From: Jiangella mangrovi
GTDB lineage: Bacteria > Actinomycetota > Actinomycetes > Jiangellales > Jiangellaceae
Reading direction: 5' to 3'
DNA length: 64,000 bases
NCBI RefSeq assembly: GCF_014204975.1
Contig: NZ_JACHMM010000001.1
Location: forward strand, 5,704,037 to 5,768,036
Below the pieces are notes generated by a model, which searched no databases, was not told where the DNA came from, and saw nothing but the letters and a program-made list of their open reading frames with translations. Every line of letters begins with the position of its first letter. Positions within the stretch are counted from its first letter, which is position 1. A program made the translations under genes and the position numbers. Below, piece after piece: positions 1 to 64,000 of this stretch.

Positions 1-435
1 ACCGTCGGTGACGGTGTTGGCCTCGATACCGGCTTCGGTCTCCTCGATGGCCGTCTGTCTCTGGTCGAGTTCGGACTCGCGCTGATCGAGCGCAGCGGAC
101 CGTTCTTCCAGATCGGTGTTGGCCTGCTCGGCCTCGTCGAGGCGCCGTTTCAGGTCGTCGCGTTGGACCTGCGTCTCTCCCAGATCGGTCTCGAGCTGGT
201 CGGCGCGGGCTTCGGCCTGGCGGCCATCGGCGACGAGCTCAGCGGCTTCGGCTTCCATTGCGGCTTGCTGATCGCTTGCGCGACCCTCGCGAACTCCCCA
301 CCCTGCGGCAAATGCTGCGGCGAGCAACAGCAGGCCGATCACGACGGGGATCAGGAACCGGCCTCTCCGCGCGGATTCGGCCGATACCTCCGTCGGCGGT
401 GGAGGTGGCGGTGGAACATCGACGCTCGTGTCCAC
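1..435 (-). CDS. Pro-rich/TM/coiled-coil membrane protein, 3' end outside window
   Basis: The reading frame starts at GTG 435, just downstream of an in-frame TAG, and stays open to the left edge, so the C-terminus is missing. Order: an N-terminal run of seven prolines (about residues 8-14), a basic stretch, one transmembrane segment (about 27-46), then a charged Glu/Gln/Arg/Ala region with coiled-coil character (about 50-145). It begins 9 bases after the stop of the upstream DUF4190-like gene, so the two are probably one operon. The layout, including the motif RDDLKRRLDEA, closely matches the protein at 4868-5530, which adds a C-terminal FxLYD-like domain. Function unknown; probably a surface-anchored protein. 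Confidence 0.8.
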   Translation of the reverse strand, partial: MDTSVDVPPPPPPPTEVSAESARRGRFLIPVVIGLLLLAAAFAAGWGVREGRASDQQAAMEAEAAELVADGRQAEARADQLETDLGETQVQRDDLKRRLDEAEQANTDLEERSAALDQRESELDQRQTAIEETEAGIEANTVTDG

Positions 436-444
436 TGCAGCCGC

Positions 445-927
445 CTACTCGCAGGCTTCGATCTGCTCGGGCGTGTCCGCCTCGGCAATGCAGTCGAGAC
501 CCTCGTCCAGGTCCTCGACGGCACCGAAGACGATGGTCATCCCCCAGATGCCCAGCGCCATGGCACCAGCACTGACGAGCACGGCGATTCTCGTCGTCCA
601 CTTGTTGGTCGCCTGGCGACGGCGGACTCGACCCAGCGCCGCCAGGCCGAGTGCAAGCCCAGTGAGGCCCAGGATGATGGCGATGAAGCCCGTCAAGGGC
701 ACGAGACCGAAGACCAGTCCGGCCATTCCGACGATGATCGCGGCGAGGCCGATGCCATTCCTGGGTGCCGGCGGCTGCTGTTGGTAGTAGCCGGGCGGTG
801 GCTGCTGGTAGTAGCCGGACGGCGGTGGCTGCTGCGGGTATCCCGGCGGCGGCTGATCGTAGCCAGGCGGCGGCCCTTGGACGGGTGTGTTCGCTGGATC
901 CGGCGACGCCGGTGTCGTGTTGGACAT
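445..927 (-). CDS. DUF4190-like membrane protein with Pro/Tyr/Gln-rich N-terminus
   Basis: The start is the ATG at 927 because a purine-rich GGGGGG-type ribosome binding site lies just before it; the frame runs further upstream without support. Residues 1-55 are low complexity with repeated PPPGY and PQQPPP units. Two or three hydrophobic segments follow (about 58-98 and 112-133), with a basic loop GRVRRRQ between them. The acidic tail carries two cysteines (DCIAEAD...EACE). The Pro-rich cytoplasmic tail plus hydrophobic pair is typical of actinobacterial DUF4190 proteins, whose function is not established. It is the first gene of a probable two-gene operon with the coiled-coil protein downstream. 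Confidence 0.85.
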   Translation of the reverse strand: MSNTTPASPDPANTPVQGPPPGYDQPPPGYPQQPPPSGYYQQPPPGYYQQQPPAPRNGIGLAAIIVGMAGLVFGLVPLTGFIAIILGLTGLALGLAALGRVRRRQATNKWTTRIAVLVSAGAMALGIWGMTIVFGAVEDLDEGLDCIAEADTPEQIEACE

Positions 928-1043
928 GATGGAGCCCCCCTTGCTGCGAGATCCGTTCTCGCAGCGGCGGAACCTACTCGCGGGGGCGGACAATTCAGTC
1001 GAACGTCGCGCAGGCGACACGTGCCCCCCGTACGCTCGCCAGC

Positions 1044-2393
1044 GTGGCCACGCTGCACGAGCTGAGCACCTGGATCCCCGCCCTCGAGACCCTCCTTCGC
1101 GACGCGCCGGCGCACGTGGACCTCGTCGAGTTCAGCGGCACCGTCGGCAGCGGCTCGAGTGGCGGGTCGCACCGGATGGACGGCGGCAGCCCGCCGGACG
1201 GGTGGCACGCGGACTTCGCGCTGTTCGACGCGCTCATGGACGTCGCCGGCCAAGCGAACGGCCGCACCGTCGGCGTCGTGTTGCGGGCGAGCCGGTCCGG
1301 GCGCCGCGAGGTCGAGCTGATCGAGCTGCCGGAGGCCGCGTCCTACGGCATGGGCGACATCGTCGGCGACCTGATCCTCGTCTACGGTGCCCTGCCCGCG
1401 CTGTACCGGCGGCAACCGGGCCTCGCGGCCACGAGCCGGCCCACCGCGCCGTCCGCCGACCCTGCCGCGCTCACCCGGCTCGCCCACGACAAGCTCCCGA
1501 CCAGCGGCGGAGCCACCTCGGCACAGCTCGACGCGGTCGAGAGCCGGCTCGGCACCACGCTCACCGACGAGGTCCGGGCCCTCTATCTGGCGGCCGGACG
1601 GGGTGAGCTGATCGTCGGCGGCGAGGACGGGTTCTACGGCATGGAGCTGATCCCGCTCGACGACCACGAGACCCGCGGCTGGTACCTCCCCGAGGCGCGG
1701 ATGTCGGAATGGCGGTTCGGCGCGAAGGAGACGCTCGGCCTCGACCCGCAGCGCAAGGTCCAGCCGCTCGGCGCGACGCCGCTGTGGTTCCCCGTCGGGC
1801 ACGACTGGGGCGGCAACGCCTACGCCGTCGACCTCACGCCGGACGTACGCGGGCACCGCGGCCAGGTCGTCTTCCTCGACCACGAGCAGAACGCGGGCGC
1901 GACCTTCGTCGCCGAGTCGCTCACCGAGCTGCTCGTCCACGGCCGCGAGGGCGAGCCGACCGGCCCCGTCGCCGACGCCCACACCGCACACGTCAACGAC
2001 CGCAACGGCGTCACCGTCGCCCAGGCGGCGAGCGACGACGATCTCGAGGTCGTCAGTCTCGGCCTGCTCGACGCGCCCGCGGACCTGACGCCGCTGCTCG
2101 ACCGGCCGCGCATCCGCACCCTCGACGCCCCGCCTGGCACGCTCGCCGACCCGCGGCAGGCCGCGCGCTTCCCCGGCCTCGAGTATCTGTCGATGGGACT
2201 CGCCGAGTGGCGGACGGTGCTCGACGGCGACAGCGTGCCGTCCGGGCTGCTGGCGGCCCGCGTCGCCGGCCGCTACGGCGACGACGACCTGGCGGCGGTG
2301 GTCGCGACGGCGAACGAGGTGCTCGGGCGGTGGGGACGGCCCCTCATCCAGGTGACGCGGCTGGCTGGTCCCGACGGCCGAGCCGGCGGTTGA
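1044..2393 (+). CDS. SMI1/KNR4 (SUKH) family protein
   Basis: This 449-residue cytoplasmic protein has no signal or membrane segment. Residues about 155-300 resemble the SMI1/KNR4 (SUKH) fold: an amphipathic start (DAVESRLGTTLTDEVRALYLAA), then GELIVGGEDGFYG and the Trp/Asp-rich stretch LWFPVGHDWGGNAYAVDL. SUKH proteins often act as immunity proteins against polymorphic toxins or as scaffold proteins. No toxin gene is visible next door, so an immunity role is only a possibility. The N-terminal 150 and C-terminal 150 residues are not recognised. The 3' end overlaps a weak leftward reading frame at 2344-2617. Confidence 0.8.
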   Translation: MATLHELSTWIPALETLLRDAPAHVDLVEFSGTVGSGSSGGSHRMDGGSPPDGWHADFALFDALMDVAGQANGRTVGVVLRASRSGRREVELIELPEAASYGMGDIVGDLILVYGALPALYRRQPGLAATSRPTAPSADPAALTRLAHDKLPTSGGATSAQLDAVESRLGTTLTDEVRALYLAAGRGELIVGGEDGFYGMELIPLDDHETRGWYLPEARMSEWRFGAKETLGLDPQRKVQPLGATPLWFPVGHDWGGNAYAVDLTPDVRGHRGQVVFLDHEQNAGATFVAESLTELLVHGREGEPTGPVADAHTAHVNDRNGVTVAQAASDDDLEVVSLGLLDAPADLTPLLDRPRIRTLDAPPGTLADPRQAARFPGLEYLSMGLAEWRTVLDGDSVPSGLLAARVAGRYGDDDLAAVVATANEVLGRWGRPLIQVTRLAGPDGRAGG

Positions 2394-2617
2394 GGACCAC
2401 GGCCCCGGCGAGGCTGACGGCGGCGCCGGCCAGCCCGCCGTACGCGACGACGCTCGCCGTGACCGGGACGGTCCGCTCGACGGTGCCGTCCTCGAACTCG
2501 CAGGTGAGCTCGAGCGGCAGGTAGCCCCGGTGCAGCTCGACGGCGCGGACGCGCTCGCCGTCGACCGTGCGCCCGCGGGCACACGCGACATCTACCCGCG
2601 CAGCGACTCGAGCCGGT
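2344..2617 (-). pseudogene. Possible remnant of a small membrane protein
   Basis: One leftward frame encodes a protein-like stretch (VELHRGYLPLELTCEFEDG, then one hydrophobic segment VVAYGGLAGAAVSLAGAVVL and a basic end) and stops at TGA 2344-2346, inside the SMI1 gene. It has no ATG, GTG or TTG after the preceding in-frame stop. A candidate ATG at 2591 lies in a different frame, so one indel would be needed to make a complete gene. It directly follows the stop at 2624 of the upstream membrane-anchored protein and could be a decayed partner or 3' extension. Low confidence that it is expressed. Confidence 0.3.
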
Positions 2618-2623
2618 CCGGCC

Positions 2624-3196
2624 TCACCTCAGCAGCAGCCACAGCAGCACCCCCAGGGCGACCCAGAAGACCGCCACGATGCCGAGGGCCAAGGCAAGCC
2701 CGCCCATGCTCGTGAGCCGGCGGTCCGCCGCGACCGACCGGGCGGGACCCGTCATGACCGTCTCGCCTCGACCGCCTGCGGCCGTCCGGGCGACAGCGGA
2801 CCGCTCCGCGACCGCCGATCCGGTCAGCTCCCCGCGCAGGCCGTGCAGGCGGAGCAGCAGATCGTCGACGGCGGCGACGGCGTCGTCCGCACTCAGCTCC
2901 CGCGACTCCGCAGCGAGGTCCAGCAGCGCCGCGTCCAGGGCCGCGACCCGGTCGCGCAGGTCCGGCAGCAGCCGCACCGGCCCCTCGTCGGACGACGACA
3001 CCGTCAGCGAGGTCAGCTCGGCCGCGAGCCGAGCGGCCTCGGCGGGCTGCAACTCCGCCACCCACTGCAGCGAGCCGTCGGCCGGTCCCGGCAGCACCAC
3101 GTCGACGACCGGGCTGCCGCCGTCGTCGATGGAGGCGACGAGGTAGCCGGCGCCGAACGACGACCACGTGAACGGGCCGGAACGTGCTGCGGACAC
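2624..3196 (-). CDS. Hypothetical tail-anchored protein
   Basis: A 190-residue protein is predicted from GTG 3196, preceded by GGAGGG at good spacing; the frame is open further upstream but without a ribosome binding site. The N-terminal half has beta-like sequence (GPFTWSSFGAGYLVASIDDGG). The middle is Leu/Ala-rich and helical (about 70-140). The extreme C-terminus is one strongly hydrophobic segment ending WVALGVLLWLLLR, so the protein is probably tail-anchored with its bulk in the cytoplasm. No family is recognised. It is divergent from the methyltransferase gene at 3367. Confidence 0.65.
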   Translation of the reverse strand: MSAARSGPFTWSSFGAGYLVASIDDGGSPVVDVVLPGPADGSLQWVAELQPAEAARLAAELTSLTVSSSDEGPVRLLPDLRDRVAALDAALLDLAAESRELSADDAVAAVDDLLLRLHGLRGELTGSAVAERSAVARTAAGGRGETVMTGPARSVAADRRLTSMGGLALALGIVAVFWVALGVLLWLLLR

Positions 3197-3366
3197 GGTC
3201 CCTCCGGGGGCGCTCGCGGGCAGCCGGGAGGTCCCCGTCCCCCGACGGACCCGCTGTGCCGAGTCTGGGATGACCAGGGCAACCGGGAACTTTCTCGCGC
3301 GCACCGTACCCCGTTCCCCGGACAGTTGACGCCCCTCGTCAGGGATGAATCGGCAGACTCGGCACC

Positions 3367-3927
3367 ATGACCGACCGAACGCCGGACCACATCGCCCGTC
3401 TGGTCCCCCGGCTGGGGCTGACGGGCACGGAGCGCATCCTCGAACTGGGCGCGGCGCCGGGGGCCGCCGTCGCGGTGATCGGGCCGCTGCTCGCGGGCGA
3501 CGGGCACGTGACGGCGCTCGACCGGTCGGCCGTCGGGGTGCGGCGGATCCACGAACGCAACCGCGATCTCGTCGACGCCGGGCGGCTCACCGTCCTCGAG
3601 CAGGACCTGACGATGCTCGACGGCGACAGCCTGAGGCCGGCGCGGTTCGACGTGATCTTCGCATCCAACGTCAACGTGTTCTGGACGCACCCGGACAAGG
3701 CGAACGTCGCCACGCTGGCAGGGCTGCTCGCGCCGGGCGGCCGGCTGCACCTCTTCTACGGCTACGGCCCCGGCGACGGCGTGAGCCGCCCGGGCGGCCC
3801 GGGCAGCGGCCGCGACACGGGCGGCCTCGTGGCGGCCACGTTGGAACGCGACAGCGCGCTGACCGCCGTCACGGTCGACGGGGTCAGCGCGCCGCTGGAG
3901 ATCCGCGCGTCGCGGATCGTCGGCTAA
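3367..3927 (+). CDS. Class I SAM-dependent methyltransferase
   Basis: This 186-residue protein has the seven-strand methyltransferase pattern. Motif I is ERILELGAAPGAA (about 22-34), with the usual Gly-rich loop partly Ala/Pro. The acidic end of strand 2 is VTALDRS. Then come the strand-3 acidic pair LEQDLTM and a motif-IV-like segment FDVIFASNVN, followed by LLAPGGRLHLFYG. The substrate cannot be told. The last bases overlap the stop of the convergent secreted phosphodiesterase gene (TAA 3925-3927 against TAG at 3924-3926). Confidence 0.85.
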   Translation: MTDRTPDHIARLVPRLGLTGTERILELGAAPGAAVAVIGPLLAGDGHVTALDRSAVGVRRIHERNRDLVDAGRLTVLEQDLTMLDGDSLRPARFDVIFASNVNVFWTHPDKANVATLAGLLAPGGRLHLFYGYGPGDGVSRPGGPGSGRDTGGLVAATLERDSALTAVTVDGVSAPLEIRASRIVG

Positions 3928-4769
3928 CGGGCCGACAGGAACGCGTCGAGGCCGGCGAGGTCGTCGGTGTTGAGGTGGTCGACGCCGGCGGCGAGCAGCT
4001 CGGTCCAGATCGCGTCGCGCGCCGGGCCGGGGGTGTCGGGCGTCGCCCAGAACCGGACCCGGTAGCCCGCGGTGTGCGCCGTCGCGACGATCTGCCGCAG
4101 CTTCGCCCGCTCGGCCTCCGGGATCGGGCCGACGCCGCGCCAGGTGAAGTGGTTGCCCCAGTTGTCACTGAGCAGTGGCATGAAGCTGGCCGGAAGGCCG
4201 CCGGTCAGGTCGCCCAGCCGGCCGTCGTACCCGGCGAAGCGCAGCCGCTGCGACAGCAGCGTCGCGCGCGGCCGGTCGCCGCTGATGACCGCCGTCACGG
4301 CGCCGGTCTGCACGCGGTCGCCCATGAACCGGGTCATGATGTCCTGGTAGCGGCGCAGCACGGAGTCGATCTCCGCGTAGGTCGCCTCGCCGGTGTTCTT
4401 GATGTCGATGAGCAGCTGCAGCGAGCCGTCCCAGCCCGGGTACACCGAGCCGCCGTTGGCGTGGACGACGTCGCGCAGCGGGTCGAGGTACAGCGACTCC
4501 AGGGTGCGGCCGGGCTGGACCTGCCAGGCGTCGTGCGCGACCAGCAGCTCGCCGTCGACGAGCCAGACATCGGCCTCGACGCTGGTGAACCCGTGGTCGA
4601 GCGCGTCGAGGAGCGGGCGCTCGTGCTCGTAGTCGTTGTGGGCGTGGGCTGGGTCGTGGGGGTCGCCGACGGCGTTCGCCGTGGCCGTGACGGCGAGGCC
4701 GAGAGCGGCCGCCAGCGGGACCACGACGACGGCGCGGACGATTCGACGGAAACGGGACCGATCGCTCAT
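3924..4769 (-). CDS. Secreted glycerophosphodiester phosphodiesterase/PI-PLC-like protein
   Basis: A 281-residue protein starts at ATG 4769. It has a Sec-type signal (basic MSDRSRFRR, hydrophobic core to about residue 30, AxA-like cleavage near TANA). The mature part opens with AHNDYEHERPLLDALDHG and continues EADVWLVDGELLVAHD, the paired His and Glu/Asp positions expected for the TIM-barrel GDPD/PI-PLC active site. A later LLIDIKN and the C-terminal HLNTDDLAGLDAFL fit the barrel end. It probably hydrolyses glycerophosphodiesters or phospholipid head groups outside the cell. Convergent with the methyltransferase gene. Confidence 0.85.
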   Translation of the reverse strand: MSDRSRFRRIVRAVVVVPLAAALGLAVTATANAVGDPHDPAHAHNDYEHERPLLDALDHGFTSVEADVWLVDGELLVAHDAWQVQPGRTLESLYLDPLRDVVHANGGSVYPGWDGSLQLLIDIKNTGEATYAEIDSVLRRYQDIMTRFMGDRVQTGAVTAVISGDRPRATLLSQRLRFAGYDGRLGDLTGGLPASFMPLLSDNWGNHFTWRGVGPIPEAERAKLRQIVATAHTAGYRVRFWATPDTPGPARDAIWTELLAAGVDHLNTDDLAGLDAFLSAR

Positions 4770-4867
4770 GACCGCTACCGTCGAGGCGATTGACAACGAG
4801 TCAATGTCGGGTTCGCGACGGGCGGACGACGACTGTGCGAACGGTTCCCCCCGGCCGCTCCGGTCGC

Positions 4868-5530
4868 TCAGGTCGTGGTGTCGGACCCGCCGTCGACGGA
4901 GAACTCGACGGCGTCCCAGTCGCCGTAGTCGTCGAAGCCGATGAACTGGGCCTCGACGGAGTCGCCCGCGGCCAGCGCCGAGACCGACGTGGTGAGCGTC
5001 GACACCGCCTCGTCGCCGTTGAGCACGGTCGCCGTCAGCGAGGCGAAGTCGACGTCGGCGTCGCCGTCGTTGGTCACCGTCGCGCGGACCTCGAAGTCGC
5101 CGGCGAAGTCGCGCAGCACCTCGACGTCGGTGAACGTGTAGTCGCCCACGGTGAACTCGCCCTCGAACGGCGTCGGCTCGGACTCGAGCGGCTCCTCCGG
5201 CGTCTCGGTCGCCCGCGACTCCAGCTCGGCCCGCGCCTCGTCGAGCCGGCGTTTGAGGTCGTCGCGCTGCTCCTCGATCTGGGCGAGCCGGTCGCGCAGC
5301 CGCTCGAGCTCGTCGCTCTCGTCGCCGGTCTCGCCGGGCGACGGCGTCTGCTGGGCGGACGGGGTGGAGTCGTCGTCGACGGCCAGCCCGACGACGAGCC
5401 CGGCGCCCGCGCCCACGAGCAGCGCCAGCACCGCCACCAGCGGCCACACCCACCGGCGCCGACGAGGCTCGCCCGGCGGCGGCGGCGGCGGGGGTGGCGG
5501 CGGGGCGGACGGCACGGGCTGGAAGCTCAT
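4868..5530 (-). CDS. Pro-rich/TM/coiled-coil protein with FxLYD-like C-terminal domain
   Basis: A 220-residue protein in this order: polyproline (residues 9-19), one transmembrane segment (about 27-49), a Ser/Thr/Pro linker, a charged coiled coil (about 72-108, containing RDDLKRRLDEARAE), and a beta domain (about 120-220) with DYTFTDVEVLRDFAGDFEVRATVTN, typical of FxLYD-like domains in exported actinobacterial proteins. It is probably membrane-anchored with the beta domain outside. It shares its N-terminal half architecture with the protein at 1-435, so the two are likely paralogues. Confidence 0.8.
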   Translation of the reverse strand: MSFQPVPSAPPPPPPPPPPGEPRRRRWVWPLVAVLALLVGAGAGLVVGLAVDDDSTPSAQQTPSPGETGDESDELERLRDRLAQIEEQRDDLKRRLDEARAELESRATETPEEPLESEPTPFEGEFTVGDYTFTDVEVLRDFAGDFEVRATVTNDGDADVDFASLTATVLNGDEAVSTLTTSVSALAAGDSVEAQFIGFDDYGDWDAVEFSVDGGSDTTT

Positions 5531-5543
5531 TTGGCGCAGAATG

Positions 5544-6800
5544 CTACCCGTTCACGCCCGTCAGCTCGTTGGGGATCTCCGGCAACGCGGCCGTGGCGGT
5601 GACGGTTCCGGCGGCGAGGTCGACGGCGTGGATCTCGCTCGCCACGGGGTCGGTCACGTACGCCGTGTCGCCGTCGACGACGAGGGTCGGCCGCGGCTGC
5701 TGCCAGTCCTGCGGCTCGGTCCATTCCTCGATGACCGGGATCGTCGACGTCACCCGTCCCGTCACCGGTTCGATGACGTGGATGGCGCCGTCGGTGCCGA
5801 GCACCAGCGCCTCGCCCTCGGGGCCGCGGCCGAGCGAGCGGAACGTGTAGCTGACGCCCAGGTCGACCAGGCGCAGCGTGCTCGTGGCGGTGTCGATGAG
5901 CGACACCCGCTCGGGCCGCTCCAGCTCGGCGTCCGGGTCGGACTTGTAGTCGCCGAGGACGACGGCGGACGCGTCGGTTCCCGCCTGGTTGCCGATTCGT
6001 CCGTACGGGTCCGGGCTGGCGATCTTGGTGAACGCGCCGTCGCGGTAGACGAGCACGCCGTCCTCGCAGCCGACGACGACGGCCTCGTCGGCGGCGACGG
6101 CCTCGCCGTGCACGCCAGGGCACTCCTCGCTGCGGGCGATCTCGGCGCGGCCGGCGTCGAGGACCTTGGCGCCGGTGCGAGTCGTCTCGTCGCCGAGCGT
6201 GACGAGCAGCTCGTCGTTCGCGAGCTGGACGGCGACGCCGTGGTGCGGCTGGTCGGCGAGGACGACCTCGGTCTCCGGGGCGACGCCGTCGGCGCGGTCC
6301 TCGGCGGCGAGGTCGGCGGCGGCGAACAGCTCGATCCGGCCCGAGCCGTCGCTGAACAGGACCGTCGCGCCCGCGTGCCGGACCACGTGGCCCGGGTGGT
6401 CGGCCTCGAACTCGACGTCGGTGAGGGCCGGCTCGCCGACGTAGTGGTGGGCGTGGTCGCCGTGCCGGGTGCTCCAGGCGCCGGTGTCGAGGACCCGGAA
6501 CGCGGCGTCGGCCGAGACCAGGACATGCCGGCCGTCGCCCGCCGCGTTGACCCTGATGAAGCCGGGCAGCTCGATCGTCTCGAGCACCTCGAGCGACTCC
6601 CCGTCGAGCACCATCAGGCCGCCGTCGTACGTCGCGACCAGCCGCGACTCGGCCTCGTCGACCTCGCGACCGCCGTCGGACACAGGCGTCGAAGTGCTCC
6701 GCGACGTGCCCTGCGGTGCGGAGCTCTCGCCGCCGCACGCGGCGAGGAGGAGTCCGGACAGCGCGAGCGTGGCGGCGACGGTGATGCGTGGTGTGGTCAT
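5544..6800 (-). CDS. aztD: AztD-like zinc metallochaperone (beta-propeller lipoprotein)
   Basis: A 418-residue protein is predicted from ATG 6800. The N-terminus is a lipoprotein signal (hydrophobic core, lipobox LLAAC near residue 22). The rest is a seven-blade beta-propeller. A His-rich loop, HGDHAHHYVGEPALTDVEFE (about residues 110-130), and further sites such as DQPHHGV and PGVHGEAV match the zinc-binding layout of AztD, which hands zinc to the AztABC importer outside the membrane. No aztABC genes are in the window. A perfect palindrome sits 16 bases before the start, so zinc (Zur) control is likely. It could instead be a relative of the YncE propellers. Confidence 0.75.
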   Translation of the reverse strand: MTTPRITVAATLALSGLLLAACGGESSAPQGTSRSTSTPVSDGGREVDEAESRLVATYDGGLMVLDGESLEVLETIELPGFIRVNAAGDGRHVLVSADAAFRVLDTGAWSTRHGDHAHHYVGEPALTDVEFEADHPGHVVRHAGATVLFSDGSGRIELFAAADLAAEDRADGVAPETEVVLADQPHHGVAVQLANDELLVTLGDETTRTGAKVLDAGRAEIARSEECPGVHGEAVAADEAVVVGCEDGVLVYRDGAFTKIASPDPYGRIGNQAGTDASAVVLGDYKSDPDAELERPERVSLIDTATSTLRLVDLGVSYTFRSLGRGPEGEALVLGTDGAIHVIEPVTGRVTSTIPVIEEWTEPQDWQQPRPTLVVDGDTAYVTDPVASEIHAVDLAAGTVTATAALPEIPNELTGVNG

Positions 6801-6815
6801 GGCAGGACGGTAATC

Positions 6816-6828
6816 GAGAACGGTTCTC
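6816..6828. promoter_or_regulatory. Candidate Zur-type operator of the aztD-like gene
   Basis: GAGAAC-G-GTTCTC is a perfect 6+6 palindrome with one central base, in a locally AT-richer stretch directly upstream of the zinc chaperone gene and about 95 bases from the rightward gene at 6923. Actinobacterial Zur boxes are palindromes of similar shape upstream of zinc genes. The assignment to Zur is inference. Confidence 0.5.
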
Positions 6829-6922
6829 AAATTCAAGTAGTGATCGGTGCCCGGAATGGGCGATCGAGGACTAGGCTCGGCGGCGCATCCTGATCGTCCG
6901 TTCCACGCTGCGAGGAGTTCCG

Positions 6923-7810
6923 GTGTCGAAGCGCCGTCAGGCAGGCCGGCGGGCGGCAGGCCGGCCCGACCCCGGCGAGGGCGGCGACGACCTGCCGGAA
7001 GCGGCGGCCGACCCGCTCCTTCCTGCCGACGACCGCGCCGGCGGCCGGGCCCCGGGTGGCCCTGCCGCCGAGCGGGCCGCGGCCGGCGCTCGCGCGGCGC
7101 AGCGCCTCGCCGCCGGCCGGCGAGCGGCGAGGGGTCCCGCCCCCGTGCAGCCCTCCCCCGTGCAGCCCTCCCCCGCTCGACCGGCCCCCGGTCCGCCGGC
7201 CCCCAGTCAGCCGGCCCCCAGTCAGCCGGCCCCCGGTCAGACCCTCAGTCAGCCGGCCCCCGGTCAGACCCTCAGTCAGCCGGCCCCGGCCGTGGATCCG
7301 AGCGCGGAGCGCGCCGCCGCCGGAGCTCGTGCGGCCCAGCGTCTCGCCGCCGGTCGCCGGGCGGCCCGTCGCGGCCTGCCCGAGCCGGCGAGCAACGAAC
7401 CCTCGACCCGCGACAGGGAGGCGACGGCGACCTGGTCGGCGTTCCCCGACTCACCGCCCCGCCCCCGCCGCGCCGCCCGCCAGCCGACGCTGCCGCTGTC
7501 GGCCCCTGACCACACGGGACCACCCGCGCGGCCGCAGGTGACGCCGTCGGGCCCCGTGCCGCGCCGGTCCGGGCCGATCGAGATCCCGTCGATCGGCGAG
7601 CTCGCGCTGTACGGGACGCTCGCGACCGCCGTCGCCGTCGCCGTCCTGATCGTGAACGACCGGCCCTACTGGCAGGCTGCCGCCGTCGTCGCCGGTGCCG
7701 CCCTGCTGATCGTGCTGCTGGCCGTCGTGGCGGCGCGATCGCGGCCGGACCGGCCCGCCGACGATCCAACACGACCGCGACCCGAGGACCGACGACGCCG
7801 GCGCACGTAG
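6923..7810 (+). CDS. Hypothetical Ala/Arg/Pro-rich membrane protein with internal repeats
   Basis: A 295-residue protein starts at GTG 6923 with GAGGAG upstream. The first 190 residues are low complexity. A 20-odd-residue unit, [20 protein letters not shown], occurs twice (about residues 49-70 and 127-148), separated by Pro/Gln/Ser repeats. Two closely spaced hydrophobic segments (about 228-268) form a hairpin anchor, followed by a very basic tail. The charged Ala-rich repeats suggest helical, possibly coiled, cytoplasmic stretches. No family recognised. It lies directly upstream of orn. Confidence 0.65.
7141..7288 (+). repeat. In-gene short tandem repeats (Pro/Gln/Ser)
   Basis: Units such as CCCCCGTGCAGCCCT and GGCCCCCAGTCAGCC, and a longer unit carrying GGTCAGACCCTCAGTCAG, are each present two or more times in tandem. 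They encode QPSPV, SQPAP and PGQTLSQPA repeats in the protein at 6923-7810. Such tracts vary in copy number between strains by slippage. Confidence 0.8.
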
Positions 7811-7833
7811 GGCGTTCCCATAGGGTTGTGGGC

Positions 7834-8484
7834 GTGACGAATGATCGAATGGTGTGGATCGACTGCGAGATGACCGGCCTCGACCTGCAGCGCGACGCGC
7901 TCATCGAGGTGGCGGTACTCGTGACGGACGCCGAGCTCACCGTCCTCGGCGACGGGGTCGACGTGGTCATCCGCCCTCCCGACGCCGCGCTCGAGAACAT
8001 GAACGACGTCGTCCGCACCATGCACACCGCCAGCGGCCTGCTCGAGGAGCTCCCCGGTGGCGTCACCATGGACGAGGCGAACGCGCTGGTCATGGCCTAT
8101 ATCAAGGAGCACGTGCCGGAGCCGTCGAAGGCGCAGCTCGCGGGCAACACCGTCCACATGGACCGGCTGTTCCTCGCGCGCGACCTGCCCGAGGTCGAGA
8201 GCTGGCTGCACTACCGCAACATCGACGTGTCGTCGATCAAGGAGCTCGTGCGCCGCTGGTATCCGCGGGTCTACTTCGCCAGCCCCGCCAAGACCGGCAA
8301 CCACCGCGCGCTCGGCGACATCAAGGACTCCATCGACGAGCTGCGGTACTACCGGCGCACGGTCTTCGTCCCCATGCCGGGGCCCGACAGCACCAGCTCC
8401 CGCGCCGCCGCGGTCTCCGTCATGAACGAGGCCCGCGCCGAGGGTGCCCGCGCCGATCAGGCGTCCGACGGCGCCCCGACGTAA
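7834..8484 (+). CDS. orn: Oligoribonuclease (DEDDh 3'-5' exoribonuclease)
   Basis: Orn degrades 2-5 nt RNAs and linear dinucleotides such as pGpG in the cytoplasm. Family motifs are complete: [10 protein letters not shown] with the first Asp and Glu, the middle Asp after NTVHM, and [15 protein letters not shown] with the catalytic His and last Asp. The length of about 216 residues fits actinobacterial Orn with its extended Ala-rich tail. GTG 7834 was preferred over GTG 7828 because AGGG at 7822 then lies 8 rather than 2 bases away. tRNA-His follows, a frequent arrangement in actinomycetes. Confidence 0.96.
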
Positions 8485-8490
8485 CCCGTT

Positions 8491-8519
8491 CTCGACCACT
8501 CCGTCCGGCACCGTATACT
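8491..8519 (+). promoter_or_regulatory. Probable tRNA-His promoter
   Basis: A good -10 element TATACT (8514-8519) lies 17 bases after a weak -35-like CTCGAC (8491-8496). The tRNA begins 31 bases downstream of the -10, after a short GC hairpin (8528-8546). Confidence 0.55.
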
Positions 8520-8550
8520 TGTTCAGCCGCGCCCCTTCCGGGCGCGCATG

Positions 8551-8626
8551 GTGGGTGTAGCTCAGCTGGTAGAGCACCTGGTTGTGGTCCAGGAAGTCGC
8601 GGGTTCAAGTCCCGTCACTCACCCCA
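8551..8626 (+). tRNA. tRNA-His (GTG)
   Basis: A full cloverleaf is visible. Acceptor GTGGGTG pairs with CACTCAC (8616-8622), the anticodon loop is TTGTGGT with GTG at 8584-8586, the T-loop is TTCAAGT, and CCA is encoded at 8624-8626. A G at 8550 and the C discriminator at 8623 are the G-1:C73 pair specific to tRNA-His. Confidence 0.97.
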
Positions 8627-8631
8627 CACGA

Positions 8632-8664
8632 AGAACGGCCCCGTCGATCCGACGGGGCCGTTCT
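8632..8664 (+). terminator. Terminator hairpin after tRNA-His
   Basis: A perfect 14-bp stem (AGAACGGCCCCGTC / GACGGGGCCGTTCT) with loop GATCC, 5 bases after the tRNA end. It has no U-run, as is common in GC-rich actinomycetes. Confidence 0.7.
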
Positions 8665-8685
8665 CGCGTTCTCATCACCCGCCGA

Positions 8686-8741
8686 TCATGATCATCAAGG
8701 ATCGACCACACCATGACGGGGTCGATCCTTGATGATCATGA
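8686..8741. repeat. Long perfect inverted repeat between convergent units
   Basis: Two perfect 22-bp arms (8686-8707 and 8720-8741) are separated by 12 bases. The arms contain TGATCATCAAGGATCGACC. It sits between tRNA-His (rightward) and the sialidase-like gene (leftward), so it can end transcription from both sides. A similar long repeat with a GATCATG core lies at 60331-60391. Confidence 0.8.
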
Positions 8742-8778
8742 GACCGGCGGACCGGCGGACCGCCGGACCGCGGGACGG

Positions 8779-10374
8779 TCAGCCGGCCGCCGCCGGGGCG
8801 CGGACGCCGAGCTCGGCGAGGACCGCCCAGCCGTTCGACGAGGTGATCGAGACCCGGACGGCGTCCACCACACCGGCCGACCGGAACCAGGTCAGGTCGT
8901 CACCCCAGCGAACGGCGGACTCCAGCGTCCCCACGTCCCGCCACGCTCCGTCCACGGCGGACCGCACCGACACCACGGCCGCCGACGCGTAGCCGGGCTT
9001 CAGCGCCACCCCGACCGAGGACAGTCGCTGCGGCCGGTCGAACTCCACCGTGTACGAGGCCGGCGCGGCATGCGGCGCCCACGAGGCGTCCCAGTACCCC
9101 ACCACTCCGTCGATGGCGCCCAGCACACCCACACCCGGCCGGCCCGCCTGGACGTGCGTCATGTCGGTCGACACGCTGGCCGCACCAGCGGACACCAGAG
9201 CCGCAAGGTCGACGCGACGGGGATCGGGCCGGTCCGGGCGTACCTCCGACACCGGCACGAAGGTGCCCACCAGCCTGCTGGTCGCCGAGTCGAAGCCGAT
9301 CACCAGCACGCGGCCGGGCCGGACCTCGACGGCCGCGGGGTTGGCCTGGTCGCCGGTGCCGGAGTCCCACACCAGCTCGCGCGGCGCTCCGGTCCACGGC
9401 GACAGCGGCGACCGGATCACCGCGCCCACCGTCCCGCGCTTGTCGGTGAAGTGCCCGGACAGGTCGCCGTAGGCGAGGAACACCGAGCCGTCGCGCAGGA
9501 CCTCCGTGTGCGCCGACGACGTCACGAGGTCGATCTCCGCGGGCGCCGACCACGTCCGGCCACCGTCGCGCGACCACGACTCCTGCGAGTGCACCGCGCC
9601 CATCGTCGACGCCGAGGTGCCGATGCGCAGCAGCGCGTGCACGACGCCGCCGGGTAGCACCGTCAGAACGGGCTCCTGGTAGTGCGTGCCGCTCGCCGAC
9701 GCGACCAGCGACTCCGTCGACGCGGACCAGGTCTCACCGCCGTCGGTGCTGCGGACGACGGTCGCCTTCTGCCACTTGTCGTCGGGGACGGTGCCGTACA
9801 GAGGGATGATCAGGTCGCCGCCGGGCAGCTCCTTGACCTGGCCGTGGCTGGCGTTCCAGCCCAGCTCGTAGGTGTCGACGATGTCGGACTCGCCGCTGAG
9901 CATGGACTGCACGGCGACCGGCGCGGACCACGTCGTGCCGCCGTCGTCGCTGTGCGCCACGAAGGTGCCCATCGGCTCGGCCGGCGTGACGGAGTAGTCG
10001 TTCTGGAACCAGCTGAGCAGCAGCCGCCCGGACGCGAGCTGCGTGATCATCGGGTCGCGGTCGTCGTACGGGCTGTCGAAGACGACCTCCGGCGCGGACC
10101 AGGAGCTGCCGCCGTCGTCGCTGGTCATGATGAGCAGGCGGCCGTCCTGACCGGTGTGCCCGGCGCCCTCGCGCGCGACCGCGACGACCGACCCATCGGC
10201 CAGTCGCTCGGCGTTCGGGAAGTGCAGCTTCTTGCCCGGCGCGGCCTGTGCGATGACGACGTCGGGCGTGCCGGGCGACCAACTGGGGGACGACGGCGCC
10301 GGCTCACCACTCGCCGGAGTTGCGAGCAGGCCGAGCGCGACGACGCCGGCCAGCACGATCGGAACGGATCTCAT
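8779..10374 (-). CDS. Secreted sialidase/BNR-repeat protein with C-terminal F5/8-like domain
   Basis: A 531-residue exported protein with a Sec signal (MRSVPIVLAGVVALGLLATPASG). Residues about 35-385 form a sialidase-type beta-propeller with four Asp boxes (SDDGGSSW, SDDGGTTW, STDGGETW, SRDGGRTW). FPNAERLADGS and DDRDPMITQL fit the catalytic-face loops, but no Arg triad could be assigned with certainty. Residues about 390-525 (VGYWDASW...YTVEFDRPQRLSSVGVALKPG) look like a discoidin/F5-8 carbohydrate-binding module. It is likely a secreted exo-glycosidase acting on host or plant glycans; exact sugar unknown. A long inverted repeat follows its 3' end. Confidence 0.85.
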   Translation of the reverse strand: MRSVPIVLAGVVALGLLATPASGEPAPSSPSWSPGTPDVVIAQAAPGKKLHFPNAERLADGSVVAVAREGAGHTGQDGRLLIMTSDDGGSSWSAPEVVFDSPYDDRDPMITQLASGRLLLSWFQNDYSVTPAEPMGTFVAHSDDGGTTWSAPVAVQSMLSGESDIVDTYELGWNASHGQVKELPGGDLIIPLYGTVPDDKWQKATVVRSTDGGETWSASTESLVASASGTHYQEPVLTVLPGGVVHALLRIGTSASTMGAVHSQESWSRDGGRTWSAPAEIDLVTSSAHTEVLRDGSVFLAYGDLSGHFTDKRGTVGAVIRSPLSPWTGAPRELVWDSGTGDQANPAAVEVRPGRVLVIGFDSATSRLVGTFVPVSEVRPDRPDPRRVDLAALVSAGAASVSTDMTHVQAGRPGVGVLGAIDGVVGYWDASWAPHAAPASYTVEFDRPQRLSSVGVALKPGYASAAVVSVRSAVDGAWRDVGTLESAVRWGDDLTWFRSAGVVDAVRVSITSSNGWAVLAELGVRAPAAAG

Positions 10375-10477
10375 GGTTCCTCCAGGCCGGATCGCGGCGC
10401 GAGAGCCGGCGGTCGAGGTCGGGGGTGCCGATCATGCAATACGGCACACCGTTCCATGTCAACGCCCGCCACCCCCC

Positions 10478-10519
10478 AAAAAGACGACGCCGCGCCCGGA
10501 CGGATCCGGGCGCGGCGTC
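10478..10519 (-). terminator. Rho-independent terminator of the YceI gene
   Basis: Read leftward, a perfect 15-bp GC stem (10486-10500 with 10505-10519, four-base loop) is followed by GTC and a run of five T. It lies 25 bases after the yceI-like stop and is the clearest intrinsic terminator in the window. Confidence 0.85.
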
Positions 10520-10543
10520 GGAGGAACCGCTGAGTGAGGTGCG

Positions 10544-11101
10544 TCAGGCCTGCTTGATGGCCGAGATCTCGAACTCGAGCGTGACCTTCTCGCTGACGAG
10601 GACGCCGCCGGCCTCGAGCGGAGCGTTCCACGTCACGTTCCAGTCCTTGCGGTTGATCTGGAGCGAGCCGTCGAAGCCGACGCGCTGGTTGCCGAACGGG
10701 TCGGTCGCGGCGCCGGTGAACTCGAGGTCGAAGGTGACGGGACGGGTGACGTCCTTGATGCGCAGGTCACCGGTGACCTGGAACGTGACCTCGTCCTTCT
10801 GGCCGATCGCCGTGGAGGCGAAGACGATCTCGGGGTAGGTCTCGATCTCGAAGAAGTCGTTGGTGCGCAGGTGTCCGTCGCGCTGCGCGTTGCGGGTGTC
10901 GACGCTGGCCGTCTTGATGACGATGTTCACCGTCGACTGGCTCGGGTCGCTGCCGTCGATGCGGGCCGTGCCCTCGAACTCGTTGAAGGCGCCGCGCACC
11001 TTGGTCACCATGGCGTGCCGGGCGACGAAACCGAGCCGCGAGTGCGCCACGTCCAGCGTGTAGTCGCCGGTCAGCTGGTTCAGATCGGTCGTCGTGGTCA
11101 T
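10544..11101 (-). CDS. YceI family lipocalin-like protein
   Basis: A 185-residue protein without signal peptide. It opens with GDYTLDVAHSRLGFVARHAMVTKVRG, the YceI hallmark, followed by GTARID, STVNIVIKTASVDTRNAQRDGHLRTNDFF and DLRIKDVTRPVTFDLEF. YceI proteins form an extended lipocalin-like barrel that binds polyisoprenoid or other amphiphiles; here it is probably cytoplasmic. It is divergent from a MarR regulator, with a strong palindrome in the shared promoter, so control by that regulator is likely. Confidence 0.93.
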   Translation of the reverse strand: MTTTTDLNQLTGDYTLDVAHSRLGFVARHAMVTKVRGAFNEFEGTARIDGSDPSQSTVNIVIKTASVDTRNAQRDGHLRTNDFFEIETYPEIVFASTAIGQKDEVTFQVTGDLRIKDVTRPVTFDLEFTGAATDPFGNQRVGFDGSLQINRKDWNVTWNAPLEAGGVLVSEKVTLEFEISAIKQA

Positions 11102-11130
11102 GTTCTCCTGCTCCTTGCCGGGGTCTGTGG

Positions 11131-11150
11131 GTCAACTATCATTAGTTGAC
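11131..11150. promoter_or_regulatory. MarR-type operator between yceI and marR genes
   Basis: GTCAACTA-TCAT-TAGTTGAC is a perfect 8+8 palindrome 30 bases upstream of the YceI start. The half site GTCAACTA recurs at 11181-11188, close to the MarR start at 11208. The motif resembles other MarR sites rich in TTGAC/GTCAA. It probably serves autoregulation and yceI repression. Confidence 0.75.
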
Positions 11151-11207
11151 GCGTCACAGACTACTCAACTTTGGTGACGTGTCAACTATTCCGGTAGACT
11201 GCTGGGC

Positions 11208-11684
11208 ATGGAAGAGACCCGGTGGCTCGACGACCACGAGCAGAGCGCGTGGCGGGCCTACCTCCGGATGAACACCGTGCTGAACGCCGCCCTCGCGCGG
11301 CAGCTGCAGTCCGACTCGATGCTGTCGATGCCGGACTTCGAGGTCCTCGTGCACCTCACCGACGCCGACGACGCCCGCATCCGGGTGTCCGAGCTCGCCC
11401 GCGTCATGCGCTGGGAGAAGAGCCGGCTGTCGCACCACCTCAGCCGCATGGAGAAGCGCGGGCTCGTCGGGCGCGAGGAGTGCGCCTCGGACGGCCGCGG
11501 CGCGTTCATCGTCCTGACCGACCAGGGCCGGGCCGCCATCGAGGCCGCCGCCCCGTCGCACGTCGACGCCGTCCGCCGCTACTTCTTCGACGCCGTCACC
11601 AGCGACGACGTCAAGTCCCTGGCCGCCATCGCCGACCGCGTCATCGCCCGCGTCGAGGCCACCGACACCTGCCCGTCGGTGTAG
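11208..11684 (+). CDS. MarR family transcriptional regulator
   Basis: A 158-residue winged-helix protein. The dimer helices (about 10-40) precede the DNA-binding core SMPDFEVLVHLTDADDARIRVSELARVMRWEKSRLSHHLSRMEKRGLV (about 43-90), followed by the wing ECASDGRGAFIVLTDQG and C-terminal helices. The recognition helix SRLSHHLSRMEKRGLV is canonical. It is likely the local repressor of the divergent YceI gene; its ligand is unknown. Confidence 0.93.
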   Translation: MEETRWLDDHEQSAWRAYLRMNTVLNAALARQLQSDSMLSMPDFEVLVHLTDADDARIRVSELARVMRWEKSRLSHHLSRMEKRGLVGREECASDGRGAFIVLTDQGRAAIEAAAPSHVDAVRRYFFDAVTSDDVKSLAAIADRVIARVEATDTCPSV

Positions 11685-11737
11685 CCGTCGCCTCCCTGGG
11701 TACGGGCCGAGAGACCCGATCGACGGAGGGGATCACG

Positions 11738-11911
11738 ATGGGCGCAGACGACAAAGTGAAGAACGCTGCTGAGAAGGCCGCCGGTGAAGCCAAGGAGGCG
11801 CTCGGCAAGCTGACGGACGACGAGGGCAAGCAGGCCGAGGGCAAGGGCAAGCAGTCGAAGTCCGACCTCAAGCAGGCAGGCGAGAAGGTGAAGGACGCCT
11901 TCAAGCGCTGA
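11738..11911 (+). CDS. CsbD family stress protein
   Basis: A 57-residue, highly charged, Lys/Glu/Ala-rich protein starting at ATG 11738 with GGAGGGG upstream. It has the CsbD pattern MGADDKVKNAAEKAAGEAKE...GKQAEGKGKQ. CsbD proteins are small, unstructured general-stress proteins of unknown mechanism. It stands as a single gene with its own upstream gap and a terminator hairpin behind. Confidence 0.9.
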   Translation: MGADDKVKNAAEKAAGEAKEALGKLTDDEGKQAEGKGKQSKSDLKQAGEKVKDAFKR

Positions 11912-11929
11912 CCGCCCCCGCCGGACCAT

Positions 11930-11961
11930 CCGCCCCCGCTGGGTCACGCCCGCGGGGGCGG
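11930..11961. terminator. Bidirectional terminator hairpin
   Basis: A perfect 10-bp stem (CCGCCCCCGC / GCGGGGGCGG) with a 12-base loop between the CsbD gene (rightward) and the small DUF3592-like gene (leftward). Confidence 0.7.
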
Positions 11962-11969
11962 GTCCGCGT

Positions 11970-12347
11970 CTAGATCAGGACGGTGAGCGCGATGCCGCCG
12001 GCCGTGGCGCCGAGGATCGCGAATGCCTCGGCGAACGTGGCCTTGCCGGCCCGCGCGACCCGCTCGGAGCCGTCCGGCAGGTACCGGATCGGAACGGTCT
12101 CGCCGACGGTGAACCGCCCGGGCAGCGTCGACGTCCGTGTCACCGCGTCGTCGTCCAGGTACTCGACCGTCGACACCCAGCGGCTGCTTCGCTCGCCCTG
12201 GCCGATGTTCCGCTGGTGCTGCTCCGACCGGGTGACGACGGCGTCAGCCTCCAGTCCGCGGCGGCGCAGCCGCAGCGAGCGCGACGCGGACCACGCGGCC
12301 GCCGTCAGCCCGGCCAGGCCGATGACGATGCGCAGGATGTTCCCCAC
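11970..12347 (-). CDS. DUF3592-like small membrane protein
   Basis: A 125-residue protein with an N-terminal hydrophobic segment (NILRIVIGLAGLTAAAWSA), a soluble beta region with EADAVVTRSE, WVSTVEYLDDD and GETVPIRYLPDG, and a second hydrophobic segment at the C-terminus. The pattern (two membrane segments around a domain containing V.VRYLP-like text) is that of DUF3592 proteins, function unknown. It lies 4 bases after the DUF3467 gene, so the two probably form an operon. Confidence 0.75.
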   Translation of the reverse strand: MGNILRIVIGLAGLTAAAWSASRSLRLRRRGLEADAVVTRSEQHQRNIGQGERSSRWVSTVEYLDDDAVTRTSTLPGRFTVGETVPIRYLPDGSERVARAGKATFAEAFAILGATAGGIALTVLI

Positions 12348-12351
12348 GGGG

Positions 12352-12666
12352 TCAGGTGTCCTCGGGCGACTTGCGCTTGACGCCGTGGCTGCGCTCCCAC
12401 ATGGACAGCTGCTTCTCCAAGCCCTTCATGATCTCGAAGACCTGGCTCGGTGGCACCCGCACCCTCGTCACGACGCGCGTCGGCACCTTCAGCACGCGGC
12501 TCCCGTCCTCGTTGACGGTCGGTTTCGGCGGGCGCTTCAGGACGGCGAAGTCGAGGACGAAGGAGTCGGCGGTGTGCCAGATGGAGGCGAAGTCGGCGTA
12601 GGTGCCGGGCTCCACCTCGGCCGGGATGTCGATGTCGTACTCACGGCGTTCGGGCGGGTTGGCCAT
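12352..12666 (-). CDS. DUF3467 domain protein
   Basis: A 104-residue soluble protein with the DUF3467 pattern: DIDIPAEVEPGTYADFASIWHTADSFVLDFAV followed by TRVVTRVRVPPSQVFEIMKGLEKQLSMWE. Members are widespread small bacterial proteins with unknown function. First gene of a probable pair with the DUF3592-like gene. Confidence 0.9.
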   Translation of the reverse strand: MANPPERREYDIDIPAEVEPGTYADFASIWHTADSFVLDFAVLKRPPKPTVNEDGSRVLKVPTRVVTRVRVPPSQVFEIMKGLEKQLSMWERSHGVKRKSPEDT

Positions 12667-12727
12667 GCGTTCTACCCTGCCACAGCGCCCTGTCCCGATG
12701 AGGCGTCCCCGTCGCCCGTGACCGGGC

Positions 12728-14086
12728 TCACCGCGCGGCGCCCTTCGCCAGCTCGGCGCGCAGCACCGCGAGTGCCGTCAGGTCACAGTCCCGTCCCGCG
12801 GTGATGTAGCACTCCATCCACGCGACCTGCTCAGCGCGCGGCCACGCGGTCAGCCGGTCGTGGAGCGTGGCGTCGAGCGGCCGGTCGTGCGGCCCGTCGA
12901 CGGTGGATTCGACGACCATGCCGCCGGTTCCCGTCGCCACCGTCTGCTGATCGGCACGGGGATCGACGCCGGCCCACAGCAGGGCGACGTCGTGCAGTTC
13001 GCCGACGAGCTCCGCGCCGTCGGCGTCGGCGCAGAACCCGCTGGGCAGCACGTTGCGGACGAGGTCGGTCTCGAGTGCGCCGCCGTAGGCGCCGCTGCGC
13101 CGCAGCGTCCCCGCCCAGGAGATGTACTGCTCGACCGACGTGTGCACGCGGCCGTCGTCGAGGTCGTCGTAGCTGATGACGGCCTCGACGCGGCCCGGCA
13201 GGTTGCCGATGCCGTCGAGCCGGGTGAGCGTCTCGCGGGCGGCCACGGCGAAGTCGCCGAGCAGGAACTCGGTCTCGCGCGTGGTGCAGATCTCCGGGTC
13301 GCCATCCACACAGACGAGCTCGCGGGCGACGGGGTCGGGCTGCCAGCGGTCGTCGGTCGGTCCGGTCGCGATGACGACCCCGGCGGCGACGGCTAGAGCC
13401 GCGGCTCCCGCGGCGGGCCAGCGCCGCCGGCTGCCGACGAGGGTCAACGCCGCCACGGCGAGCAGCGCGAACCAGGCAGCCTGCAGGAGGTGGTCGCCGA
13501 ACGGCAGGTAGGACCCGTCCATGACGGCGTTGACGGCCGGGCTGAGCCAGAGCCGGCCGTCGTCGACGTAGGTCAGGATGCCCAGGCCGAAGTAGCCGGC
13601 CAGCCCCACGACCGGCGCCGTCAGCCGCCACGGCAGCAACATCCCCGCGGCCAGGCCGACGGCGGCGGCCGCGCCCAGCGCGATCACACCGACGACGACG
13701 AGCCACCACCAGCCGCCGCTGGAGTACGTCGCGACCCGGCCGACCAGCAGCGCGCAGACCGCGGTGGCCAGCAGGAAGCCCGCGACGACGCCGGCCGTGA
13801 CCGAGCCCCACGCCGCGGTGGTCCGCTGCCAGAGCGGCCGCGACGTGCTGGTGAGCAGCTCTGCCGTGCGCCGGCGGTGATCCCGTCCGCCCTGCCAGGC
13901 ACCGGCCGCCAGCGTCAGCGGGATCAGCACGATCATCACGACCCGCAGGTACGCCGCCAGTGCGGACCACCGCCCGGCCCAGGTCCCGACCTCGCTGAAC
14001 ACCATCGCCAGCGTGGCGGCGCCGATCACCAGGGCGGCCGGCGCGGCGACGCCCCGGAACGTCTCCGCCCGCAGGACGCGCCGCAT
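12728..14086 (-). CDS. ABC-2-like permease with long extracytoplasmic C-terminal domain
   Basis: A 452-residue protein starting at ATG 14086, which overlaps the ATPase stop as ATGA. Residues about 8-260 hold six or so membrane segments, with a cytoplasmic basic loop GGRDHRRRTAELLTSTSRPLW typical of ABC exporter permeases. The remaining about 190 residues form a soluble domain with four cysteines (CVDGDPEIC, FCAD, ECYITAGRDC). It partners the ATPase encoded just upstream; the substrate is unknown. Last gene of the sigma/zinc-finger/ABC operon, so its expression should follow the sigma factor. Confidence 0.8.
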   Translation of the reverse strand: MRRVLRAETFRGVAAPAALVIGAATLAMVFSEVGTWAGRWSALAAYLRVVMIVLIPLTLAAGAWQGGRDHRRRTAELLTSTSRPLWQRTTAAWGSVTAGVVAGFLLATAVCALLVGRVATYSSGGWWWLVVVGVIALGAAAAVGLAAGMLLPWRLTAPVVGLAGYFGLGILTYVDDGRLWLSPAVNAVMDGSYLPFGDHLLQAAWFALLAVAALTLVGSRRRWPAAGAAALAVAAGVVIATGPTDDRWQPDPVARELVCVDGDPEICTTRETEFLLGDFAVAARETLTRLDGIGNLPGRVEAVISYDDLDDGRVHTSVEQYISWAGTLRRSGAYGGALETDLVRNVLPSGFCADADGAELVGELHDVALLWAGVDPRADQQTVATGTGGMVVESTVDGPHDRPLDATLHDRLTAWPRAEQVAWMECYITAGRDCDLTALAVLRAELAKGAAR

Positions 14087-14844
14087 CAGGCGGCCCGGGC
14101 CGCGCGCAGGACGGCGGTGTAGCCGCGCTCGATGGGGCTGTCGCCGTCGCCGCCGGTCCCCCGTGCCGCGAGCTCGGCGGGCGTCCCGCGGAACACCGCC
14201 CTCCCCTCGTTGAGCAGCGTCACGTGCGCGCACGCGGCCGCGACGTCCTCGACCAGATGCGTACTGACCAGCACGCACGCGTCGACCCCGATGGCCCGGA
14301 GCAGTTCGCGGAAGTCGACCCGCTGCTCCGGGTCGAGGCCGGCGGTCGGCTCGTCGAGGAGCAGCAGGTCGGGGTCGTTGACGATCGCCTGCGCGATGCC
14401 GGCGCGCCGCAGCATGCCGCCGGAGAGCCGCTTGAGCCGGTCGTCGGCGCGGTCGAGCAGGCCCACCCGCTCGATGGCGCGGTCGACCGCCGCCGGGATC
14501 CGCTCGCGCGGGACCTCCTTGAGCCAGGCGAAGTACTCGACGAACTCGCGGACGGTGAAGCGCGGGTAGTAGCCGAACTGCTGCGGCAGGTAACCGAGCC
14601 GGCGGCGGACCTGGCGCAGCCGCGCATCGGCCGTGACGTCGCCGTCGAGCACCGTCGCGCTGCCCGACGCCGGGCGCACCACCGTCGCGAGCACCCGCAT
14701 CAGCGTCGTCTTGCCCGCGCCGTTCGGCCCGAGCAGGCCGTGCACGCCCGCGCCCAGCTGCAGGTCGAGCCCGTCCAGCGCCGTGCGCCCCCGGTACCGC
14801 ACGACGAGGTCGCGGACGTCCACGTGGGTGGCGGTCATGGTCAT
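14086..14844 (-). CDS. ABC transporter ATP-binding protein
   Basis: A 252-residue complete nucleotide-binding domain. Walker A is GPNGAGKTTL (about 38-47), the Q-loop region is GYLPQQFG, the signature is LSGGMLRRAGIAQA (a variant of LSGGQ), Walker B is LLLLDEPTAGLDP and the H-loop is STHLVED. The sequence resembles exporters paired with ABC-2 permeases. ATGA overlaps join it to the zinc-finger protein before and the permease after, so translation is coupled. Confidence 0.95.
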   Translation of the reverse strand: MTMTATHVDVRDLVVRYRGRTALDGLDLQLGAGVHGLLGPNGAGKTTLMRVLATVVRPASGSATVLDGDVTADARLRQVRRRLGYLPQQFGYYPRFTVREFVEYFAWLKEVPRERIPAAVDRAIERVGLLDRADDRLKRLSGGMLRRAGIAQAIVNDPDLLLLDEPTAGLDPEQRVDFRELLRAIGVDACVLVSTHLVEDVAAACAHVTLLNEGRAVFRGTPAELAARGTGGDGDSPIERGYTAVLRAARAA

Positions 14845-15644
14845 CAGGCCTCTCGGTGCGGACGACGGACGTGGACGCGGCGGTGCTGGTTGAGGACGAC
14901 GGCGACGGCCGCCAGCGCCGTCAGCGGGATCCAGACGGCGACGGTGTCCGGCTCGAGCAGCGGGCCGGACGCGTGCTCGCCGACCGACGGTCCCGCGACG
15001 ACGGCGGCCCACCCGAGCCCGACGACGACGGCGGCCGGCGCGAGCCCCGTCACCGTCCCGACCGCGAGCGTGACCGCCGTCAGCCCCAGCGCCGGCAGCA
15101 GCCAGACGGCGGGCGACCCGGCCCAGATGCCCGCGACCAGCGCCGCAGGCAAGGACACCGCAAGGACGGCGAGCGTGCGCCAGAGCAGCAGCCGCAGCCC
15201 GCCCGACGGCGTCGACGCTATGATCTCGCCCGGCTCGTCCAGGCCCGATCCGTACGCCGTCGCGACCCCCGCGACCGGCAGCAACGGCGCGACCAGTGTC
15301 AGCCACGCGAACCCGCGCTCCTGCCACGTCGTGTCCATGGCCACGGCCAGCGTGAGCACGACGCCGACGGCGACGATCCACGCCGTCCGCGCGGCCGGGC
15401 CGGACGCCGTCAGCATGATCGCGGCCCGCAGCCGGGTGGCCCGCCGGACCCGGCCCTGCGGCGGCAGGTCGGCGGGCGCGGCGGCGCGGACGATCGTGCG
15501 CGTCTGTGCTGTCGCGACGGCGCCGACGGCGTGCCGGCAGCGCTCGCAGCCGACCAGGTGCGCCTCGACCGACCACGCGTCGGCGTCGCCGATGACGCCG
15601 TCGGCGTAGGCCCGCAGTGTCGTCTCGGGGACGTGCCAACTCAT
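14844..15644 (-). CDS. Zinc-finger (zf-HC2) anti-sigma-like protein fused to a membrane domain
   Basis: A 266-residue protein. The N-terminal 50 residues carry the zf-HC2 pattern H-x3-C-x2-C (AHLVGCERCRHAV) seen in zinc-binding anti-sigma factors. Residues about 80-255 hold about six hydrophobic segments, far more than the single membrane span of ordinary anti-sigma factors. It sits between its likely partner sigma factor (ATGA overlap) and an ABC ATPase (ATGA overlap). The probable role is to hold the sigma factor at the membrane and perhaps form a second permease subunit with the ATPase; this is inference. Confidence 0.8.
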   Translation of the reverse strand: MSWHVPETTLRAYADGVIGDADAWSVEAHLVGCERCRHAVGAVATAQTRTIVRAAAPADLPPQGRVRRATRLRAAIMLTASGPAARTAWIVAVGVVLTLAVAMDTTWQERGFAWLTLVAPLLPVAGVATAYGSGLDEPGEIIASTPSGGLRLLLWRTLAVLAVSLPAALVAGIWAGSPAVWLLPALGLTAVTLAVGTVTGLAPAAVVVGLGWAAVVAGPSVGEHASGPLLEPDTVAVWIPLTALAAVAVVLNQHRRVHVRRPHREA

Positions 15645-16219
15645 GAGAGCGCCTCCCTCAGCTGACGGCGCGCCCGCACGGCGCGCGACTTCACGGTTCC
15701 CTCGGGCACGTCGAGCAGGATCGCCGTCTCGCGGACGGTGAACCCGTCGAGCACGGTGGCCTGCAGAACGGCGCGCAACTCCGGCGAGAGCCGGTCGAGC
15801 GCCGTCGCCAACTCCGCGCCGTACGTGCTGGCCAGTGCCTCGTCCTCGGCGGACGGAGCGGGCGCGATGGCCCGCTCGTCGTCCGGTTCGCCGACGTTGA
15901 CGCCCCGCACCACCCGCCGCCGGTGCGCGTCGATGAGCCGCCGGGTCGCGATGGCCCACAACCACCCGCCCGACTGCCCGTTCCCGGCGTACGACCCGGC
16001 CGCCCGCCACACCGCGATGAACGTCTCCTGCAGCACGTCGGCGGTCAGCTCGGCGTCGCCGCCGCACCGCCGCCGGATGCGGACGGCCAGCCAGGCGGCG
16101 TTGCGCTCGTAGTACGTGTCGAACGCCGCCCGGTCGCCCCGCCCGACCCGGCGCAGCAGCTCGTCGTCGGAGCCCTCTCCTGCCGTCACATCAGGTGGAG
16201 ACGCACGGCGGGCCCGCAT
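15641..16219 (-). CDS. ECF RNA polymerase sigma factor
   Basis: A 192-residue protein with the two ECF regions. Region 2 runs about 18-90 (RVGRGDRAAFDTYYERNAAW, then DVLQETFIAVWRAAGSY and WLWAIATRRLIDAHRRR); region 4 runs about 130-188 (LSPELRAVLQATVLDGFTVRETAILLDVPEGTVKSRAVRARRQLREAL). First gene of the four-gene overlapping operon, followed by its likely zinc-finger anti-sigma factor. Its target promoters cannot be read from this window. Confidence 0.95.
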   Translation of the reverse strand: MRARRASPPDVTAGEGSDDELLRRVGRGDRAAFDTYYERNAAWLAVRIRRRCGGDAELTADVLQETFIAVWRAAGSYAGNGQSGGWLWAIATRRLIDAHRRRVVRGVNVGEPDDERAIAPAPSAEDEALASTYGAELATALDRLSPELRAVLQATVLDGFTVRETAILLDVPEGTVKSRAVRARRQLREALS

Positions 16220-16270
16220 CGGTTCACGATTTCAGCTTCCCGAGCGGGGGTGGTAATCTTCACCGTCGTT

Positions 16271-16344
<74 letters not shown>

Positions 16345-16397
16345 TCCCCAGCAGGTCAAGACCTTGGCCGAGCTGTACCCACCTCACAGGCCATGGT

Positions 16398-17603
16398 TTA
16401 CCCATGGTTTTCGCCTCCCTCGCTCATCGAGTCGAGGGTGTGCCGTAGCGCCTGGTCGATGACTTCGGCGGCGTGTGGGTTCCGCACGCGGCGGGCCAGG
16501 TAGTGGTCCTGAGTGATCGAGACGCGAGCCTGGCCGAGCTGGTCCGCGACCTGCCGTGCCGAGTGGCCGGCGGCGTCGAGCACCGTCGCCGTGGTCTTGC
16601 GGAATGCGTGCGATGTGAGCCAGGCCAACGCGTCTTCGCCCCGCGCGTGGCGGATGTCGCGGCGCACGTTCGACGGGTCACGCAGGCCCCTGATGCTGTC
16701 GGGGAACACCGGGCGTTCGAGCTGTGTGCCCGGCACGAAGCGGCGGCGGAGCATGAACACGAGCGTCGGAGGCAATGCGAGGGTCCGGACGCCGGCCGCG
16801 CTCTTGGTGGTCTTGCGGATCAGCCCTTGACCCCGGACGCGGATGACGGTGTGTGTGATGGCGACCTCTTCGCTCTGAAGGTCGATCTGCTCCCACAGGA
16901 CGGCCAGAGACTCACCGATGCGGACACCGGTGCCCAGCATGAACAGCGTGAGGTCCGGGAGGTCCTTGCGGACTGCCTGAGGGTCTGCGCGGAGCGCGGA
17001 CAACCACGTGACCTGCTCTGCCTCGGTCAAGGCTCGGGGCGGCTTCTTCGGCGGTGCCTCGATGCGGTCGACCTCCCGCACCGGGTTGATGTCGATGACG
17101 CCGTGCCTGACCACCAGGCCCATGACGCTAGAGATGATGCTCCGACATGTCTTGGCGGTGGGTGCCCCCGCGTCGGTCTTGATGGCCGCAATGACCTTGT
17201 CGACAAGAGGTGTCTTGACCTCACCGAGCCGGACCTCTCCGAGCGCTGGCAGCACATGTCGCATCTGTCGCTCGTACGTGTCGAGCGAGCCCGCGGACCG
17301 CCGACCATCCTCGACCATCCCCTTGAACCGGGCCATCCATAGATCAGCAGCAGCCGAGAACCGATGCATGCCGGTCAACTCCCCCGCCTTGCCGGTCGAC
17401 ACACGGCGTTGCAGCTTCTCCCGGAGCGCGTTCGCAGCTGCGGTGGCGGTCTTCCCGTGCGCTTCGACCTGCCGTGTGCGGCCGTTGAAGTCGCGGAACT
17501 GCGTGACGGCACGGTGGCGGATGGGCTTGCCCTTGTCGTCGACCTTGTCGACGTAGGTGCGGATCTTGCCCCATGTGCCGATCGGCAGCGGTGCGCGGCC
17601 CAT
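16398..17603 (-). CDS. int: Tyrosine-type site-specific integrase
   Basis: A 401-residue integrase starting at ATG 17603, which overlaps the xis stop as ATGA. The N-terminal arm-binding region (1-60) and SAM-like core-binding domain (about 75-175) precede a catalytic domain with Arg 228 (GTGVRIGES), a Lys in RKTTKSAAG (about 255-260), His332-x-x-Arg335 (SHAFRK), a His in AGHS, and the nucleophile Tyr368 (DHYLARR). All catalytic residues are present. Its 3' end lies 54 bases from tRNA-Lys, the attachment gene. Related to pSAM2-type actinomycete integrases by layout. Confidence 0.95.
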   Translation of the reverse strand: MGRAPLPIGTWGKIRTYVDKVDDKGKPIRHRAVTQFRDFNGRTRQVEAHGKTATAAANALREKLQRRVSTGKAGELTGMHRFSAAADLWMARFKGMVEDGRRSAGSLDTYERQMRHVLPALGEVRLGEVKTPLVDKVIAAIKTDAGAPTAKTCRSIISSVMGLVVRHGVIDINPVREVDRIEAPPKKPPRALTEAEQVTWLSALRADPQAVRKDLPDLTLFMLGTGVRIGESLAVLWEQIDLQSEEVAITHTVIRVRGQGLIRKTTKSAAGVRTLALPPTLVFMLRRRFVPGTQLERPVFPDSIRGLRDPSNVRRDIRHARGEDALAWLTSHAFRKTTATVLDAAGHSARQVADQLGQARVSITQDHYLARRVRNPHAAEVIDQALRHTLDSMSEGGENHG

Positions 17604-17806
17604 CAGGCAGCCTCCATCTGTGCGGCAAGCCATGCCTCGACGTCGGCACGTAGGTAGCGGAGGTTACGGCCGACGCGAGCAGCGGGCGGCCCGTACTTCT
17701 TCCATCGCCACTGATAGAGCGTCGCGACCGGCACCCGCAGGTACGCGGACACCTCCTGTGTCGTCCACGTCGGTTCGACCTGGATGCTCGGGTTGAGATC
17801 CACCAT
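17603..17806 (-). CDS. xis: Excisionase / helix-turn-helix protein
   Basis: A 67-residue protein from ATG 17806, preceded by AAGGAC. It carries a MerR/AlpA-like winged helix: TTQEVSAYLRVPVATLYQWR, then GPPAARVGRNLRYLRADVEAWLAAQ, the typical pattern of actinomycete excisionases. Translationally coupled to int. It should direct excision by bending attachment-site DNA. The in-frame upstream extension to 17923 lacks support. Confidence 0.9.
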   Translation of the reverse strand: MVDLNPSIQVEPTWTTQEVSAYLRVPVATLYQWRWKKYGPPAARVGRNLRYLRADVEAWLAAQMEAA

Positions 17807-18079
17807 GTCTGGGTGTCCTTCCGCTCTGATGCCTGCGAACGCGGAGGCATCTCCTATCCAAGGGGTGGCCCCAGCCGCGCACATTTGGCGGACGCCGCCC
17901 TGTGGGAGCGGACCGGGCGCCATCGGGACGGCCGGCAGATTGTGCTTCGCTCGCGGTCACGCTGCTCCGACGCGGTGAGCAACTGCTGGTCCACGCGCAG
18001 ACCCGGCAGAACGTCAACGGGGTCTGCTGCACGGATGGGTGACACCTGATCTGTGGTGCCGGAGGGCACCGCTGAGAGG

Positions 18080-18376
18080 ATGTCGAACGTGCCCAGACCC
18101 CATCCGAAGGAGTTCCGCGACGACGTCGTGGCCGTGGCCCGTCGTGGCGCGGCCCCGATCGCGCAGATCGCGAAGGACTTCGGGATCAGCGAATCCTGCC
18201 TGCGCAACTGGTTGCATGCCGCCGATGTCGAGGACGGCCACCGGCCCGGGACGACCGCGTCGGAGTCGCTCGAGCTGCGCGAGCTGAGGCGCCGCAACCG
18301 GCTGCTGGAGCAGGAGAACGAGGTCCTGCGCCGCGCCGCCGCCTATTTCGCCCAGGCACATCTGCCGGGAAAATGA
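18080..18376 (+). CDS. IS3-family transposase OrfA (remnant element)
   Basis: A 98-residue OrfA with a helix-turn-helix (EFRDDVVAVARRGAAPIAQIAKDFGISESCLRNWL) and the C-terminal leucine-zipper region (LRRRNRLLEQENEVLRRAAAYF). It appears whole and overlaps the OrfB start as in IS3 elements (ATGA at 18373-18376), but OrfB is truncated after about 60 residues. The element is therefore dead here. Confidence 0.9.
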   Translation: MSNVPRPHPKEFRDDVVAVARRGAAPIAQIAKDFGISESCLRNWLHAADVEDGHRPGTTASESLELRELRRRNRLLEQENEVLRRAAAYFAQAHLPGK

Positions 18377-18555
18377 TCTACCCGCTGGTCCGTGACCTTG
18401 CCGCTGCCGACGCCGGTGTCCGGTTGCCGGTCGCGGTGACCTGCCGGGTCCTGAAACTCGCCCGCCAGCCCTACTACCGTTGGCTCGCCGACCCGGTCAC
18501 CGCTGGTGAGTTTGGGCAGGCGTATCTGGCCAACACGTTGTTCGACGCCCACCGT
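18373..18555 (+). pseudogene. IS3-family OrfB, 5' fragment
   Basis: Codons for about 60 residues match the OrfB N-terminus (MIYPLVRDLAAADAGVRLPV ... ARQPYYRWL ... LFDAHR). Homology stops near 18555, before the catalytic DDE domain, and unrelated sequence follows. A matching OrfB C-terminal fragment in the same orientation lies at 26822-27053. Confidence 0.85.
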
Positions 18556-18906
18556 CAGCCGCGGCATCGGAAGAGCGACGCCCCCAAGTTGCCTTCGACA
18601 ACTACCCGCGTGACTCCTCAGGCGCCGTGTCGGCGTCGCGACCGTTCCGCGACGCCGTTCCGCGTGCCGCCTCTGCGGGAAGGATCCGGCCACAGTGGCG
18701 GGAATAGCGGCTTCTCATCACGCCCAGGCCGACGCCAATTGCGTCTGAGTAGGATGTGTTCATGTCGCCCGCGCTGTTCAAGCTGCCCTTGTATGGGCAC
18801 GACCGCGACCGCGGCGACCTTGCTCCATGTCGGTGATCCGCTGTCTCCCCTTCACTCACGTGAGTGATCTTTCCTTAGTCGACCGACATCACCCTGGAGC
18901 CCTGCT
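18556..18906. other. Intergenic stretch without a convincing gene
   Basis: The tail of the OrfB frame continues as Ser/Arg-rich nonsense. The stretch contains a GC hairpin near 18629-18655 (CGGCGTCGC / GCGACGCCG) and, at its right end, the palindrome and ribosome binding site of the adenosine-deaminase-like gene. No RNA gene recognised. Confidence 0.6.
18852..18867. promoter_or_regulatory. 16-bp perfect palindrome upstream of the deaminase gene
   Basis: TCACTCACGTGAGTGA is fully self-complementary and ends 39 bases before the TTG start at 18907. Position and symmetry suggest an operator; the cognate regulator is not identified. Confidence 0.55.
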
Positions 18907-19905
18907 TTGTCCATATCCTCGTTTATCGCCGCGCTGCCCAAGACCGACCTACACGTACACCTGGTGGGATCGGCCTCGGCCTCGACTGTCCTTGAATTGG
19001 CACGGCGCCGACCCGATGCTGGGGTGCCGACGGATCCGGCCGCGCTGGCGCAGTTCTACACGTTCACCGACTTCGCCCATTTCGTCGAGGTCTACTACAC
19101 CGTCGATCGGCTGGTGCGAGAGCCCGAGGATGTCACTGCCCTCGTGGTCGGCGCCGCCCGCGACGCCGCGGTGTCGAATGTGCGCTGGATGGAGCTGACG
19201 GTCACGGCGACTACGCATCTGCGGGCCGGCATCGACGGCTCGGCGCTGAGGGACGCCCTAGAGCTCGGCGCTGAGATCGCCAGCCGTGACCACGGTGTCC
19301 AGCTGGGCTGGATCATCGACATCCCGGGCGAGTTCGGTCTCGACGCAGCCGACGCCACCGTGGCATTCCTGCAGGACCACGCTCCTATGGGAACGGTCGC
19401 CATCGGGCTGGCCGGCATCGAACGAGACGTTCCGCGCGCGCAGTTCGCCTGGCATGTGGACCAGGCACGAGACCTCGGCTACCGGGCGGTCATCCATGCC
19501 GGGGAGTCCAGCGGACCCGAAAGCGTCTGGTCCGCGCTGGACGACCTACATGCCGACCGGATCGGGCACGGGATCCGCGCCGTCGACGACCAGGCCCTGC
19601 TGACCCGTCTCGCGCGCACAGGCGTGCCGTTGGAGGTGTGCGTGACCTCGAATCTGCGCACCAACGTCGTTGGCGAGCTCGCTACGCATCCGGTCGGCAT
19701 ACTGCTTGCGGAAGGGATCCGCGTGGTGGTAGCCACCGACGACCCAGGGATGTTCGATACCGATCTGAACACCGAGTACGAGCATGTCGCAGCTGTCACC
19801 GGCTACGGCGAGACCGAGCTGGCCGAGCTGGCCCGCGCAGGCGTGCGAGCCTCGTTCGCCCCAGATTCGGTCAAGGAGCGCATCCTCGCCGACATCGACG
19901 GATAG
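18907..19905 (+). CDS. Adenosine deaminase family protein
   Basis: A 332-residue TIM-barrel deaminase. The TTG start has CTGGAG about 8 bases upstream, and an N-terminal Met-equivalent gives the usual distance to the first motif. Zinc and catalytic motifs are KTDLHVHLVGS (His16, His18), HAGE (197-200), RIGHG (218-222) and TDDP (277-280). The segment between the last two reads CVTSNLRTN rather than the usual C-P-x-SN, so the substrate may differ from adenosine (for example aminodeoxyfutalosine or modified purines). Island cargo; no purine genes adjacent. Codon use is less GC-extreme than the chromosomal neighbours. Confidence 0.85.
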   Translation: MSISSFIAALPKTDLHVHLVGSASASTVLELARRRPDAGVPTDPAALAQFYTFTDFAHFVEVYYTVDRLVREPEDVTALVVGAARDAAVSNVRWMELTVTATTHLRAGIDGSALRDALELGAEIASRDHGVQLGWIIDIPGEFGLDAADATVAFLQDHAPMGTVAIGLAGIERDVPRAQFAWHVDQARDLGYRAVIHAGESSGPESVWSALDDLHADRIGHGIRAVDDQALLTRLARTGVPLEVCVTSNLRTNVVGELATHPVGILLAEGIRVVVATDDPGMFDTDLNTEYEHVAAVTGYGETELAELARAGVRASFAPDSVKERILADIDG

Positions 19906-20497
19906 GCGGCAGGGCGCAGTGGCGCGCACCTGACGATCGTCACAGCGGCGTCGCGCCGTGGCGTTCCTCGTCATGCACGAGCCGACCGTCATCGAGTGGT
20001 CCGTAGAACTTGGCTAGACGAGATTGGGCTGGTCGAGGCTATTGGGATGGGCGTCCATTACACGACGGGTACCGAACACGCGCGATCGACTATTCAAGGG
20101 TGATATCAATGTCGTGCACATGATGAGGACTTACCTAGAATTATATCGGTTCCTCTGCGATCAGGAGCATCCCCAGGCGACGAGGTTCCGACATGGTGCG
20201 GGCCGCCCGATGGCGACGCTATTGAGACGCTGGCGACCGCGTTCAGCGGAGGAGGAGGCGCTGGGGGTTGGCGGGTGCTTTGGCAGGCGCTGCCGCGGTC
20301 CGTCCGCCCGGTCCGTCGGGGGCCATCGCTGGCGCGATCACCTCGGTCGTCGGATGAGATCAGTGCTCTTGGCATTGCAGGGCATCCGGTTCGCCAGCGG
20401 GACCCGCACTCGGTGATCCTTGGCTCCGTCGCCGGACCCTCTCGGGGGATGCTCGGTTGGGGGCCGGGTCGTGACGGCGCGTTTGACCGCGAGCGCG
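19906..20497. other. 592-bp intergenic stretch, partly AT-rich
   Basis: No reading frame here looks like a protein. A short AT-rich patch (about 20085-20160) contrasts with the surroundings and suggests foreign or decayed DNA. The stretch separates the rightward deaminase gene from the leftward MFS gene. Confidence 0.6.
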
Positions 20498-21892
20498 TTA
20501 AACCCGATCCGGCGAGTTCGTGAAACGGAAGTTGGCCGCGACGATCACCATGAGAGCGATGCCGCCGGCGGCGGCGAACATGGCGGGGCGGAGGCCGTTG
20601 CCGGTGGAGTTCGCCAGTGCCACCAGCAGCGCCAGGCCGACGGCGCTGCCGACCTGCTGCCCGGTGGAGGCCATGCCGGCCGCGACACCGTGCTGGTGTA
20701 TCGCCACGCCGGTGGACGCCGCGGCATACATCGTGGTGTAGGTGATGCCCTGGCCGATCCCGAGCAAGACCAGCGCTGGGGCGAGCGCGACGAGCGACCG
20801 GCCGGGCGACATGAGCAGGCCGAGCAGGATGGTCCCGGCGGCGCCGAGCGGAAGCCCGACGAACAGCGTCCTGCGGGTGCCGATCGCAGTCGCCAGCCGC
20901 CCGCCGACCGCGGAACCGATCAGCACGCCGGTCGTCGGGATGATGAAGGCGGCGCCGGTGCTCAGCGCGCTGAACCCGAGCACGCCCTGGAAATAGATGG
21001 TCAGGAAATACAGCAGCGTGGCGAAGGTCGCCGCGAACAGGAAGGTCGTGGCCACCCCGGTGCCGAGGTTCCTGCTCGTGAGCAGCCGGATCGGCATGAG
21101 GGGGTCGGCACTGCGGTACTCGATCGCCGCGAAGAGTATGAGGAGCGCCGTTCCGGCGACCAGGCTTGTCATGACGATCGGCGAGTTCCACCCGGTTTCG
21201 GGGCCTTGCACGAGCCCGGAGACGACCGACGTGATTCCCGCGGTCGCTGTCAGCGCTCCGGGCAGGTCGAATCGGCGCCCTCGGATAAACCTGGCATCGG
21301 TCGGGAGCAGCCGGACCGCTGCGGCGGCAGCGACGACGGCGAGCGGCACGTTCACGACGAACACCGCCGGCCAGCCGAAGGCGTCGGTCAGCAAACCGCC
21401 GAGGAGCGAGCCGGACACCATACCGGCGGCACCGGCACCGGCCCAGACTGACATGGCCCGATTGCGTTCCGGACCCTCGGCGAACATGGTCGTGACCAGG
21501 GAGAACGTGGCCGGGAACAGCACCGCGCCGCCGAGGCCCTGTACCGCGCGTGCGGCGACCAGAATTCCCGGCGTGCTCGCCAGTCCTCCGACCAGTGACG
21601 ACACGCCGTAGAGCAGGAGTCCCGCAACGAACATCCGGCGCCGGCCGAGCAGGTCGGACAGCCGGCCGCCGAAGAGCAGGAAGCCGCCGAACACGACTGT
21701 GTACGCGCTGGCCACCCATTGCAGGGTCTGTGCGGAGAACCCGAGATGGTCGCCGATCTGCGGGAGCGCGACGTACACGATGTTGTAGTCCAACGCCATG
21801 ATGAACTGGGCGAGTGCCAGCAGGGCCAGGGCCAGCACGCGCCCGCGGGTGGCGGGCGTGGCCGGGTGAGGTCGCAGGGTGTGCAGCGACAT
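20498..21892 (-). CDS. MFS drug:H+ antiporter (DHA2/EmrB-QacA type)
   Basis: A 464-residue integral membrane protein with about 14 hydrophobic segments. Motif A is GGRLSDLLGRRRMF; the motif-C-like stretch is GAGAAGMVSGSLLGGLL. The start ALLALAQFIMALDYNIVYVALP is typical of the DHA2 subfamily (motif D1 with Asp). It probably exports a hydrophobic drug or metabolite by proton antiport. It lies 44 bases downstream of the FAD oxidoreductase gene in the same direction, so they form an operon facing the SARP-like activator. Confidence 0.92.
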   Translation of the reverse strand: MSLHTLRPHPATPATRGRVLALALLALAQFIMALDYNIVYVALPQIGDHLGFSAQTLQWVASAYTVVFGGFLLFGGRLSDLLGRRRMFVAGLLLYGVSSLVGGLASTPGILVAARAVQGLGGAVLFPATFSLVTTMFAEGPERNRAMSVWAGAGAAGMVSGSLLGGLLTDAFGWPAVFVVNVPLAVVAAAAAVRLLPTDARFIRGRRFDLPGALTATAGITSVVSGLVQGPETGWNSPIVMTSLVAGTALLILFAAIEYRSADPLMPIRLLTSRNLGTGVATTFLFAATFATLLYFLTIYFQGVLGFSALSTGAAFIIPTTGVLIGSAVGGRLATAIGTRRTLFVGLPLGAAGTILLGLLMSPGRSLVALAPALVLLGIGQGITYTTMYAAASTGVAIHQHGVAAGMASTGQQVGSAVGLALLVALANSTGNGLRPAMFAAAGGIALMVIVAANFRFTNSPDRV

Positions 21893-21936
21893 GACGGTAC
21901 GGTCCTCTCGGGGGTCGGGGCGGGGACGGCCGGCGC

Positions 21937-23280
21937 TCACGCGGCGACCGGGAAGTTGCTGCGGAACACGCCGTGCGGGTCCCGCGCCTGCTTGATCGCG
22001 CGCAGCCGTCCGAGGTCGTCCGTCGGGAAGGCTGCCCCGGCGCGGTCGCCGCCGGCGAGGAACGTGAAGGGCTTGCGACCGCTCGTGTACGGCAGGAGGG
22101 CCTCGGCGATCTCGGTCTGACGACGCCGGACCTCGGCAGCGATCTGCGGTGTCGCGGGGACACCAAACGTGTACAGCAGGTAGGGCTCGGCGAGCTGGCC
22201 GCACGCGCCGCCGTCGCTCGCGGGTCGGGCCAGCGCGCCGCCGAGGCGGCGCAGTTGGACGCTGAGCAGCGGCGTGATGGGCCGGTCCAGCAGGGTCGCC
22301 GCCACCGTGTCGTCGAGTTCGAGCAGCAGTTCGGCGCGGGAGGTGCCTGGCGAGGGGTCGGTGGGCTCGGCGCAGATCGACCCCAGGTCGGCCACCGGCA
22401 TGCTGCGGCGGTTGTCCAGGTCGGTGCCGCCGATCTTGTCCAGCGGGCGGAGCAGCTCCTCGGCCTCGGCCGCCGGTCCGAGGTAGGTGCTGTCCACCGC
22501 GACGAGTGAGCGGCCACGCAGCAGGTCGGGCAGGAACGGCAGGTCGGGGAACTCGAGCAGGTCGAACCAGACCGTGAGCTCGTCCGGCGCGTCGGCGGCG
22601 ATCTGCCGGTAGGCGGCGAGCACCTCTCTGGCCCGCTCGGCCGGCCACATCATGCGCCCGCCGTACAGCTCCGGCGCCGGGTGCAGCCCGAACTCGATCG
22701 CGGTCACCAGCGCGTAGTCGCCGCCTCCACCGCGCAGCGCCCAGAACAGGTCTGCGTCGGAGTCGGCCGTCACGGTGGCACGCTCGCCATCAGAGTCCAC
22801 GATGTCGAAGGAGCGGACGCTGTTCGCAGCGAACCCGAACCGGCGGCCGAACCAGCTCAGCCCGCCGCCGAGCGAGAACCCCGCCACGGTGGTGGCCGGT
22901 GTACTCCCTGCCAGCCCGGTCAGGCCGTGCGGGCTCGCGCCGGTGAGCACGGCGCCCCACGAGGCGCCGGCGCCGGCGCAGGCCAGCCGTTCCGAGGGCC
23001 GCACCTGCACACCGTTCAGAGCGCCCGTGCGCAACAGGATGACGCCGTCGACGTCGCCGGTTGCGCCGTGGCCGCTGGGCTGGGCCGCGACCGACAGGCC
23101 GGCGCGACGGGCGAACCGGACCGTCGCGGCAACATCGTCGGCGTCGGCGGCCTCCACGACCGCCCGCACCGGCTGCTCGACGGCCAGGTTCCAGGGCCGG
23201 CGTGCTGCGTCGAAGCCGTCGTCGCCGCTCGCCAGGACTCGTCCGCGGATCGTTCGCCGCAGGTCGTCGCCAACGTTCAT
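21937..23280 (-). CDS. FAD-linked oxidoreductase (berberine-bridge/PCMH type)
   Basis: A 447-residue protein starting at ATG 23280 after GGAGGACATC. The N-terminal FAD domain (about 35-205) has the PCMH pattern VAATVRFARRAGLSVAAQPSGHG, where the His is the usual covalent flavin site; then TVAGFSLGGGLSWFGRRFGFAANSV. The C-terminal berberine-bridge segment ends ARDPHGVFRSNFPV. The second cysteine of bicovalent enzymes is not evident. Such enzymes oxidise aromatic natural products or sugars. Paired with the MFS exporter, it may modify and expel an antibiotic-like compound. Confidence 0.9.
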   Translation of the reverse strand: MNVGDDLRRTIRGRVLASGDDGFDAARRPWNLAVEQPVRAVVEAADADDVAATVRFARRAGLSVAAQPSGHGATGDVDGVILLRTGALNGVQVRPSERLACAGAGASWGAVLTGASPHGLTGLAGSTPATTVAGFSLGGGLSWFGRRFGFAANSVRSFDIVDSDGERATVTADSDADLFWALRGGGGDYALVTAIEFGLHPAPELYGGRMMWPAERAREVLAAYRQIAADAPDELTVWFDLLEFPDLPFLPDLLRGRSLVAVDSTYLGPAAEAEELLRPLDKIGGTDLDNRRSMPVADLGSICAEPTDPSPGTSRAELLLELDDTVAATLLDRPITPLLSVQLRRLGGALARPASDGGACGQLAEPYLLYTFGVPATPQIAAEVRRRQTEIAEALLPYTSGRKPFTFLAGGDRAGAAFPTDDLGRLRAIKQARDPHGVFRSNFPVAA

Positions 23281-23329
23281 GATGTCCTCCTTGGTCGGTC
23301 GTTCGGTGTGACCCCACGGTGCAGGGCGC

Positions 23330-23360
23330 TGCTTGGATGCGACTTGAGGCCGACTTGAGG
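23330..23360. promoter_or_regulatory. Three 11-bp tandem repeats: candidate SARP binding site
   Basis: TGCTTGGATGC, GACTTGAGGCC and GACTTGAGGTG follow head-to-tail at exactly 11-bp steps between the divergent FAD oxidoreductase (start 23280) and the AfsR/SARP-like gene (start 23423). SARP proteins are known to bind heptameric direct repeats spaced 11 bp. This placement suggests self-activation and activation of the oxidoreductase/exporter operon. Confidence 0.7.
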
Positions 23361-23422
23361 TGGAATACGAGCGGAGACCGGCAGCAGCGCCGGGGTGTCC
23401 TGCCGATCGAAGGAGGGTGCGG

Positions 23423-26400
23423 GTGACACTGACCTTCCAGCTGTTCGGCCGTTTCGAGGTGCAGGACGCGTCCGGTCGCCTGCTCGATGTGGGCGCCCTC
23501 AAGCAGCGAGCGGTGCTGGCACTGCTCGCGGTGGAGCCCGGACAGGTCGTGTCACTGGACCGGCTGATCGACGACCTGTGGCCCGGCGAGACGCCCGCCA
23601 GCGCAACGGGATCGCTGCAGGCCTACGTGTCGCACCTGCGCCGGGTGATCGAGCCAGATCGCAGGCCGCGCACCCCGCCCCGGGTCATCCTCACCCGGCC
23701 GCCCGGCTACCTGCTCGACGTCCCAGCGGAGCGGGTCGACCTGTCCCGGTTCACGGTCCATGCCGATCAGGGCCGGCAGGCGCTTCGCCGGGGCGACCAT
23801 GAGCAGGCGGTGACGGTCCTGGACGCGGCGCTGGCGCTGTGGCGCGGTGAACCGCTGGCCGAGTTCTCCTCCCTGCGGTCCCTCGCGCCCACGATCACTC
23901 GGCTCTCCGAGTTGCGGATCGCCGCCATGGAAGACCGCTTCGACGCCCGTCTGTCCCTGGGCGACGCACGCGGCTGCGTGGCGGAGCTCGAGACGCTGGT
24001 CGAGCAGCACCGCTACCGCGAACGCCTGTGGGCCCTGCTCGTTCTCGCCCTGTACCGGTCCGGACGGCAGGCCGACGCGCTAGCGGCACTGCGCCGGATC
24101 CGCGCGTACCTCGCCGACGACCTCGGCATCGAGCCGGGGACGGAGCTGCGACGACTCGAGCAGGCGGTCTTCGACCAGGCCTCAGAGCTGGACCTCCCGA
24201 CGGCACCGCCGCCGGCTCGCGTTGTCACGGCCCAGGGCGCGGACGGCGAGCTGATCGGCCGCGACGACGACCTGGACCGGCTGCGCCGGCGCCTGGACCG
24301 CGCCCGCGACGGCCACGGCGGCGTTATGCTGATCTCCGGCGAGGCCGGCGTCGGGAAGACCAGCCTCGCCCGCGCCGCCGTAACGGCCGGCGCCGCCCAC
24401 GGCATGACCACGGCCTGGGGACGCTGCGCCGAGGAGGCCGCTCCCACGTACTGGCCGTGGCGCCAGGCACTAAGTGCCGCCGGTATCGACACCGGTGTCC
24501 TCACTGTGCGAGAACAGCAGCGCATCCCCGATCCCGATGCGGCGCTCTTCGAGTTGCACGAACGCGTCATCACCGCCCTGGGCTCCGTCGGCCGCCCGGT
24601 CCTGCTGGTGCTGGACGACCTGCACTGGGCCGACATCTCCTCGCTGCGGCTGCTCGCCTTCGTCGCCGGTGACCTCGGGGACCGTCCCGTCCTGATCGTC
24701 GCCACCTTTCGCCCCGAGCCGGGCTCACACCCTGAGCTGTTCCGGGACATCCTCGGCGCGATATCCGGCGAGCCGTCCACCGACCGCATCGATCTGAGCG
24801 CGTTCGGCGCCGACGAGGTCGCAGCCTACCTGCGCCTGCGGCACGCACCGGACGACCGCGATCTGGTCCGAACGCTGCTCGAGCGCAGCGGAGGGAACCC
24901 GTTCTATCTAGGCGAGCTGCTGCGGCTGCGCGACAGTGAACAGCAGGAGGGCGTGCCCGCCGGCGCCCGCGACGTCATCGATCGGCGGATCTCCAGGCTC
25001 CCCCGACAGACCCGGGAGCTCATGCGCACCGGGTCCGTCATCGGCCGAGACCTCGACGTGGAACTGCTCGCCGCCGTCGCCGACCGGCCCACCCCGGAGG
25101 TGATGGCAGCGCTGGAGCCGGCCGTGGCGACGGGCATGCTGCACGAGCCGCCACACGGCCACGACTACCGGTTCGCACATACCCTTGTCCGCGACACCCT
25201 GTACTGGGGGATGAGCCGGCTCGAGCGGGCCCGGACGCACCTGGCCGTCGGCACCTGCCTCGAATGGCGGCCCGGGGTCGACCCCGTCGAGCTGGCCCAC
25301 CACTTCGCCGCTGCGGCCAAAGTAGGCGCCGCCGCCAAAGCAGTCCACTACGCCTCACGGGCGGCCCGTGAGGCCACCACGCAGCTGGCCTTTACCGAGG
25401 CCGTCCAACACTGGGAGACCGCCCTCGGCGCCCTGGGCCCCGACGACGACGCCGATCGCTGCACTTTGCTGACCGAGCTGGGCCAGGCGCGGCGCGATCT
25501 CGGCGACGCCGCCGGCGCAGTCCGCGACCTCGACTCGGCCATCACGTTGGCACAGCGCACAGGCAACCGCGCGGCCCTGGTGCCGGCCATCAGCGTGTTC
25601 GGCGGGCCGGCCGTATGGAACTGGCGGCCTTACGGCACGGTCGACGACGACATCGTGGAGCTCCTGGAGGAGCTACTCGCCGGCCACCTCGACGACACCG
25701 ACCGAGCAGCACTGCAGGGCACGTTGGGCGTCGAGTTGCACTACAGCGACCGCCGCGCCGAGGGAGAGCGGCACGCCGCCGATGCCGTCGACCTCGCCCG
25801 CCGGCTGGGCGATCCCGAGCTGCGCGCACGCACGCTGAACAACTACCTGCTCGCCTCCTGGGTCCCCGGCCGCAACACCGAGCGGCTGCGTGCCGCCGAT
25901 GAGATGCTCTCGATCCCAGGGCTGCCCCGTGCCACCCGGCTCGTGGCCCGCGTCCTGCGGATGGCCTGCCTCCTCCGCGCCGGTGACCTCGCCGAGTGGG
26001 ATCGCGACCTCGAGCGGTGCGAGCGACTACTGCAGCGCGGCTCGCGCCCGGAACTCGAGGCGATGGTCCGCATCGCCGAGACCGCCCGCCGCACCCTGGA
26101 CGGCCACTGGGCCGAAGCCGAGGATCTCCTCGCCCGGTACGGCCGCGTCAGATACGGCTCCACCCCCTGGGGCCTCGACTTCCACCGGCTCGTCACGCTC
26201 TACACCTGCCGACGCGGCCAGGGCCGGGTCGCAGACATCGCCGAGGAGCTCACCACCGCCGCCGCCCGGCCGGACCTGACCTCGCTGCGCCCACTCGCGA
26301 TCCTCGCCGCCGTCGACCTCGGCGACGACAACCAGGCGCGACGGCTGGTCCGCCGCTGGGGCAGCCGGATCGCCAAGGACTGGACCGCCGACTTCCTAAT

Positions 26401-26692
26401 CCCGGTTTGGGGACTCGTCGCCGCTCGCCTCGGCGAACCCGATCCAAAGCACCTGTACTTGACGCTGCTCGGCACACCCGACCTGCTCGTCATCGGCGGC
26501 ATGGGCAGCTCCGGCCTCGGTTCCACCCGTCATGTCCTCGCCGACCTCGCCCAGCGGCTCGGCCGCCCAGACGACGCCCGCCGACACGCACGCGCCGGGC
26601 TGGAAACCCACCACCGGCTCGGGCTGGCCCACTGGGAGGAACACAGCAGGCGCCAGCTCGCCCAGCTCGGCGCACCCCGCCCGGGCGGCTAG
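23423..26692 (+). CDS. AfsR/SARP-family ATPase regulator
   Basis: A 1089-residue protein from GTG 23423 with AAGGAGG upstream. Domains: OmpR-like winged helix (about 1-95: FQLFGRFEVQ ... ALKQRAVLALLAVEPGQVVSLDRLIDDLWPG); bacterial transcriptional activator domain (about 100-245, ending GIEPGTELRRLEQAV); AAA/NB-ARC-like ATPase with Walker A GEAGVGKTS (about 306-314) and Walker B LLVLDDLHWAD; then a long TPR-like helical C-terminus. It is probably a pathway activator for the divergent oxidoreductase and exporter genes, with 11-bp repeats between them. Nucleotide binding and a metabolite or partner likely gate it. Confidence 0.92.
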   Translation: MTLTFQLFGRFEVQDASGRLLDVGALKQRAVLALLAVEPGQVVSLDRLIDDLWPGETPASATGSLQAYVSHLRRVIEPDRRPRTPPRVILTRPPGYLLDVPAERVDLSRFTVHADQGRQALRRGDHEQAVTVLDAALALWRGEPLAEFSSLRSLAPTITRLSELRIAAMEDRFDARLSLGDARGCVAELETLVEQHRYRERLWALLVLALYRSGRQADALAALRRIRAYLADDLGIEPGTELRRLEQAVFDQASELDLPTAPPPARVVTAQGADGELIGRDDDLDRLRRRLDRARDGHGGVMLISGEAGVGKTSLARAAVTAGAAHGMTTAWGRCAEEAAPTYWPWRQALSAAGIDTGVLTVREQQRIPDPDAALFELHERVITALGSVGRPVLLVLDDLHWADISSLRLLAFVAGDLGDRPVLIVATFRPEPGSHPELFRDILGAISGEPSTDRIDLSAFGADEVAAYLRLRHAPDDRDLVRTLLERSGGNPFYLGELLRLRDSEQQEGVPAGARDVIDRRISRLPRQTRELMRTGSVIGRDLDVELLAAVADRPTPEVMAALEPAVATGMLHEPPHGHDYRFAHTLVRDTLYWGMSRLERARTHLAVGTCLEWRPGVDPVELAHHFAAAAKVGAAAKAVHYASRAAREATTQLAFTEAVQHWETALGALGPDDDADRCTLLTELGQARRDLGDAAGAVRDLDSAITLAQRTGNRAALVPAISVFGGPAVWNWRPYGTVDDDIVELLEELLAGHLDDTDRAALQGTLGVELHYSDRRAEGERHAADAVDLARRLGDPELRARTLNNYLLASWVPGRNTERLRAADEMLSIPGLPRATRLVARVLRMACLLRAGDLAEWDRDLERCERLLQRGSRPELEAMVRIAETARRTLDGHWAEAEDLLARYGRVRYGSTPWGLDFHRLVTLYTCRRGQGRVADIAEELTTAAARPDLTSLRPLAILAAVDLGDDNQARRLVRRWGSRIAKDWTADFLIPVWGLVAARLGEPDPKHLYLTLLGTPDLLVIGGMGSSGLGSTRHVLADLAQRLGRPDDARRHARAGLETHHRLGLAHWEEHSRRQLAQLGAPRPGG

Positions 26693-26821
26693 CACCTTGT
26701 CAGTTCGTTCCGCCGGTGTTGCCACCGGGTCCTCGTTGCGGCTCGAAATCAGACTCGTTGGTCGGAGCCGCCGTCGGTGCAGTCGAGCCAACCGCCGTAG
26801 CCCGCCTGGGACTGAATCGTT

Positions 26822-27053
26822 CTGGATCTCCCGGAGGGCCGGCGACAACGCCGCCATGGAGTCGTTCTTCGCCCTACCGCAGAAGAATTTCGTGGACCGC
26901 CGCCGCTGGACCACCCGCCACGAGCTGCATTGGCGAACATCACCTGGATCGAACGCACCTACCACCGACGGCGCCGCCAGACTCGCCTCGGACGCCTCAC
27001 CTCGATCGAGTACGAGACCATCAACACCGCACTCGCCGCCTTAGAACCCCTGT
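26822..27053 (+). pseudogene. IS3-family OrfB, 3' fragment with frameshift
   Basis: One frame reads GDNAAMESFFALPQKNFVDRRRWTTRHEL; the next frame continues ITWIERTYHRRRRQTRLGRLTSIEYETINTALAA. Together these are the OrfB C-terminus (with the catalytic-Glu region AMESFF) broken by a frameshift near 26930. It has the same orientation and subgroup as the 5' fragment at 18373-18555. The middle of the transposase is absent. Confidence 0.85.
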
Positions 27054-27126
27054 CACCTATCCGTGCGCGACACATCAGTTGCTCGACGAAACTCGCCGCT
27101 GACCGCGAGGCCCGCTTGGCAGATCG

Positions 27127-27870
27127 TCAGAGTCCGATGAGGAAGCCGACTCCAGCAAAGAGCACACCGATCTCGATTACGACCACGAATAGGCGATTGC
27201 TCATCCGCTGAACGGTCTTCTTGCCAACCCAGGATCCCCCCAGGATGGCCGGCATCAGCCCAGCCGCCAGCACGAGAACCTCAACAGACAACAGGTCCGC
27301 CGTCCCGTATGCGGCGACCTTACTCAGGTGCACAACAACCGATGCCGCGGCCTCCGTCCCGATGTACGCCTCACCGACTAGCCCATACGCTAGGAAGAAG
27401 GGAGCGGCTATCGGCCCGGCGGCTCCGAGCATAGAAGAAGCCAGTCCCGTGAACCCACCAACGGCGACAAACCATCTCTCCCCCGGTCGTACAGGGAAGA
27501 GCCGTAGCCGGCGCCACAGAATTGTGGCAATCAAACATCCCCCCAAAATGCGTTGAAGTGGCCCGGGCGGCATGTGAGCCAACAACAGGCCACCCGCCAA
27601 GGCAAACGGGACCGCTCCGACGGCGTGCCAGCCAACGAGCCGCGCTCGCACAGCGGTGCGGTTGAGCCAAACACGGCAACCGTTGCTGGACAGCTGGGCC
27701 AAGGCCAACGTGGGCACCGCCACCTCCAGCCCGACCATCCAGGTCAGTGCTAGAAGCATCAGCACTCCACCGCCCACACCGCCTACGGCGGAGAGCCAAC
27801 CGAGAACCGCGAACAGCGGCAAGATCGGGAGAAACTCGCAGATGGGCACCAGGACCTCTCTGGCTCCCAC
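27127..27870 (-). CDS. TauE/SafE (TSUP) family anion permease
   Basis: A 247-residue membrane protein with seven or eight hydrophobic segments and the TSUP pattern: LPLFAVLGWLSAVGGVGGGVL near the start, the repeat-like FTGLASSMLGAAGPIAAPFF in the middle, and a Gly-rich AILGGSWVGKKTVQRM near the end. Members export or import small sulfur-containing or carboxylate anions. It stands alone in the island and is convergent with the IS3 remnant. Substrate not predictable. Confidence 0.85.
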   Translation of the reverse strand: MGAREVLVPICEFLPILPLFAVLGWLSAVGGVGGGVLMLLALTWMVGLEVAVPTLALAQLSSNGCRVWLNRTAVRARLVGWHAVGAVPFALAGGLLLAHMPPGPLQRILGGCLIATILWRRLRLFPVRPGERWFVAVGGFTGLASSMLGAAGPIAAPFFLAYGLVGEAYIGTEAAASVVVHLSKVAAYGTADLLSVEVLVLAAGLMPAILGGSWVGKKTVQRMSNRLFVVVIEIGVLFAGVGFLIGL

Positions 27871-28581
27871 GCACGCGGGAGCCCGGGTCCTCCAGGCTTT
27901 TATCCCTTAAGATGACCGGCCGTCATTCTCAGGCGACCGGTGGTGTCGCTCGGACCAGGCCCGCTGCTCCTGCAAACAGAACAGCGACGGAACCCTAGAC
28001 ACTACGTTGCAACAGTACCGCACCCCCTTGGGGAGTGTGAAGCGCCCCAGGTTCTCTGTGAACCGCCCCGGGGTTTCCGGACACCTCCAGAAACCCCGGG
28101 GCGGTTCAGGCGTAGCTGTGGGTCGCGGCGTGCCTGTCCACCCGACCACGTACCGGTAGAAGTCAGCCACAGTGGTTGTCACACTGGACAAGACGATGTT
28201 CCCCTTCACTTCGCTGGGACGGACGTCGTTGCCGGCGTCAGCCCAGGGTGAGAGTCACTACGAGGCAGGCCTGTAACGAGCCACGCCGCGGGACGGCAAT
28301 CCCCGTGGCGGACATGCTTCTGATCAAGCCATCGTGGTGGGCCGGGGTCGGCGCCGGCACCCAGCACCCGATGGACAGATCCCGGGCATGACACCTCGGA
28401 GGGGTCAGACGATTCAGGAGTCACCCCGGGGCGCCGAGCGACCGGCCGCTAACCCTGCCCGCCAGCCCCAGGCCAGCCACCACGAACGCATACAGGCGGT
28501 TCAGATGGTCTACGTGGCGATCCGCCGGACACTCGTTCCATATCCAGGTGTCCGGCGGGCCAGCCGAAGGGCGCTGACGCG
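27871..28581. other. 711-bp non-coding stretch with long inverted repeat
   Basis: No protein-like frame. It contains the 18-bp-arm inverted repeat at 28060-28107 and a related half copy just before it (GCGCCCCAGGTTC at 28042-28054). The rest looks like decayed mobile-element DNA between the permease promoter and the end of the beta-propeller gene. Confidence 0.6.
28060..28107. repeat. Perfect inverted repeat, 18-bp arms
   Basis: GAACCGCCCCGGGGTTTC (28060-28077) pairs with 28090-28107 around a 12-base spacer. TGAACCGCCCCGG-type ends resemble terminal repeats of IS3-family elements in actinomycetes as far as I recall, so this may be a pair of abutting IS ends or a MITE-like scar. It would also act as a terminator hairpin. 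Confidence 0.65.
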
Positions 28582-30024
28582 TCAGTGCCGGGGCGGCACC
28601 ATGATTGTTTCCGTGCCTCGTCCGGCTGCCGTTGCGTGACACAGGAATGACTGGCCGGTGAACACGTCGGCGGTGGAGCAGCCCTCGCTGTCGGTGACGG
28701 TGACCCGAGCCAGGTGGACGCCCGGCGAACGGTACACGTGTGTGGGCATTGGACCGCCGTCGAGCAGTCTGGTGCCGTCGCCGAAGTCCCAGTCGTAGCG
28801 GACGACCCTCCCGTCCGGGTCGGCCGAGCCGGTGGCGTCGAACCTGGTCACGGTCCCGGCGCGACCGACGTCGGCTGTGATGGCCGCGATAGGGCCCTGG
28901 TTCGGCCGGATCGCCAGCGACTGCGAGGCCGGGCCGCGACCACCGGTCGGCACCGCGGAGTCCGAGGTCGGGACCAGACCGCCGGATGTCACCCGGTACG
29001 CAGACAGCTCGCTTGAGTCGAAGTTGCTCACGAACAGCAACCGGCCGTCCGGGCTTGTGGTGATGCCGACCGGACCCAGTCCGGCCTTGACCGGCTCCCC
29101 GAGCGGGCGCAACGCGCCGTTGGGCCGCACGTCGAACGCGGTGACCGCGCTCGTACCGGCGTCGGGACGGTCCTGGCCCGGGCTGGCGACGAACAGCCGC
29201 CGCCCGTCGGGCGAGATCGCGATGCCCTCGGAGTGGTCGGCGACGGCGTACGGCGACCCGGGCAGGGCGGTGAGCCGGCCGTCGGGGCGGATGCGGAAGC
29301 CGTAGACCTCGTCGGTGCTGATGGTTGCGGTGTACAGGAACTTGCCGTCGGGGGTGATCCCCATGCCGGTCGCCGCGCCGCCCGTCTCGGCCACGACGCC
29401 GCGTGGCCGTAGCTCGCCGTCGTGACCGATCGCGAAGCGGACGAGGATGTTCGTCGGCTCGGTCAGTGGGATGCCGTGGCCGACGTAGAGCGAACGGCCG
29501 TCCGGGGTGACCACCAGGCCGCGTGGGCTGTCGAACCCCGTCGGCACCGGGTTCCCGCGGCGCGCCAGGGTGCCGTCGGCGGCGATGTCGAAGGCAGTGA
29601 CGGTGCCGGAGCCGACGTTGCTGACGTACAGTGACCGCCCGTCGGGTGCCATCGCGATGCCGAAAACGACGCTGCCGCCGGTCGGCACCGGCGGCGCCAG
29701 CAGGGACAACTCGCCGTTCTCGCCCACCTCGTAGGTGGCGACCCGCCCGGAGTCGCGGTAGGCCACGTAGGCGACGTCACCGTCGGGGGCGAACACAACG
29801 CCGTTGGAGCCGTCTCGCCCACCGGTGGGTTCGACGACGCCAGTCGGCACCGGCGTCCCGTCCGCGCCGACGGCGAACGACGCGACGTCGCTGCTGGCGC
29901 CGTTGCCGACGACGAGCGTGCGGCTCGCCGCGGGCTGGTCACCGGGCGACGCAGCGCCAGGCCCAATACCGGTGGACACCACTAAGCCCGCCGCGAGCGC
30001 GACGGCCGAGATCCGTACGAACAT
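28582..30024 (-). CDS. Secreted lactonase-like beta-propeller with PKD domain
   Basis: A 480-residue protein from ATG 30024 with GGAGGATC upstream; signal peptide to about residue 26 (ALAAGLVVSTGIGPGAAS). Residues about 35-385 are a seven-blade propeller with repeated APDGR/SPDGR-type turns (GIAMAPDGRSLYVSN, GITTSPDGRLLFVSN), as in 6-phosphogluconolactonase/YVTN-like proteins. Residues about 390-455 form a PKD domain (RFDATGSADPDGRVVRYDWDFGDG ... RVTVTD). Probably a secreted binding or scaffold protein; no catalytic site assigned. Island cargo without evident operon partner. Confidence 0.85.
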   Translation of the reverse strand: MFVRISAVALAAGLVVSTGIGPGAASPGDQPAASRTLVVGNGASSDVASFAVGADGTPVPTGVVEPTGGRDGSNGVVFAPDGDVAYVAYRDSGRVATYEVGENGELSLLAPPVPTGGSVVFGIAMAPDGRSLYVSNVGSGTVTAFDIAADGTLARRGNPVPTGFDSPRGLVVTPDGRSLYVGHGIPLTEPTNILVRFAIGHDGELRPRGVVAETGGAATGMGITPDGKFLYTATISTDEVYGFRIRPDGRLTALPGSPYAVADHSEGIAISPDGRRLFVASPGQDRPDAGTSAVTAFDVRPNGALRPLGEPVKAGLGPVGITTSPDGRLLFVSNFDSSELSAYRVTSGGLVPTSDSAVPTGGRGPASQSLAIRPNQGPIAAITADVGRAGTVTRFDATGSADPDGRVVRYDWDFGDGTRLLDGGPMPTHVYRSPGVHLARVTVTDSEGCSTADVFTGQSFLCHATAAGRGTETIMVPPRH

Positions 30025-30269
30025 GCACGATCCTCCAGAGTTCGCCGGCAGATCCACGTGAGGGCAGAACCGCGGCCCGCCGGGTAGAAGAGCCCTCAGC
30101 ATCGAGTACGTGCCGAGGCCGCCGATGGACGGCGATGTGACGACAGTCATACGGGCCGACCCGCGCATCCATGAGCTGGCTCCGGGGCAGCAGGTTGCCG
30201 TGGCGCGGGTCTTCCTGGAGAGTCGACCCCAGTCTGTACACCGGGCGTGGCATTGCCTGCGCGTACTGC

Positions 30270-31340
30270 TCAAGCCGGGCCAGATGCACGCACAAGCAGC
30301 CGGGCCGGCGCGCGGAACGACAGCAGGTCGATCATGGGGGATGCAGCTTCCGCTCGGCGCAGGCGCGGGAGCAGCGGCGCGGCACACTCCAATGCCACCG
30401 TGGTCTCCATGCGCGCCAGCTGTGCGCCGAGGCATCTGTGGACGCCGATGCCGAAGGCCAGATCCCCCGGTCCGCCGGTGCCGGTGAGGCGAAGCAGGAG
30501 CGGAGCCTTGGCGGGCAGCTCGACGTTGTCGAGGTTCACGGGGCGAGATGTGAGCCGGCGCCAGGTGGGCACCGATGACGCCTCGCGCAGCACCTGCTCG
30601 GTCGCCGCGGCGGCATCGGTGACGGCGGTTCCGATCAGGCGATCGAAGGCGGCCGAGACGAGTTGGCTCGTGGTCTCGTGGCCGGCGATCAGCAGGAAGT
30701 ACACGGTCGCGCAGATCTCCTCGTCGGAGAGCTGGGATCCGGCGAGCGTACCGAACAGGTCGCTTGTGCCGGGCCGTTTCCGTCCCGCGGCCGTGCGTTG
30801 GCGCAGCCAGCAGTAGTAGGCGGCAGCGCTCCGGGCGAGCTCGAGCTGGCGGGCCGGGTCGGGCTGGCCCCAGAACAACTCCAGGGAGTGCTGGCTCCAC
30901 CTCGACAGCGCGCCGACGTCGGCCGCGGCGATGCCCAGCAGATCCAGCAGCACCAACGCGGGCGGGCCTGCCGCGACGTCTGCGACCAGGTCGACGGTGT
31001 CGCCCGTGGCGAGCCTGCGGGCGATGCCGTCCAGTCGGGCCGTGATCAGCTGCCGTATCCGCGGCTCGGCGGCGGCGACTCTGCGCGGGCTGAAGTACGC
31101 GGCCACCGTGCGGCGGATGCCTCGATGTGCCAGGCCGCTATTGCTGGCCAGCGTCGGCGGAAGCGCAAATCCCGCGGCTGCGAGGACACGCAGCGACGCC
31201 GGCGTGAGCGGGGTGTGCGCCTGGAGCGCGTTGTCGGGGCGGAACGTCTCAGGATCGAGGAGGATCCGGCGCACCAGCGCCGGGTCCTCGACCACCCAGT
31301 GGCGCAGACCGGGGTCGTGCTGCACCGGGCAGCCGGTCAC
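30270..31340 (-). CDS. Compact cytochrome P450 linked to biotin genes
   Basis: A 356-residue P450. GTG 31340 was chosen because it overlaps the bioD stop as GTGA. The I-helix motif is AGHETT (219-224) and the haem ligand loop is FGIGVHRCLG (296-305) with the Cys. Two oddities: the K-helix ExxR motif reads EQVLR, so the conserved Glu position is Gln249 (QVLR); and only about 44 residues separate it from the haem loop, with the usual A-N-R-D-P meander text missing. By context it may act like BioI, which cleaves acyl chains to pimelate for biotin. Its activity is uncertain. Confidence 0.88.
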   Translation of the reverse strand: MTGCPVQHDPGLRHWVVEDPALVRRILLDPETFRPDNALQAHTPLTPASLRVLAAAGFALPPTLASNSGLAHRGIRRTVAAYFSPRRVAAAEPRIRQLITARLDGIARRLATGDTVDLVADVAAGPPALVLLDLLGIAAADVGALSRWSQHSLELFWGQPDPARQLELARSAAAYYCWLRQRTAAGRKRPGTSDLFGTLAGSQLSDEEICATVYFLLIAGHETTSQLVSAAFDRLIGTAVTDAAAATEQVLREASSVPTWRRLTSRPVNLDNVELPAKAPLLLRLTGTGGPGDLAFGIGVHRCLGAQLARMETTVALECAAPLLPRLRRAEAASPMIDLLSFRAPARLLVRASGPA

Positions 31341-32050
31341 TTGGCGCAGCCCAGCTGCTCGGCACTGCCCAGCCACGCCGCATCACTCAGCCAGTCCCGG
31401 GCGCCTGCGACGAAGTCCGCCCGCGGCAGCCTGCCAGCGCCCGCGGGAATCCGACCCAGGAGCGGCGCGCCGCTCGTCGCGGGCAGGTCTGCGAGGTTGT
31501 GTCGGGCGGCGAGGTCCGGAGTCTCGGGCCACGAACCGATCACCAGGCCGGCGATCGGCAGGCCGCGGCTGCGTAGTGCGTCGACGGTGAGCGCCGTGTG
31601 GTTGAGCGTGCCGAGCCCCGCGCGAACCACCACGACGATGTCGAACGGCGTCGCCAGCCGGGCCGCTAGGCCGGCGAGGTCGGCCCCGTCGCCGTCAAGT
31701 CGAACCAGCAGACCGCCGGCACCTTCGACCAGGACGCGATCGCGCGTCCGCGCGAGGTCGTCGATCCGCGCCTCGTGCTCGGCGATGTCGGGCAGCGGCA
31801 CGTTCCGCAGCCGTGCGGACGTGGCTGGTGCGAGTGCATCGGGCATGCGGGCGTGCTCGTGAACGTCGTCGATCCCGGTCATGGCCCGGACGACGTCAAT
31901 GTCACCGGGCTCGCCGGGCCGGACGCCGGTCTGGGCCGGCTTGACCACGGCCACCCGTCCGGCCGCGATCGCCGCGAGCGCCGCGGTCACGATCGTCTTG
32001 CCGACGCCGGCGTCGGTGCCGGTCACGACGACGACCCTCGGCGCCGTCAC
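31337..32050 (-). CDS. bioD: Dethiobiotin synthetase
   Basis: BioD makes dethiobiotin from 7,8-diaminopelargonate, CO2 and ATP. The 237-residue protein has the P-loop GTDAGVGKT (residues 11-19), the substrate Lys in VAVVKPAQTG, and the VEGAGGLLVRL motif. The start GTG 32050 overlaps the stop of the truncated bioF as GTGA, and its own stop overlaps the P450 start. No bioA or bioB lies in the window, so any biotin pathway must be completed elsewhere. Confidence 0.93.
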   Translation of the reverse strand: MTAPRVVVVTGTDAGVGKTIVTAALAAIAAGRVAVVKPAQTGVRPGEPGDIDVVRAMTGIDDVHEHARMPDALAPATSARLRNVPLPDIAEHEARIDDLARTRDRVLVEGAGGLLVRLDGDGADLAGLAARLATPFDIVVVVRAGLGTLNHTALTVDALRSRGLPIAGLVIGSWPETPDLAARHNLADLPATSGAPLLGRIPAGAGRLPRADFVAGARDWLSDAAWLGSAEQLGCAK

Positions 32051-32345
32051 CGGGCCTTCCCGAGGACGGCAGCAACCAGCTCGCCGGCATTGGTCAGCAC
32101 ATCGCCCGTCAGCCCCGCCCGGCCAGTGAGGCGGATCCGGCTGATCCCGTCAGGGACGGATGGCGGCCGAAAGCAACCCACGCGGACCCCTGCGACCAGG
32201 CAGCGCCGGCTGACGTCGACGGCTTCCCTGGGTCCCGGTAGCGGCACCGACACCACCGCGCCCTCGCCCGGCGCGACGCCACACGCCGCCGCCAGTCGGG
32301 ACGCAGCCTCCAGGGCCTGGCCTGGTCGTCCCGGCTCCTCCGGCG
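32047..32345 (-). pseudogene. bioF: 8-amino-7-oxononanoate synthase, 3' fragment
   Basis: Only about 95 C-terminal residues remain: GEGAVVSVPLPGPREAV, GVRVGCFRPPSVPDG and SRIRLTGRAGLT match the BioF C-terminal domain. The PLP-lysine region and the whole N-terminal domain are missing. Homology stops near 32345, exactly where a rightward tyrosine recombinase fragment begins, so the 5' part was lost in a rearrangement. The GTGA link to bioD shows the original operon order bioF-bioD-P450. Confidence 0.82.
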
Positions 32346-32891
32346 TCGACGAGCTCACTGCGTTGCTCGCGACCTGCAAGGGCAACACGTTCTACAACCG
32401 GCGCGACGAGGCGGTCATCCGGCTGTTCCTCGACACGGGCATGCGGGCCGGCGAGCTGCTGGGCCTCGAGTTAGATGACGTCGACCGTGAACAGTCGATG
32501 GCGTTCGTCACGGGCAAGGGTGGCCGCGGCCGGGCCTGCCGGTACGGGGTCAAGACGGCCGAGGTGCTGCGCCATTAGCTGCGCGCGGGCCAAGCACCCA
32601 CAGTCGGCGTTGAAGGCCTTGTGGCTGAGCAAGCGCGGCAGCCTCACCGACTCCGGCGTCCGACAGGTGCTCGAACGCCGCTGCGACGACGCCGGCATCC
32701 CGCACATCCACCCGCACCAGTTCCGCCACACCATGGTCCACCGCTGGCTCGCCGCCGGCGGCCAGGAGAACGACCTCATGCGGCTGGCCGACTGGCGCTC
32801 CCGCGAGATGATCAGCCGCTACGCCGCCTCCGCCGCCGACGAACGCGCTCGCGACGCGCACCGGCGCATGGCCCTAGGTGATGAACTGTGA
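32340..32891 (+). pseudogene. Tyrosine recombinase, truncated and frameshifted
   Basis: The catalytic domain is recognisable across two frames: VIRLFLDTGMRAGELLGLELDDVD (Arg box), GKGGRGR (Lys region), then after a frameshift near 32575 HIHPHQFRHTMVHRW (H-x-x-R box), ADWRS and the Tyr of MISRYAAS, ending at TGA 32889-32891. The N-terminal core-binding domain is gone. It is unrelated in sequence to the island integrase and marks a second, dead mobile element inside the island. Confidence 0.85.
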
Positions 32892-32997
32892 TCGCGCCGC
32901 GGTGGGGCGGGGACGGGTACATGACGAGACGGGCGCCGAGTTCGACCGCGCTCAGCGGACGCCGGACCTGTCTTCGACGACCTCATGCCGATTCGCG

Positions 32998-33518
32998 TCA
33001 TGCCCCTGCGGTGAACGCCTCCGGCGTCTTGTACTTGCGACCGTCCGCCAGTTCCACCATGCCGGTAATCCGCGTCGATGACTGGCCCTTGCCCAGGACG
33101 TGCAGCGATGTTTCGAAAGCGCCAACGCAGTCCTTAGGTCGACAGCCCACGTCGCCGACTCTCCCGACTCAAGCCGATGCGGAAGGCGTGGGCCGATGGA
33201 ATCTCCCCACGGTATGGCTTGTAGCCCTTGGGCGGACGTTATGCCCCATCGCTCGACGGTTACGGGCAGGCGACCGACGTTGCGGACCTCGACGGCGATG
33301 ACCGGTTGAGGGAACCCCTGGGTCGCCATCTGATTCAGCGACTCGGGCGTCACCTTGTCCGCCGCCATGCTCACCATGGCGGCGCCGGAGTGTGCACCGA
33401 CCTTCAGTGCGGTCTTCACGCGACCGCCGCTTAGGACGTGGGCCACGATCTGCCACGTGAGCGAGGCGACGCCCAGAACAACGCCGAGAACCGCGATCAC
33501 CAGGGTGACAACTTCCAT
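32998..33518 (-). pseudogene. Hypothetical membrane-anchored protein with one-base deletion
   Basis: From ATG 33518 the frame encodes an N-terminal membrane segment (MEVVTLVIAVLGVVLGVASL) and a soluble part to about residue 133 (AVDLRTALAL). Adding one G near 33120-33123 continues it as AAFETSLHVLGKGQ ... ITGMVELADGRKYKTPEAF and stops at TGA 32998. Without it, translation runs into unrelated frame and ends at 32952. Similar proteins are common in actinomycete mobile elements; function unknown. A sequencing error is an alternative to true decay. Confidence 0.6.
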
Positions 33519-33669
33519 GCCCGGCGACCCTACCCGGGAGGCGGACAGAACTCGGGTCACTATGGGCCCGCGCCCTGGGGCGTCCTCGTCGGCCTTCGAT
33601 GCGCCGCAGTCGTTCTGTCCGGGGTCGGCTGTAGCGTGCCCTCTCCACTGGCCGTCGAGGGGGCAGACC

Positions 33670-34002
33670 ATGCGTGCGTTCTCCAACATCCGGGTCACCG
33701 TCGATCTCATCCACAAGTCCGCCGACGTAGCCGAACTGGCGCGGCTCGCCACGGCCGCCGGCTGGGCGCTGGGCCTTAACCCGCCGACCGACAAGCAGGG
33801 CTACGCCGCCGTCGTCGAGCGCAACTCCGACGTATTCCTGGACACCGAGCTCTCGTACCTGGTGCTCCTGCAGGCTCTCGCGAACGGCCGCTCGCCCGAG
33901 TCGGTGCTGTCCGGGATTCGCAAACGGCTTGAGGACGCGAGCATCGACCTCGACGAACCGTTCAAGGGCCTGCCCCCAGCACCCGACGGCGGCACGAACT
34001 GA
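33670..34002 (+). CDS. Hypothetical protein of mobile-element type
   Basis: A 110-residue soluble protein starting at ATG 33670 with GAGGGGG upstream. The sequence is mixed alpha/beta (FSNIRVTVDLIHKSADVAEL, VVERNSDVFLDTELSYLVLLQAL), with an acidic C-terminal half. No family recognised. It is the first of two closely spaced rightward genes. Confidence 0.65.
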   Translation: MRAFSNIRVTVDLIHKSADVAELARLATAAGWALGLNPPTDKQGYAAVVERNSDVFLDTELSYLVLLQALANGRSPESVLSGIRKRLEDASIDLDEPFKGLPPAPDGGTN

Positions 34003-34016
34003 CGGGCTAAGGACGC

Positions 34017-34415
34017 ATGGACTGGAACGCGATTGTGCTTGTGCTCGTCGGGGCTCTGTTGGGCATCGGTGGTACGGCCTTCCACGACTGGCTCCAATAC
34101 CGTCGGGATCGCGCTGACCGTGTCGCCGCCCTCCGCAGGGACGCCGTCTTGGACTTCTCAACCGCCGCGATGCGGTCACACCTGGCGATACAGGCCTACG
34201 GAGATCGCGTTCCCGATGGGGAGACTCTGGCCTTGGACGTTGGCCATGCCCGCTCTGCGGTGCGATTGCACTGCCCCGAACTGAATGACGTCACCGATGC
34301 CCTGTTTGCCGCCGCGGCAACCAAGAACATCGGTGACGCGCTCGAGGACTTCGAGTCTGCCCCGCGCGAGGCGATCGACGGCCGTTTGCCAGCGCATCGC
34401 CAGGAACGGGCCTGA
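34017..34415 (+). CDS. Hypothetical membrane-anchored protein
   Basis: A 132-residue protein with an N-terminal membrane segment (NAIVLVLVGALLGIGGTAF) followed by a charged helical region (WLQYRRDRADRVAALRRDAVLDF). The overall design matches the protein at 34873-35442, so the two may be distant relatives. It begins 14 bases after the previous gene. No function known. Confidence 0.65.
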   Translation: MDWNAIVLVLVGALLGIGGTAFHDWLQYRRDRADRVAALRRDAVLDFSTAAMRSHLAIQAYGDRVPDGETLALDVGHARSAVRLHCPELNDVTDALFAAAATKNIGDALEDFESAPREAIDGRLPAHRQERA

Positions 34416-34537
34416 CTGGACCGGTGGCCCAGCGGGGGGCTCACCGTCGGAACGACAGACTGACCCGGCGTGCGATCCGAGCCGGTGCGAGCAGGTCGGG
34501 GGAGATGGCCGGGCGCGGCTGCCGTGAAGCCGAACGA

Positions 34538-34565
34538 CCCCCGCCAGGCCACCACCTGACGGGGG
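34538..34565 (-). terminator. Hairpin after the small CxxC protein gene
   Basis: An 11-bp stem with one mismatch (CCCCCGCCAGG / CCTGACGGGGG) and six-base loop, 12 bases past the stop of the leftward 52-residue gene. No U-run. Confidence 0.5.
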
Positions 34566-34577
34566 TGGTTGCGTGCG

Positions 34578-34736
34578 TCACCCGAGGTAGCCGCAGACCT
34601 TGCACCTGGGATAGCCACCGGTCCCCGAGACGCGGTTGTGCGGCGGGATCAGCTTGCCGCGCGAGCACTCGTCACGGTCGTGGTAGACGTCGGGATCGGA
34701 CGGGTTGCTGGAGTGGAACGGCGGTACCTTCGCCAT
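34578..34736 (-). CDS. Small Cys-containing protein of mobile-element type
   Basis: A 52-residue frame from ATG 34736 to TGA 34578. It reads MAKVPPFHSSNPSDPDVYHD, then DECSRGKLIPPHNRVSGTGG, and ends with RCKVCGYLG. The C-x2-C pair plus the earlier Cys and His residues suggest a small zinc-binding fold. Proteins with this opening are familiar from actinomycete integrative elements and phages. Convergent with the gene at 34017. Function unknown. Confidence 0.65.
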   Translation of the reverse strand: MAKVPPFHSSNPSDPDVYHDRDECSRGKLIPPHNRVSGTGGYPRCKVCGYLG

Positions 34737-34872
34737 GACGTCGCCCCCATTGGCAAGATCGATTAGATGGCGGCCCGGACCGTACTCCTTGGGTGGGACA
34801 GAACGGGTGCGAGCCGTTGTGTCCCAGGTTCGCTATAGCCTTCCCCACCACCGACGCGCAGGGAGTTCAGCC

Positions 34873-35442
34873 ATGCTTGAGACGATTCTGGGCGTTGGCC
34901 TCGGCGCCGTGCTCACACTGATCGTCGGTGCGATTCGGGACCGACAAGCACAGCGGATCCGAAGCGAGGAACGCGCCGACGACAGACGTGAGGCACGGCG
35001 AATCGAGGAGCGTGATGCGATCGCCGAGGTACTTGATGCTGGTCAGGTTTGGATTCCTGCCCACCAAGCACTTGCGGGTGCAACCGCGGTGATGGATTAC
35101 GAAACGTTGACGCAGTACGGATTCGCTGGCGGCGCCGGCGAGCCGAGGGCCCGATTCGCACGCGCGCTCACGATCGCACGCTTGGTAGTGACCGAGCCAC
35201 AACTTAGATCCGTGGTCGACCAACTCGCTGATGCATTCAAGAAGGCGGGCGGTATCGACGCAGTCGTGAAGGCCAAGGATGCTGGCTCTCCGCAGCAACT
35301 AAAGTCCGCCGCAGTCAACGCCATGAGGTCAACCGACCCCGCCGAGAAGAAGCTTAAGGAACTTGAGGCCGCCGCGCAGCGCGTCCTACTTGAGCAGCCA
35401 GGGTCCATGGATCGACCAAGCAAGCCGAAATCTGACGGGTAA
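34873..35442 (+). CDS. Hypothetical membrane-anchored protein
   Basis: A 189-residue protein with a short N-terminal membrane segment (LETILGVGLGAVLTLIVGAI), a very charged Arg/Glu helical stretch (about 22-48), and a mostly helical remainder rich in Lys/Ala/Glu. Likely inserted with its C-terminus in the cytoplasm. No known domain. It lies between the divergent small Cys gene and a terminator hairpin. Confidence 0.7.
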   Translation: MLETILGVGLGAVLTLIVGAIRDRQAQRIRSEERADDRREARRIEERDAIAEVLDAGQVWIPAHQALAGATAVMDYETLTQYGFAGGAGEPRARFARALTIARLVVTEPQLRSVVDQLADAFKKAGGIDAVVKAKDAGSPQQLKSAAVNAMRSTDPAEKKLKELEAAAQRVLLEQPGSMDRPSKPKSDG

Positions 35443-35470
35443 GCCCGCGCAAATAGGCGGAGCGGCCCGG

Positions 35471-35491
35471 CCGGCCGAGTAACTCGGCCGG
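35471..35491 (+). terminator. Terminator hairpin
   Basis: A perfect 9-bp stem CCGGCCGAG / CTCGGCCGG with loop TAA, 28 bases after the preceding rightward gene. The 180 bases to its right hold only very short leftward frames, including a 17-codon one at 35609-35662 with GGAGG before its ATG. Confidence 0.65.
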
Positions 35492-35835
35492 GGCCGCCGT
35501 TATTGTCGGTCAGCGCCAGATCCGCCGCATCGCCTTGCTCACGGCCCGGTCCCATCACGCGGTTCGCGATCCTGGGCCCGATACGCCCCCGCGCCACCGC
35601 GTTGCGTCTCACGTGACGACGGACGCCTTGCCCAGCCAGCGGGCCAGCCCCGACAGGCTCATGCCGCGTACCTCCGTTACGCTTCGACGAGCAGCCGCGC
35701 GACCTGCTCGGCCTTGGCCCACGTGATGTGCATCGTGCACGCGGCTCCGTCGTGGTCGCGGATGACGCACCGGGGCCGGCACCGGCTCCGTCTCTGCGAG
35801 CCCGCATTCGGCCGTCAGCGACAACACCTTCACTA

Positions 35836-36844
35836 GGGCGTGTCTAGTGGATCTTGTTGGTTGGTCTCGGTAGAACGGGTTTGTGCTTGATCGACATGAC
35901 CTGACCGATGTGGAGTGGGCTGGTCTGGAGCCGTTGTTGCCGGATCGGAGTCCGCGCCGGGGCGGTCGTTGGGTGGATCACCGCATGGTGATCAACGGGG
36001 TGCTGTGGCGGACCCGGACCGGCGCCCCGTGGCGCGATCTGCCGCCGGACTACGGGACGTGGCAGACCGTGTATGCGCGGCATCGCCGCTGGTCAGCCGA
36101 TGGTACGTGGGAACGGATCGTCGCTGGGTTGCAGGCCGGGAGCGACACCGACGACGCCGGGCGGTGGGTGGTGGCGATGGACTCGACGGTGGTCCGCGCC
36201 CACCAGCATGCCGCGGGCGCGCGGCATGAACCGCCCAAGGATGTGCCTGCCGAGCGGCTGGGGGTCGCCCTGGGCGACCAGCCGGCCCGGACGGGGGGGC
36301 GGCATCGAATGACAAGAAGCCGCCGCTGCGGGAAGGGTTGGGTCGTTCTCGCGGCGGATTGACCACGAAGCTTCACCTGATCGCTGATCGCCGCTGCCGT
36401 CCGTTGGCGCGGGTGACCACCGCCGGGAACCGCAACGATTCGCTGGCCTTCGAACCGCTCATCACCCGATTGTCGATCCGCCGCCGCGGCGGCGGGCGGG
36501 CACGCACCCGGCCCAGCCAGCTGCTGGCCGACAAGGCCTACTCCACCGGGCCCATCCGCGCGTGGCTGCGCAAACACCACATCACCGCGGTCATCCCGAC
36601 CCCCAGCAGCCAGCAGCGTGGACGCCGCAACCGCGGCCGCAACGGCGGCCGGCCCCCGAACTTCGACCCCGCCGCCTACCGCGACCGCAACACCGTCGAG
36701 CGCACGATCAACAAGCTGCGCGGCTACCGCGCCGTGGCCATGCGCACCGACAAACGCGACTTCGTCTACCGCGGAACCATCGACGTCGCCAGCATCAGAA
36801 TCTGGCTCCGCGACCACCAACGACAAGATCCGCCAGACACGCCC
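35836..36844 (+). mobile_element. IS5-family insertion sequence, copy 1
   Basis: 1009 bp. Imperfect terminal inverted repeats begin GGGCGTGTCTAGTGGATCTTG at the left and GGGCGTGTCTGGCGGATCTTG at the right (read inward). The flanking TA is duplicated within a CTAG target (35834-35835 and 36845-36846). Two overlapping transposase frames are inside. It looks complete and interrupts the DUF6907-like gene. Confidence 0.88.
35883..36362 (+). CDS. IS5-family transposase, N-terminal part (OrfA)
   Basis: Encodes the N-terminal domain: LTDVEWAGLEPLLPDRSPRRGG, WRTRTGAPWRDLPPDYG, then VVAMDSTVVRAHQHAAGARH with the first catalytic Asp. A run of seven G (36293-36299) is placed so that a -1 slip continues into OrfB (ASNDKKPPLREGLGRSRGGLTTK). 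OrfA and OrfB together make one full DDE transposase. Confidence 0.85.
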   Translation: MLDRHDLTDVEWAGLEPLLPDRSPRRGGRWVDHRMVINGVLWRTRTGAPWRDLPPDYGTWQTVYARHRRWSADGTWERIVAGLQAGSDTDDAGRWVVAMDSTVVRAHQHAAGARHEPPKDVPAERLGVALGDQPARTGGRHRMTRSRRCGKGWVVLAAD

Positions 36845-36847
36845 TAG
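36338..36847 (+). CDS. IS5-family transposase, C-terminal part (OrfB)
   Basis: Carries the rest of the DDE domain: RSRGGLTTKLHLIAD, LLADKAYST (second Asp), and YRDRNTVERTINKLRGYRAVAMRTDK with the catalytic Glu. It has no ribosome binding site of its own and is expected as a frameshift product. Its TAG stop (36845-36847) lies outside the element and is supplied by the duplicated target CTAG. Confidence 0.85.
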   Translation: MGRSRGGLTTKLHLIADRRCRPLARVTTAGNRNDSLAFEPLITRLSIRRRGGGRARTRPSQLLADKAYSTGPIRAWLRKHHITAVIPTPSSQQRGRRNRGRNGGRPPNFDPAAYRDRNTVERTINKLRGYRAVAMRTDKRDFVYRGTIDVASIRIWLRDHQRQDPPDTP

Positions 36848-36967
36848 GGAGAACACCGACGACACGACGGCACCCAGGATGACCACGTGGTTGTCCGGGT
36901 GGCGACGCGCGTCCCGGAAGTCGCACCAGCGCGGGCACGGCGACCTCTCGGCCGTGTTCACGCCGGT

Positions 36968-37144
36968 TTACGAGGTCACCAGTTTCAGCTGCGCCCGCAC
37001 GTGGTGCCTGGCTCTGCGCCGCTCGGTCGCACGGCGCCGGTCCGGCTCTGCCTTGTGGCGCGGACAGATGGCTGCGATGGCGTCCAGCTCCGCGTCTAGT
37101 TCGGCGTCGGACTTGTCGGAAGGGGGTGGTGGCTCACGACGCAC
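36968..37144 (-). CDS. Small hypothetical protein of mobile-element type
   Basis: A 58-residue frame from GTG 37144 to TAA 36968. It reads MRREPPPPSDKSDAELDAEL, AIAAICPRHK and a very basic Arg-rich end. It lies 6 bases upstream of the interrupted DUF6907-like gene, so the two form an operon. A 21-codon leftward frame (ATG 37199, PYPGFVPRLG) precedes it. Helical, function unknown. Confidence 0.6.
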   Translation of the reverse strand: MRREPPPPSDKSDAELDAELDAIAAICPRHKAEPDRRRATERRRARHHVRAQLKLVTS

Positions 37145-37248
37145 CGCCGCTCATCGCCCGTCCCAGCCGGGGTACGAAGCCGGGATACGGTCGAGGCATG
37201 GGCCGGGATCTGTGGCGCCGACAGCGCAGGACCGCTAGAGCGTGTCTC

Positions 37249-37814
37249 CTATATGCGCGCCCATGTGATGCAGGCGGACAGCACGACGGCGGCGCGGTAG
37301 GTGATCGCGAGCTTGTCGTAGCGGGTGGCCAGTCCTCGCCATTGCTTGATCAGAGCGAAGGAGCGTTCGACGACGTTGCGCTGCTTGTAGGTCTGCTCGT
37401 CCAGGGCCGGAGGTCGCCCGCCGGCCGAGCCCTTGCGTTTGCGGGCGGCGATCTCGTTCTTCTTCTGCGGGATCACGGCCTTGATGTGCCGGGCTGCGAG
37501 CATCTGGCGGTTGACGCCGGAGGTGTAGGCGCGGTCGGCGATCACCGCGTCCGGGGTGGTGCGGGCCCGGCCCGGCCCCAGGCGAGGGACGCGGATGTCG
37601 GCCAGCACCTCGGTAAGCATCACGCCATCGTTGCGCTGCCCGCCGGTGATGACCGCGGCCAGCGGGCGGCCGTGTCCATCCACCGCAAAGTGGATCTTGC
37701 TGGTCAGTCCGCCACGCGACTTGCCGATACCGTGACCTGCAGGTTCACGTTCCCCGCCGATCGGGCTAGGAACGAACCCGTCAGGCTGACTCGTGTGATT
37801 CGCCCGCGCCCCCC
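37249..37814 (-). CDS. IS5-family transposase OrfB, copy 2
   Basis: Encodes GKSRGGLTSKIHFAVDGHGRPL, AVIADRAYTSGVNRQML (second Asp), and YKQRNVVERSFALIKQWRGLATRYDK with the catalytic Glu, ending at TAG 37249. The join to OrfA lies at six G (complement of 37809-37814). Here OrfB is in the +1 frame relative to OrfA, unlike the -1 relation in copy 1, so an indel may have occurred. Confidence 0.8.
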
Positions 37815-38158
37815 GTGTCCCGCTCCGGGCGCGTGGTGTTCGTGGCGTGCTGGTGGGCACGGTTGATCGTGGCGTCCACCGACACCGTCCAATCGATCTG
37901 ACCAGCGGCGTCCGCCTGGGCAAGCAGCCCGGCCAGCACCTTGTCCCAGGTCCCATCCTCGGCGTATCGGCGGTGCCGCTTCCAGACCGTCTTCCACGGC
38001 CCGAATGGCTCTCGGGGCAGGTCCCGCCACGGGATCCCGGTCCGGTACCGGTAGACGATCCCCTCCACCACCCGCCGGTTATCCCAGAACGGGTGGCCCC
38101 GCCGCCCCGCGTTCGACGGCAGCAACGGCTCGATCTGCTCCCACTGAGCATCGGTCAA
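37781..38158 (-). pseudogene. IS5-family transposase OrfA, copy 2, 5' end cut off
   Basis: Codons from LTDAQWEQIEPLLPSNAGRRGH to GGAGESHESA remain. Joining across the IS256-family insertion and one target copy gives an upstream extension GTG-SSSRFES before LTDAQW, a plausible original start. The frame can still be opened from TTG codons supplied at the junction, but without a recognisable ribosome binding site. Confidence 0.75.
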
Positions 38159-39578
38159 GGTCAAGTCCGGTGACGTGGTGTACGAGGTCTGATCCCTCGT
38201 CGTTGTGCTTCAGGCCGTGATGGCTTGCAGGGTCAGCTCCTCGTCGGTCACCTCCTGCTCGGCTGTTGCGACGGCCTGGGAGCGGGTGAGGACGTCGAGT
38301 CCGAGGTAGCGGCGGCCTTCGGCCCACTCGTCGTGCTGTTCGGCCAGGACGGCGCCGACGAGGCGGATGATCGAGGGCCGGTCGGGGAAGATCCCGACCA
38401 CGTCGGTGCGGCGGCGGATCTCGCGGTTGAGGCGCTCGTTGGGGTTGTTCGACCAGATTTGTCGCCAGATCTCCTTGGGGAACGCGGTGAAGGCCAGGAT
38501 GTCGGCGCGAGCGTGTTCGAGGTGGTCAGCGACGGCGGGGAGTTTCTCGGTCAGGGCGTCGACGACGCGGTCGAACTGGGCATGCACCGACTCGGCGTCG
38601 GGCTGGTCGTAGATGGAGTGCAGCAGGGCCTTGACCCAGCCCCACGAGTTCTTCGGTGTCGCTGACATGAGGTTGGCGGCGTAGTGGGTGCGGCAGCGTT
38701 GCCAGGCCGCACCCGGCAGAGTCGCCTCGATCGCGGAGGTCAGCCCGCGGTGGGCATCGGACGTGACGAGCTTGACCCCCGTGAGGCCGCGGGCGGTCAG
38801 ATCTCTGCAGAAGGCGAGCCAGCCGGCGCCGTCCTCGCTGGTGGTCACGTGGATGCCGAGGATCTCGCGGTGCCCGTCGGCGTTCACGCCGGTCGCGACC
38901 AGCGCGTGGACTGCGACGACCCGGCCACCCTCGCGGACCTTGAGCACGAGTGCGTCGGCGGCGACGAACGTGAACGGCCCGGCGTCGGCCAGCGAGCGGG
39001 TGCGGAACTGCTCCACGTGCGCGTCGAGGTCCTTGGCCATCTCCGAAACCTGCGACTTCGACAGGGCCGTGATGCCCAACGACTGCACCAGCTTGTCCAT
39101 CCGCCGGGTGGACACCCCGAGCAGGTAGCAGGTCGCCACCACCGAGGTGAGTGCCCGCTCGGCCCGCTTCCTGCGCTCGAGCAGCCACTCGGGGAAGTAG
39201 GACCCCTGACGCAGCTTGGGCACCGCGACATCGATCGTGCCGGCACGGGTGTCGAAGTCGCGGTGCCGGTAGCCGTTCCGCCGGTTCACCCGCTCCGGGC
39301 TGGTCGTGCCGTACTGCGCACCACACACCGCGTCAGCCTCGGCCGACAACAGCGTGTTGATGAACGTCTGCAGCAACTCGCGCAACAGATCCGGGCTGGC
39401 CTGGGCCAGCTGTTCCTCGAGCAGGCGGGCAGGGTCGATACTGGTCCTGACGGTCATCGTTGGTGTCCTTCTTCGAGTCGGTTGTGAGAGATCACTCGAA
39501 GGATCACCCGGTGGCCGTCACCCACATCTACAGCGACACGCTCACCGGGATCGGTACACCACTCTGCCGGACGTCACT
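38159..39578 (-). mobile_element. IS256-family insertion sequence
   Basis: 1420 bp, bounded by 8-bp target duplications TCGGTCAA (38151-38158 and 39579-39586). Imperfect terminal repeats of about 25 bp share GTCCGG-N4-GTGGTGTAC. It carries one complete transposase gene and is nested in the second IS5-family element, so it arrived later. Confidence 0.9.
38210..39457 (-). CDS. IS256-family (mutator-type) transposase
   Basis: A 415-residue complete transposase. Catalytic residues by pattern: Asp168 (VAADALVLKVREG), Asp234 (VTSDAHRGL) and Glu341 (NPNERLNREIRRRTDVVGIFP), plus the family's C-x2-H-like QRCRTHY motif. Length and motifs are normal, so it is probably active. Confidence 0.95.
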   Translation of the reverse strand: MTVRTSIDPARLLEEQLAQASPDLLRELLQTFINTLLSAEADAVCGAQYGTTSPERVNRRNGYRHRDFDTRAGTIDVAVPKLRQGSYFPEWLLERRKRAERALTSVVATCYLLGVSTRRMDKLVQSLGITALSKSQVSEMAKDLDAHVEQFRTRSLADAGPFTFVAADALVLKVREGGRVVAVHALVATGVNADGHREILGIHVTTSEDGAGWLAFCRDLTARGLTGVKLVTSDAHRGLTSAIEATLPGAAWQRCRTHYAANLMSATPKNSWGWVKALLHSIYDQPDAESVHAQFDRVVDALTEKLPAVADHLEHARADILAFTAFPKEIWRQIWSNNPNERLNREIRRRTDVVGIFPDRPSIIRLVGAVLAEQHDEWAEGRRYLGLDVLTRSQAVATAEQEVTDEELTLQAITA

Positions 39579-39962
39579 TCGGTCAACGACTCAAACCGAG
39601 ACGAACTCACACTGCGATCATGCAGCGCGACTCATCACAGATATGGGAGACACACCCTAGGAGACGTGCGTTTAGGCTGCCGACTCGTGCGCGCCGAGAA
39701 GAGGTTGGATCGAAGTCAAGCACCGGGCTGCCGACGGTGCAATTTGGATGGAGAACGGCGAGGGCTCAGAGCACCGGGCGTCGGAAGCCTCCGCCAGCCC
39801 ATCGCTTCACGTTGCTGTCCCCCAGGTGTACCCCACTTATCCCCCACTTTCACGATGAGCTGGGCTGATTTCAGATGATGCCGCATGACGCATCATCGCA
39901 GCTCAGGCCGCCTGCACCTTATTTTTGATGATCCCTATACACCCAGTGGATCCTAATCACCC

Positions 39963-40001
39963 TAATCAGCGGGTTCGGGGTTCGAGTCCCTGATGGCGCA
40001 C
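39963..40001 (+). repeat. attR core (39-bp direct repeat)
   Basis: Identical to 16306-16344, the 3' part of tRNA-Lys. There is no 5' half of a tRNA here, so it is not a functional tRNA gene. Confidence 0.9.
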
Positions 40002-40002
40002 A

Positions 40003-40019
40003 CCTGATGGCGCACTCCC
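40003..40019 (+). repeat. Second partial copy of the tRNA-Lys 3' end
   Basis: CCTGATGGCGCACTCCC repeats 16332-16348 just 1 base beyond the attR core. This copy, not attR, carries the ACTCCC that normally follows the tRNA at the left end, so it may be the true chromosomal edge or the scar of an earlier insertion. Confidence 0.75.
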
Positions 40020-40027
40020 ACCAACGA

Positions 40028-40060
40028 GAAGCGGCGGAGCCCTGCAGGCCCCGCCGCTTC
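40028..40060 (-). terminator. Terminator of the heparinase operon
   Basis: A perfect 10-bp stem GAAGCGGCGG / CCGCCGCTTC with a 13-base loop, 26 bases past the last gene of the leftward operon. Confidence 0.75.
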
Positions 40061-40086
40061 GTCGTCCTAGTGGCCGGATCCCCTGG

Positions 40087-41973
40087 TTACCCGGGATTGG
40101 CAGCGACATCGAGGGCGGGCGCCACCGCCCAGTCCGCGAGGTCCGCCACGGCGGGCTCCGGCCCGTGCACGCCCGTGGGCAGCGGCTCGAGGAGCACGCT
40201 GAGGCGGAACTGCGCCACCTCCGGCCCCGTGACGACGAGCTTGCGGACGCCGGCGTTCGGCGTCTGGCCGTCCGGATTCGGCGACGTCGGCAGCGGCACG
40301 GCGTCCATGACCGAGAACCGGGCGCCGTCGGCCGCATCGAGCAGGACGGCTCGCAGCTGCCGGCCGTCGAGGGTGAGTGTGGCGGACCGGCCGTCGGCCG
40401 CGACGTCGATGTCGGCGGACGTGTGCATGAACCACCACGCCTCGACCGGGGAGGACGCCATGACCTCGTCCTGCACGACGAAGCGGCTCCGGCCGTCGAT
40501 CAGCGCCATGCCGCGTCGCCAGCTCGTCACGCCTTGGGCCGTGTACGCCTCCGACAGGTCGGCGACGGCGAAGCTCGCGTCCGGGCTCGAGCCGGTCGCC
40601 ACGAGCGTCCCCCTCGCGTCGACGGCCTGACCGGGCGTCGCGTCGGGGTTGATGACGAGCGTGTTCTGTCCCTCGGGACGCTTGCGGTAGTAGGTCCAGC
40701 GACGGCCCTCGGGACCGGCCGACCAGTACCCGGGCAGGTCGTAACTCTCCGGCCCGAGCTCCGTGGCCCACCGTGTACCGAGCGCGTCGAGCACGAACGT
40801 GCCCAGATCGAGGTCGGCGTGGCTGGTCGCGTTGTCCCCCGCCTTGAACCCGAAGAAGTTCGCGGTCGTGCTGTTCCACGCGCTGCGCGAGAGGAAGGTG
40901 GAGATGGCCTCGAACTCGCGGTCCAGCGGCAGGCCGGCCTCGTCCGGCGGCACGGCATCGATCAGTCCCTGCCACATCAGGTGCAGCGGGGGAAGCGGAC
41001 GCGACTGCCCTACGGCTCCTTGCTCGGCCCACCACGCGTAGGCCGGCTCGCCGTAGTGCGCGGCGAGCCAGTGCGCGGCGGTCCTCCCGGGGCGGGCGCC
41101 GCTGGGGGCGTCGTAGTAGTTGAATGGCTGGCCCGCCGGGCCGGTCAGGTAGATCCCGAAGTCGACCGTGCGGCCGAGCCCCGCGGTCTCCGTGATGCCG
41201 AAATCGTCACCGACCGCCGTCTCGAGCGACGCCATGACCGGCACGAGGAACCGGGTGGCGTAGCCCCAATACGTGGCGCCCTCGGGGTAGCCGCCGTCCG
41301 GCCCGTACCGCGCGAGCGCCACGGGCAGCGAGCCGAACGCGAGGTGCATCGCCTCGTTCGCGAGCTCCGGCTCCTCGACGCCGATGGCGAGCGCGGCCAT
41401 GATCGTCCCGCCGTTGCACACGATGTTCCAGTTGTTCGTCCTCGTGGTCCACGACGCCCCGGACTCGTGCTGTGCGATCGCGGGCTCCAGCCCGAACCTG
41501 ACGATCGCGTCGCGCACGACCTGGCGCTGCGCCTCGTCGAGGTACCCGTGCAGCCAGTCGTAGCCCACCGCGAACGCGTGCATGAGTTCCGCGACGGACA
41601 GGAAACTCTCCGGATTCCAGTCCGGGAACGCGGCGACGGCCGCCATCTCCTCGTACGCGCGCGCCGCGTACCGCTCGTCCTGCGTGAGCCGGTACGCCAT
41701 CGCCAGCGAGTAGAGGCGCGTCTGGACCTCGCGGGTGACGATGAGCAGCGTGCGCCCGTCGGGGAACTCGTACCCGGAGGCCGGCATGGTGAGCTGCGCG
41801 TCCGCCTGCGCGATCAGGTCGTCGTACAGCTGCGCGGTGAGGTCGTCGCACGCGATGCGCTCGGCGATCCCGGCGAGCGCCGCGTCGTCGACCATCAGGC
41901 GCGGGTGGCTCGGCGTGATGAGCGCCGCGATGTCCGCGGGCGGTGCCGGAACGGGCAGGTCACGGGAGATCAT
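40087..41973 (-). CDS. Heparinase II/III-family protein without signal peptide
   Basis: A 628-residue protein. Residues about 20-330 form the alpha/alpha toroid expected for polysaccharide lyases (HPRLMVDDAALAGIAERI; LMHAFAVGYDWLHGYLDEAQRQVVRDAI; the Asn-rich WTTRTNNWNIVCNGGTIMAALA). Residues about 365-620 form the beta-sandwich heparinase II/III-like domain (FFGFKAGDNATSHADLDLGTFVLDALGTRWATELG, with the catalytic-type His/Asp). No signal peptide, so it probably acts on imported oligosaccharides. Its start overlaps the stop of the larger secreted family member as ATGA. Confidence 0.85.
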   Translation of the reverse strand: MISRDLPVPAPPADIAALITPSHPRLMVDDAALAGIAERIACDDLTAQLYDDLIAQADAQLTMPASGYEFPDGRTLLIVTREVQTRLYSLAMAYRLTQDERYAARAYEEMAAVAAFPDWNPESFLSVAELMHAFAVGYDWLHGYLDEAQRQVVRDAIVRFGLEPAIAQHESGASWTTRTNNWNIVCNGGTIMAALAIGVEEPELANEAMHLAFGSLPVALARYGPDGGYPEGATYWGYATRFLVPVMASLETAVGDDFGITETAGLGRTVDFGIYLTGPAGQPFNYYDAPSGARPGRTAAHWLAAHYGEPAYAWWAEQGAVGQSRPLPPLHLMWQGLIDAVPPDEAGLPLDREFEAISTFLSRSAWNSTTANFFGFKAGDNATSHADLDLGTFVLDALGTRWATELGPESYDLPGYWSAGPEGRRWTYYRKRPEGQNTLVINPDATPGQAVDARGTLVATGSSPDASFAVADLSEAYTAQGVTSWRRGMALIDGRSRFVVQDEVMASSPVEAWWFMHTSADIDVAADGRSATLTLDGRQLRAVLLDAADGARFSVMDAVPLPTSPNPDGQTPNAGVRKLVVTGPEVAQFRLSVLLEPLPTGVHGPEPAVADLADWAVAPALDVAANPG

Positions 41974-44900
41974 CCGTCCTTCCCTCCGCAGGACTGGGCG
42001 ACGGTGAGGTCGTCGAACGTGCTCTGCGTGGTGGCGTAGAGCCCGACGCCGCCGCTTCGCACCACGGTGTCGCGACCCTCCAGGATCTGTACGCCGTTCA
42101 ACGTCGCGGTGATGCGGTCGCCGTGAACGGCGGCACCGAGCCGGACGGGACCGTTGAGCGGGTCAGTGAGAGAGACCGTGTCCACCGTGACCGGGCCCGA
42201 CCTGTGGGCCTCGCGGATGATGCTCGCGTATCGGGTACCGCTGCTCGTCCTGCCGATGTGGATCCGGTAGCCGTAGGAGTCCGTGGTGTCGCGCAGCGAG
42301 ATGCCGGCTGTGCCGACGCCGTTGATCGTGACCGTGGTCTCCGCGACGTAGTCGCACTGCTGGGAGAACCGCGCCGGCAGTGTCGATTCGGCGAGCACGT
42401 GCGCTCGGCCATCGACCGGCGTGAGGGTCAGCCGACCCGAGCCGACGGACACGTGGCCCCGGATCCCGCGCCAGGTCGCCTGATCGAGTGCCTCGGTGAT
42501 CGTGATGTCGTCGAAGGTCGCGGCCCGCCGATGCGTGTAGGCCGCAGCCCCGCCGGTCGGCAGTTGGCTGTCGTTCGCGGAGATCGACGTGTCGCCGACG
42601 GTGGCGACCAAGTGGCGCCCGGCCGCGGAGACGGTCAACGTGTAGGGGTCGTTGGCTTTCAGCTCCACGTCGGTCTCCGCAAGGAGCGTGGACGTCCCGT
42701 TGTAGACCTTGACGAGCTGCAGCTTCGCGCCCGCCGGTGTACTGAGAACGTTGGCCCGGTAGTAGTTGCGGGAATCGTGGTAACGGAACGCCAGGCCGGT
42801 CCGGGCGGTCGCCTGGCCAGCGGTGCCGGGATCGATGTCCGCGGACACGATCACGTCATCCGGCACGTCCTGCAGCATGGCGAACGCCTGCATGTCCGCG
42901 CTCGAGGTCTGTGCCAGCTCGGTGTTCGATGGATCGCCGCCCAGCTCCCAGGTGCCCTGCACCGGCGTCCAGCCCTCGAATCCGCCGTCGAAGCCGTAGA
43001 CGGTGCGGTCCAGGCTCGCGTCCTCGAACTCCTCGTCGAGCACGGGCGTCGGGGCGAAGGCCGGCTGGACCGTCACGGTCACGAGGTCACCGGAACGAGT
43101 GAACGCGGTCGGGGTGCCGTTCACCTTCACCACCCTCGCCGTCGGCGCGTTGATCGTGAGTGTGCCGGTGAACGGGTCCCCGAGCGAGATCCGGGCGGTC
43201 CCGCCCCGCAGCTCCACGCTGACGTCGGACACCACTCCGGACGCGTCGAGCACGGTGTCCCCGTCGTCGACCAGCGACGACCCTCGGGTCAGCGCGTACC
43301 GCGTGAGCCTGCCGTGCACGGTACGCTGGAGATACGCGGTCTCGGCGTCGGTCGCGGCGGTCCCGAACTCCCGCGACGAGGGCGTCTCCTCGCGCGAGAG
43401 GTAGAAGCGGCCGGTCTCGTGCGGCAGGTCGATCTCCATCGCGGTCGCCACGGAGTGATCCACCCCGGGCAGCTCGATGCGGGTCGCCGTCACCGAGGGC
43501 GCCGGGCCGGCCTTGCCGGGAAACACGATGGTGTCCAGTCCCGTGGCGCCGGTGGCGGACCAGTCGTAGGACAGATAGTCGACGTCTGTGAGCACGTCCT
43601 CGCCCACGCGCACGGCGCCGTCCTCGTGGACGCTCGGCGCGACCTCGACGCCGGCCGTGGTCACGGGAACGAGTTGCACCCCGGCACCCGGTGCGGCGCC
43701 GGGCACGGTGTCGAACCCGACCGTGGCGACGTTCGTCGCCGGGTCGACGGTGACCGGATCACCAGGGAAGTGCCAGAGCTGCCGATAGTCGTGCGCGGCG
43801 GTGTCACCGGTGAGGTCGTCGGAGACCACCCAGAAGCCTGGCTTGACGAAATAGACGACCCGGTCGTGGGTGACCGGCTGGTAGCCCATCGCCTGACCGC
43901 GGTAGACGTCGAGACCCGCACTCGACCGCCAGAGCGACATCGCGCGGGTGACGCCGGCGGCCTGCGGCTCTCCGTCGACCTCGATCGTGTTGTGCGCCTC
44001 GGTCGTTCTGCGCATCCAGTCGTTCGTCGGGGTCGCGCTGTAGTCGCCCACGCCGGAGTCGACGATCAGCGGACGCCCGTACGCCGACATCACCAGGCTG
44101 AGGTCGTCCGGATGCCGGTGCGAGGCGGTGTAACTGGAGTTGTGGTTGTTGATCAGCATGTACTGCGCATCGGCGTCCCACCCCGAGCGCTGAACGGCGA
44201 AGCTGATCGGATACAGCGTGGACCCCAGTGCCGGGGTCGTCCCCTCGGTTCGACCGGAGGCGACCCAGGTGAAGTCGGACCACGAGTGGCGTTCACCGGT
44301 CACCCGAATGGCGCTCCTGCCCGCGTCGGTGTTCGGGGTGTCGCCGATCAGCGCGGCCTCGAGATCCGGCTTCCGGGTCGCGAACAGCACGTCCGCGATC
44401 CAGTCCGCCGACTGGACGATCGCATCGGGAAGCTTCCGCCCGTTGGCATCCGCGACGCCGATCATGGTGTTGATCAGGTCCGCCACGTAGGCCTGATAGT
44501 TGAACGTCGGCTCGCGGTACACGCCGTCGCTCTGCATGTACGCGCGCAGGAACCGCTCGACGGACCGCACGGCGAACGACTCCCAGCCGACGGATGTCGT
44601 GAACTCGGGCAGGTACACCGCCGCGAAGTAGATCGAGCGAGCCATCGACATGTACCAGTTGTTTCCCACGTGGACCTGCAGAACCTGCGTGAGGAAGTCG
44701 GTCGTCTCGTGCACGCCGGACAGGTACGTCACCAGGTCGCCCGCGTCGGTGGTCGGTTCCGTCCGGAACACGGAGAACGCGCTGACGAGCTGGCTCAGCC
44801 GCTTGCCGGCCGAAAGATTGCGGGCCTGCGGCCAGCTCGGGTTGTCGGCGAAGAAGTCCAGCGAGATCTCCATCCACGCCTTCGCATACGCCGCACGCTT

Positions 44901-45398
44901 CTCCGGGTCGTTCTCGTTCACGTAGGCGCTCGCCAGTGTCGGCATGAAGGCGAAGTCGCTCATCAGGACCTGTGCGCTGCCGGGGGCGGTCTCCGTCCCG
45001 CCCCAGGTGTCCTGCCAGTCGACGTCGATCCGCTGCTCGGCGTCGTCGTAGAAGTCGCGGGTCTCGGTGCCGAACCGGAAGATCCCGGCGGCGAGCTCGT
45101 CGGCGGTCGCGTCACCGACTCCCGCCGCTCCCGGAGTCGGGTACTCGATACCCGTGCGGCCCGCGTAGTAGTCCTTGAGCTCGTCGGCGGCGCCCGCCTC
45201 ATCGCCGGCCGCGAGCTCTGCCGCGACGTCGGCGAGCTCCGGACGGGTCAGGTCGAGAAGCTCGCCGAGATCCGACATGTCGGACGCAGCGGCCGGAACC
45301 GACGACAGACCCGTCGCCACCACGGCCAGCGTGACTGCCGCGCCGGCCATCACCTGGGCACGACGGCGGCCGCTCCGCCGAGAAGTGCTTCGTTGCAT
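41970..45398 (-). CDS. Large secreted heparinase II/III-family polysaccharide lyase
   Basis: A 1142-residue exported protein with a Sec signal ending near PAAASD. The toroid domain runs about 90-350 (NNWYMSMARSIYFAAVYLPEF), followed by a beta-sandwich with HNSSYTASHRHPDDLSLVMSAYGRPLIVDSGVGDYS (about 410-450), the usual heparinase II/III catalytic His region. The last about 330 residues hold two concanavalin/LamG-like beta modules (FDGGFEGWTPVQGTWELGG; TFDDITITEALD; TFDDLTVAQSC), likely carbohydrate binding. It probably cleaves an acidic polysaccharide by elimination outside the cell, feeding the adjacent ABC importer. Confidence 0.85.
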   Translation of the reverse strand: MQRSTSRRSGRRRAQVMAGAAVTLAVVATGLSSVPAAASDMSDLGELLDLTRPELADVAAELAAGDEAGAADELKDYYAGRTGIEYPTPGAAGVGDATADELAAGIFRFGTETRDFYDDAEQRIDVDWQDTWGGTETAPGSAQVLMSDFAFMPTLASAYVNENDPEKRAAYAKAWMEISLDFFADNPSWPQARNLSAGKRLSQLVSAFSVFRTEPTTDAGDLVTYLSGVHETTDFLTQVLQVHVGNNWYMSMARSIYFAAVYLPEFTTSVGWESFAVRSVERFLRAYMQSDGVYREPTFNYQAYVADLINTMIGVADANGRKLPDAIVQSADWIADVLFATRKPDLEAALIGDTPNTDAGRSAIRVTGERHSWSDFTWVASGRTEGTTPALGSTLYPISFAVQRSGWDADAQYMLINNHNSSYTASHRHPDDLSLVMSAYGRPLIVDSGVGDYSATPTNDWMRRTTEAHNTIEVDGEPQAAGVTRAMSLWRSSAGLDVYRGQAMGYQPVTHDRVVYFVKPGFWVVSDDLTGDTAAHDYRQLWHFPGDPVTVDPATNVATVGFDTVPGAAPGAGVQLVPVTTAGVEVAPSVHEDGAVRVGEDVLTDVDYLSYDWSATGATGLDTIVFPGKAGPAPSVTATRIELPGVDHSVATAMEIDLPHETGRFYLSREETPSSREFGTAATDAETAYLQRTVHGRLTRYALTRGSSLVDDGDTVLDASGVVSDVSVELRGGTARISLGDPFTGTLTINAPTARVVKVNGTPTAFTRSGDLVTVTVQPAFAPTPVLDEEFEDASLDRTVYGFDGGFEGWTPVQGTWELGGDPSNTELAQTSSADMQAFAMLQDVPDDVIVSADIDPGTAGQATARTGLAFRYHDSRNYYRANVLSTPAGAKLQLVKVYNGTSTLLAETDVELKANDPYTLTVSAAGRHLVATVGDTSISANDSQLPTGGAAAYTHRRAATFDDITITEALDQATWRGIRGHVSVGSGRLTLTPVDGRAHVLAESTLPARFSQQCDYVAETTVTINGVGTAGISLRDTTDSYGYRIHIGRTSSGTRYASIIREAHRSGPVTVDTVSLTDPLNGPVRLGAAVHGDRITATLNGVQILEGRDTVVRSGGVGLYATTQSTFDDLTVAQSCGGKDG

Positions 45399-45456
45399 CT
45401 CCGTGACTCCTTTGCTGTGAAGGTGTCCACCCGGTGCTTCCGAACCATCCGTGGCG

Positions 45457-47097
45457 TCAGCCGTTGAGCTGAGTCCACGCCTCCTCGTACTCGGCCTTGA
45501 TCGTGTTGCCGACGGCGGACATGTAGCTCTCGACCGCGGCGGCCCAATCGGTCACCGGCCGGTTTCCCAGGACGATCTCGAGCTCGGTCGCGGTCAGCGC
45601 CTGCTGCGCGCTGGCACCCTCGCTGACGGCGGTCTCGGAGTAGAGCCCCTCCGTCGGGTTGGGCACGGTGTACTGCAGACCCGCCTCTTGGTGGTCGAAC
45701 TGATCCTGGACGGCTTGCTCGTTGCGCGACTCGAAGATCACCGGTGAGTTCTCCGTGATGTACCGCACTGGCAGCGTCGCCTGGTTGATGCCCTGTGATG
45801 TGAGCACCGGATCCGGACCGTCGAAGGTGAAGGTCCCACCCTCCTGACCGAACCGGCGGGTGATGTACTCGGTGCTGCCGAAGGGCGCGGCCAGCCAGTC
45901 GAGCACCCGAAGGATCTCGGCGAGGCGCTCCGGGTCGTCCTGCTTGGCGATGGCCGAGAAGTGCGAGGCCGAGGGGCCGGCGGTGCGCACCATCTCCCCG
46001 CCGGCCTCGCGTGCGGGGGAGAGCATGCCCGTCAGGCGGAAGCCCTCGATGTCGGCCCCCTGCACGTAGAACTTGGGCCAACCCGCGTAGAGACCGATCT
46101 GGAACGCGGTCGTGCCCGCCATCATCCATTCGTTGCGCTGGGTGTTCTGAACGGCGTTGCCGTCCGGGTGCACGACCCCCAGGTCGTTGAGGGCGACCGA
46201 GTCGGCCAGGGCCTGCTCGTATCCCGGCAGGGTGCCATTGAAGGTGAAGACGCCGCTGTCGTCGACCGACCATGGGTTCGCGATGCCGTTCGTCTCGAGC
46301 AGCACCGACAGGGGCGCCTGTCCGAAGGCCCAGCGACCCTCCCGATCGTTGGTGAGGGCCTGCGCCATCTCGGTGAACTCCTCGAGCGACTCCGGCTGCA
46401 AGGACAGGCCCGCCCGCTCGAGGAGGTCCGCACGTGTGTACAGCACGTTGCCGATCAGCGAGCGCGGCACCGGGACGCCCCAGAGCTTGCCGTCGTACAC
46501 GGTGCTCAGCCAGGCCGGCGTCGGTAGTGCCGCGAGGTTCGGGTAGTCCAGCACGGCGTCGCCGGAGAGGTACTCGGTGAGGTCGGTGAACTTCGCCGCC
46601 AGCATCGCCGGCATCTGCTGCTGCTGACCCCTGATCGCCACGAGGTCGGGCAGGTCGTTGCCGGCGATCGTGGTCGCGAACCGGGCGTTGTAGTCCGCCG
46701 CGGGCGCGTACTCCAGGTCCAGCTCGGTGCCGAGCGCCTCGTTGATGCTCTGCCACAGCGTGTTGTCGGCAAGCTCGGGAGCGACCGGATCATACGTGAA
46801 GGTCAGCGCCCGAATCGGATCACCGGATGCCGGAACCCCGCTGGTGGTCGCCGTGGGCGGATCCGGATACGAGAAGTAGCCGGGGGCCACGTCCGGGTTG
46901 CTCGAGGCGAGGTCGGGCGGGAACTTGTCGAATGGCCGGTACGTCGGCAGCAGTCCGTCGCCGGCACCACCGCCACCGGTGGATCCCCCATTCGGCGACT
47001 GACTGCTCGGCGAGCCTGAGCAGGCCCCCAACAGGCCCATCGCCGCGAAAGCGCCGGTGGTGCCCAGGAACCTACGACGAGAGATGGTGCCGGACAT
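45457..47097 (-). CDS. Extracellular solute-binding lipoprotein (LplA type)
   Basis: A 546-residue protein from ATG 47097 with AAGGAAT upstream. The N-terminus combines a twin-arginine motif (SRRRFLG) with a lipobox (LLGAC, Cys about 26). A Gly/Ser linker leads to a family-1-type binding-protein fold (NDLPDLVAIRGQQQQMPAM; WGVPVPRSLIGNVLYTRADLLERAG). It resembles the large oligosaccharide-binding lipoproteins paired with LplB/LplC-type permeases, here encoded upstream in the same operon. It probably captures oligosaccharides released by the lyases. Confidence 0.9.
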   Translation of the reverse strand: MSGTISRRRFLGTTGAFAAMGLLGACSGSPSSQSPNGGSTGGGGAGDGLLPTYRPFDKFPPDLASSNPDVAPGYFSYPDPPTATTSGVPASGDPIRALTFTYDPVAPELADNTLWQSINEALGTELDLEYAPAADYNARFATTIAGNDLPDLVAIRGQQQQMPAMLAAKFTDLTEYLSGDAVLDYPNLAALPTPAWLSTVYDGKLWGVPVPRSLIGNVLYTRADLLERAGLSLQPESLEEFTEMAQALTNDREGRWAFGQAPLSVLLETNGIANPWSVDDSGVFTFNGTLPGYEQALADSVALNDLGVVHPDGNAVQNTQRNEWMMAGTTAFQIGLYAGWPKFYVQGADIEGFRLTGMLSPAREAGGEMVRTAGPSASHFSAIAKQDDPERLAEILRVLDWLAAPFGSTEYITRRFGQEGGTFTFDGPDPVLTSQGINQATLPVRYITENSPVIFESRNEQAVQDQFDHQEAGLQYTVPNPTEGLYSETAVSEGASAQQALTATELEIVLGNRPVTDWAAAVESYMSAVGNTIKAEYEEAWTQLNG

Positions 47098-47141
47098 GGG
47101 ATTCCTTCCGCTACATCGAGGACGGGATGAAGAACAGGTGG

Positions 47142-48092
47142 TCAGCCCTTGACGGCGCCGATCATGAGCCCCTTGGTGAAGTGCTTCTGGAGGAACGGGT
47201 AGACGAGGAGGATGGGGACGACCGAGATGACGAGGATCGCCATCTGGATGGACAGCTGCGGTGGCAGGCTGTCGGAGCCGGCGGAGACCTGATCGACACC
47301 CATCGGGGTCTCGTTGACGACGTAGGTCCGCAGGACCAGCTGCAGGGGCCACTTTTCGGGCGAGCTGATGTACAGCAGGGCGTTGAAGAACGCATTCCAG
47401 TAGCCGACGGCGTAGAACAGCCCGATGACGGAGATCACGGCCTTGGACAGCGGCAACACGATGCGCACCAGGATCCTGAGGTCGTTCGCGCCGTCGATGC
47501 GGGCGCTCTCCATCAGCTCGTCCGGGATGTCGAGGAAGAACTCCCGCATGACGATGACGTTGAAGGCGTTGATGAGCACCGGGAGGATCAACGCCAGCAG
47601 GTTGTCGAGTAGGCCGAGCTGTTTGACCACGAGATACATCGGGATCATGCCGGGGCTGAACAGCATCGTGAAGAGAACCGCCAGCAAGATCGGGCGTGAA
47701 CCGAGCGATCCGGGCCGTGACAGCGCGTAGGCGAGCCCGATGGTGCATGCCAACGACAGCAGCGTGCCGGCGATGGTCACGATGATGCTGATGAGCAGTG
47801 CGCGGGTGACCACGCCGCCGGACAGGATCGCCTGGTAGGAGGCGAGGGTCGGTTCACGGACGAGCAGCACGAAACCGCCGTTCTCGGTCACCTCCTCCTG
47901 CGTGGCGAGCGAGGTCGAGACCACGGCGAGGAACGGGAGGATGACGACGGCACAACCGATCGTCAGGATGAGGCCGCGCAAGGCTGTCAGCGCCCGGTTC
48001 GGAGGCCCCATCCAGACCGGGCGCCCGGTGGACGTCGACGGCCCCGCCTTTCGCGGCTTGGTCGTGAGCCCCAGGGGGGAGGTCGTGGTCAC
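47142..48092 (-). CDS. Carbohydrate ABC transporter permease (LplC/YtcP type)
   Basis: A 316-residue protein with six membrane segments and the EAA loop (MESARIDGANDLRILVRIVLPLSKAVI). It has the C-terminal pattern VYPFLQKHFTKGLMIGAVKG, typical of the second permease of CUT1 oligosaccharide importers. Its start overlaps the first permease stop as ATGA. A long N-terminal tail of about 30 residues precedes the first membrane segment. No ATPase is encoded in the operon, so a shared MsiK-like ATPase encoded elsewhere is expected. Confidence 0.92.
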   Translation of the reverse strand: MTTTSPLGLTTKPRKAGPSTSTGRPVWMGPPNRALTALRGLILTIGCAVVILPFLAVVSTSLATQEEVTENGGFVLLVREPTLASYQAILSGGVVTRALLISIIVTIAGTLLSLACTIGLAYALSRPGSLGSRPILLAVLFTMLFSPGMIPMYLVVKQLGLLDNLLALILPVLINAFNVIVMREFFLDIPDELMESARIDGANDLRILVRIVLPLSKAVISVIGLFYAVGYWNAFFNALLYISSPEKWPLQLVLRTYVVNETPMGVDQVSAGSDSLPPQLSIQMAILVISVVPILLVYPFLQKHFTKGLMIGAVKG

Positions 48093-49084
48093 TTCTGGTA
48101 CACCCCCCGCTCACCGAACTTGTGCGCGAGCGTGTTCGCACCCAGCACCAAGAGCACTGAGATGACACCCTTCGTGAGGCCGACGGCGGCCGCCTGGCCC
48201 CAGTTGCCGCCGACGATTCCGTGGTTGTAGACGTAGGTGTCGAGGACCTCGCTCGCCGTCGCGCCGACCGCGCCCTGCTGCAGGATGATCTGCTCGAAGC
48301 CGACCGTGAGGGCGTCCCCGAGCCGCAGGATCAGCAGCAGAATGAACACGGACCGGATCGCCGGCAGCGTGACATGCCACATGCGCCGCAGCGCGCCGGC
48401 GCCGTCCATCGCCGCCGCCTCGTACAGGGAGGTGTCGACCCGCGAGATGGCAGCCAGGAAGATGATCGTGCCCCACCCGGTGTCCTTCCAGATCACCTGG
48501 CTGGTGATGAGGACCTCGAACAGCTCCGGCACGCCGATGATGGAGAACGTCGTCATGTCGTGCTCTCGCAGGAGCGTGTTCACCATGCCCGCGTTCCCGA
48601 GGATCTGCTGGAACAACGCGACCACGATCACCCAGGACAGGAAGTGCGGCATGTAGAGGACGGACTGCACGATCCGCTTGAGCCGCTCGGAGATGACCTC
48701 GTTGAGGAGAAGGGCGAGCGCGAGCGGCAGCGGGAACACGAACAGCACCTGGATCAGCGTGATGATCAACGTGTTCGTCAACGCGTTCACGAACAGTGGG
48801 TCACCCGAGAAGATCACCTGGAAGTTGTCCAAGCCGACCCAGGGACTCTCCGCGATCGTCAAGAACGGCAGATACCCCTTGAAGGCGATCACGTTGCCCA
48901 GCAGGGGGAGGTAGTGGAACACCAGCACCACCAGCACGCCCGGGGCGGCCAGCAGCAGAAGGAGCCGGTCCCGCCGCCAGCGGGCGAGGGTCTGGCCGGG
49001 GCGTCGCGCCGGGCGGGTGGTCGCCGCCGGCGGCGAGCCCTTCCGCACGGACTTCCGAGGCGGCCGTTCAGCGAGTTGAGACAA
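48089..49084 (-). CDS. Carbohydrate ABC transporter permease (LplB type)
   Basis: A 331-residue protein with a basic N-terminal tail (about 40 residues) and six membrane segments. The CUT1 EAA loop reads YEAAAMDGAGALRRMWHVTLPAI. It ends with the typical NTLAHKFGERGVYQK. It forms a heterodimer with the downstream permease. Its first 17 bases overlap the upstream pyruvyl-transferase-like gene, so translation is coupled. Confidence 0.92.
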   Translation of the reverse strand: MSQLAERPPRKSVRKGSPPAATTRPARRPGQTLARWRRDRLLLLLAAPGVLVVLVFHYLPLLGNVIAFKGYLPFLTIAESPWVGLDNFQVIFSGDPLFVNALTNTLIITLIQVLFVFPLPLALALLLNEVISERLKRIVQSVLYMPHFLSWVIVVALFQQILGNAGMVNTLLREHDMTTFSIIGVPELFEVLITSQVIWKDTGWGTIIFLAAISRVDTSLYEAAAMDGAGALRRMWHVTLPAIRSVFILLLILRLGDALTVGFEQIILQQGAVGATASEVLDTYVYNHGIVGGNWGQAAAVGLTKGVISVLLVLGANTLAHKFGERGVYQK

Positions 49085-50384
49085 GGTCTGCCTCCTGGGC
49101 CCCTCGGGTGAACTCGGATGCCCCCTCGCCGAACAGGATGGTGCGGGCGACCTCCCGCAGGCGGCCGACGGCCGCGGCGTTCATCGCCGACGACGTCGCC
49201 CGGGACGCGGCCTCGTCCTCGAGGAGCGCTTCGACGGCCGCGGCCGCGCCCTCCGGGCCGTCCGGCTCGATCTCGACCACGACGTCCGCCCCGCCGAGGT
49301 CGGCGTACATCTCACCCTTGACGGTGTCGGTGGGCTGACGCACGTAGAGCGTGGGCGTGCCATGGACCGACGCGAGGATCGGCGAGTGGCACTCCATGCT
49401 GACGACGGCGCGGGCGCGGGCGTAGACGGCGGTCGCCTCCTCGAGCGGCCAGTACCGGTCGAGGACGGTGACCTGGTCGACGACGTCGTCCGGGACGCGT
49501 GGCAACAGCTCGTCCTGCGCCAGCTCCACCGCGTAGCTCATCTCGGGCACGACGACGGCCCGCTGGCCCGTGGAACGGACCCAGGTGGCGATCGCGGCGG
49601 CGAGAGTGTCGAGGTCGAGGCCGACGGTGCCGGCGTTGATCGCGTACCGGCGGTCGAACTCCCGGGTGCGCTCCGTTCCGTAGATGTCCGGGTACGGCGT
49701 GTACCGCAGCCGGGGCACGAAGCACCCGAACTCCCCGGCCGTGAGACCCAGCGCGACCAGGAAGGCGTCGGCCGCAGCGTCGTCGCGGTAGCGATAGGCG
49801 AACGTGCCGTCCGGTCCGAACTCGAGCACCCCGGGGCGTGCCCTCTGGGAGCGCAGGTACTCGAGGCTGATCGAGTCTCGCGCGAACAGGAACTCGGCGC
49901 CGTCGATGATCGCGCGGGCGTCGTCCTCGAGGAACGTCGCCGGCAGGTCCTGCGTCATGACGCGCAACCGCTCGAGCGAGCCCCAGGCAGGAGGGGAGAA
50001 CGGGTCGACCGTCACGCCGCCGTAGCCGTACGGGCGGCCGGACCGCTCACGCCACACGGCCAGCTCCGGCACGAGCGAGGCGCTCGCCGCCGAGCCGTGC
50101 ACGAAGACGTCCGCGCCGTCCCACGCCGCGGCGAGCTCCGGCGTCGTCGGCACCCCGGCCTCGTCGAGGTCGCCCCGCACGATCGTGACGGTCGGGATCG
50201 CCCGGCGGATCATCGCCTCCTCACGCTCGCCGAGGCGCATCGGCCACAGCGTGATGCGGGCGTCGGGCTCGGCGTCGAGCAGGGCGGCGATGAGACCCGG
50301 CGAGTGTGCGACGTCGCCGATGTTCACGTTCGCCCACGACGAGCGCAGGAGCACGGAGCGGGGCGTGGCGGTGCTGGAGGTCAA
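49068..50384 (-). CDS. Polysaccharide pyruvyl transferase-like protein
   Basis: A 438-residue protein. TTG 50384 was preferred because GGAAGGAC lies before it. The sequence follows the PF04230-like pattern: VLLRSSWANVNIGDVAHSPGLIAALL, DADVFVHGSAASAS-type Gly/Ser loop, FLFARDSISLEYLRS, and a later GVSMECHSP-like segment (AVVSMECHSPILASVHGTPTLYVR). Such enzymes add ketal pyruvate to sugars using PEP, but some relatives act otherwise. As the first gene of a catabolic operon its role is unclear; it may handle pyruvylated glycans. Confidence 0.75.
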   Translation of the reverse strand: MTSSTATPRSVLLRSSWANVNIGDVAHSPGLIAALLDAEPDARITLWPMRLGEREEAMIRRAIPTVTIVRGDLDEAGVPTTPELAAAWDGADVFVHGSAASASLVPELAVWRERSGRPYGYGGVTVDPFSPPAWGSLERLRVMTQDLPATFLEDDARAIIDGAEFLFARDSISLEYLRSQRARPGVLEFGPDGTFAYRYRDDAAADAFLVALGLTAGEFGCFVPRLRYTPYPDIYGTERTREFDRRYAINAGTVGLDLDTLAAAIATWVRSTGQRAVVVPEMSYAVELAQDELLPRVPDDVVDQVTVLDRYWPLEEATAVYARARAVVSMECHSPILASVHGTPTLYVRQPTDTVKGEMYADLGGADVVVEIEPDGPEGAAAAVEALLEDEAASRATSSAMNAAAVGRLREVARTILFGEGASEFTRGAQEADLVSTR

Positions 50385-50455
50385 CGGTGTCCTTCCGTAG
50401 TGCGGCGTCCGCACCGCGATCCCGTGGCGTCCCTCGCTGGACGCCGCTGACGTTT

Positions 50456-50492
50456 CGTTGCGTCAACGTAGCGACAGACGCATCGTCACGTC
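50456..50492. promoter_or_regulatory. Candidate LacI-type operator of the lyase/transport operon
   Basis: CGTTG-CGT-CAACG (50456-50468) is a palindrome upstream of the first operon gene. The 9-mer CGTCACGTC (50484-50492) recurs at 51582-51590 before the lacI-type gene. Both suggest binding by the adjacent regulator. Confidence 0.5.
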
Positions 50493-50530
50493 AACGCTTT
50501 GTTACCTCATCGTGACGGGCACGACATGCG

Positions 50531-51568
50531 TCAGGAGGGTGACCAGGAGCGCGGCGAAACCCGCAACGGTGCCGTGCTCGCGCGCGTGATCAGCACGGGT
50601 GCGGGCTCGTCGACGAGGCCGAACCGCGTCGGCTCGTCGTCCAGGATCGCCGCGATCGCGTCGACGGCGCGTGCCCCGAGCTCGGCCATCGGCATGCGCA
50701 CGGTCGTGAGGGCGGGGCGGACGTCCCCGGCGATGTCCGCGTCGTGGATCGCGATCACGGACAGGTCACCCGGGATCGAGATACCCGCCTCGTGAGCCGC
50801 CGCGTGGATCCCGATGGCCGAGAGCACGTTGTCGACCACGAGCGCCGTCGGCCGGCGGCCGGAGTCGATGACCTCCTGGAGGGCCGCGGCGCCCGCCCGG
50901 GACCCGTAGCCGGTCGGGATCGCGTCGCGCGCCTCGAGACCGGCGTCGAGCATCGCGTCGGCGTAGCCCCGGTGCCGTTCCATCGTCGGTACCCACCGGT
51001 CGCCGCCCACGAACTCGATGTCCCGGTGACCGAGGTCGAGCAGGTGCTGCGTCGCCACGCGACCTGCCGCGGCGTCGTCGATCGCGAGCCATCGGCCATC
51101 CGGGCCGTGTCGTCCCTCGACCAGGATCACCGGGGTGGGCCGGGCTCGCAGGTGGGCGAGCACCTCGTCGTCGATGAGGCCCTCGCTCCGCAGGATGATG
51201 CCGTCGATCGAACCGTGCCCCAGCAGGCGCGCGAGGAAGTGGCTGCCGGAGCGCATCCAGCGCGCGTCGCCCAGCACGACCGCCCACCCGCGCGCCTCCG
51301 CGGCGTCGTAGATCCCGTGGAACATGTCGCGGTAGATCGGGTTCTCGATCTTCTCGACGACGACGGCGATCATCCCCGAGCGTTGCCGGCGCAGGGCTCG
51401 TGCGGCGTCGTTCGGGACGTACCCCAGTTCCTCGATGACGGCCTCGACGCGAGCACGCGTCTCGTCGCTCATCCGCGTGTGCGTGGTGCCGTTGACGACG
51501 GCGGACACGACGGAGACCGAGACCCCGGCACGGCGTGCGATCTCCTTCTGGGTACCCATGCGCGTCAT
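50531..51568 (-). CDS. LacI-family transcriptional regulator
   Basis: A 345-residue protein. The N-terminal LacI helix-turn-helix (GTQKEIARRAGVSVSVVSAVVNG, about 5-27) is followed by the hinge ELGYVPNDAARALRRQRSG and a periplasmic-binding-protein-like effector domain (VVEKIENPIYRDMFHGIYDAAEARGW ... DGIILRSEG). It is encoded directly upstream of the lyase/transport operon in the same direction and divergent from the dehydrogenase gene. It most likely represses both until a sugar derived from the polysaccharide binds. Confidence 0.93.
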   Translation of the reverse strand: MTRMGTQKEIARRAGVSVSVVSAVVNGTTHTRMSDETRARVEAVIEELGYVPNDAARALRRQRSGMIAVVVEKIENPIYRDMFHGIYDAAEARGWAVVLGDARWMRSGSHFLARLLGHGSIDGIILRSEGLIDDEVLAHLRARPTPVILVEGRHGPDGRWLAIDDAAAGRVATQHLLDLGHRDIEFVGGDRWVPTMERHRGYADAMLDAGLEARDAIPTGYGSRAGAAALQEVIDSGRRPTALVVDNVLSAIGIHAAAHEAGISIPGDLSVIAIHDADIAGDVRPALTTVRMPMAELGARAVDAIAAILDDEPTRFGLVDEPAPVLITRASTAPLRVSPRSWSPS

Positions 51569-51574
51569 GGTATC

Positions 51575-51590
51575 GACGTAACGTCACGTC
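51575..51590. promoter_or_regulatory. Candidate LacI-type operator between regulator and dehydrogenase
   Basis: GACGT-A-ACGTC (51575-51585) is a perfect palindrome 6 bases upstream of the regulator start. The overlapping 9-mer CGTCACGTC is shared with the operon promoter at 50484-50492. It could also control the rightward gene at 51660. Confidence 0.5.
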
Positions 51591-51659
51591 CTGCGGATGT
51601 ACCCTCGGTCCCGCTGACGTCAGAGCCTGAACGCCGAGCCGTATGGAGAGGGAGCAGTC

Positions 51660-52673
51660 ATGGCCGACGAACGGGTCCGGGTCGTGCTCGCCATGACCGA
51701 CACCGCCTACCGCGACCTGTTCGACGCCGAGCTGCGGTCGCGGCTCGAGGCGCTCGCCGACCTGGTCCTGCCCGGGCCGGTCGCGAGCTTCGACCCGCCC
51801 GAGGTGCGGGCCGCGCTGGGGAGCACGGACGTGCTGCTGACCTCGTGGGGCTGCCCGCCGCTGGAGGCCGCGGTGCTCGATGCCGCGCCCCGGCTGCGGG
51901 CGGTCCTGCACGCCGCCGGCAGCGTGAAACACCACGTCACCGACGCCTGCTGGGACCGCGACCTGGCCGTCACCACCGCGGCCGATGCCAACGCCGTCCC
52001 GGTCGCCGAGTTCACCCTCGCCGCCATCCTGGCCGCCGGCAAACGGGCCCACGCGTTCGCCGCCGGGTTCCGGACCCACCCCGGCGAGCTGGCCTGGCGC
52101 CACGACATCACGGGCGTGTCGAACTACCGGCGCACCGTCGGCGTCGTCGGGTTCTCCCGCATCGGGCGCCGCGTCGTCGACCTGCTCCGCCCGTTCGACC
52201 TGACGGTGCTGGTCGCCGACCCGTACGCCAACCCGGCGGCCGTCACCGCCGCCGGCGCCGAACCGGCCGGCCTCGACGACCTGCTCACCCGCAGCGACAC
52301 CGTCACCCTGCACGCCCCGGCGCTGCCCGAGACCCACCACCTCATCGACGCCCGCTCCTGTGCCCTGATGAACGACGGCGCCACCCTGATCAACACCGCC
52401 CGCGGCGCGCTGGTCGACCACGCCGCCCTGTCCGCCGAGTGCGAGACCGGCCGGCTGCACGCCGTCCTCGACGTCACCGACCCCGAACCGCTGCCGCCGG
52501 ACTCCCCGCTCTACCGGCTGCCCAACGTCGTGCTCACCCCGCACATCGCCGGCGCCATGGGCACCGAGTGCCACCGCCTCACCACGCTCGCGCTCGACGA
52601 ACTCGAAAGGCTGGTCCGGGGCGAACCGCTGCAGCACCGGGTGCACCGCACCGAACTGGTGGTGCAGGCATGA
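51660..52673 (+). CDS. D-2-hydroxyacid dehydrogenase, NAD-binding
   Basis: A 337-residue member of the D-isomer 2-hydroxyacid dehydrogenase family. The Rossmann motif is VGVVGFSRIGRRVVDLL (a GxxxxG variant with Phe-Ser). The substrate and catalytic Arg lies in INTARGALVD, the Glu in the DVTDPEPL segment, and the catalytic His in LTPHIAGAMG. It reduces or oxidises a 2-keto/hydroxy acid. Divergent from the LacI-type gene across 91 bases with a palindrome, so it probably belongs to the same sugar-acid pathway. Confidence 0.92.
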   Translation: MADERVRVVLAMTDTAYRDLFDAELRSRLEALADLVLPGPVASFDPPEVRAALGSTDVLLTSWGCPPLEAAVLDAAPRLRAVLHAAGSVKHHVTDACWDRDLAVTTAADANAVPVAEFTLAAILAAGKRAHAFAAGFRTHPGELAWRHDITGVSNYRRTVGVVGFSRIGRRVVDLLRPFDLTVLVADPYANPAAVTAAGAEPAGLDDLLTRSDTVTLHAPALPETHHLIDARSCALMNDGATLINTARGALVDHAALSAECETGRLHAVLDVTDPEPLPPDSPLYRLPNVVLTPHIAGAMGTECHRLTTLALDELERLVRGEPLQHRVHRTELVVQA

Positions 52674-52834
52674 GTGACCCTGTGTCGAGCAGCCCGCTGT
52701 ATGGAATTCCCAGCCTGATCTCATTCACCCGAACGGGGTGATTCCCCACGATCGTCGCCGGTGGTTCGCTGTCAAGACGTCCGGGGTGCGAACTCAGCCC
52801 GTCGCGTCCGCCGGACGAGTCCCTCGGCACCCGC

Positions 52835-52984
52835 GTGAGCTGGGCTGGCGTTCCCGATCATCGAGTAACTCGTTTCGAGATCAAGGTCTTCGAACCCGAC
52901 GAGATTCTCGAGGCGAAGCAGTGGTTGGTCGATCTCGACGACGAAGACGACGATCGACCGCCCACATCCGATGACCTGGACTGA
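52835..52984 (+). CDS. Possible small acidic protein
   Basis: A 49-residue frame from GTG 52835 reads RFEIKVFEPDEILEAKQWLV and DLDDEDDDRPPTSDDLD before TGA 52984. The composition is protein-like and strongly acidic, but no ribosome binding site is visible and the frame is open further upstream without a start. It could be a remnant. The 160 bases before it show nothing else. Confidence 0.35.
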   Translation: MSWAGVPDHRVTRFEIKVFEPDEILEAKQWLVDLDDEDDDRPPTSDDLD

Positions 52985-53034
52985 TCGACAAGACCGACGT
53001 GACAGCGAGACGGCTGGTTCGAGGAGGAGGGACC

Positions 53035-53523
53035 ATGACCACGTTCACGGTCTGGAAGTTCGAGGATCCGGAAGGTGCGGCGCGGGCGGCGGCTTCGCTG
53101 AAGGCCGCGGAGGCCGATGGTGTCGTGACGATCGTGGACCACGCGATGCTGAGCTGGCGGGAAGGTGCCGAGAAGCCCGCGCTCGAGCACAAGCAGGACA
53201 GCACGAAGCGGGGTGCCGGCTGGGGTGCGCTGTGGGGAATCCTCGGCGGCGCTCTCTTCATGATCCCCGTCGCCGGAGCCATCATCGGAGCCGGCATCGG
53301 CGCGCTCGCGAAGGCCACCGACGGGACCGGGATCACCAAGGGTGACCTCGAACGCATCCGCACCGAGGTCGTTCCCGGCACCTCGGCGCTGTTCATGGTG
53401 ACCGAGGACGCGGACGTCGACCGGCTGGGCGAGCGCTTCCATGGACGGGACGCCACCCTGATCAGCACCAACCTCACGGAGGCCGAGCGGGCGATTCTGC
53501 TGGAGACGTTCGGCGGGCGCTGA
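53035..53523 (+). CDS. DUF1269-like membrane protein
   Basis: A 162-residue protein from ATG 53035 with GAGGAGGAGGG upstream. It starts TTFTVWKFEDPEGAARAAASL, followed by a Gly-rich hydrophobic hairpin (GAGWGALWGILGGALFMIPVAGAIIGAGIGALAK, about 60-95) and a soluble end with TEVVPGTSALFMVTEDAD. This is the pattern of DUF1269 proteins, whose function is unknown. It is convergent with the LysR gene. Confidence 0.88.
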   Translation: MTTFTVWKFEDPEGAARAAASLKAAEADGVVTIVDHAMLSWREGAEKPALEHKQDSTKRGAGWGALWGILGGALFMIPVAGAIIGAGIGALAKATDGTGITKGDLERIRTEVVPGTSALFMVTEDADVDRLGERFHGRDATLISTNLTEAERAILLETFGGR

Positions 53524-53541
53524 CGTCACCCGTCGCGACGT

Positions 53542-54450
53542 CTATGAGCGCGACTTCGTCGTCACCTCGCGGAGGGCCCGGCTGAACTCGGCCGCACCCG
53601 GGCTGCGATCCGGATGGGTCACGACGACGGCCTCCCTGCCGACCCTCAGGCCGGGGTCGTCGACCTTCAACCACCGGACGCCGCGAGGGACCGTTGCCGC
53701 CGCGCTCTCGGGGATGACCGCGATGGCGAGCCCGGCGGCCACCAGCCCCAGCCGGGTCTGCCAGCTCTCCACCCGATAGGCGATGTGCGGCTCCGGCAGG
53801 GTCGGCCAGGCGAGGAACTGGGGCTCGCTGCCGGAGCCCACCACCCACGGCTCGTCGGCGATGTCCTCGACGTCGACGGTGTCGACGTCGACGCGCTGGG
53901 CCAGGGCGTGGCCGGCGCTGACGGCGATGCCGTAGCTCGACGGCGGCAGCGCCTCGGTCGTCAGGCCGGTGAAGTCGTACTCCGGCAGGCCGTCGCCGCG
54001 CGCGACGAGCGCGACCTCGATCCGCCCGGCCCGCAGCCAGCGCAGCTGGGTCGGGCTGCCGGCCTCGCGGAGATCCACGACGAGCGCCGGATGACGTTCG
54101 CGCACGAGGGCGATCGCTCGCGGCACCCAGTGGGCGGCCGCGAGCGGGAACGCGCCGACGACCAGCCGGCCGGCCACGCGATCGCGGATGCCGGCGATCT
54201 CGAGCTCGGCGGCCGCCAGCTGGCTCAGGACCCGCCGAGCGTGCCGGACCAGCACCTCGCCGGTCGGCGTGAGCGTCACCCCGCGAGGCCTCCGGTCGAA
54301 GACCGCGGTGCGGACCGCGGCCTCGGTGGCGCTCACCTGCCGCGAGATGGCCGACTGGGTGTAGCCGAGGGCCTCGGCGGCGGCCGTGAAGGAGCCCCGC
54401 TGGGCCACCTCGGCCACCACGCGGAGACCCGCGAGCGTCAGCTCGGCCAT
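53542..54450 (-). CDS. LysR-family transcriptional regulator
   Basis: A 302-residue regulator; the start MAELTLAGLRVVAEV at ATG 54450 gives the normal distance to the helix-turn-helix. DNA-binding part: GSFTAAAEALGYTQSAISRQVSATEAAV (about 19-46), then RRPRGVTLTPTGEVLVRHARRVL. The effector domain follows with two alpha/beta lobes. It is divergent from the SDR gene and probably controls it. Confidence 0.92.
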   Translation of the reverse strand: MAELTLAGLRVVAEVAQRGSFTAAAEALGYTQSAISRQVSATEAAVRTAVFDRRPRGVTLTPTGEVLVRHARRVLSQLAAAELEIAGIRDRVAGRLVVGAFPLAAAHWVPRAIALVRERHPALVVDLREAGSPTQLRWLRAGRIEVALVARGDGLPEYDFTGLTTEALPPSSYGIAVSAGHALAQRVDVDTVDVEDIADEPWVVGSGSEPQFLAWPTLPEPHIAYRVESWQTRLGLVAAGLAIAVIPESAAATVPRGVRWLKVDDPGLRVGREAVVVTHPDRSPGAAEFSRALREVTTKSRS

Positions 54451-54564
54451 GGACGCGACCTTACCTCGACACATGAGCAGTTCGCATGGGAGCGGTGCAT
54501 TTCTCTCGCTTGTGCGCATGGCTCACCCGAGCGACGCTGGAAGCAGCCGAAGAAAGGACACACC

Positions 54565-55398
54565 GTGAAGACCTGGCTCATCACCGGCGCCTCGCGCGGC
54601 ATCGGCCGCGAGCTCGCGGAGCAGATCCTCGCCCGCGGCGACCGCGTCGCGGCGACCCTGCGCCGGCCCGAGCAACTCGACGACCTCGCCGCCCGGTACG
54701 GAGACCGGTTGTGGCGGCACGCCCTCGACGTGACGGACGACGCACAGCTCGACGCGGCCGTGGCAGCGGCGTTCGCCGGCCTCGGACGCATCGACGTCGT
54801 CGTGTCCAACGCCGGCTTCGGTGTCATGGGAGTCGCCGAGGACCTCAGCGACGACCAGGTGGAGAGGACGATCGCCACCAACCTCACCGGCTCCATCCAG
54901 CTCGCGCGACGCGTCGTCCCTCACCTGCGTGAGCAGGGCGGCGGCGTGTTCGTCCAGATGTCGAGCATGGGCGGGCACATCACGTTCCCGGGCTTCGGGA
55001 TCTACCACGCGACCAAGTGGGGCGTCGAGGGCTACTTCGAGTCCTTCGCCGCCGAGGTCGAGCCGTTCGGCATCACGACGATCCTCGTCGAGCCGGGCAT
55101 GGTGCGCACCACCTTCTACGACGCGGCCGAGCGGGTGCCGCTCAGCGACCCCTACGTCGGCGGCCCGGCGGACGTCGGCCCGCTGTCGGTCGAGGAGATG
55201 CCGGCCAGCCAGTCCGGTGTCGCGCACGCGACCATCGAGGCGGCACTGGCCGAGAACCCGCCGCTTCGCCTGCTGGTCAACTCCGACGCCTACGAGGCCG
55301 TGACCGCCGCGCTGCGCGAGCGACTCTCCGGGTTCGAGGCTCGACGCGACGCCGCCTACGCGGCCGACGCCGAGGTCGGGACCCGGCCCGCCGCCTGA
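54565..55398 (+). CDS. Short-chain dehydrogenase/reductase
   Basis: A 277-residue classical SDR from GTG 54565 with AAAGGA upstream. The cofactor motif is TGASRGIG (7-14), followed by NAGFG, the catalytic Ser in QMSSMGG, and Tyr-x3-Lys in YHATK. The Arg-rich region after strand 2 (TLRRPEQL) suggests NADPH preference. Similar enzymes act on diverse carbonyls; the substrate is unknown. Probable target of the divergent LysR regulator. Confidence 0.93.
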   Translation: MKTWLITGASRGIGRELAEQILARGDRVAATLRRPEQLDDLAARYGDRLWRHALDVTDDAQLDAAVAAAFAGLGRIDVVVSNAGFGVMGVAEDLSDDQVERTIATNLTGSIQLARRVVPHLREQGGGVFVQMSSMGGHITFPGFGIYHATKWGVEGYFESFAAEVEPFGITTILVEPGMVRTTFYDAAERVPLSDPYVGGPADVGPLSVEEMPASQSGVAHATIEAALAENPPLRLLVNSDAYEAVTAALRERLSGFEARRDAAYAADAEVGTRPAA

Positions 55399-55435
55399 CG
55401 CCCGTCGCCTCGTGCCCGGGTCGTCCTGCCGCCCG

Positions 55436-55984
55436 TCAGCGATCACCGCCCGTCGGCGTGCCCTGCCGGGCGAGCAGTTCACGCAACGTGGCGATGTCGC
55501 GGACGTCCTTCGGCCGCCACGGCCGGCCGTTGCGCAGGCCGGGGAACTGCTGCTTCATCGCCAGCATCCCGGCGGCGCTCATCGCCGGGACGGCGCGGCC
55601 GCCGAGCTCGCCGGGGACGTCGCCGAAGGAGCCGGTGGGGAACACCCAGTCCGACCAGCGTCCTCGCGGGCGGAACGTGCCGTCCGGATGCGCGTCGAAG
55701 TACGCAGTGCTGAAGGCGACACCGTTCCAGGTGAACTCGCGCGACTCCTCGGGCGGCTGCGTGTCCAGCAGGACGGCGCCCGCCTCGACGAGGGCCGCGG
55801 TGGCGTGCTCGCTGTCCGATCGCTCGACCCAGAGCTCGACGTCGCCGTGCTCGCGGGTGATCCGGCCGATCCGTGCGTCGAGCCCCCATCCTCCGAACAG
55901 CCAGGCCCTGACCGCCGCTCGCCGCAGGACCTCGAGGACCTCGTGGATGCCCGCCAGCTGTTCGTCCGCCTTCTCACTCGACAT
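55436..55984 (-). CDS. Nucleotidyltransferase-fold protein (aminoglycoside adenylyltransferase-like)
   Basis: A 182-residue protein starting at ATG 55984. The N-terminal part has WLFGGWGLDARIGRITREHGDVELWVER, the GG-x9-D pattern of the nucleotidyltransferase superfamily as in ANT(2'')/LinB-like proteins. The expected D-x-D pair reads DVE, a variant. The C-terminal part is helical (AAGMLAMKQQFPGLRNGRPWRPKDVRDIATL). It may modify an antibiotic or another small molecule; the activity is untested. It is divergent from the helicase gene. Confidence 0.75.
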   Translation of the reverse strand: MSSEKADEQLAGIHEVLEVLRRAAVRAWLFGGWGLDARIGRITREHGDVELWVERSDSEHATAALVEAGAVLLDTQPPEESREFTWNGVAFSTAYFDAHPDGTFRPRGRWSDWVFPTGSFGDVPGELGGRAVPAMSAAGMLAMKQQFPGLRNGRPWRPKDVRDIATLRELLARQGTPTGGDR

Positions 55985-56026
55985 CTCTCCATCCTCACTG
56001 ACGTGCGCCTCGGGCATGATGGGCCG

Positions 56027-58930
56027 ATGCGCGATGCGGACCCGGCCCCACGCATCCAGGCGCAGTGGAGCGACGTCGGGTACCCCCGGCCGTTCCGCAA
56101 GCATCAGCGGCTCGCCCTCGACGCCCTCAGCACAGCATTCGCGAACGGCCGGCGCCGGGCCTGGGTCGTCCTGCCGCCCGGGGCCGGCAAGACGCTCGTC
56201 GGGCTGGAGGCGGCACGACGGCTCGGGCAACCGATCGTCGTGTTCGGGCCGAACACGGCCATCCAGGGGCAGTGGCTCGCGGCGTGGCGCGAGTTCACGC
56301 CGTCGCACATCCCGGCGGGATCGGACCGCAGCCTCGAGCTGCCCGTGACGGCCCTCACCTACCAGTCGCTGGCCACCTTCGACCCGGACGCCGAGGTCGA
56401 CGAGGAGGGTCACGGTCGCGCGACAGGGCCCCGGACCGGAACCCTGCGCGACCGGCTGCACGAGAACGGGCGCGCGCTGGTCGAGGCGCTCGAGACCGCC
56501 GGTCCCATCACCGTCGTCCTCGACGAGTGCCACCATCTGCTCGAGGTGTGGGGGCGGCTGCTGGCCGAGCTGCTCGAGGACCTGCCCCGCGCGCACGTCA
56601 TCGGGCTCACCGGCACGCCGCCGAACACCCTGACCGCCGACCAGGCCGAGCTGGTCGACCGGCTGTTCGGCTCGCCGCTCTACAGCACGTCGATCCCGTC
56701 GGTCGTCCGCGAGGGACACCTCGCCCCGTTCGCCGAGCTGGCCTGGTTCACTTCGCCGTCGCCGACGGAGTCGCAGTGGCTGGCCGCGCAGGCCGAGCGC
56801 TTCGCGGAACTGCAGAACGACCTGCTCGCACCGGACTTCGCGAGCTTCGGCTTCCTGAGCTGGCTCGACGAGCGCTTCGTGTCACGACGGACCCTCATCG
56901 ACGACGGCGGCAGCGCGGCTCCCGCTGTGGCCTGGTCGCGGTTCGAGGGCGACGCACCGGAGCTGGCGGCGGCCGCGCTCCGCTTCCACCACGCCGGGCT
57001 GCTCGCCCTTCCCAAGGGCGCCGTCGTGCGCGAGGAGCACCGCCACGACCCCACCGCGCAGGACTGGGTGACCCTGCTGCACGACTACGTGACCGCCTGC
57101 CTGCTCCCGTCGGACCAGCCGCGCGACCAGGCCGCCGTCGACGAGATCCGGGCCGCCCTGCCGGGGGTCGGCTACCAGCTCACGAAGCGCGGGATCCGCC
57201 GCGGCCGCTCGCCGGTCGACCGCGTGCTCGCCCGGAGCGAGGCGACCACCGACGCCACGGCCGAGATCCTGGCCGCCGAGTCGGCGAACCTCGGCGGCCG
57301 GCTGCGCGCCCTGGTGCTGTGCGACCACGAACGGGCGTCGGCCACCCTGCCGGCCCGGCTGCGCGGGGTCCTCGACGCCGAGGCGGGTTCGGCGCGCATG
57401 GTGCTCGCGACCCTGCTGGCCGACCCCCGGACCGCCGGCCTGAACCCCGTCATGGTCACCGGACGGGCCGTGGCCACGGACGCGGCCACGGCGCGCACGC
57501 TGGTGGACTTCGTCGCCGGGCACGCACCGGATCTCGACCTGGACGCCGTCCCGCCGGAGGCCAACGGACCGGTCGACATCACCGGCCGCTGGCGGTCGCG
57601 GCACTGGGTGCCGCTGGTCACGCGCTTCTACGAGACCGGCGCGACCCGGGCGCTCGTCGGCACGCGCGCACTGCTCGGCGAGGGCTGGGACGCGCGCGGC
57701 GTCAACACGCTCGTCGACCTGACGACCGCCACCACGCCGACCGCGGTGGTGCAGACCCGCGGCCGGGCGCTGCGCATCGACCCGGACTGGCCCGAGAAGG
57801 TCGCCCACACCTGGACCGTCGTCTGCGTCTCCGAGGAGCATCCCGGCGGGACGAGCAGCTGGGACCGGTTCGTCCGCAAGCACGAGGGCTACTTCGCGGT
57901 GACGGACTCCGGCGAGATCGCCGCCGGCGTCGGCCACGTCGACCCCCGGCTCTCCCCCTTCGCGCCGCCGCCGGTGGCCGAGTTCGCGGCCGAGAACGCC
58001 CTCATGCTGGCCCGGGCCGAGGACCGGGACCGGGTGCGCGCGCTCTGGAAGGTGGGCACCCCGTACGGCGACGAGCTCGTGCACACCATCCGGGTGACCC
58101 CGCGGAGCGGCCGGCAGCCCGGCTGGTCCGCGCCGGCCGACGTCCTGCCGGACCGCAGACCACCCGCTCTGGTGCCGGCATCCCATGGGGCCGTCGGGGA
58201 GGGCGTCCCGGTGCGCCGTGACGGGCGAACGGCCCGATGGCGGCAGGCGGCGGTTGCCACAGCGTCCACCGTCGCCGTCCTGCTGGCGGCGCTGGCCCTG
58301 ACCGCGGTGTGGTGGCCGGCGTCCGTCGCGACCCTGGTCGTCGCCGCCCTCGCCGGCGGCGCCCAGGTCCGGCGCATCCGTGCCGCTCGGCTCGCCGCCG
58401 GGCGCGACCTGGCTGCGCTGGCGACCGGTCCCGATCCGCTCGTCTTCGCGGCCGCCGTCGCCGATGCTCTGCACGAAACCGGCCTGTCGACGGTCGGCGC
58501 GGCCGCGGTGACCGCCGCCGTCGAGCGTGACGGCACGTATCGCATCGTCCTTGCCGGAGCGGACGCCGAGACGTCCCGGCTCTTCGTCGGAGCCGTCGAC
58601 GAGGTGCTCGCGCCGCCGGTCTCGCCCCGGTACGTGGTGCCGCGCTACCTCGTCGACCGGCTGCCGGCGGACGACGCGGCCCTCCGCCGGGCCGGCCGCG
58701 ACTGGCTCGCGGGCGACGCGCCGCCGAACGCCGTCGTCTACCACGCGGTGCCGTCGGTCCTGGGGGTCAACGCGGGTCGCGTGCGCGCCTTCGCCGCGGC
58801 CTGGAACCGCTGGGTGAGCGGCGGCGCGCCGGTGCGCACGGCGACCCCCGAGGGCGAGGGGATCCTCGTCACGCACCGCGGGCTGGACCCGTTCGCGGCG
58901 ACGACGGCGCTGCGCGTGGCATGGCGGTGA
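56027..58930 (+). CDS. SF2 DEAD/DEAH-type helicase with C-terminal membrane hairpin
   Basis: A 967-residue protein. Helicase motifs: Q-like FRKHQRLALDAL, Walker A PGAGKT (51-56), DECHH (166-170), motif III TGTPP (195-199) and motif VI QTRGRALR (about 576-583), with GTRALLGEGWDARGVNTL before it as motif V. Two adjacent hydrophobic segments (about 739-785) and a soluble C-terminal domain of about 180 residues follow. Membrane anchoring is rare for SF2 helicases. It could be a defence or envelope-linked nucleic-acid enzyme; this is not shown. It stands alone. Confidence 0.85.
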   Translation: MRDADPAPRIQAQWSDVGYPRPFRKHQRLALDALSTAFANGRRRAWVVLPPGAGKTLVGLEAARRLGQPIVVFGPNTAIQGQWLAAWREFTPSHIPAGSDRSLELPVTALTYQSLATFDPDAEVDEEGHGRATGPRTGTLRDRLHENGRALVEALETAGPITVVLDECHHLLEVWGRLLAELLEDLPRAHVIGLTGTPPNTLTADQAELVDRLFGSPLYSTSIPSVVREGHLAPFAELAWFTSPSPTESQWLAAQAERFAELQNDLLAPDFASFGFLSWLDERFVSRRTLIDDGGSAAPAVAWSRFEGDAPELAAAALRFHHAGLLALPKGAVVREEHRHDPTAQDWVTLLHDYVTACLLPSDQPRDQAAVDEIRAALPGVGYQLTKRGIRRGRSPVDRVLARSEATTDATAEILAAESANLGGRLRALVLCDHERASATLPARLRGVLDAEAGSARMVLATLLADPRTAGLNPVMVTGRAVATDAATARTLVDFVAGHAPDLDLDAVPPEANGPVDITGRWRSRHWVPLVTRFYETGATRALVGTRALLGEGWDARGVNTLVDLTTATTPTAVVQTRGRALRIDPDWPEKVAHTWTVVCVSEEHPGGTSSWDRFVRKHEGYFAVTDSGEIAAGVGHVDPRLSPFAPPPVAEFAAENALMLARAEDRDRVRALWKVGTPYGDELVHTIRVTPRSGRQPGWSAPADVLPDRRPPALVPASHGAVGEGVPVRRDGRTARWRQAAVATASTVAVLLAALALTAVWWPASVATLVVAALAGGAQVRRIRAARLAAGRDLAALATGPDPLVFAAAVADALHETGLSTVGAAAVTAAVERDGTYRIVLAGADAETSRLFVGAVDEVLAPPVSPRYVVPRYLVDRLPADDAALRRAGRDWLAGDAPPNAVVYHAVPSVLGVNAGRVRAFAAAWNRWVSGGAPVRTATPEGEGILVTHRGLDPFAATTALRVAWR

Positions 58931-58944
58931 GCCGCGGCGGTGAG

Positions 58945-59790
58945 TCAGGGCGGGCCGCCCGCGGCGGGGCGGCCGGTGGCCCAGCCGACCGCCCGCTTCG
59001 TGGCCGCGACCCACGTGTCGGGCATGGTGCTCTGGATCGCGTGCCCGGCCCCCTCGAAGGTCTCGCGCCCGACGATGGGGATCAGGTCCTCGAGCCGGTC
59101 GATCACGCGGGCGAACACGGGCGGGCTCGCGGATCCGTCCGTCAGCCACACGGGCACCTCGAGCGTCGTCAGCGCGTGCTCGTCGACGGAGAGCTGATCG
59201 GGATCACGCAGCTCGTCCAGGAAGGTGGGCGCGTTCCGCACCAGCAGCTCCCTGAACTCGGGCGGCAGCTCGCCGTCCCAGGTCCCGGGGCCGAACACGA
59301 CCTCGTCGACGAAGATCCGCGCCCCGCCCTCGTGGTCGCCCGCCGCGATCCGCACGCCCACCGCCTCGAGCCTCGCGCTGCTCGACGCCAGCATCGCCCG
59401 GCTGTCCGGGTCGTTCTCGAGCAGTCCCCAGAGCGGCGGCTCGTGGCAGGTCAGTGACCGGAACAGCTCGGGTCGCCGGCACGCCAGCCGCAGGGCGACG
59501 TTGCCGCCCCAGGAGTTCGCGACCACATGGGCCGGAGCGAGCGCGAGCGTCTCGAGCAGTCCCGCGAGGTCGTCGCCGTCCTCGTCGACGCTGCCCCGGC
59601 CGTCGGCGCCCTGGCTTCGCGAGTGGCCGCGCCGGTCGTAGACCATCACCTGGAAGGAGTCGGTCAGACCCGGCAGGACGAGCTCCCACCGGGTCGCGTC
59701 GGTCCATGATCCGTGCACCAGCGCCATCGGCACGCCCGCGCCGTGGAGCTCGTAGTAGATGTCCACGCCGTTCACGTGTGCCACGGACAT
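58945..59790 (-). CDS. Alpha/beta hydrolase
   Basis: A 281-residue hydrolase from ATG 59790 preceded by a GGGGGG-type site. The fold shows HGSWTDATRW (oxyanion loop), YDRRGHSRSQG, the nucleophile elbow NSWGGN (Ser in S-W-G-G), and a late acidic residue with His in GAGHAIQ. Ester or related substrate unknown. Convergent with the helicase gene (stops 14 bases apart). Confidence 0.9.
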   Translation of the reverse strand: MSVAHVNGVDIYYELHGAGVPMALVHGSWTDATRWELVLPGLTDSFQVMVYDRRGHSRSQGADGRGSVDEDGDDLAGLLETLALAPAHVVANSWGGNVALRLACRRPELFRSLTCHEPPLWGLLENDPDSRAMLASSSARLEAVGVRIAAGDHEGGARIFVDEVVFGPGTWDGELPPEFRELLVRNAPTFLDELRDPDQLSVDEHALTTLEVPVWLTDGSASPPVFARVIDRLEDLIPIVGRETFEGAGHAIQSTMPDTWVAATKRAVGWATGRPAAGGPP

Positions 59791-59867
59791 GACGCCCCCC
59801 GGTGACCTCGATTCCAGAATCGGCCGCTGGAACCAGGTGGTCAAGGGACGTGCGTCATGATGGCGCT

Positions 59868-60335
59868 GTGATCACCGCAGGGCGGGCCGCGGGCCGCTGG
59901 GTCCGCGAGCACCCGGGCCACGTCGTCGACCTGTTCGTGTACGTCGTCGTGCTCAACCTGGCGATCGAGTACGTGCCCTCGGTCATCAGCGAGGGGTTCA
60001 CGCTCTCGCTGCTCACCGCGGTGCTGCTCAAGCTCGCCCTCGAGGTCGTCATCGCCGTCAAGGGCCGCATCGTCGCCCGCTTCCACGCGGCGACGACGCG
60101 GGGCGGGAAGGTCGTGGCCGGCCTGACGCTGTGGGCGGTCGCGGCCGGGAGCAAGTTCGTCGTCCTCGAACTGGTCGACCTGGTCTTCGGCGACGCCGTG
60201 AGCCTGGGCGGCTTCTTCTCGGTGACGCTGCTCGTGCTCGTCCTGCTCGCGTCCCGGGCCGCCGTCCGCCGCCTCCTCGACTACGACCTCGAGACCGACC
60301 ACGGCGACCCGCTGGCGGCCAGCCGACCACGTTGA
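59868..60335 (+). CDS. Small integral membrane protein
   Basis: A 155-residue protein from GTG 59868 with about four hydrophobic segments (FVYVVVLNLAIEYV; LSLLTAVLLKLALEVVIAV; LTLWAVAAGSKFVVLELVDLVF; GGFFSVTLLVLVLLASRAAV) and short charged loops. No known family. Its TGA stop lies inside a long inverted repeat. Divergent from the hydrolase. Confidence 0.75.
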   Translation: MITAGRAAGRWVREHPGHVVDLFVYVVVLNLAIEYVPSVISEGFTLSLLTAVLLKLALEVVIAVKGRIVARFHAATTRGGKVVAGLTLWAVAAGSKFVVLELVDLVFGDAVSLGGFFSVTLLVLVLLASRAAVRRLLDYDLETDHGDPLAASRPR

Positions 60336-60391
60336 TCATGGAGAAGGTCGCCTCTCGCCGGGCTCCAGAGCCGACCTTCTCCATGATCAAC
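60331..60391. repeat. Long perfect inverted repeat with GATCATG core
   Basis: 20-bp arms GTTGATCATGGAGAAGGTCG (60331-60350) and its complement (60372-60391) with a 21-base spacer, between the ends of convergent genes. It resembles the repeat at 8686-8741 in size, position and core. Probable bidirectional terminator. Confidence 0.8.
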
Positions 60392-60408
60392 AGGAGGTGG
60401 GGGCAGCG

Positions 60409-60672
60409 TCAGTCGGCGACGGCGGCAGCCTCGGTCGCCGGGGCGGCCGACTCGTGTCCCAGGTTCGACAGCACACCGGAGCGCGAGGCGTCCTCCGACG
60501 CCAGGACGCCACCGTTGGCGACGTCGTCGGGCTCGATGTGCTCGAAGGCGATCCGGACGTCGCCCGGCCGCGCCCCCAACTCGGCGACGGCCGCGGAGGT
60601 GACGGCGGCGGCGAAGGCGCGCTTCTGCTCCACGGTCCGTCCCCGCAGCAGTTGAACGGTGATGCTCGGCAT
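60409..60672 (-). CDS. 4-oxalocrotonate tautomerase-family protein
   Basis: An 87-residue protein beginning MPSITVQLLRGRTVEQKRAF, with Pro after the initiator Met as catalytic base. Also ELGARPGDVRIAFEHIEPDD, usual for the family. A C-terminal extension of about 25 residues (Ala/Glu-rich) goes beyond the usual about 62. It isomerises enols in aromatic or related catabolism. It lies 14 bases after the aldehyde dehydrogenase in the same direction. Confidence 0.88.
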   Translation of the reverse strand: MPSITVQLLRGRTVEQKRAFAAAVTSAAVAELGARPGDVRIAFEHIEPDDVANGGVLASEDASRSGVLSNLGHESAAPATEAAAVAD

Positions 60673-60686
60673 CCGAACCAGTCCTT

Positions 60687-62174
60687 TCAGAGGGCGGTGA
60701 TGACGGTCTTGAGCTCGGTGAAGTCGTCCAGCCCGAACGAGCCGAGCTCGCGGCCCCAGCCGGACTCCTTGAAGCCACCCCGCGGCAGCACCACGTCGTC
60801 CGCGTGCCAGGTGTTGAGCCAGACGGTGCCGGCCCGCAGCGCCGAGCCGGCACGGTGCGCCCGCGCCACGTCGCGGGTCCAGACGCCGGCGGCCAGGCCG
60901 TAGCGGGTGTCGTTGGCCAGCCGGAACACCTCGTCCTCGGAGTCGAACGGGACCGCCGTCACGACCGGGCCGAACACCTCGTTGCGCTGGATCTCGGCGT
61001 CCTCCGCGACGCCGGTGAGCAGCGTCGGCTCCATGAAGAACCCGGCGTCCAGCCCGCGCGAACCGCCCGCCACCGCAGACGCACCGGCCCGGATACCGCC
61101 CTCGACATACCCCAGCACCATCGACTGCTGCTCGGCCGTGATGAGCGGGCCCATGTCCGTCGCCGGGTCGAAGCCGTTCCCGAGCCGCACACCCCGCGCG
61201 ATCTCCGCCACACCGGACACCACCTCGTCGAACGCCGACCGCTCGACGTACAGGCGGGAGCCGTTGACGCAGCACTGGCCCTGGTTGAAGAAGCCCGCGT
61301 GCGCGGACCCCACGATCGCGGCACCGAGGTCGGCGTCGGCGAAGATGATGTTCGGCGCCTTGCCGCCCAGCTCCAGCGACACCTTCTTGAGGTTGCCGGC
61401 CGCGGCCTCGACGATTTTCTTGCCGACGGCGGTCGAGCCGGTGAACGCGACCTTGTCCACACCCGGGTGCCGGACCAGCGCCGCGCCCGCCTCGCCGAAC
61501 CCCGTCACGACGTTGAGCACGCCGGGCGGGAAGCCGGCCTCGAGGAACAGCTCCCCCAGCCGCAGCGCGGACAGCGGGGTCTGCTCGGCCGGCTTGAGCA
61601 CGACGGTGTTGCCTGCGGTGACCGCGGGGATCACCTTGAAGCAGGCCATGAGCAGCGGGAAGTTCCACGGCACGATCCCGGCGACGACGCCGACCGGCTC
61701 GCGCACGGTGTAGGCGAAGTACGGCTGGTCGGCCGACATCGGGATGGTGGTGCCCTCGATCTTCGTCGCCCAGCCGGCGAAGTAGCGGAACAGCTCGGCG
61801 GCGGTCGCGACGTCACCGTCACGCGCCCCGGTGAACGGCTTGCCGTTGTCCAGCGTCTCGAGCTGCGCCAGCTCGTCGGCGTGCGTGTCGATCAGCTCGG
61901 CCATCCGCCAGAGCAGCCGCGCCCGCTGCCGCGGCGTCGTAGAACGCCAGGCCGACCCCGGCTCGAAGGCGGCCCGCGCGGCCGCCACCGCACGGTCGAC
62001 GTCCTCGTCGCCGCCGCGGGCGACGCGGGCCAGCAGGGCGCCGGTCGACGGGTCCAGGGTCTCGAAGGTCTGCCCGGAGGCGGCCGCCGACCAGGTGTCC
62101 CCGATCAGCAACGGGCGCTCGGCGGAGATGAACTCGGAGACCGAGGGCAGGAGGGTCGCGTCAGTCGTCGTCAT
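60687..62174 (-). CDS. NAD(P)-dependent aldehyde dehydrogenase
   Basis: A 495-residue complete ALDH-superfamily enzyme. PWNF with Asn171, the cofactor loop FTGSTAVGK, general base Glu268 (ELGGKAPN), and nucleophile Cys301/302 (GQCCVNGSR; the second Cys fits the family position) are all present. Closest in style to betaine/phenylacetaldehyde-type dehydrogenases. It sits between a sugar-type ABC importer and a tautomerase, so it likely oxidises an aldehyde made from the imported compound. Confidence 0.94.
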   Translation of the reverse strand: MTTTDATLLPSVSEFISAERPLLIGDTWSAAASGQTFETLDPSTGALLARVARGGDEDVDRAVAAARAAFEPGSAWRSTTPRQRARLLWRMAELIDTHADELAQLETLDNGKPFTGARDGDVATAAELFRYFAGWATKIEGTTIPMSADQPYFAYTVREPVGVVAGIVPWNFPLLMACFKVIPAVTAGNTVVLKPAEQTPLSALRLGELFLEAGFPPGVLNVVTGFGEAGAALVRHPGVDKVAFTGSTAVGKKIVEAAAGNLKKVSLELGGKAPNIIFADADLGAAIVGSAHAGFFNQGQCCVNGSRLYVERSAFDEVVSGVAEIARGVRLGNGFDPATDMGPLITAEQQSMVLGYVEGGIRAGASAVAGGSRGLDAGFFMEPTLLTGVAEDAEIQRNEVFGPVVTAVPFDSEDEVFRLANDTRYGLAAGVWTRDVARAHRAGSALRAGTVWLNTWHADDVVLPRGGFKESGWGRELGSFGLDDFTELKTVITAL

Positions 62175-62187
62175 CGAGAAGGGCCTC

Positions 62188-63192
62188 TCATTTCAGGACC
62201 GCCACCTTGGAACGGTCGATCGTCACGCTGACCGCGATGATGATCAGCACGCCGTAGAAGATCGGTTCGAAGCCGGCGTCGACGCCGATGAGCGAGAGCC
62301 CGGTGCGCAGCAGCACCACGATCAGCGCGCCGACGACGGTCCGGAACAGCCCGCCGTGGCCGCCGGTGATCGCCGTCCCGCCGACGATGACCGCCGCGAC
62401 CGCCGGCAGCAGCAGGCTCTCGCCGAGCGTCGGGGCGCCGCTGAACGTGCGGGCCACCAGCAGCACGCCGGCCAGCCCCGCGCACGCGCCGGACACGCCA
62501 AACGCGGCGATCTTCACCGCGCTCACCGGCAGTCCGGCCAGCCGGGCGGCGGGCTCCGCGTGGCCGACGGAGGCGACCCACCGGCCGAACGGGGTGAACC
62601 TCATGACCGCGCCGAGCACGGCCACGACCACGAGCGCGATCACCAGCGCGCTCGGCACAGTGCCGCCGATGCGGGTGAACGCCCAGCGCAGCGCCGCGAT
62701 GTCGGTGACCGCGACGGTGCTGGCGCCGGAGAACGCGAGCGCCAGCCCGGTCCACAGCGACATCCCGCCGAGGGTGACGATGAACGACGGCACCCGCGCG
62801 GCCACGTGGATCCAGCCCTGCACCACCCCGGCCAGCGCGCACACCAGGACGACCGGCACCACCACCGCTCCGGACATCGACGGCACCCACAACGCCGTCA
62901 GCACCGACGCGAACGACGCCAGCGCCCCGATGGACAGGTCGATGCCGCCGCACATGATCACCACCGTGATGCCGACGGCCAGCACCATCAGCGGCGCAGC
63001 GGAGTCGGCCATGGTGGTGAGGCTGCGCTGGGTCAGCAGGTCCGGGTTGCGCAGCGAGAGCAGGACCAGCAGGACGGCGAGGATGATCAGCGGCATGAAC
63101 CGGACCAGCTCGCGCCGCACCCGGCTCGACCCGTCCGGCTGCGGCGCCTTGCCCGCAGAGGGAGTGACCTCGGGCGCGATGTCGGTGCTCAT
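62188..63192 (-). CDS. ABC transporter permease (RbsC type)
   Basis: A 334-residue membrane protein with about nine hydrophobic segments and the RbsC-family stretches GGIDLSIGALASFASVL and SFIVTLGGMSLWTGLAL, then VIVGGTAITGGHGGLFRTVVGAL. A 25-residue cytoplasmic tail leads. It forms the channel of a CUT2 sugar importer with the RbsA-type ATPase, whose stop overlaps its start as ATGA. Confidence 0.93.
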   Translation of the reverse strand: MSTDIAPEVTPSAGKAPQPDGSSRVRRELVRFMPLIILAVLLVLLSLRNPDLLTQRSLTTMADSAAPLMVLAVGITVVIMCGGIDLSIGALASFASVLTALWVPSMSGAVVVPVVLVCALAGVVQGWIHVAARVPSFIVTLGGMSLWTGLALAFSGASTVAVTDIAALRWAFTRIGGTVPSALVIALVVVAVLGAVMRFTPFGRWVASVGHAEPAARLAGLPVSAVKIAAFGVSGACAGLAGVLLVARTFSGAPTLGESLLLPAVAAVIVGGTAITGGHGGLFRTVVGALIVVLLRTGLSLIGVDAGFEPIFYGVLIIIAVSVTIDRSKVAVLK

Positions 63193-64000
63193 ACCATCTC
63201 CTCGAGGATCACGACGGGGTCCGGCTTGGCGCCCTTCGGGGTCTCGACGGTCGTCACGACCACGCCGTCCTTCATGACGACGACGCGGTGGCTGAGCGCG
63301 ATCATCTCCTCGAGCGTGTCCGAGAGCAGCAGCACCGCGCACCCGGCCGCGGCCAGGTCCCTGATCAGGGCGTAGACGTCGGACTTGGCGCCGACGTCGA
63401 GGCCGCGGGTCGGGTGGTCGAGGATCAGCAGCCGGAGGTCGTCGTCGATCATCCACCGCGCGAGCACGACCTTCTGCTGGTTGCCGCCGGACAGCGTGCC
63501 GATGGCGGTCTCGGGCGACGGTGTCTTGATGCCGAGCCGCCGCACCCAGTGCTCGACGAGGCCGCGCTCGCGCTTGGCCTGCAGGACCGGGCCCGTGCAC
63601 ACCTCGCCGACGTGCGCCATGGACAGGTTCTCGGCCACCGACATCGGCGGGACGATGCCGTCGGTGCGCCGCTCGGACGGGACGTAGCCGACGCCGGAGC
63701 GCACGGCCGAGCGCGGCGAGCCGAGCCGGAACGGCTGGTCATCGAGGGTCACGCGACCACCCGACGACCGGATCGCCCCGAACAGCGCCCGGCAGACGTC
63801 CTCGCGCCCGGAGCCCTGGACGCCGGCGACGCCCAGGACCTCACCCGCGCGGATCTCGAAGCTGACGCCGTCGCACCCCGCCGTGGAGAGGTCCGAGACC
63901 CGCAGCCGCACGGGGGCGCCGTCGCACTCCTTCTGCTTCTCGTCGTGGTAGTGGCTGCCGCCTGACTCGCGGCCGATCAGCAGGTGGTGCAGGTCGGTCG
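63189..64000 (-). CDS. Sugar ABC transporter ATPase (RbsA type), 5' end outside window
   Basis: Only the C-terminal half is present; the frame is open at the right edge. The inter-domain linker (HHLLIGRESGGSHYHDEKQ) precedes the second nucleotide-binding domain: degenerate Walker A GVQGSGRED, signature LSGGNQQKVVLARW, and Walker B LLILDHPTRGLDVG, in which His replaces the catalytic Glu. C-terminal degenerate ATPase domains are usual in CUT2 importers. Coupled to the RbsC-type permease by ATGA. Confidence 0.92.
   Translation of the reverse strand, partial: TDLHHLLIGRESGGSHYHDEKQKECDGAPVRLRVSDLSTAGCDGVSFEIRAGEVLGVAGVQGSGREDVCRALFGAIRSSGGRVTLDDQPFRLGSPRSAVRSGVGYVPSERRTDGIVPPMSVAENLSMAHVGEVCTGPVLQAKRERGLVEHWVRRLGIKTPSPETAIGTLSGGNQQKVVLARWMIDDDLRLLILDHPTRGLDVGAKSDVYALIRDLAAAGCAVLLLSDTLEEMIALSHRVVVMKDGVVVTTVETPKGAKPDPVVILEEMV

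Follow-up and report, generated by a model that had tools for sequence, protein, structure and literature searches.

An ExxR-less cytochrome P450 family of actinobacterial biotin operons and its probably stranded member in Jiangella mangrovi

The window, by which we mean the whole 64,000-nucleotide stretch of Jiangella mangrovi DNA that was analysed, carries on its minus strand a bioF remnant (32388-32047), bioD (32050-31337) and a cytochrome P450 gene (31340-30270), in that order. The features of this locus are as follows.

30270..31340, minus strand: biotin-operon P450 of 356 amino acids (GTG start overlapping the bioD stop; Pfam p450 match; AlphaFold2 model)
30426..30455, minus strand: haem loop FGIGVHRCLG with the Cys ligand, codon TGC at 30434-30432 (sequence and alignment)
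30456..30554, minus strand: short interval from TWRR to the haem loop, lacking ANRDP-type meander text (alignment; secondary structure of the model)
30555..30566, minus strand: TWRR motif (alignment, 67/67 rows)
30585..30599, minus strand: K-helix EQVLR, with Gln replacing the ExxR Glu and the Arg retained (sequence and alignments)
30669..30686, minus strand: I-helix AGHETT, oxygen-activation Glu-Thr retained (alignment)
31337..32050, minus strand: bioD, dethiobiotin synthase (TIGR00347, 92.1 bits, cut-off 83.3)
32047..32388, minus strand: C-terminal remnant of bioF (partial TIGR00858 match; tblastn)
32342..32578, plus strand: tyrosine recombinase fragment at the end of the bioF homology (PF00589)
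32475..32891, plus strand: second tyrosine recombinase fragment, in a different frame (PF00589)

The P450 reading frame was open throughout. It starts with the GTG at 31340, which shares the sequence GTGA with the bioD stop, so the gene coordinates of the first-pass annotation fit; a longer open reading frame starting at 31376 was set aside as mechanical. The annotation had spoken of an operon fusion with a partial bioF and bioD. Linked, overlapping genes with only a C-terminal fragment of bioF were indeed present, but the GTGA overlap means that the genes are not fused. The protein matched Pfam p450 (PF00067) at 5.5e-10 (39 bits, cut-off 22.8). Downstream of it, on the same strand, 28582-30030 encodes a lactonase-like beta-propeller protein that also has a PKD domain.

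P450s are commonly identified by ExxR and the meander, which are regarded as a lock on the haem domain, and ExxR occurs in almost every P450. The window protein has the Cys-ligand signature of the superfamily, FxxGxxxCxG, as FGIGVHRCLG, and reads QVLR where ExxR is expected. The Gln codon (CAG, 30596-30594) aligned with the Glu of nine control rows with canonical K-helices, which represent eight proteins, as one Streptantibioticus cattleyicolor P450 is recorded twice, under L027 and L033. Between the Arg of the ExxR position and the Phe of the haem loop we counted 43 residues, in place of the 61-62 found in the nine controls, and the alignment contained no ANRDP-like text in this interval. The first-pass annotation had thus read the K-helix, the distance to an intact haem loop ("about 44") and the missing ANRDP text correctly. 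The last Arg of the TWRR motif presumably occupies the position at which P450s bind a haem propionate. An AlphaFold2 model built from a 67-row alignment gave a P450 fold (pLDDT 88.4, pTM 0.88), and the fold matches listed for it were P450s.

With the window protein as sole query, an initial genome scan found no relative. The first relatives, at 45-48% identity, were L006 (genome G023), the Arthrobacter plasmid loci L025 and L026 and the Paenarthrobacter plasmid locus L028, all lacking both ExxR and ANRDP-type meander text. A genome scan with alignment A2 found 137 relatives, of which 80 were taken further; these came from Arthrobacter and its allies, Sinomonas, Cryobacterium, Salinibacterium, Knoellia, Kocuria, Zhihengliuella and three Kribbella. 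Relatives from the genome scan were combined with loci from 197 genomes of the family to which G023 belongs, and the P450 family was delimited as the 115 rows reaching at least 230 bits in BLASTP against three members, a cut of our choosing. The rows include duplicates from genomes present twice and comprise 97 distinct sequences by their last 250 residues. Most belong to Micrococcaceae, with others from Knoellia, Cryobacterium and Kribbella. A phylum-wide scan of 396 genomes with a Kribbella protein reached E 1e-50 only in the window genome and G023; with five candidates scored per genome in most cases, the scan is a poor measure of how far the family extends beyond Micrococcaceae.

Glu was found at the ExxR Glu position in none of the 115 rows (one has Asp), and Arg at the ExxR Arg position in three, namely the window protein, L111 and L113. 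The commonest residue pairs were H..A (46), R..A (18) and Q..A (11), and among the 124 aligned rows E..R occurred in the nine controls only. Column conservation was assessed in the 67-row alignment A4, and K-helices were read through the loci of 30 of the 57 P450-positive genomes in the family of G023. The residue at the Arg position was A in 54 of the 67 rows, T in six, R in three, and I, V, Q and G in one each. By comparison, the C-helix His and Arg, the I-helix Glu-Thr, TWRR, and the F, G, G, H, R, C and G of the haem loop were present in all 67 rows. ANRDP-like text was found in none of the 67. Thus the trait belongs to the family and does not reflect damage to the window copy. The family search had been proposed in the first-pass annotation with the provision that orthologs with normal ExxR and a full-length meander would overturn its reading; the 115 rows contained none, and only the more distant S. 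cattleyicolor bio-cluster P450 was canonical.

The description of a compact P450 with a shortened meander holds for the window copy but does not extend to the whole family. The distance from the Arg position to the Phe ranged from 43 to 71 residues across the 67 rows, so shortening of the stretch between K-helix and haem loop is not universal; in many members a variable linker fills an interval of ordinary length. In a model of the Arthrobacter protein L036, residues 311-350 had pLDDT values of 48-65, as against 91-95 and 81-98 in the flanks (291-310 and 351-380); this fits a weakly ordered linker, as modelled, rather than a retained meander. Closest to the window protein are Kribbella sequences (60-63% identity), with the pairs Q..R, Q..Q and K..R and, in all, a spacing of 43 residues. 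Such Kribbella-type members appear intermediate between the EEMLR and HVLA states. Pfam p450 scored the Kribbella member L111 (6833-8026) at 20.3, below the gathering score of 22.8, and three other members at 26-33 bits, just over it; with such scores, annotation may overlook genes of the family or give them no name.

The search for further operons, also suggested in the first-pass annotation, revealed a strong linkage. In 112 of the 115 rows, bioD lay no more than 250 nt from the P450 gene and in the same orientation, just upstream in 58 and just downstream in 54, so that the family shares a biotin-operon location with BioI/CYP107H. Layouts with bioD upstream were bioB-A-F-D-P450 in Arthrobacter and bioA-F-D-P450 in Kribbella; the downstream layout was bioB-A-F-P450-D. 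In the annotation of L026, bioB, bioA, bioF, bioD and the P450 gene are consecutive. The three rows without a neighbouring bioD were L028, L091 and L106, and the reading frames of the latter two look broken. On the Paenarthrobacter plasmid, the L028 gene (5977-7116) stands away from bio genes, beside genes for a dihydropyrimidinase, an M20 hydrolase and a nucleobase transporter. Apart from bio genes, the open reading frames recurring beside the P450 were only short or overlapping (L036 compared with 47 loci; L083 with 26). In L036, the one locus scanned in this way, the gene between bioB and bioA (3408-3803) matched the model of BsaP, the biotin synthase auxiliary protein, at 80 bits (cut-off 39), and this reading frame had counterparts in 42 of the 47 loci of that layout. 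The BioB proteins of the bioF-P450-bioD type (L083 and others, about 3426-4502) are ~35% identical to those of the bioF-bioD-P450 type.

We then considered which biotin gene the P450 accompanies, using the 197 genomes of the G023 family. Genomes were scored as P450-positive at E <=1e-60 (the next matches start at 1.9e-40) and as bioF-positive at <=1e-60 (next 1.8e-51). The P450 was present in 57 genomes, bioF in 71, bioB over cut-off in 103, and P450 and bioF together in 56; Fisher's test gave p 6e-34, a value that overstates independence because the genomes are related. The P450 occurred with bioF in 56 of its 57 genomes and with bioB likewise in 56 of 57. Among bioB-positive genomes, however, it was found in 55 of the 70 with bioF and in only 1 of the 33 without it, and the P450 therefore tracks BioF, the consumer of the pimeloyl thioester, and not biotin synthase as such. 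The lone P450 without bioF, in G164, begins 104 bases short of a contig end, so the lack of bioF there may be no more than an assembly gap.

Other sources of pimelate were looked for through bioW and bioC. No bioW was found in the 197 genomes, and no bioC over the cut-off, a strict, curated one that only 1 of the 14 control genomes passes; weaker bioC matches (75-81 bits, cut-off 185) occurred in 13 of the 197. Fifteen of the 71 bioF-positive genomes had no P450, and in the six of these that were examined no P450-like gene lay beside bioF-bioD, so other solutions exist. All six have bioA-F-D together, four of them with bioB as well. In one (L162, 16-3167), tctC, tctB and tctA directly follow bioA-F-D on the same strand; as a guess from one genome, this TctCBA-type tricarboxylate transporter might import a dicarboxylate such as pimelate and so replace the P450 step. 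Another (L164) has a short-chain fatty acid transporter gene on the other strand and, after bioD, a 269-aa open reading frame without a family match. In the remaining four, unrelated genes stand beside bioF.

The window operon itself is broken. Its bioF piece matched only positions 295-355 of the 365 in profile TIGR00858, and tblastn aligned residues 277-370 of Kribbella BioF, with homology ending at 32337, next to the integrase fragments. Beyond these fragments, near the broken operon, IS4/5-type transposase genes lie on both strands (35883-38164). In the window genome (7.16 Mb, one contig), nothing passed the cut-offs for bioB (best match 36.9 bits) or bioA (280 bits, cut-off 405), and no intact bioF was found (best match 372 bits, cut-off 426). 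The cut-offs are strict, being passed in 7 (bioB), 5 (bioF) and 6 (bioA) of 14 control genomes, and an absent bio gene therefore means that nothing passed; the bioF-like gene of L027 likewise fell below the bioF cut-off (383 bits). A second family scan in the window genome dealt with the 372-bit bioF-like gene, which we rejected as an intact bioF: since it passed Kbl family models (634.8 against a cut-off of 460; 608.9 against 493) and failed the bioF model, this long gene is Kbl (glycine C-acetyltransferase).

With the operon broken, neither bioA nor bioB over cut-off and no intact bioF, the window P450 probably no longer serves biotin synthesis. No close P450 relative was found in 11 genomes of the same genus and 10 of the same family (best E 4.5e-21, 33% identity). 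Furthermore, 67 columns show a single residue throughout the other 66 rows, and the window row deviates at three of them. No other row has as many private changes of this kind: one has two, 13 have one and 52 have none. The cut bioF beside integrase fragments, the missing pathway genes, the lack of close relatives in related genomes and the private changes together indicate that the window copy is probably an acquired, now stranded remnant in decay.

Could decay also explain the missing motif? On this account, ExxR and the meander were lost after the operon broke, in line with the broken operon and with the window row having the most private changes. But the Gln and the 43-residue spacing recur in Kribbella L111, which sits inside a bioA-F-D-P450 operon, the Glu is gone from all 115 rows, and the window frame is open with its haem-site residues retained. 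We therefore reject damage as the cause of the trait and give that account hardly any credence, while decay is still likely for the present state of the window copy. Nor do we think it at all probable that the proteins are non-catalytic P450-like helpers, comparable to P450-derived glycosyltransferase activators. Loss of a nearly universal structural motif and the score of L111 under the Pfam cut-off would suit such helpers, but the Cys ligand, Glu-Thr, C-helix His and Arg, and haem-loop Phe persist in 67 of 67 rows. The window protein had five matches at E 0.001, the activator model TIGR04515 not among them, and this model stayed below its cut-off of 343 elsewhere (44.2 bits for L026, 111 bits for the sister L027).

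A further alternative is that the P450 modifies an intermediate of the biotin pathway or makes a biotin-like antimetabolite, and does not supply pimelate. Streptomyces clusters for biotin antimetabolites with P450s do exist, according to a recent paper (PMC13336041). In the genomes studied here, however, the P450 accompanies bioF and bioB in 56 of 57 cases each, one bioB passes the cut-off per genome, and the recurring non-bio reading frames beside the P450 are short or overlapping, all of which speaks against this role; we regard it as unlikely. Our preferred reading is that the window P450 is a stranded member of a biotin-operon P450 family which, in intact operons, probably acts as a BioI-like supplier of pimelate and works without the ExxR-meander (ERR) triad. 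The pimelate role is proposed because of the operon linkage, the co-occurrence with bioF, the lack of alternatives as far as searched and the intact haem and oxygen-activation residues. The P450 would cleave a fatty acyl chain oxidatively, likely on ACP, as BioI does, and the pimelate unit released would pass to BioF. The haem site would be of ordinary make-up, with the ERR triad absent, and TWRR and the rest of the K-helix may stabilise the haem domain in its place. Catalysis, substrate, C-C cleavage and compensation by TWRR are what we infer for this enzyme.

On the origin of the family, a quick maximum-likelihood tree of 87 rows, with long-branch warnings for L027 and the controls, placed the ExxR-less sequences in one clade (SH-aLRT 94; 86 without the columns from K-helix to haem). 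Its sister was the canonical S. cattleyicolor bio-cluster P450 L027 (support 100; 99), a placement that is tentative. The simplest reading of these sequences, though not a proven one, is that ExxR was lost within a biotin-linked lineage that formerly carried it. We lean slightly towards a broader proposal, in which a primary-metabolism P450 family without the ERR triad, still active and probably C-C-cleaving and pimelate-making, arose from CreJ/CYP116B-like ancestors by a recruitment separate from that of BioI, with the Kribbella-type members (Q..R, Q..Q, K..R) as a living half-way stage from EEMLR to HVLA. The family would also suggest a pimelate source for biotin in many soil actinobacteria. 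If true, a natural family of ~100 sequences linked to a vitamin pathway would show that the ERR triad is dispensable in working enzymes, and its graded natural intermediates are offered for testing why the triad can go.

Among known P450s, the best structural neighbours of the window model were CreJ (Z 37.0, 350 residues aligned, 2.6 A), which we take to be CYP288, and CYP116B (Z 34.3-36.3); the two were also the best sequence matches (CreJ at E 9.2e-34). Like the family, CreJ and CYP116B have such a stretch after the K-helix, GWRR in place of TWRR. Unlike it, CreJ and CYP116B46 have EVLR and ECLR K-helices and full-length meanders, and we know of no biotin link for the CreJ/CYP116B group. The S. 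cattleyicolor P450 of L027 adjoins bioB and is convergent with a bioF-like gene, and is the sister in our tree, but has an EEMLR K-helix and the 61-residue spacing of the controls; its megaplasmid locus (about 4019-8502) comprises bioD, bioB and this canonical-ExxR P450 gene.

BioI of Bacillus subtilis (CYP107H1) carries a normal ExxR. It resembles the family as a biotin-operon P450 with presumed pimelate supply and a P450 fold. The BioI-acyl-ACP entries 3ejb, 3ejd and 3eje matched the window model at Z 31.0-31.4, amid many other P450s, and their structural alignments gave only 21-22% identity over 335-339 aligned residues. Neither the window protein nor the family profile had a BioI entry code among its 60 best PDB sequences. 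By sequence and predicted fold, the window P450 is thus nearer to CreJ/CYP116B than to BioI, and because kinship to BioI is so low, a BioI-like role would be convergent. The earlier suggestion of a BioI-like role in an unusual biotin-pathway P450 stands as probable, through the biotin-operon ties, for the family; the kinship lies elsewhere, and the window operon is broken. At 21-22% identity, the protein also falls outside CYP107H under the >40% rule given in PMC3599690. MkpG, a P450 termed BioI-homologous in a 2026 paper (PMC13336041), is reported there to be required for making alpha-methyl-KAPA in a Streptomyces cluster; as described, it resembles our case as a P450 required upstream of a BioF-type enzyme.

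A biotin-operon P450 family without ExxR was not found described in open-licence PMC papers, judged by title and start of abstract, although ExxR loss as such is already known. The precedent of CYP157, cited in the first-pass annotation, is sound: these Streptomyces P450s lack ExxR and read EVLW, EQILW or EQSLW (PMC3599690). CYP157, however, has Trp in place of the Arg, a residue seen at this position in none of our 67 rows, whereas the biotin family varies at both positions and has lost the meander text too. Finally, CYP157 genes follow conservons, whereas the genes of this family sit in biotin operons.
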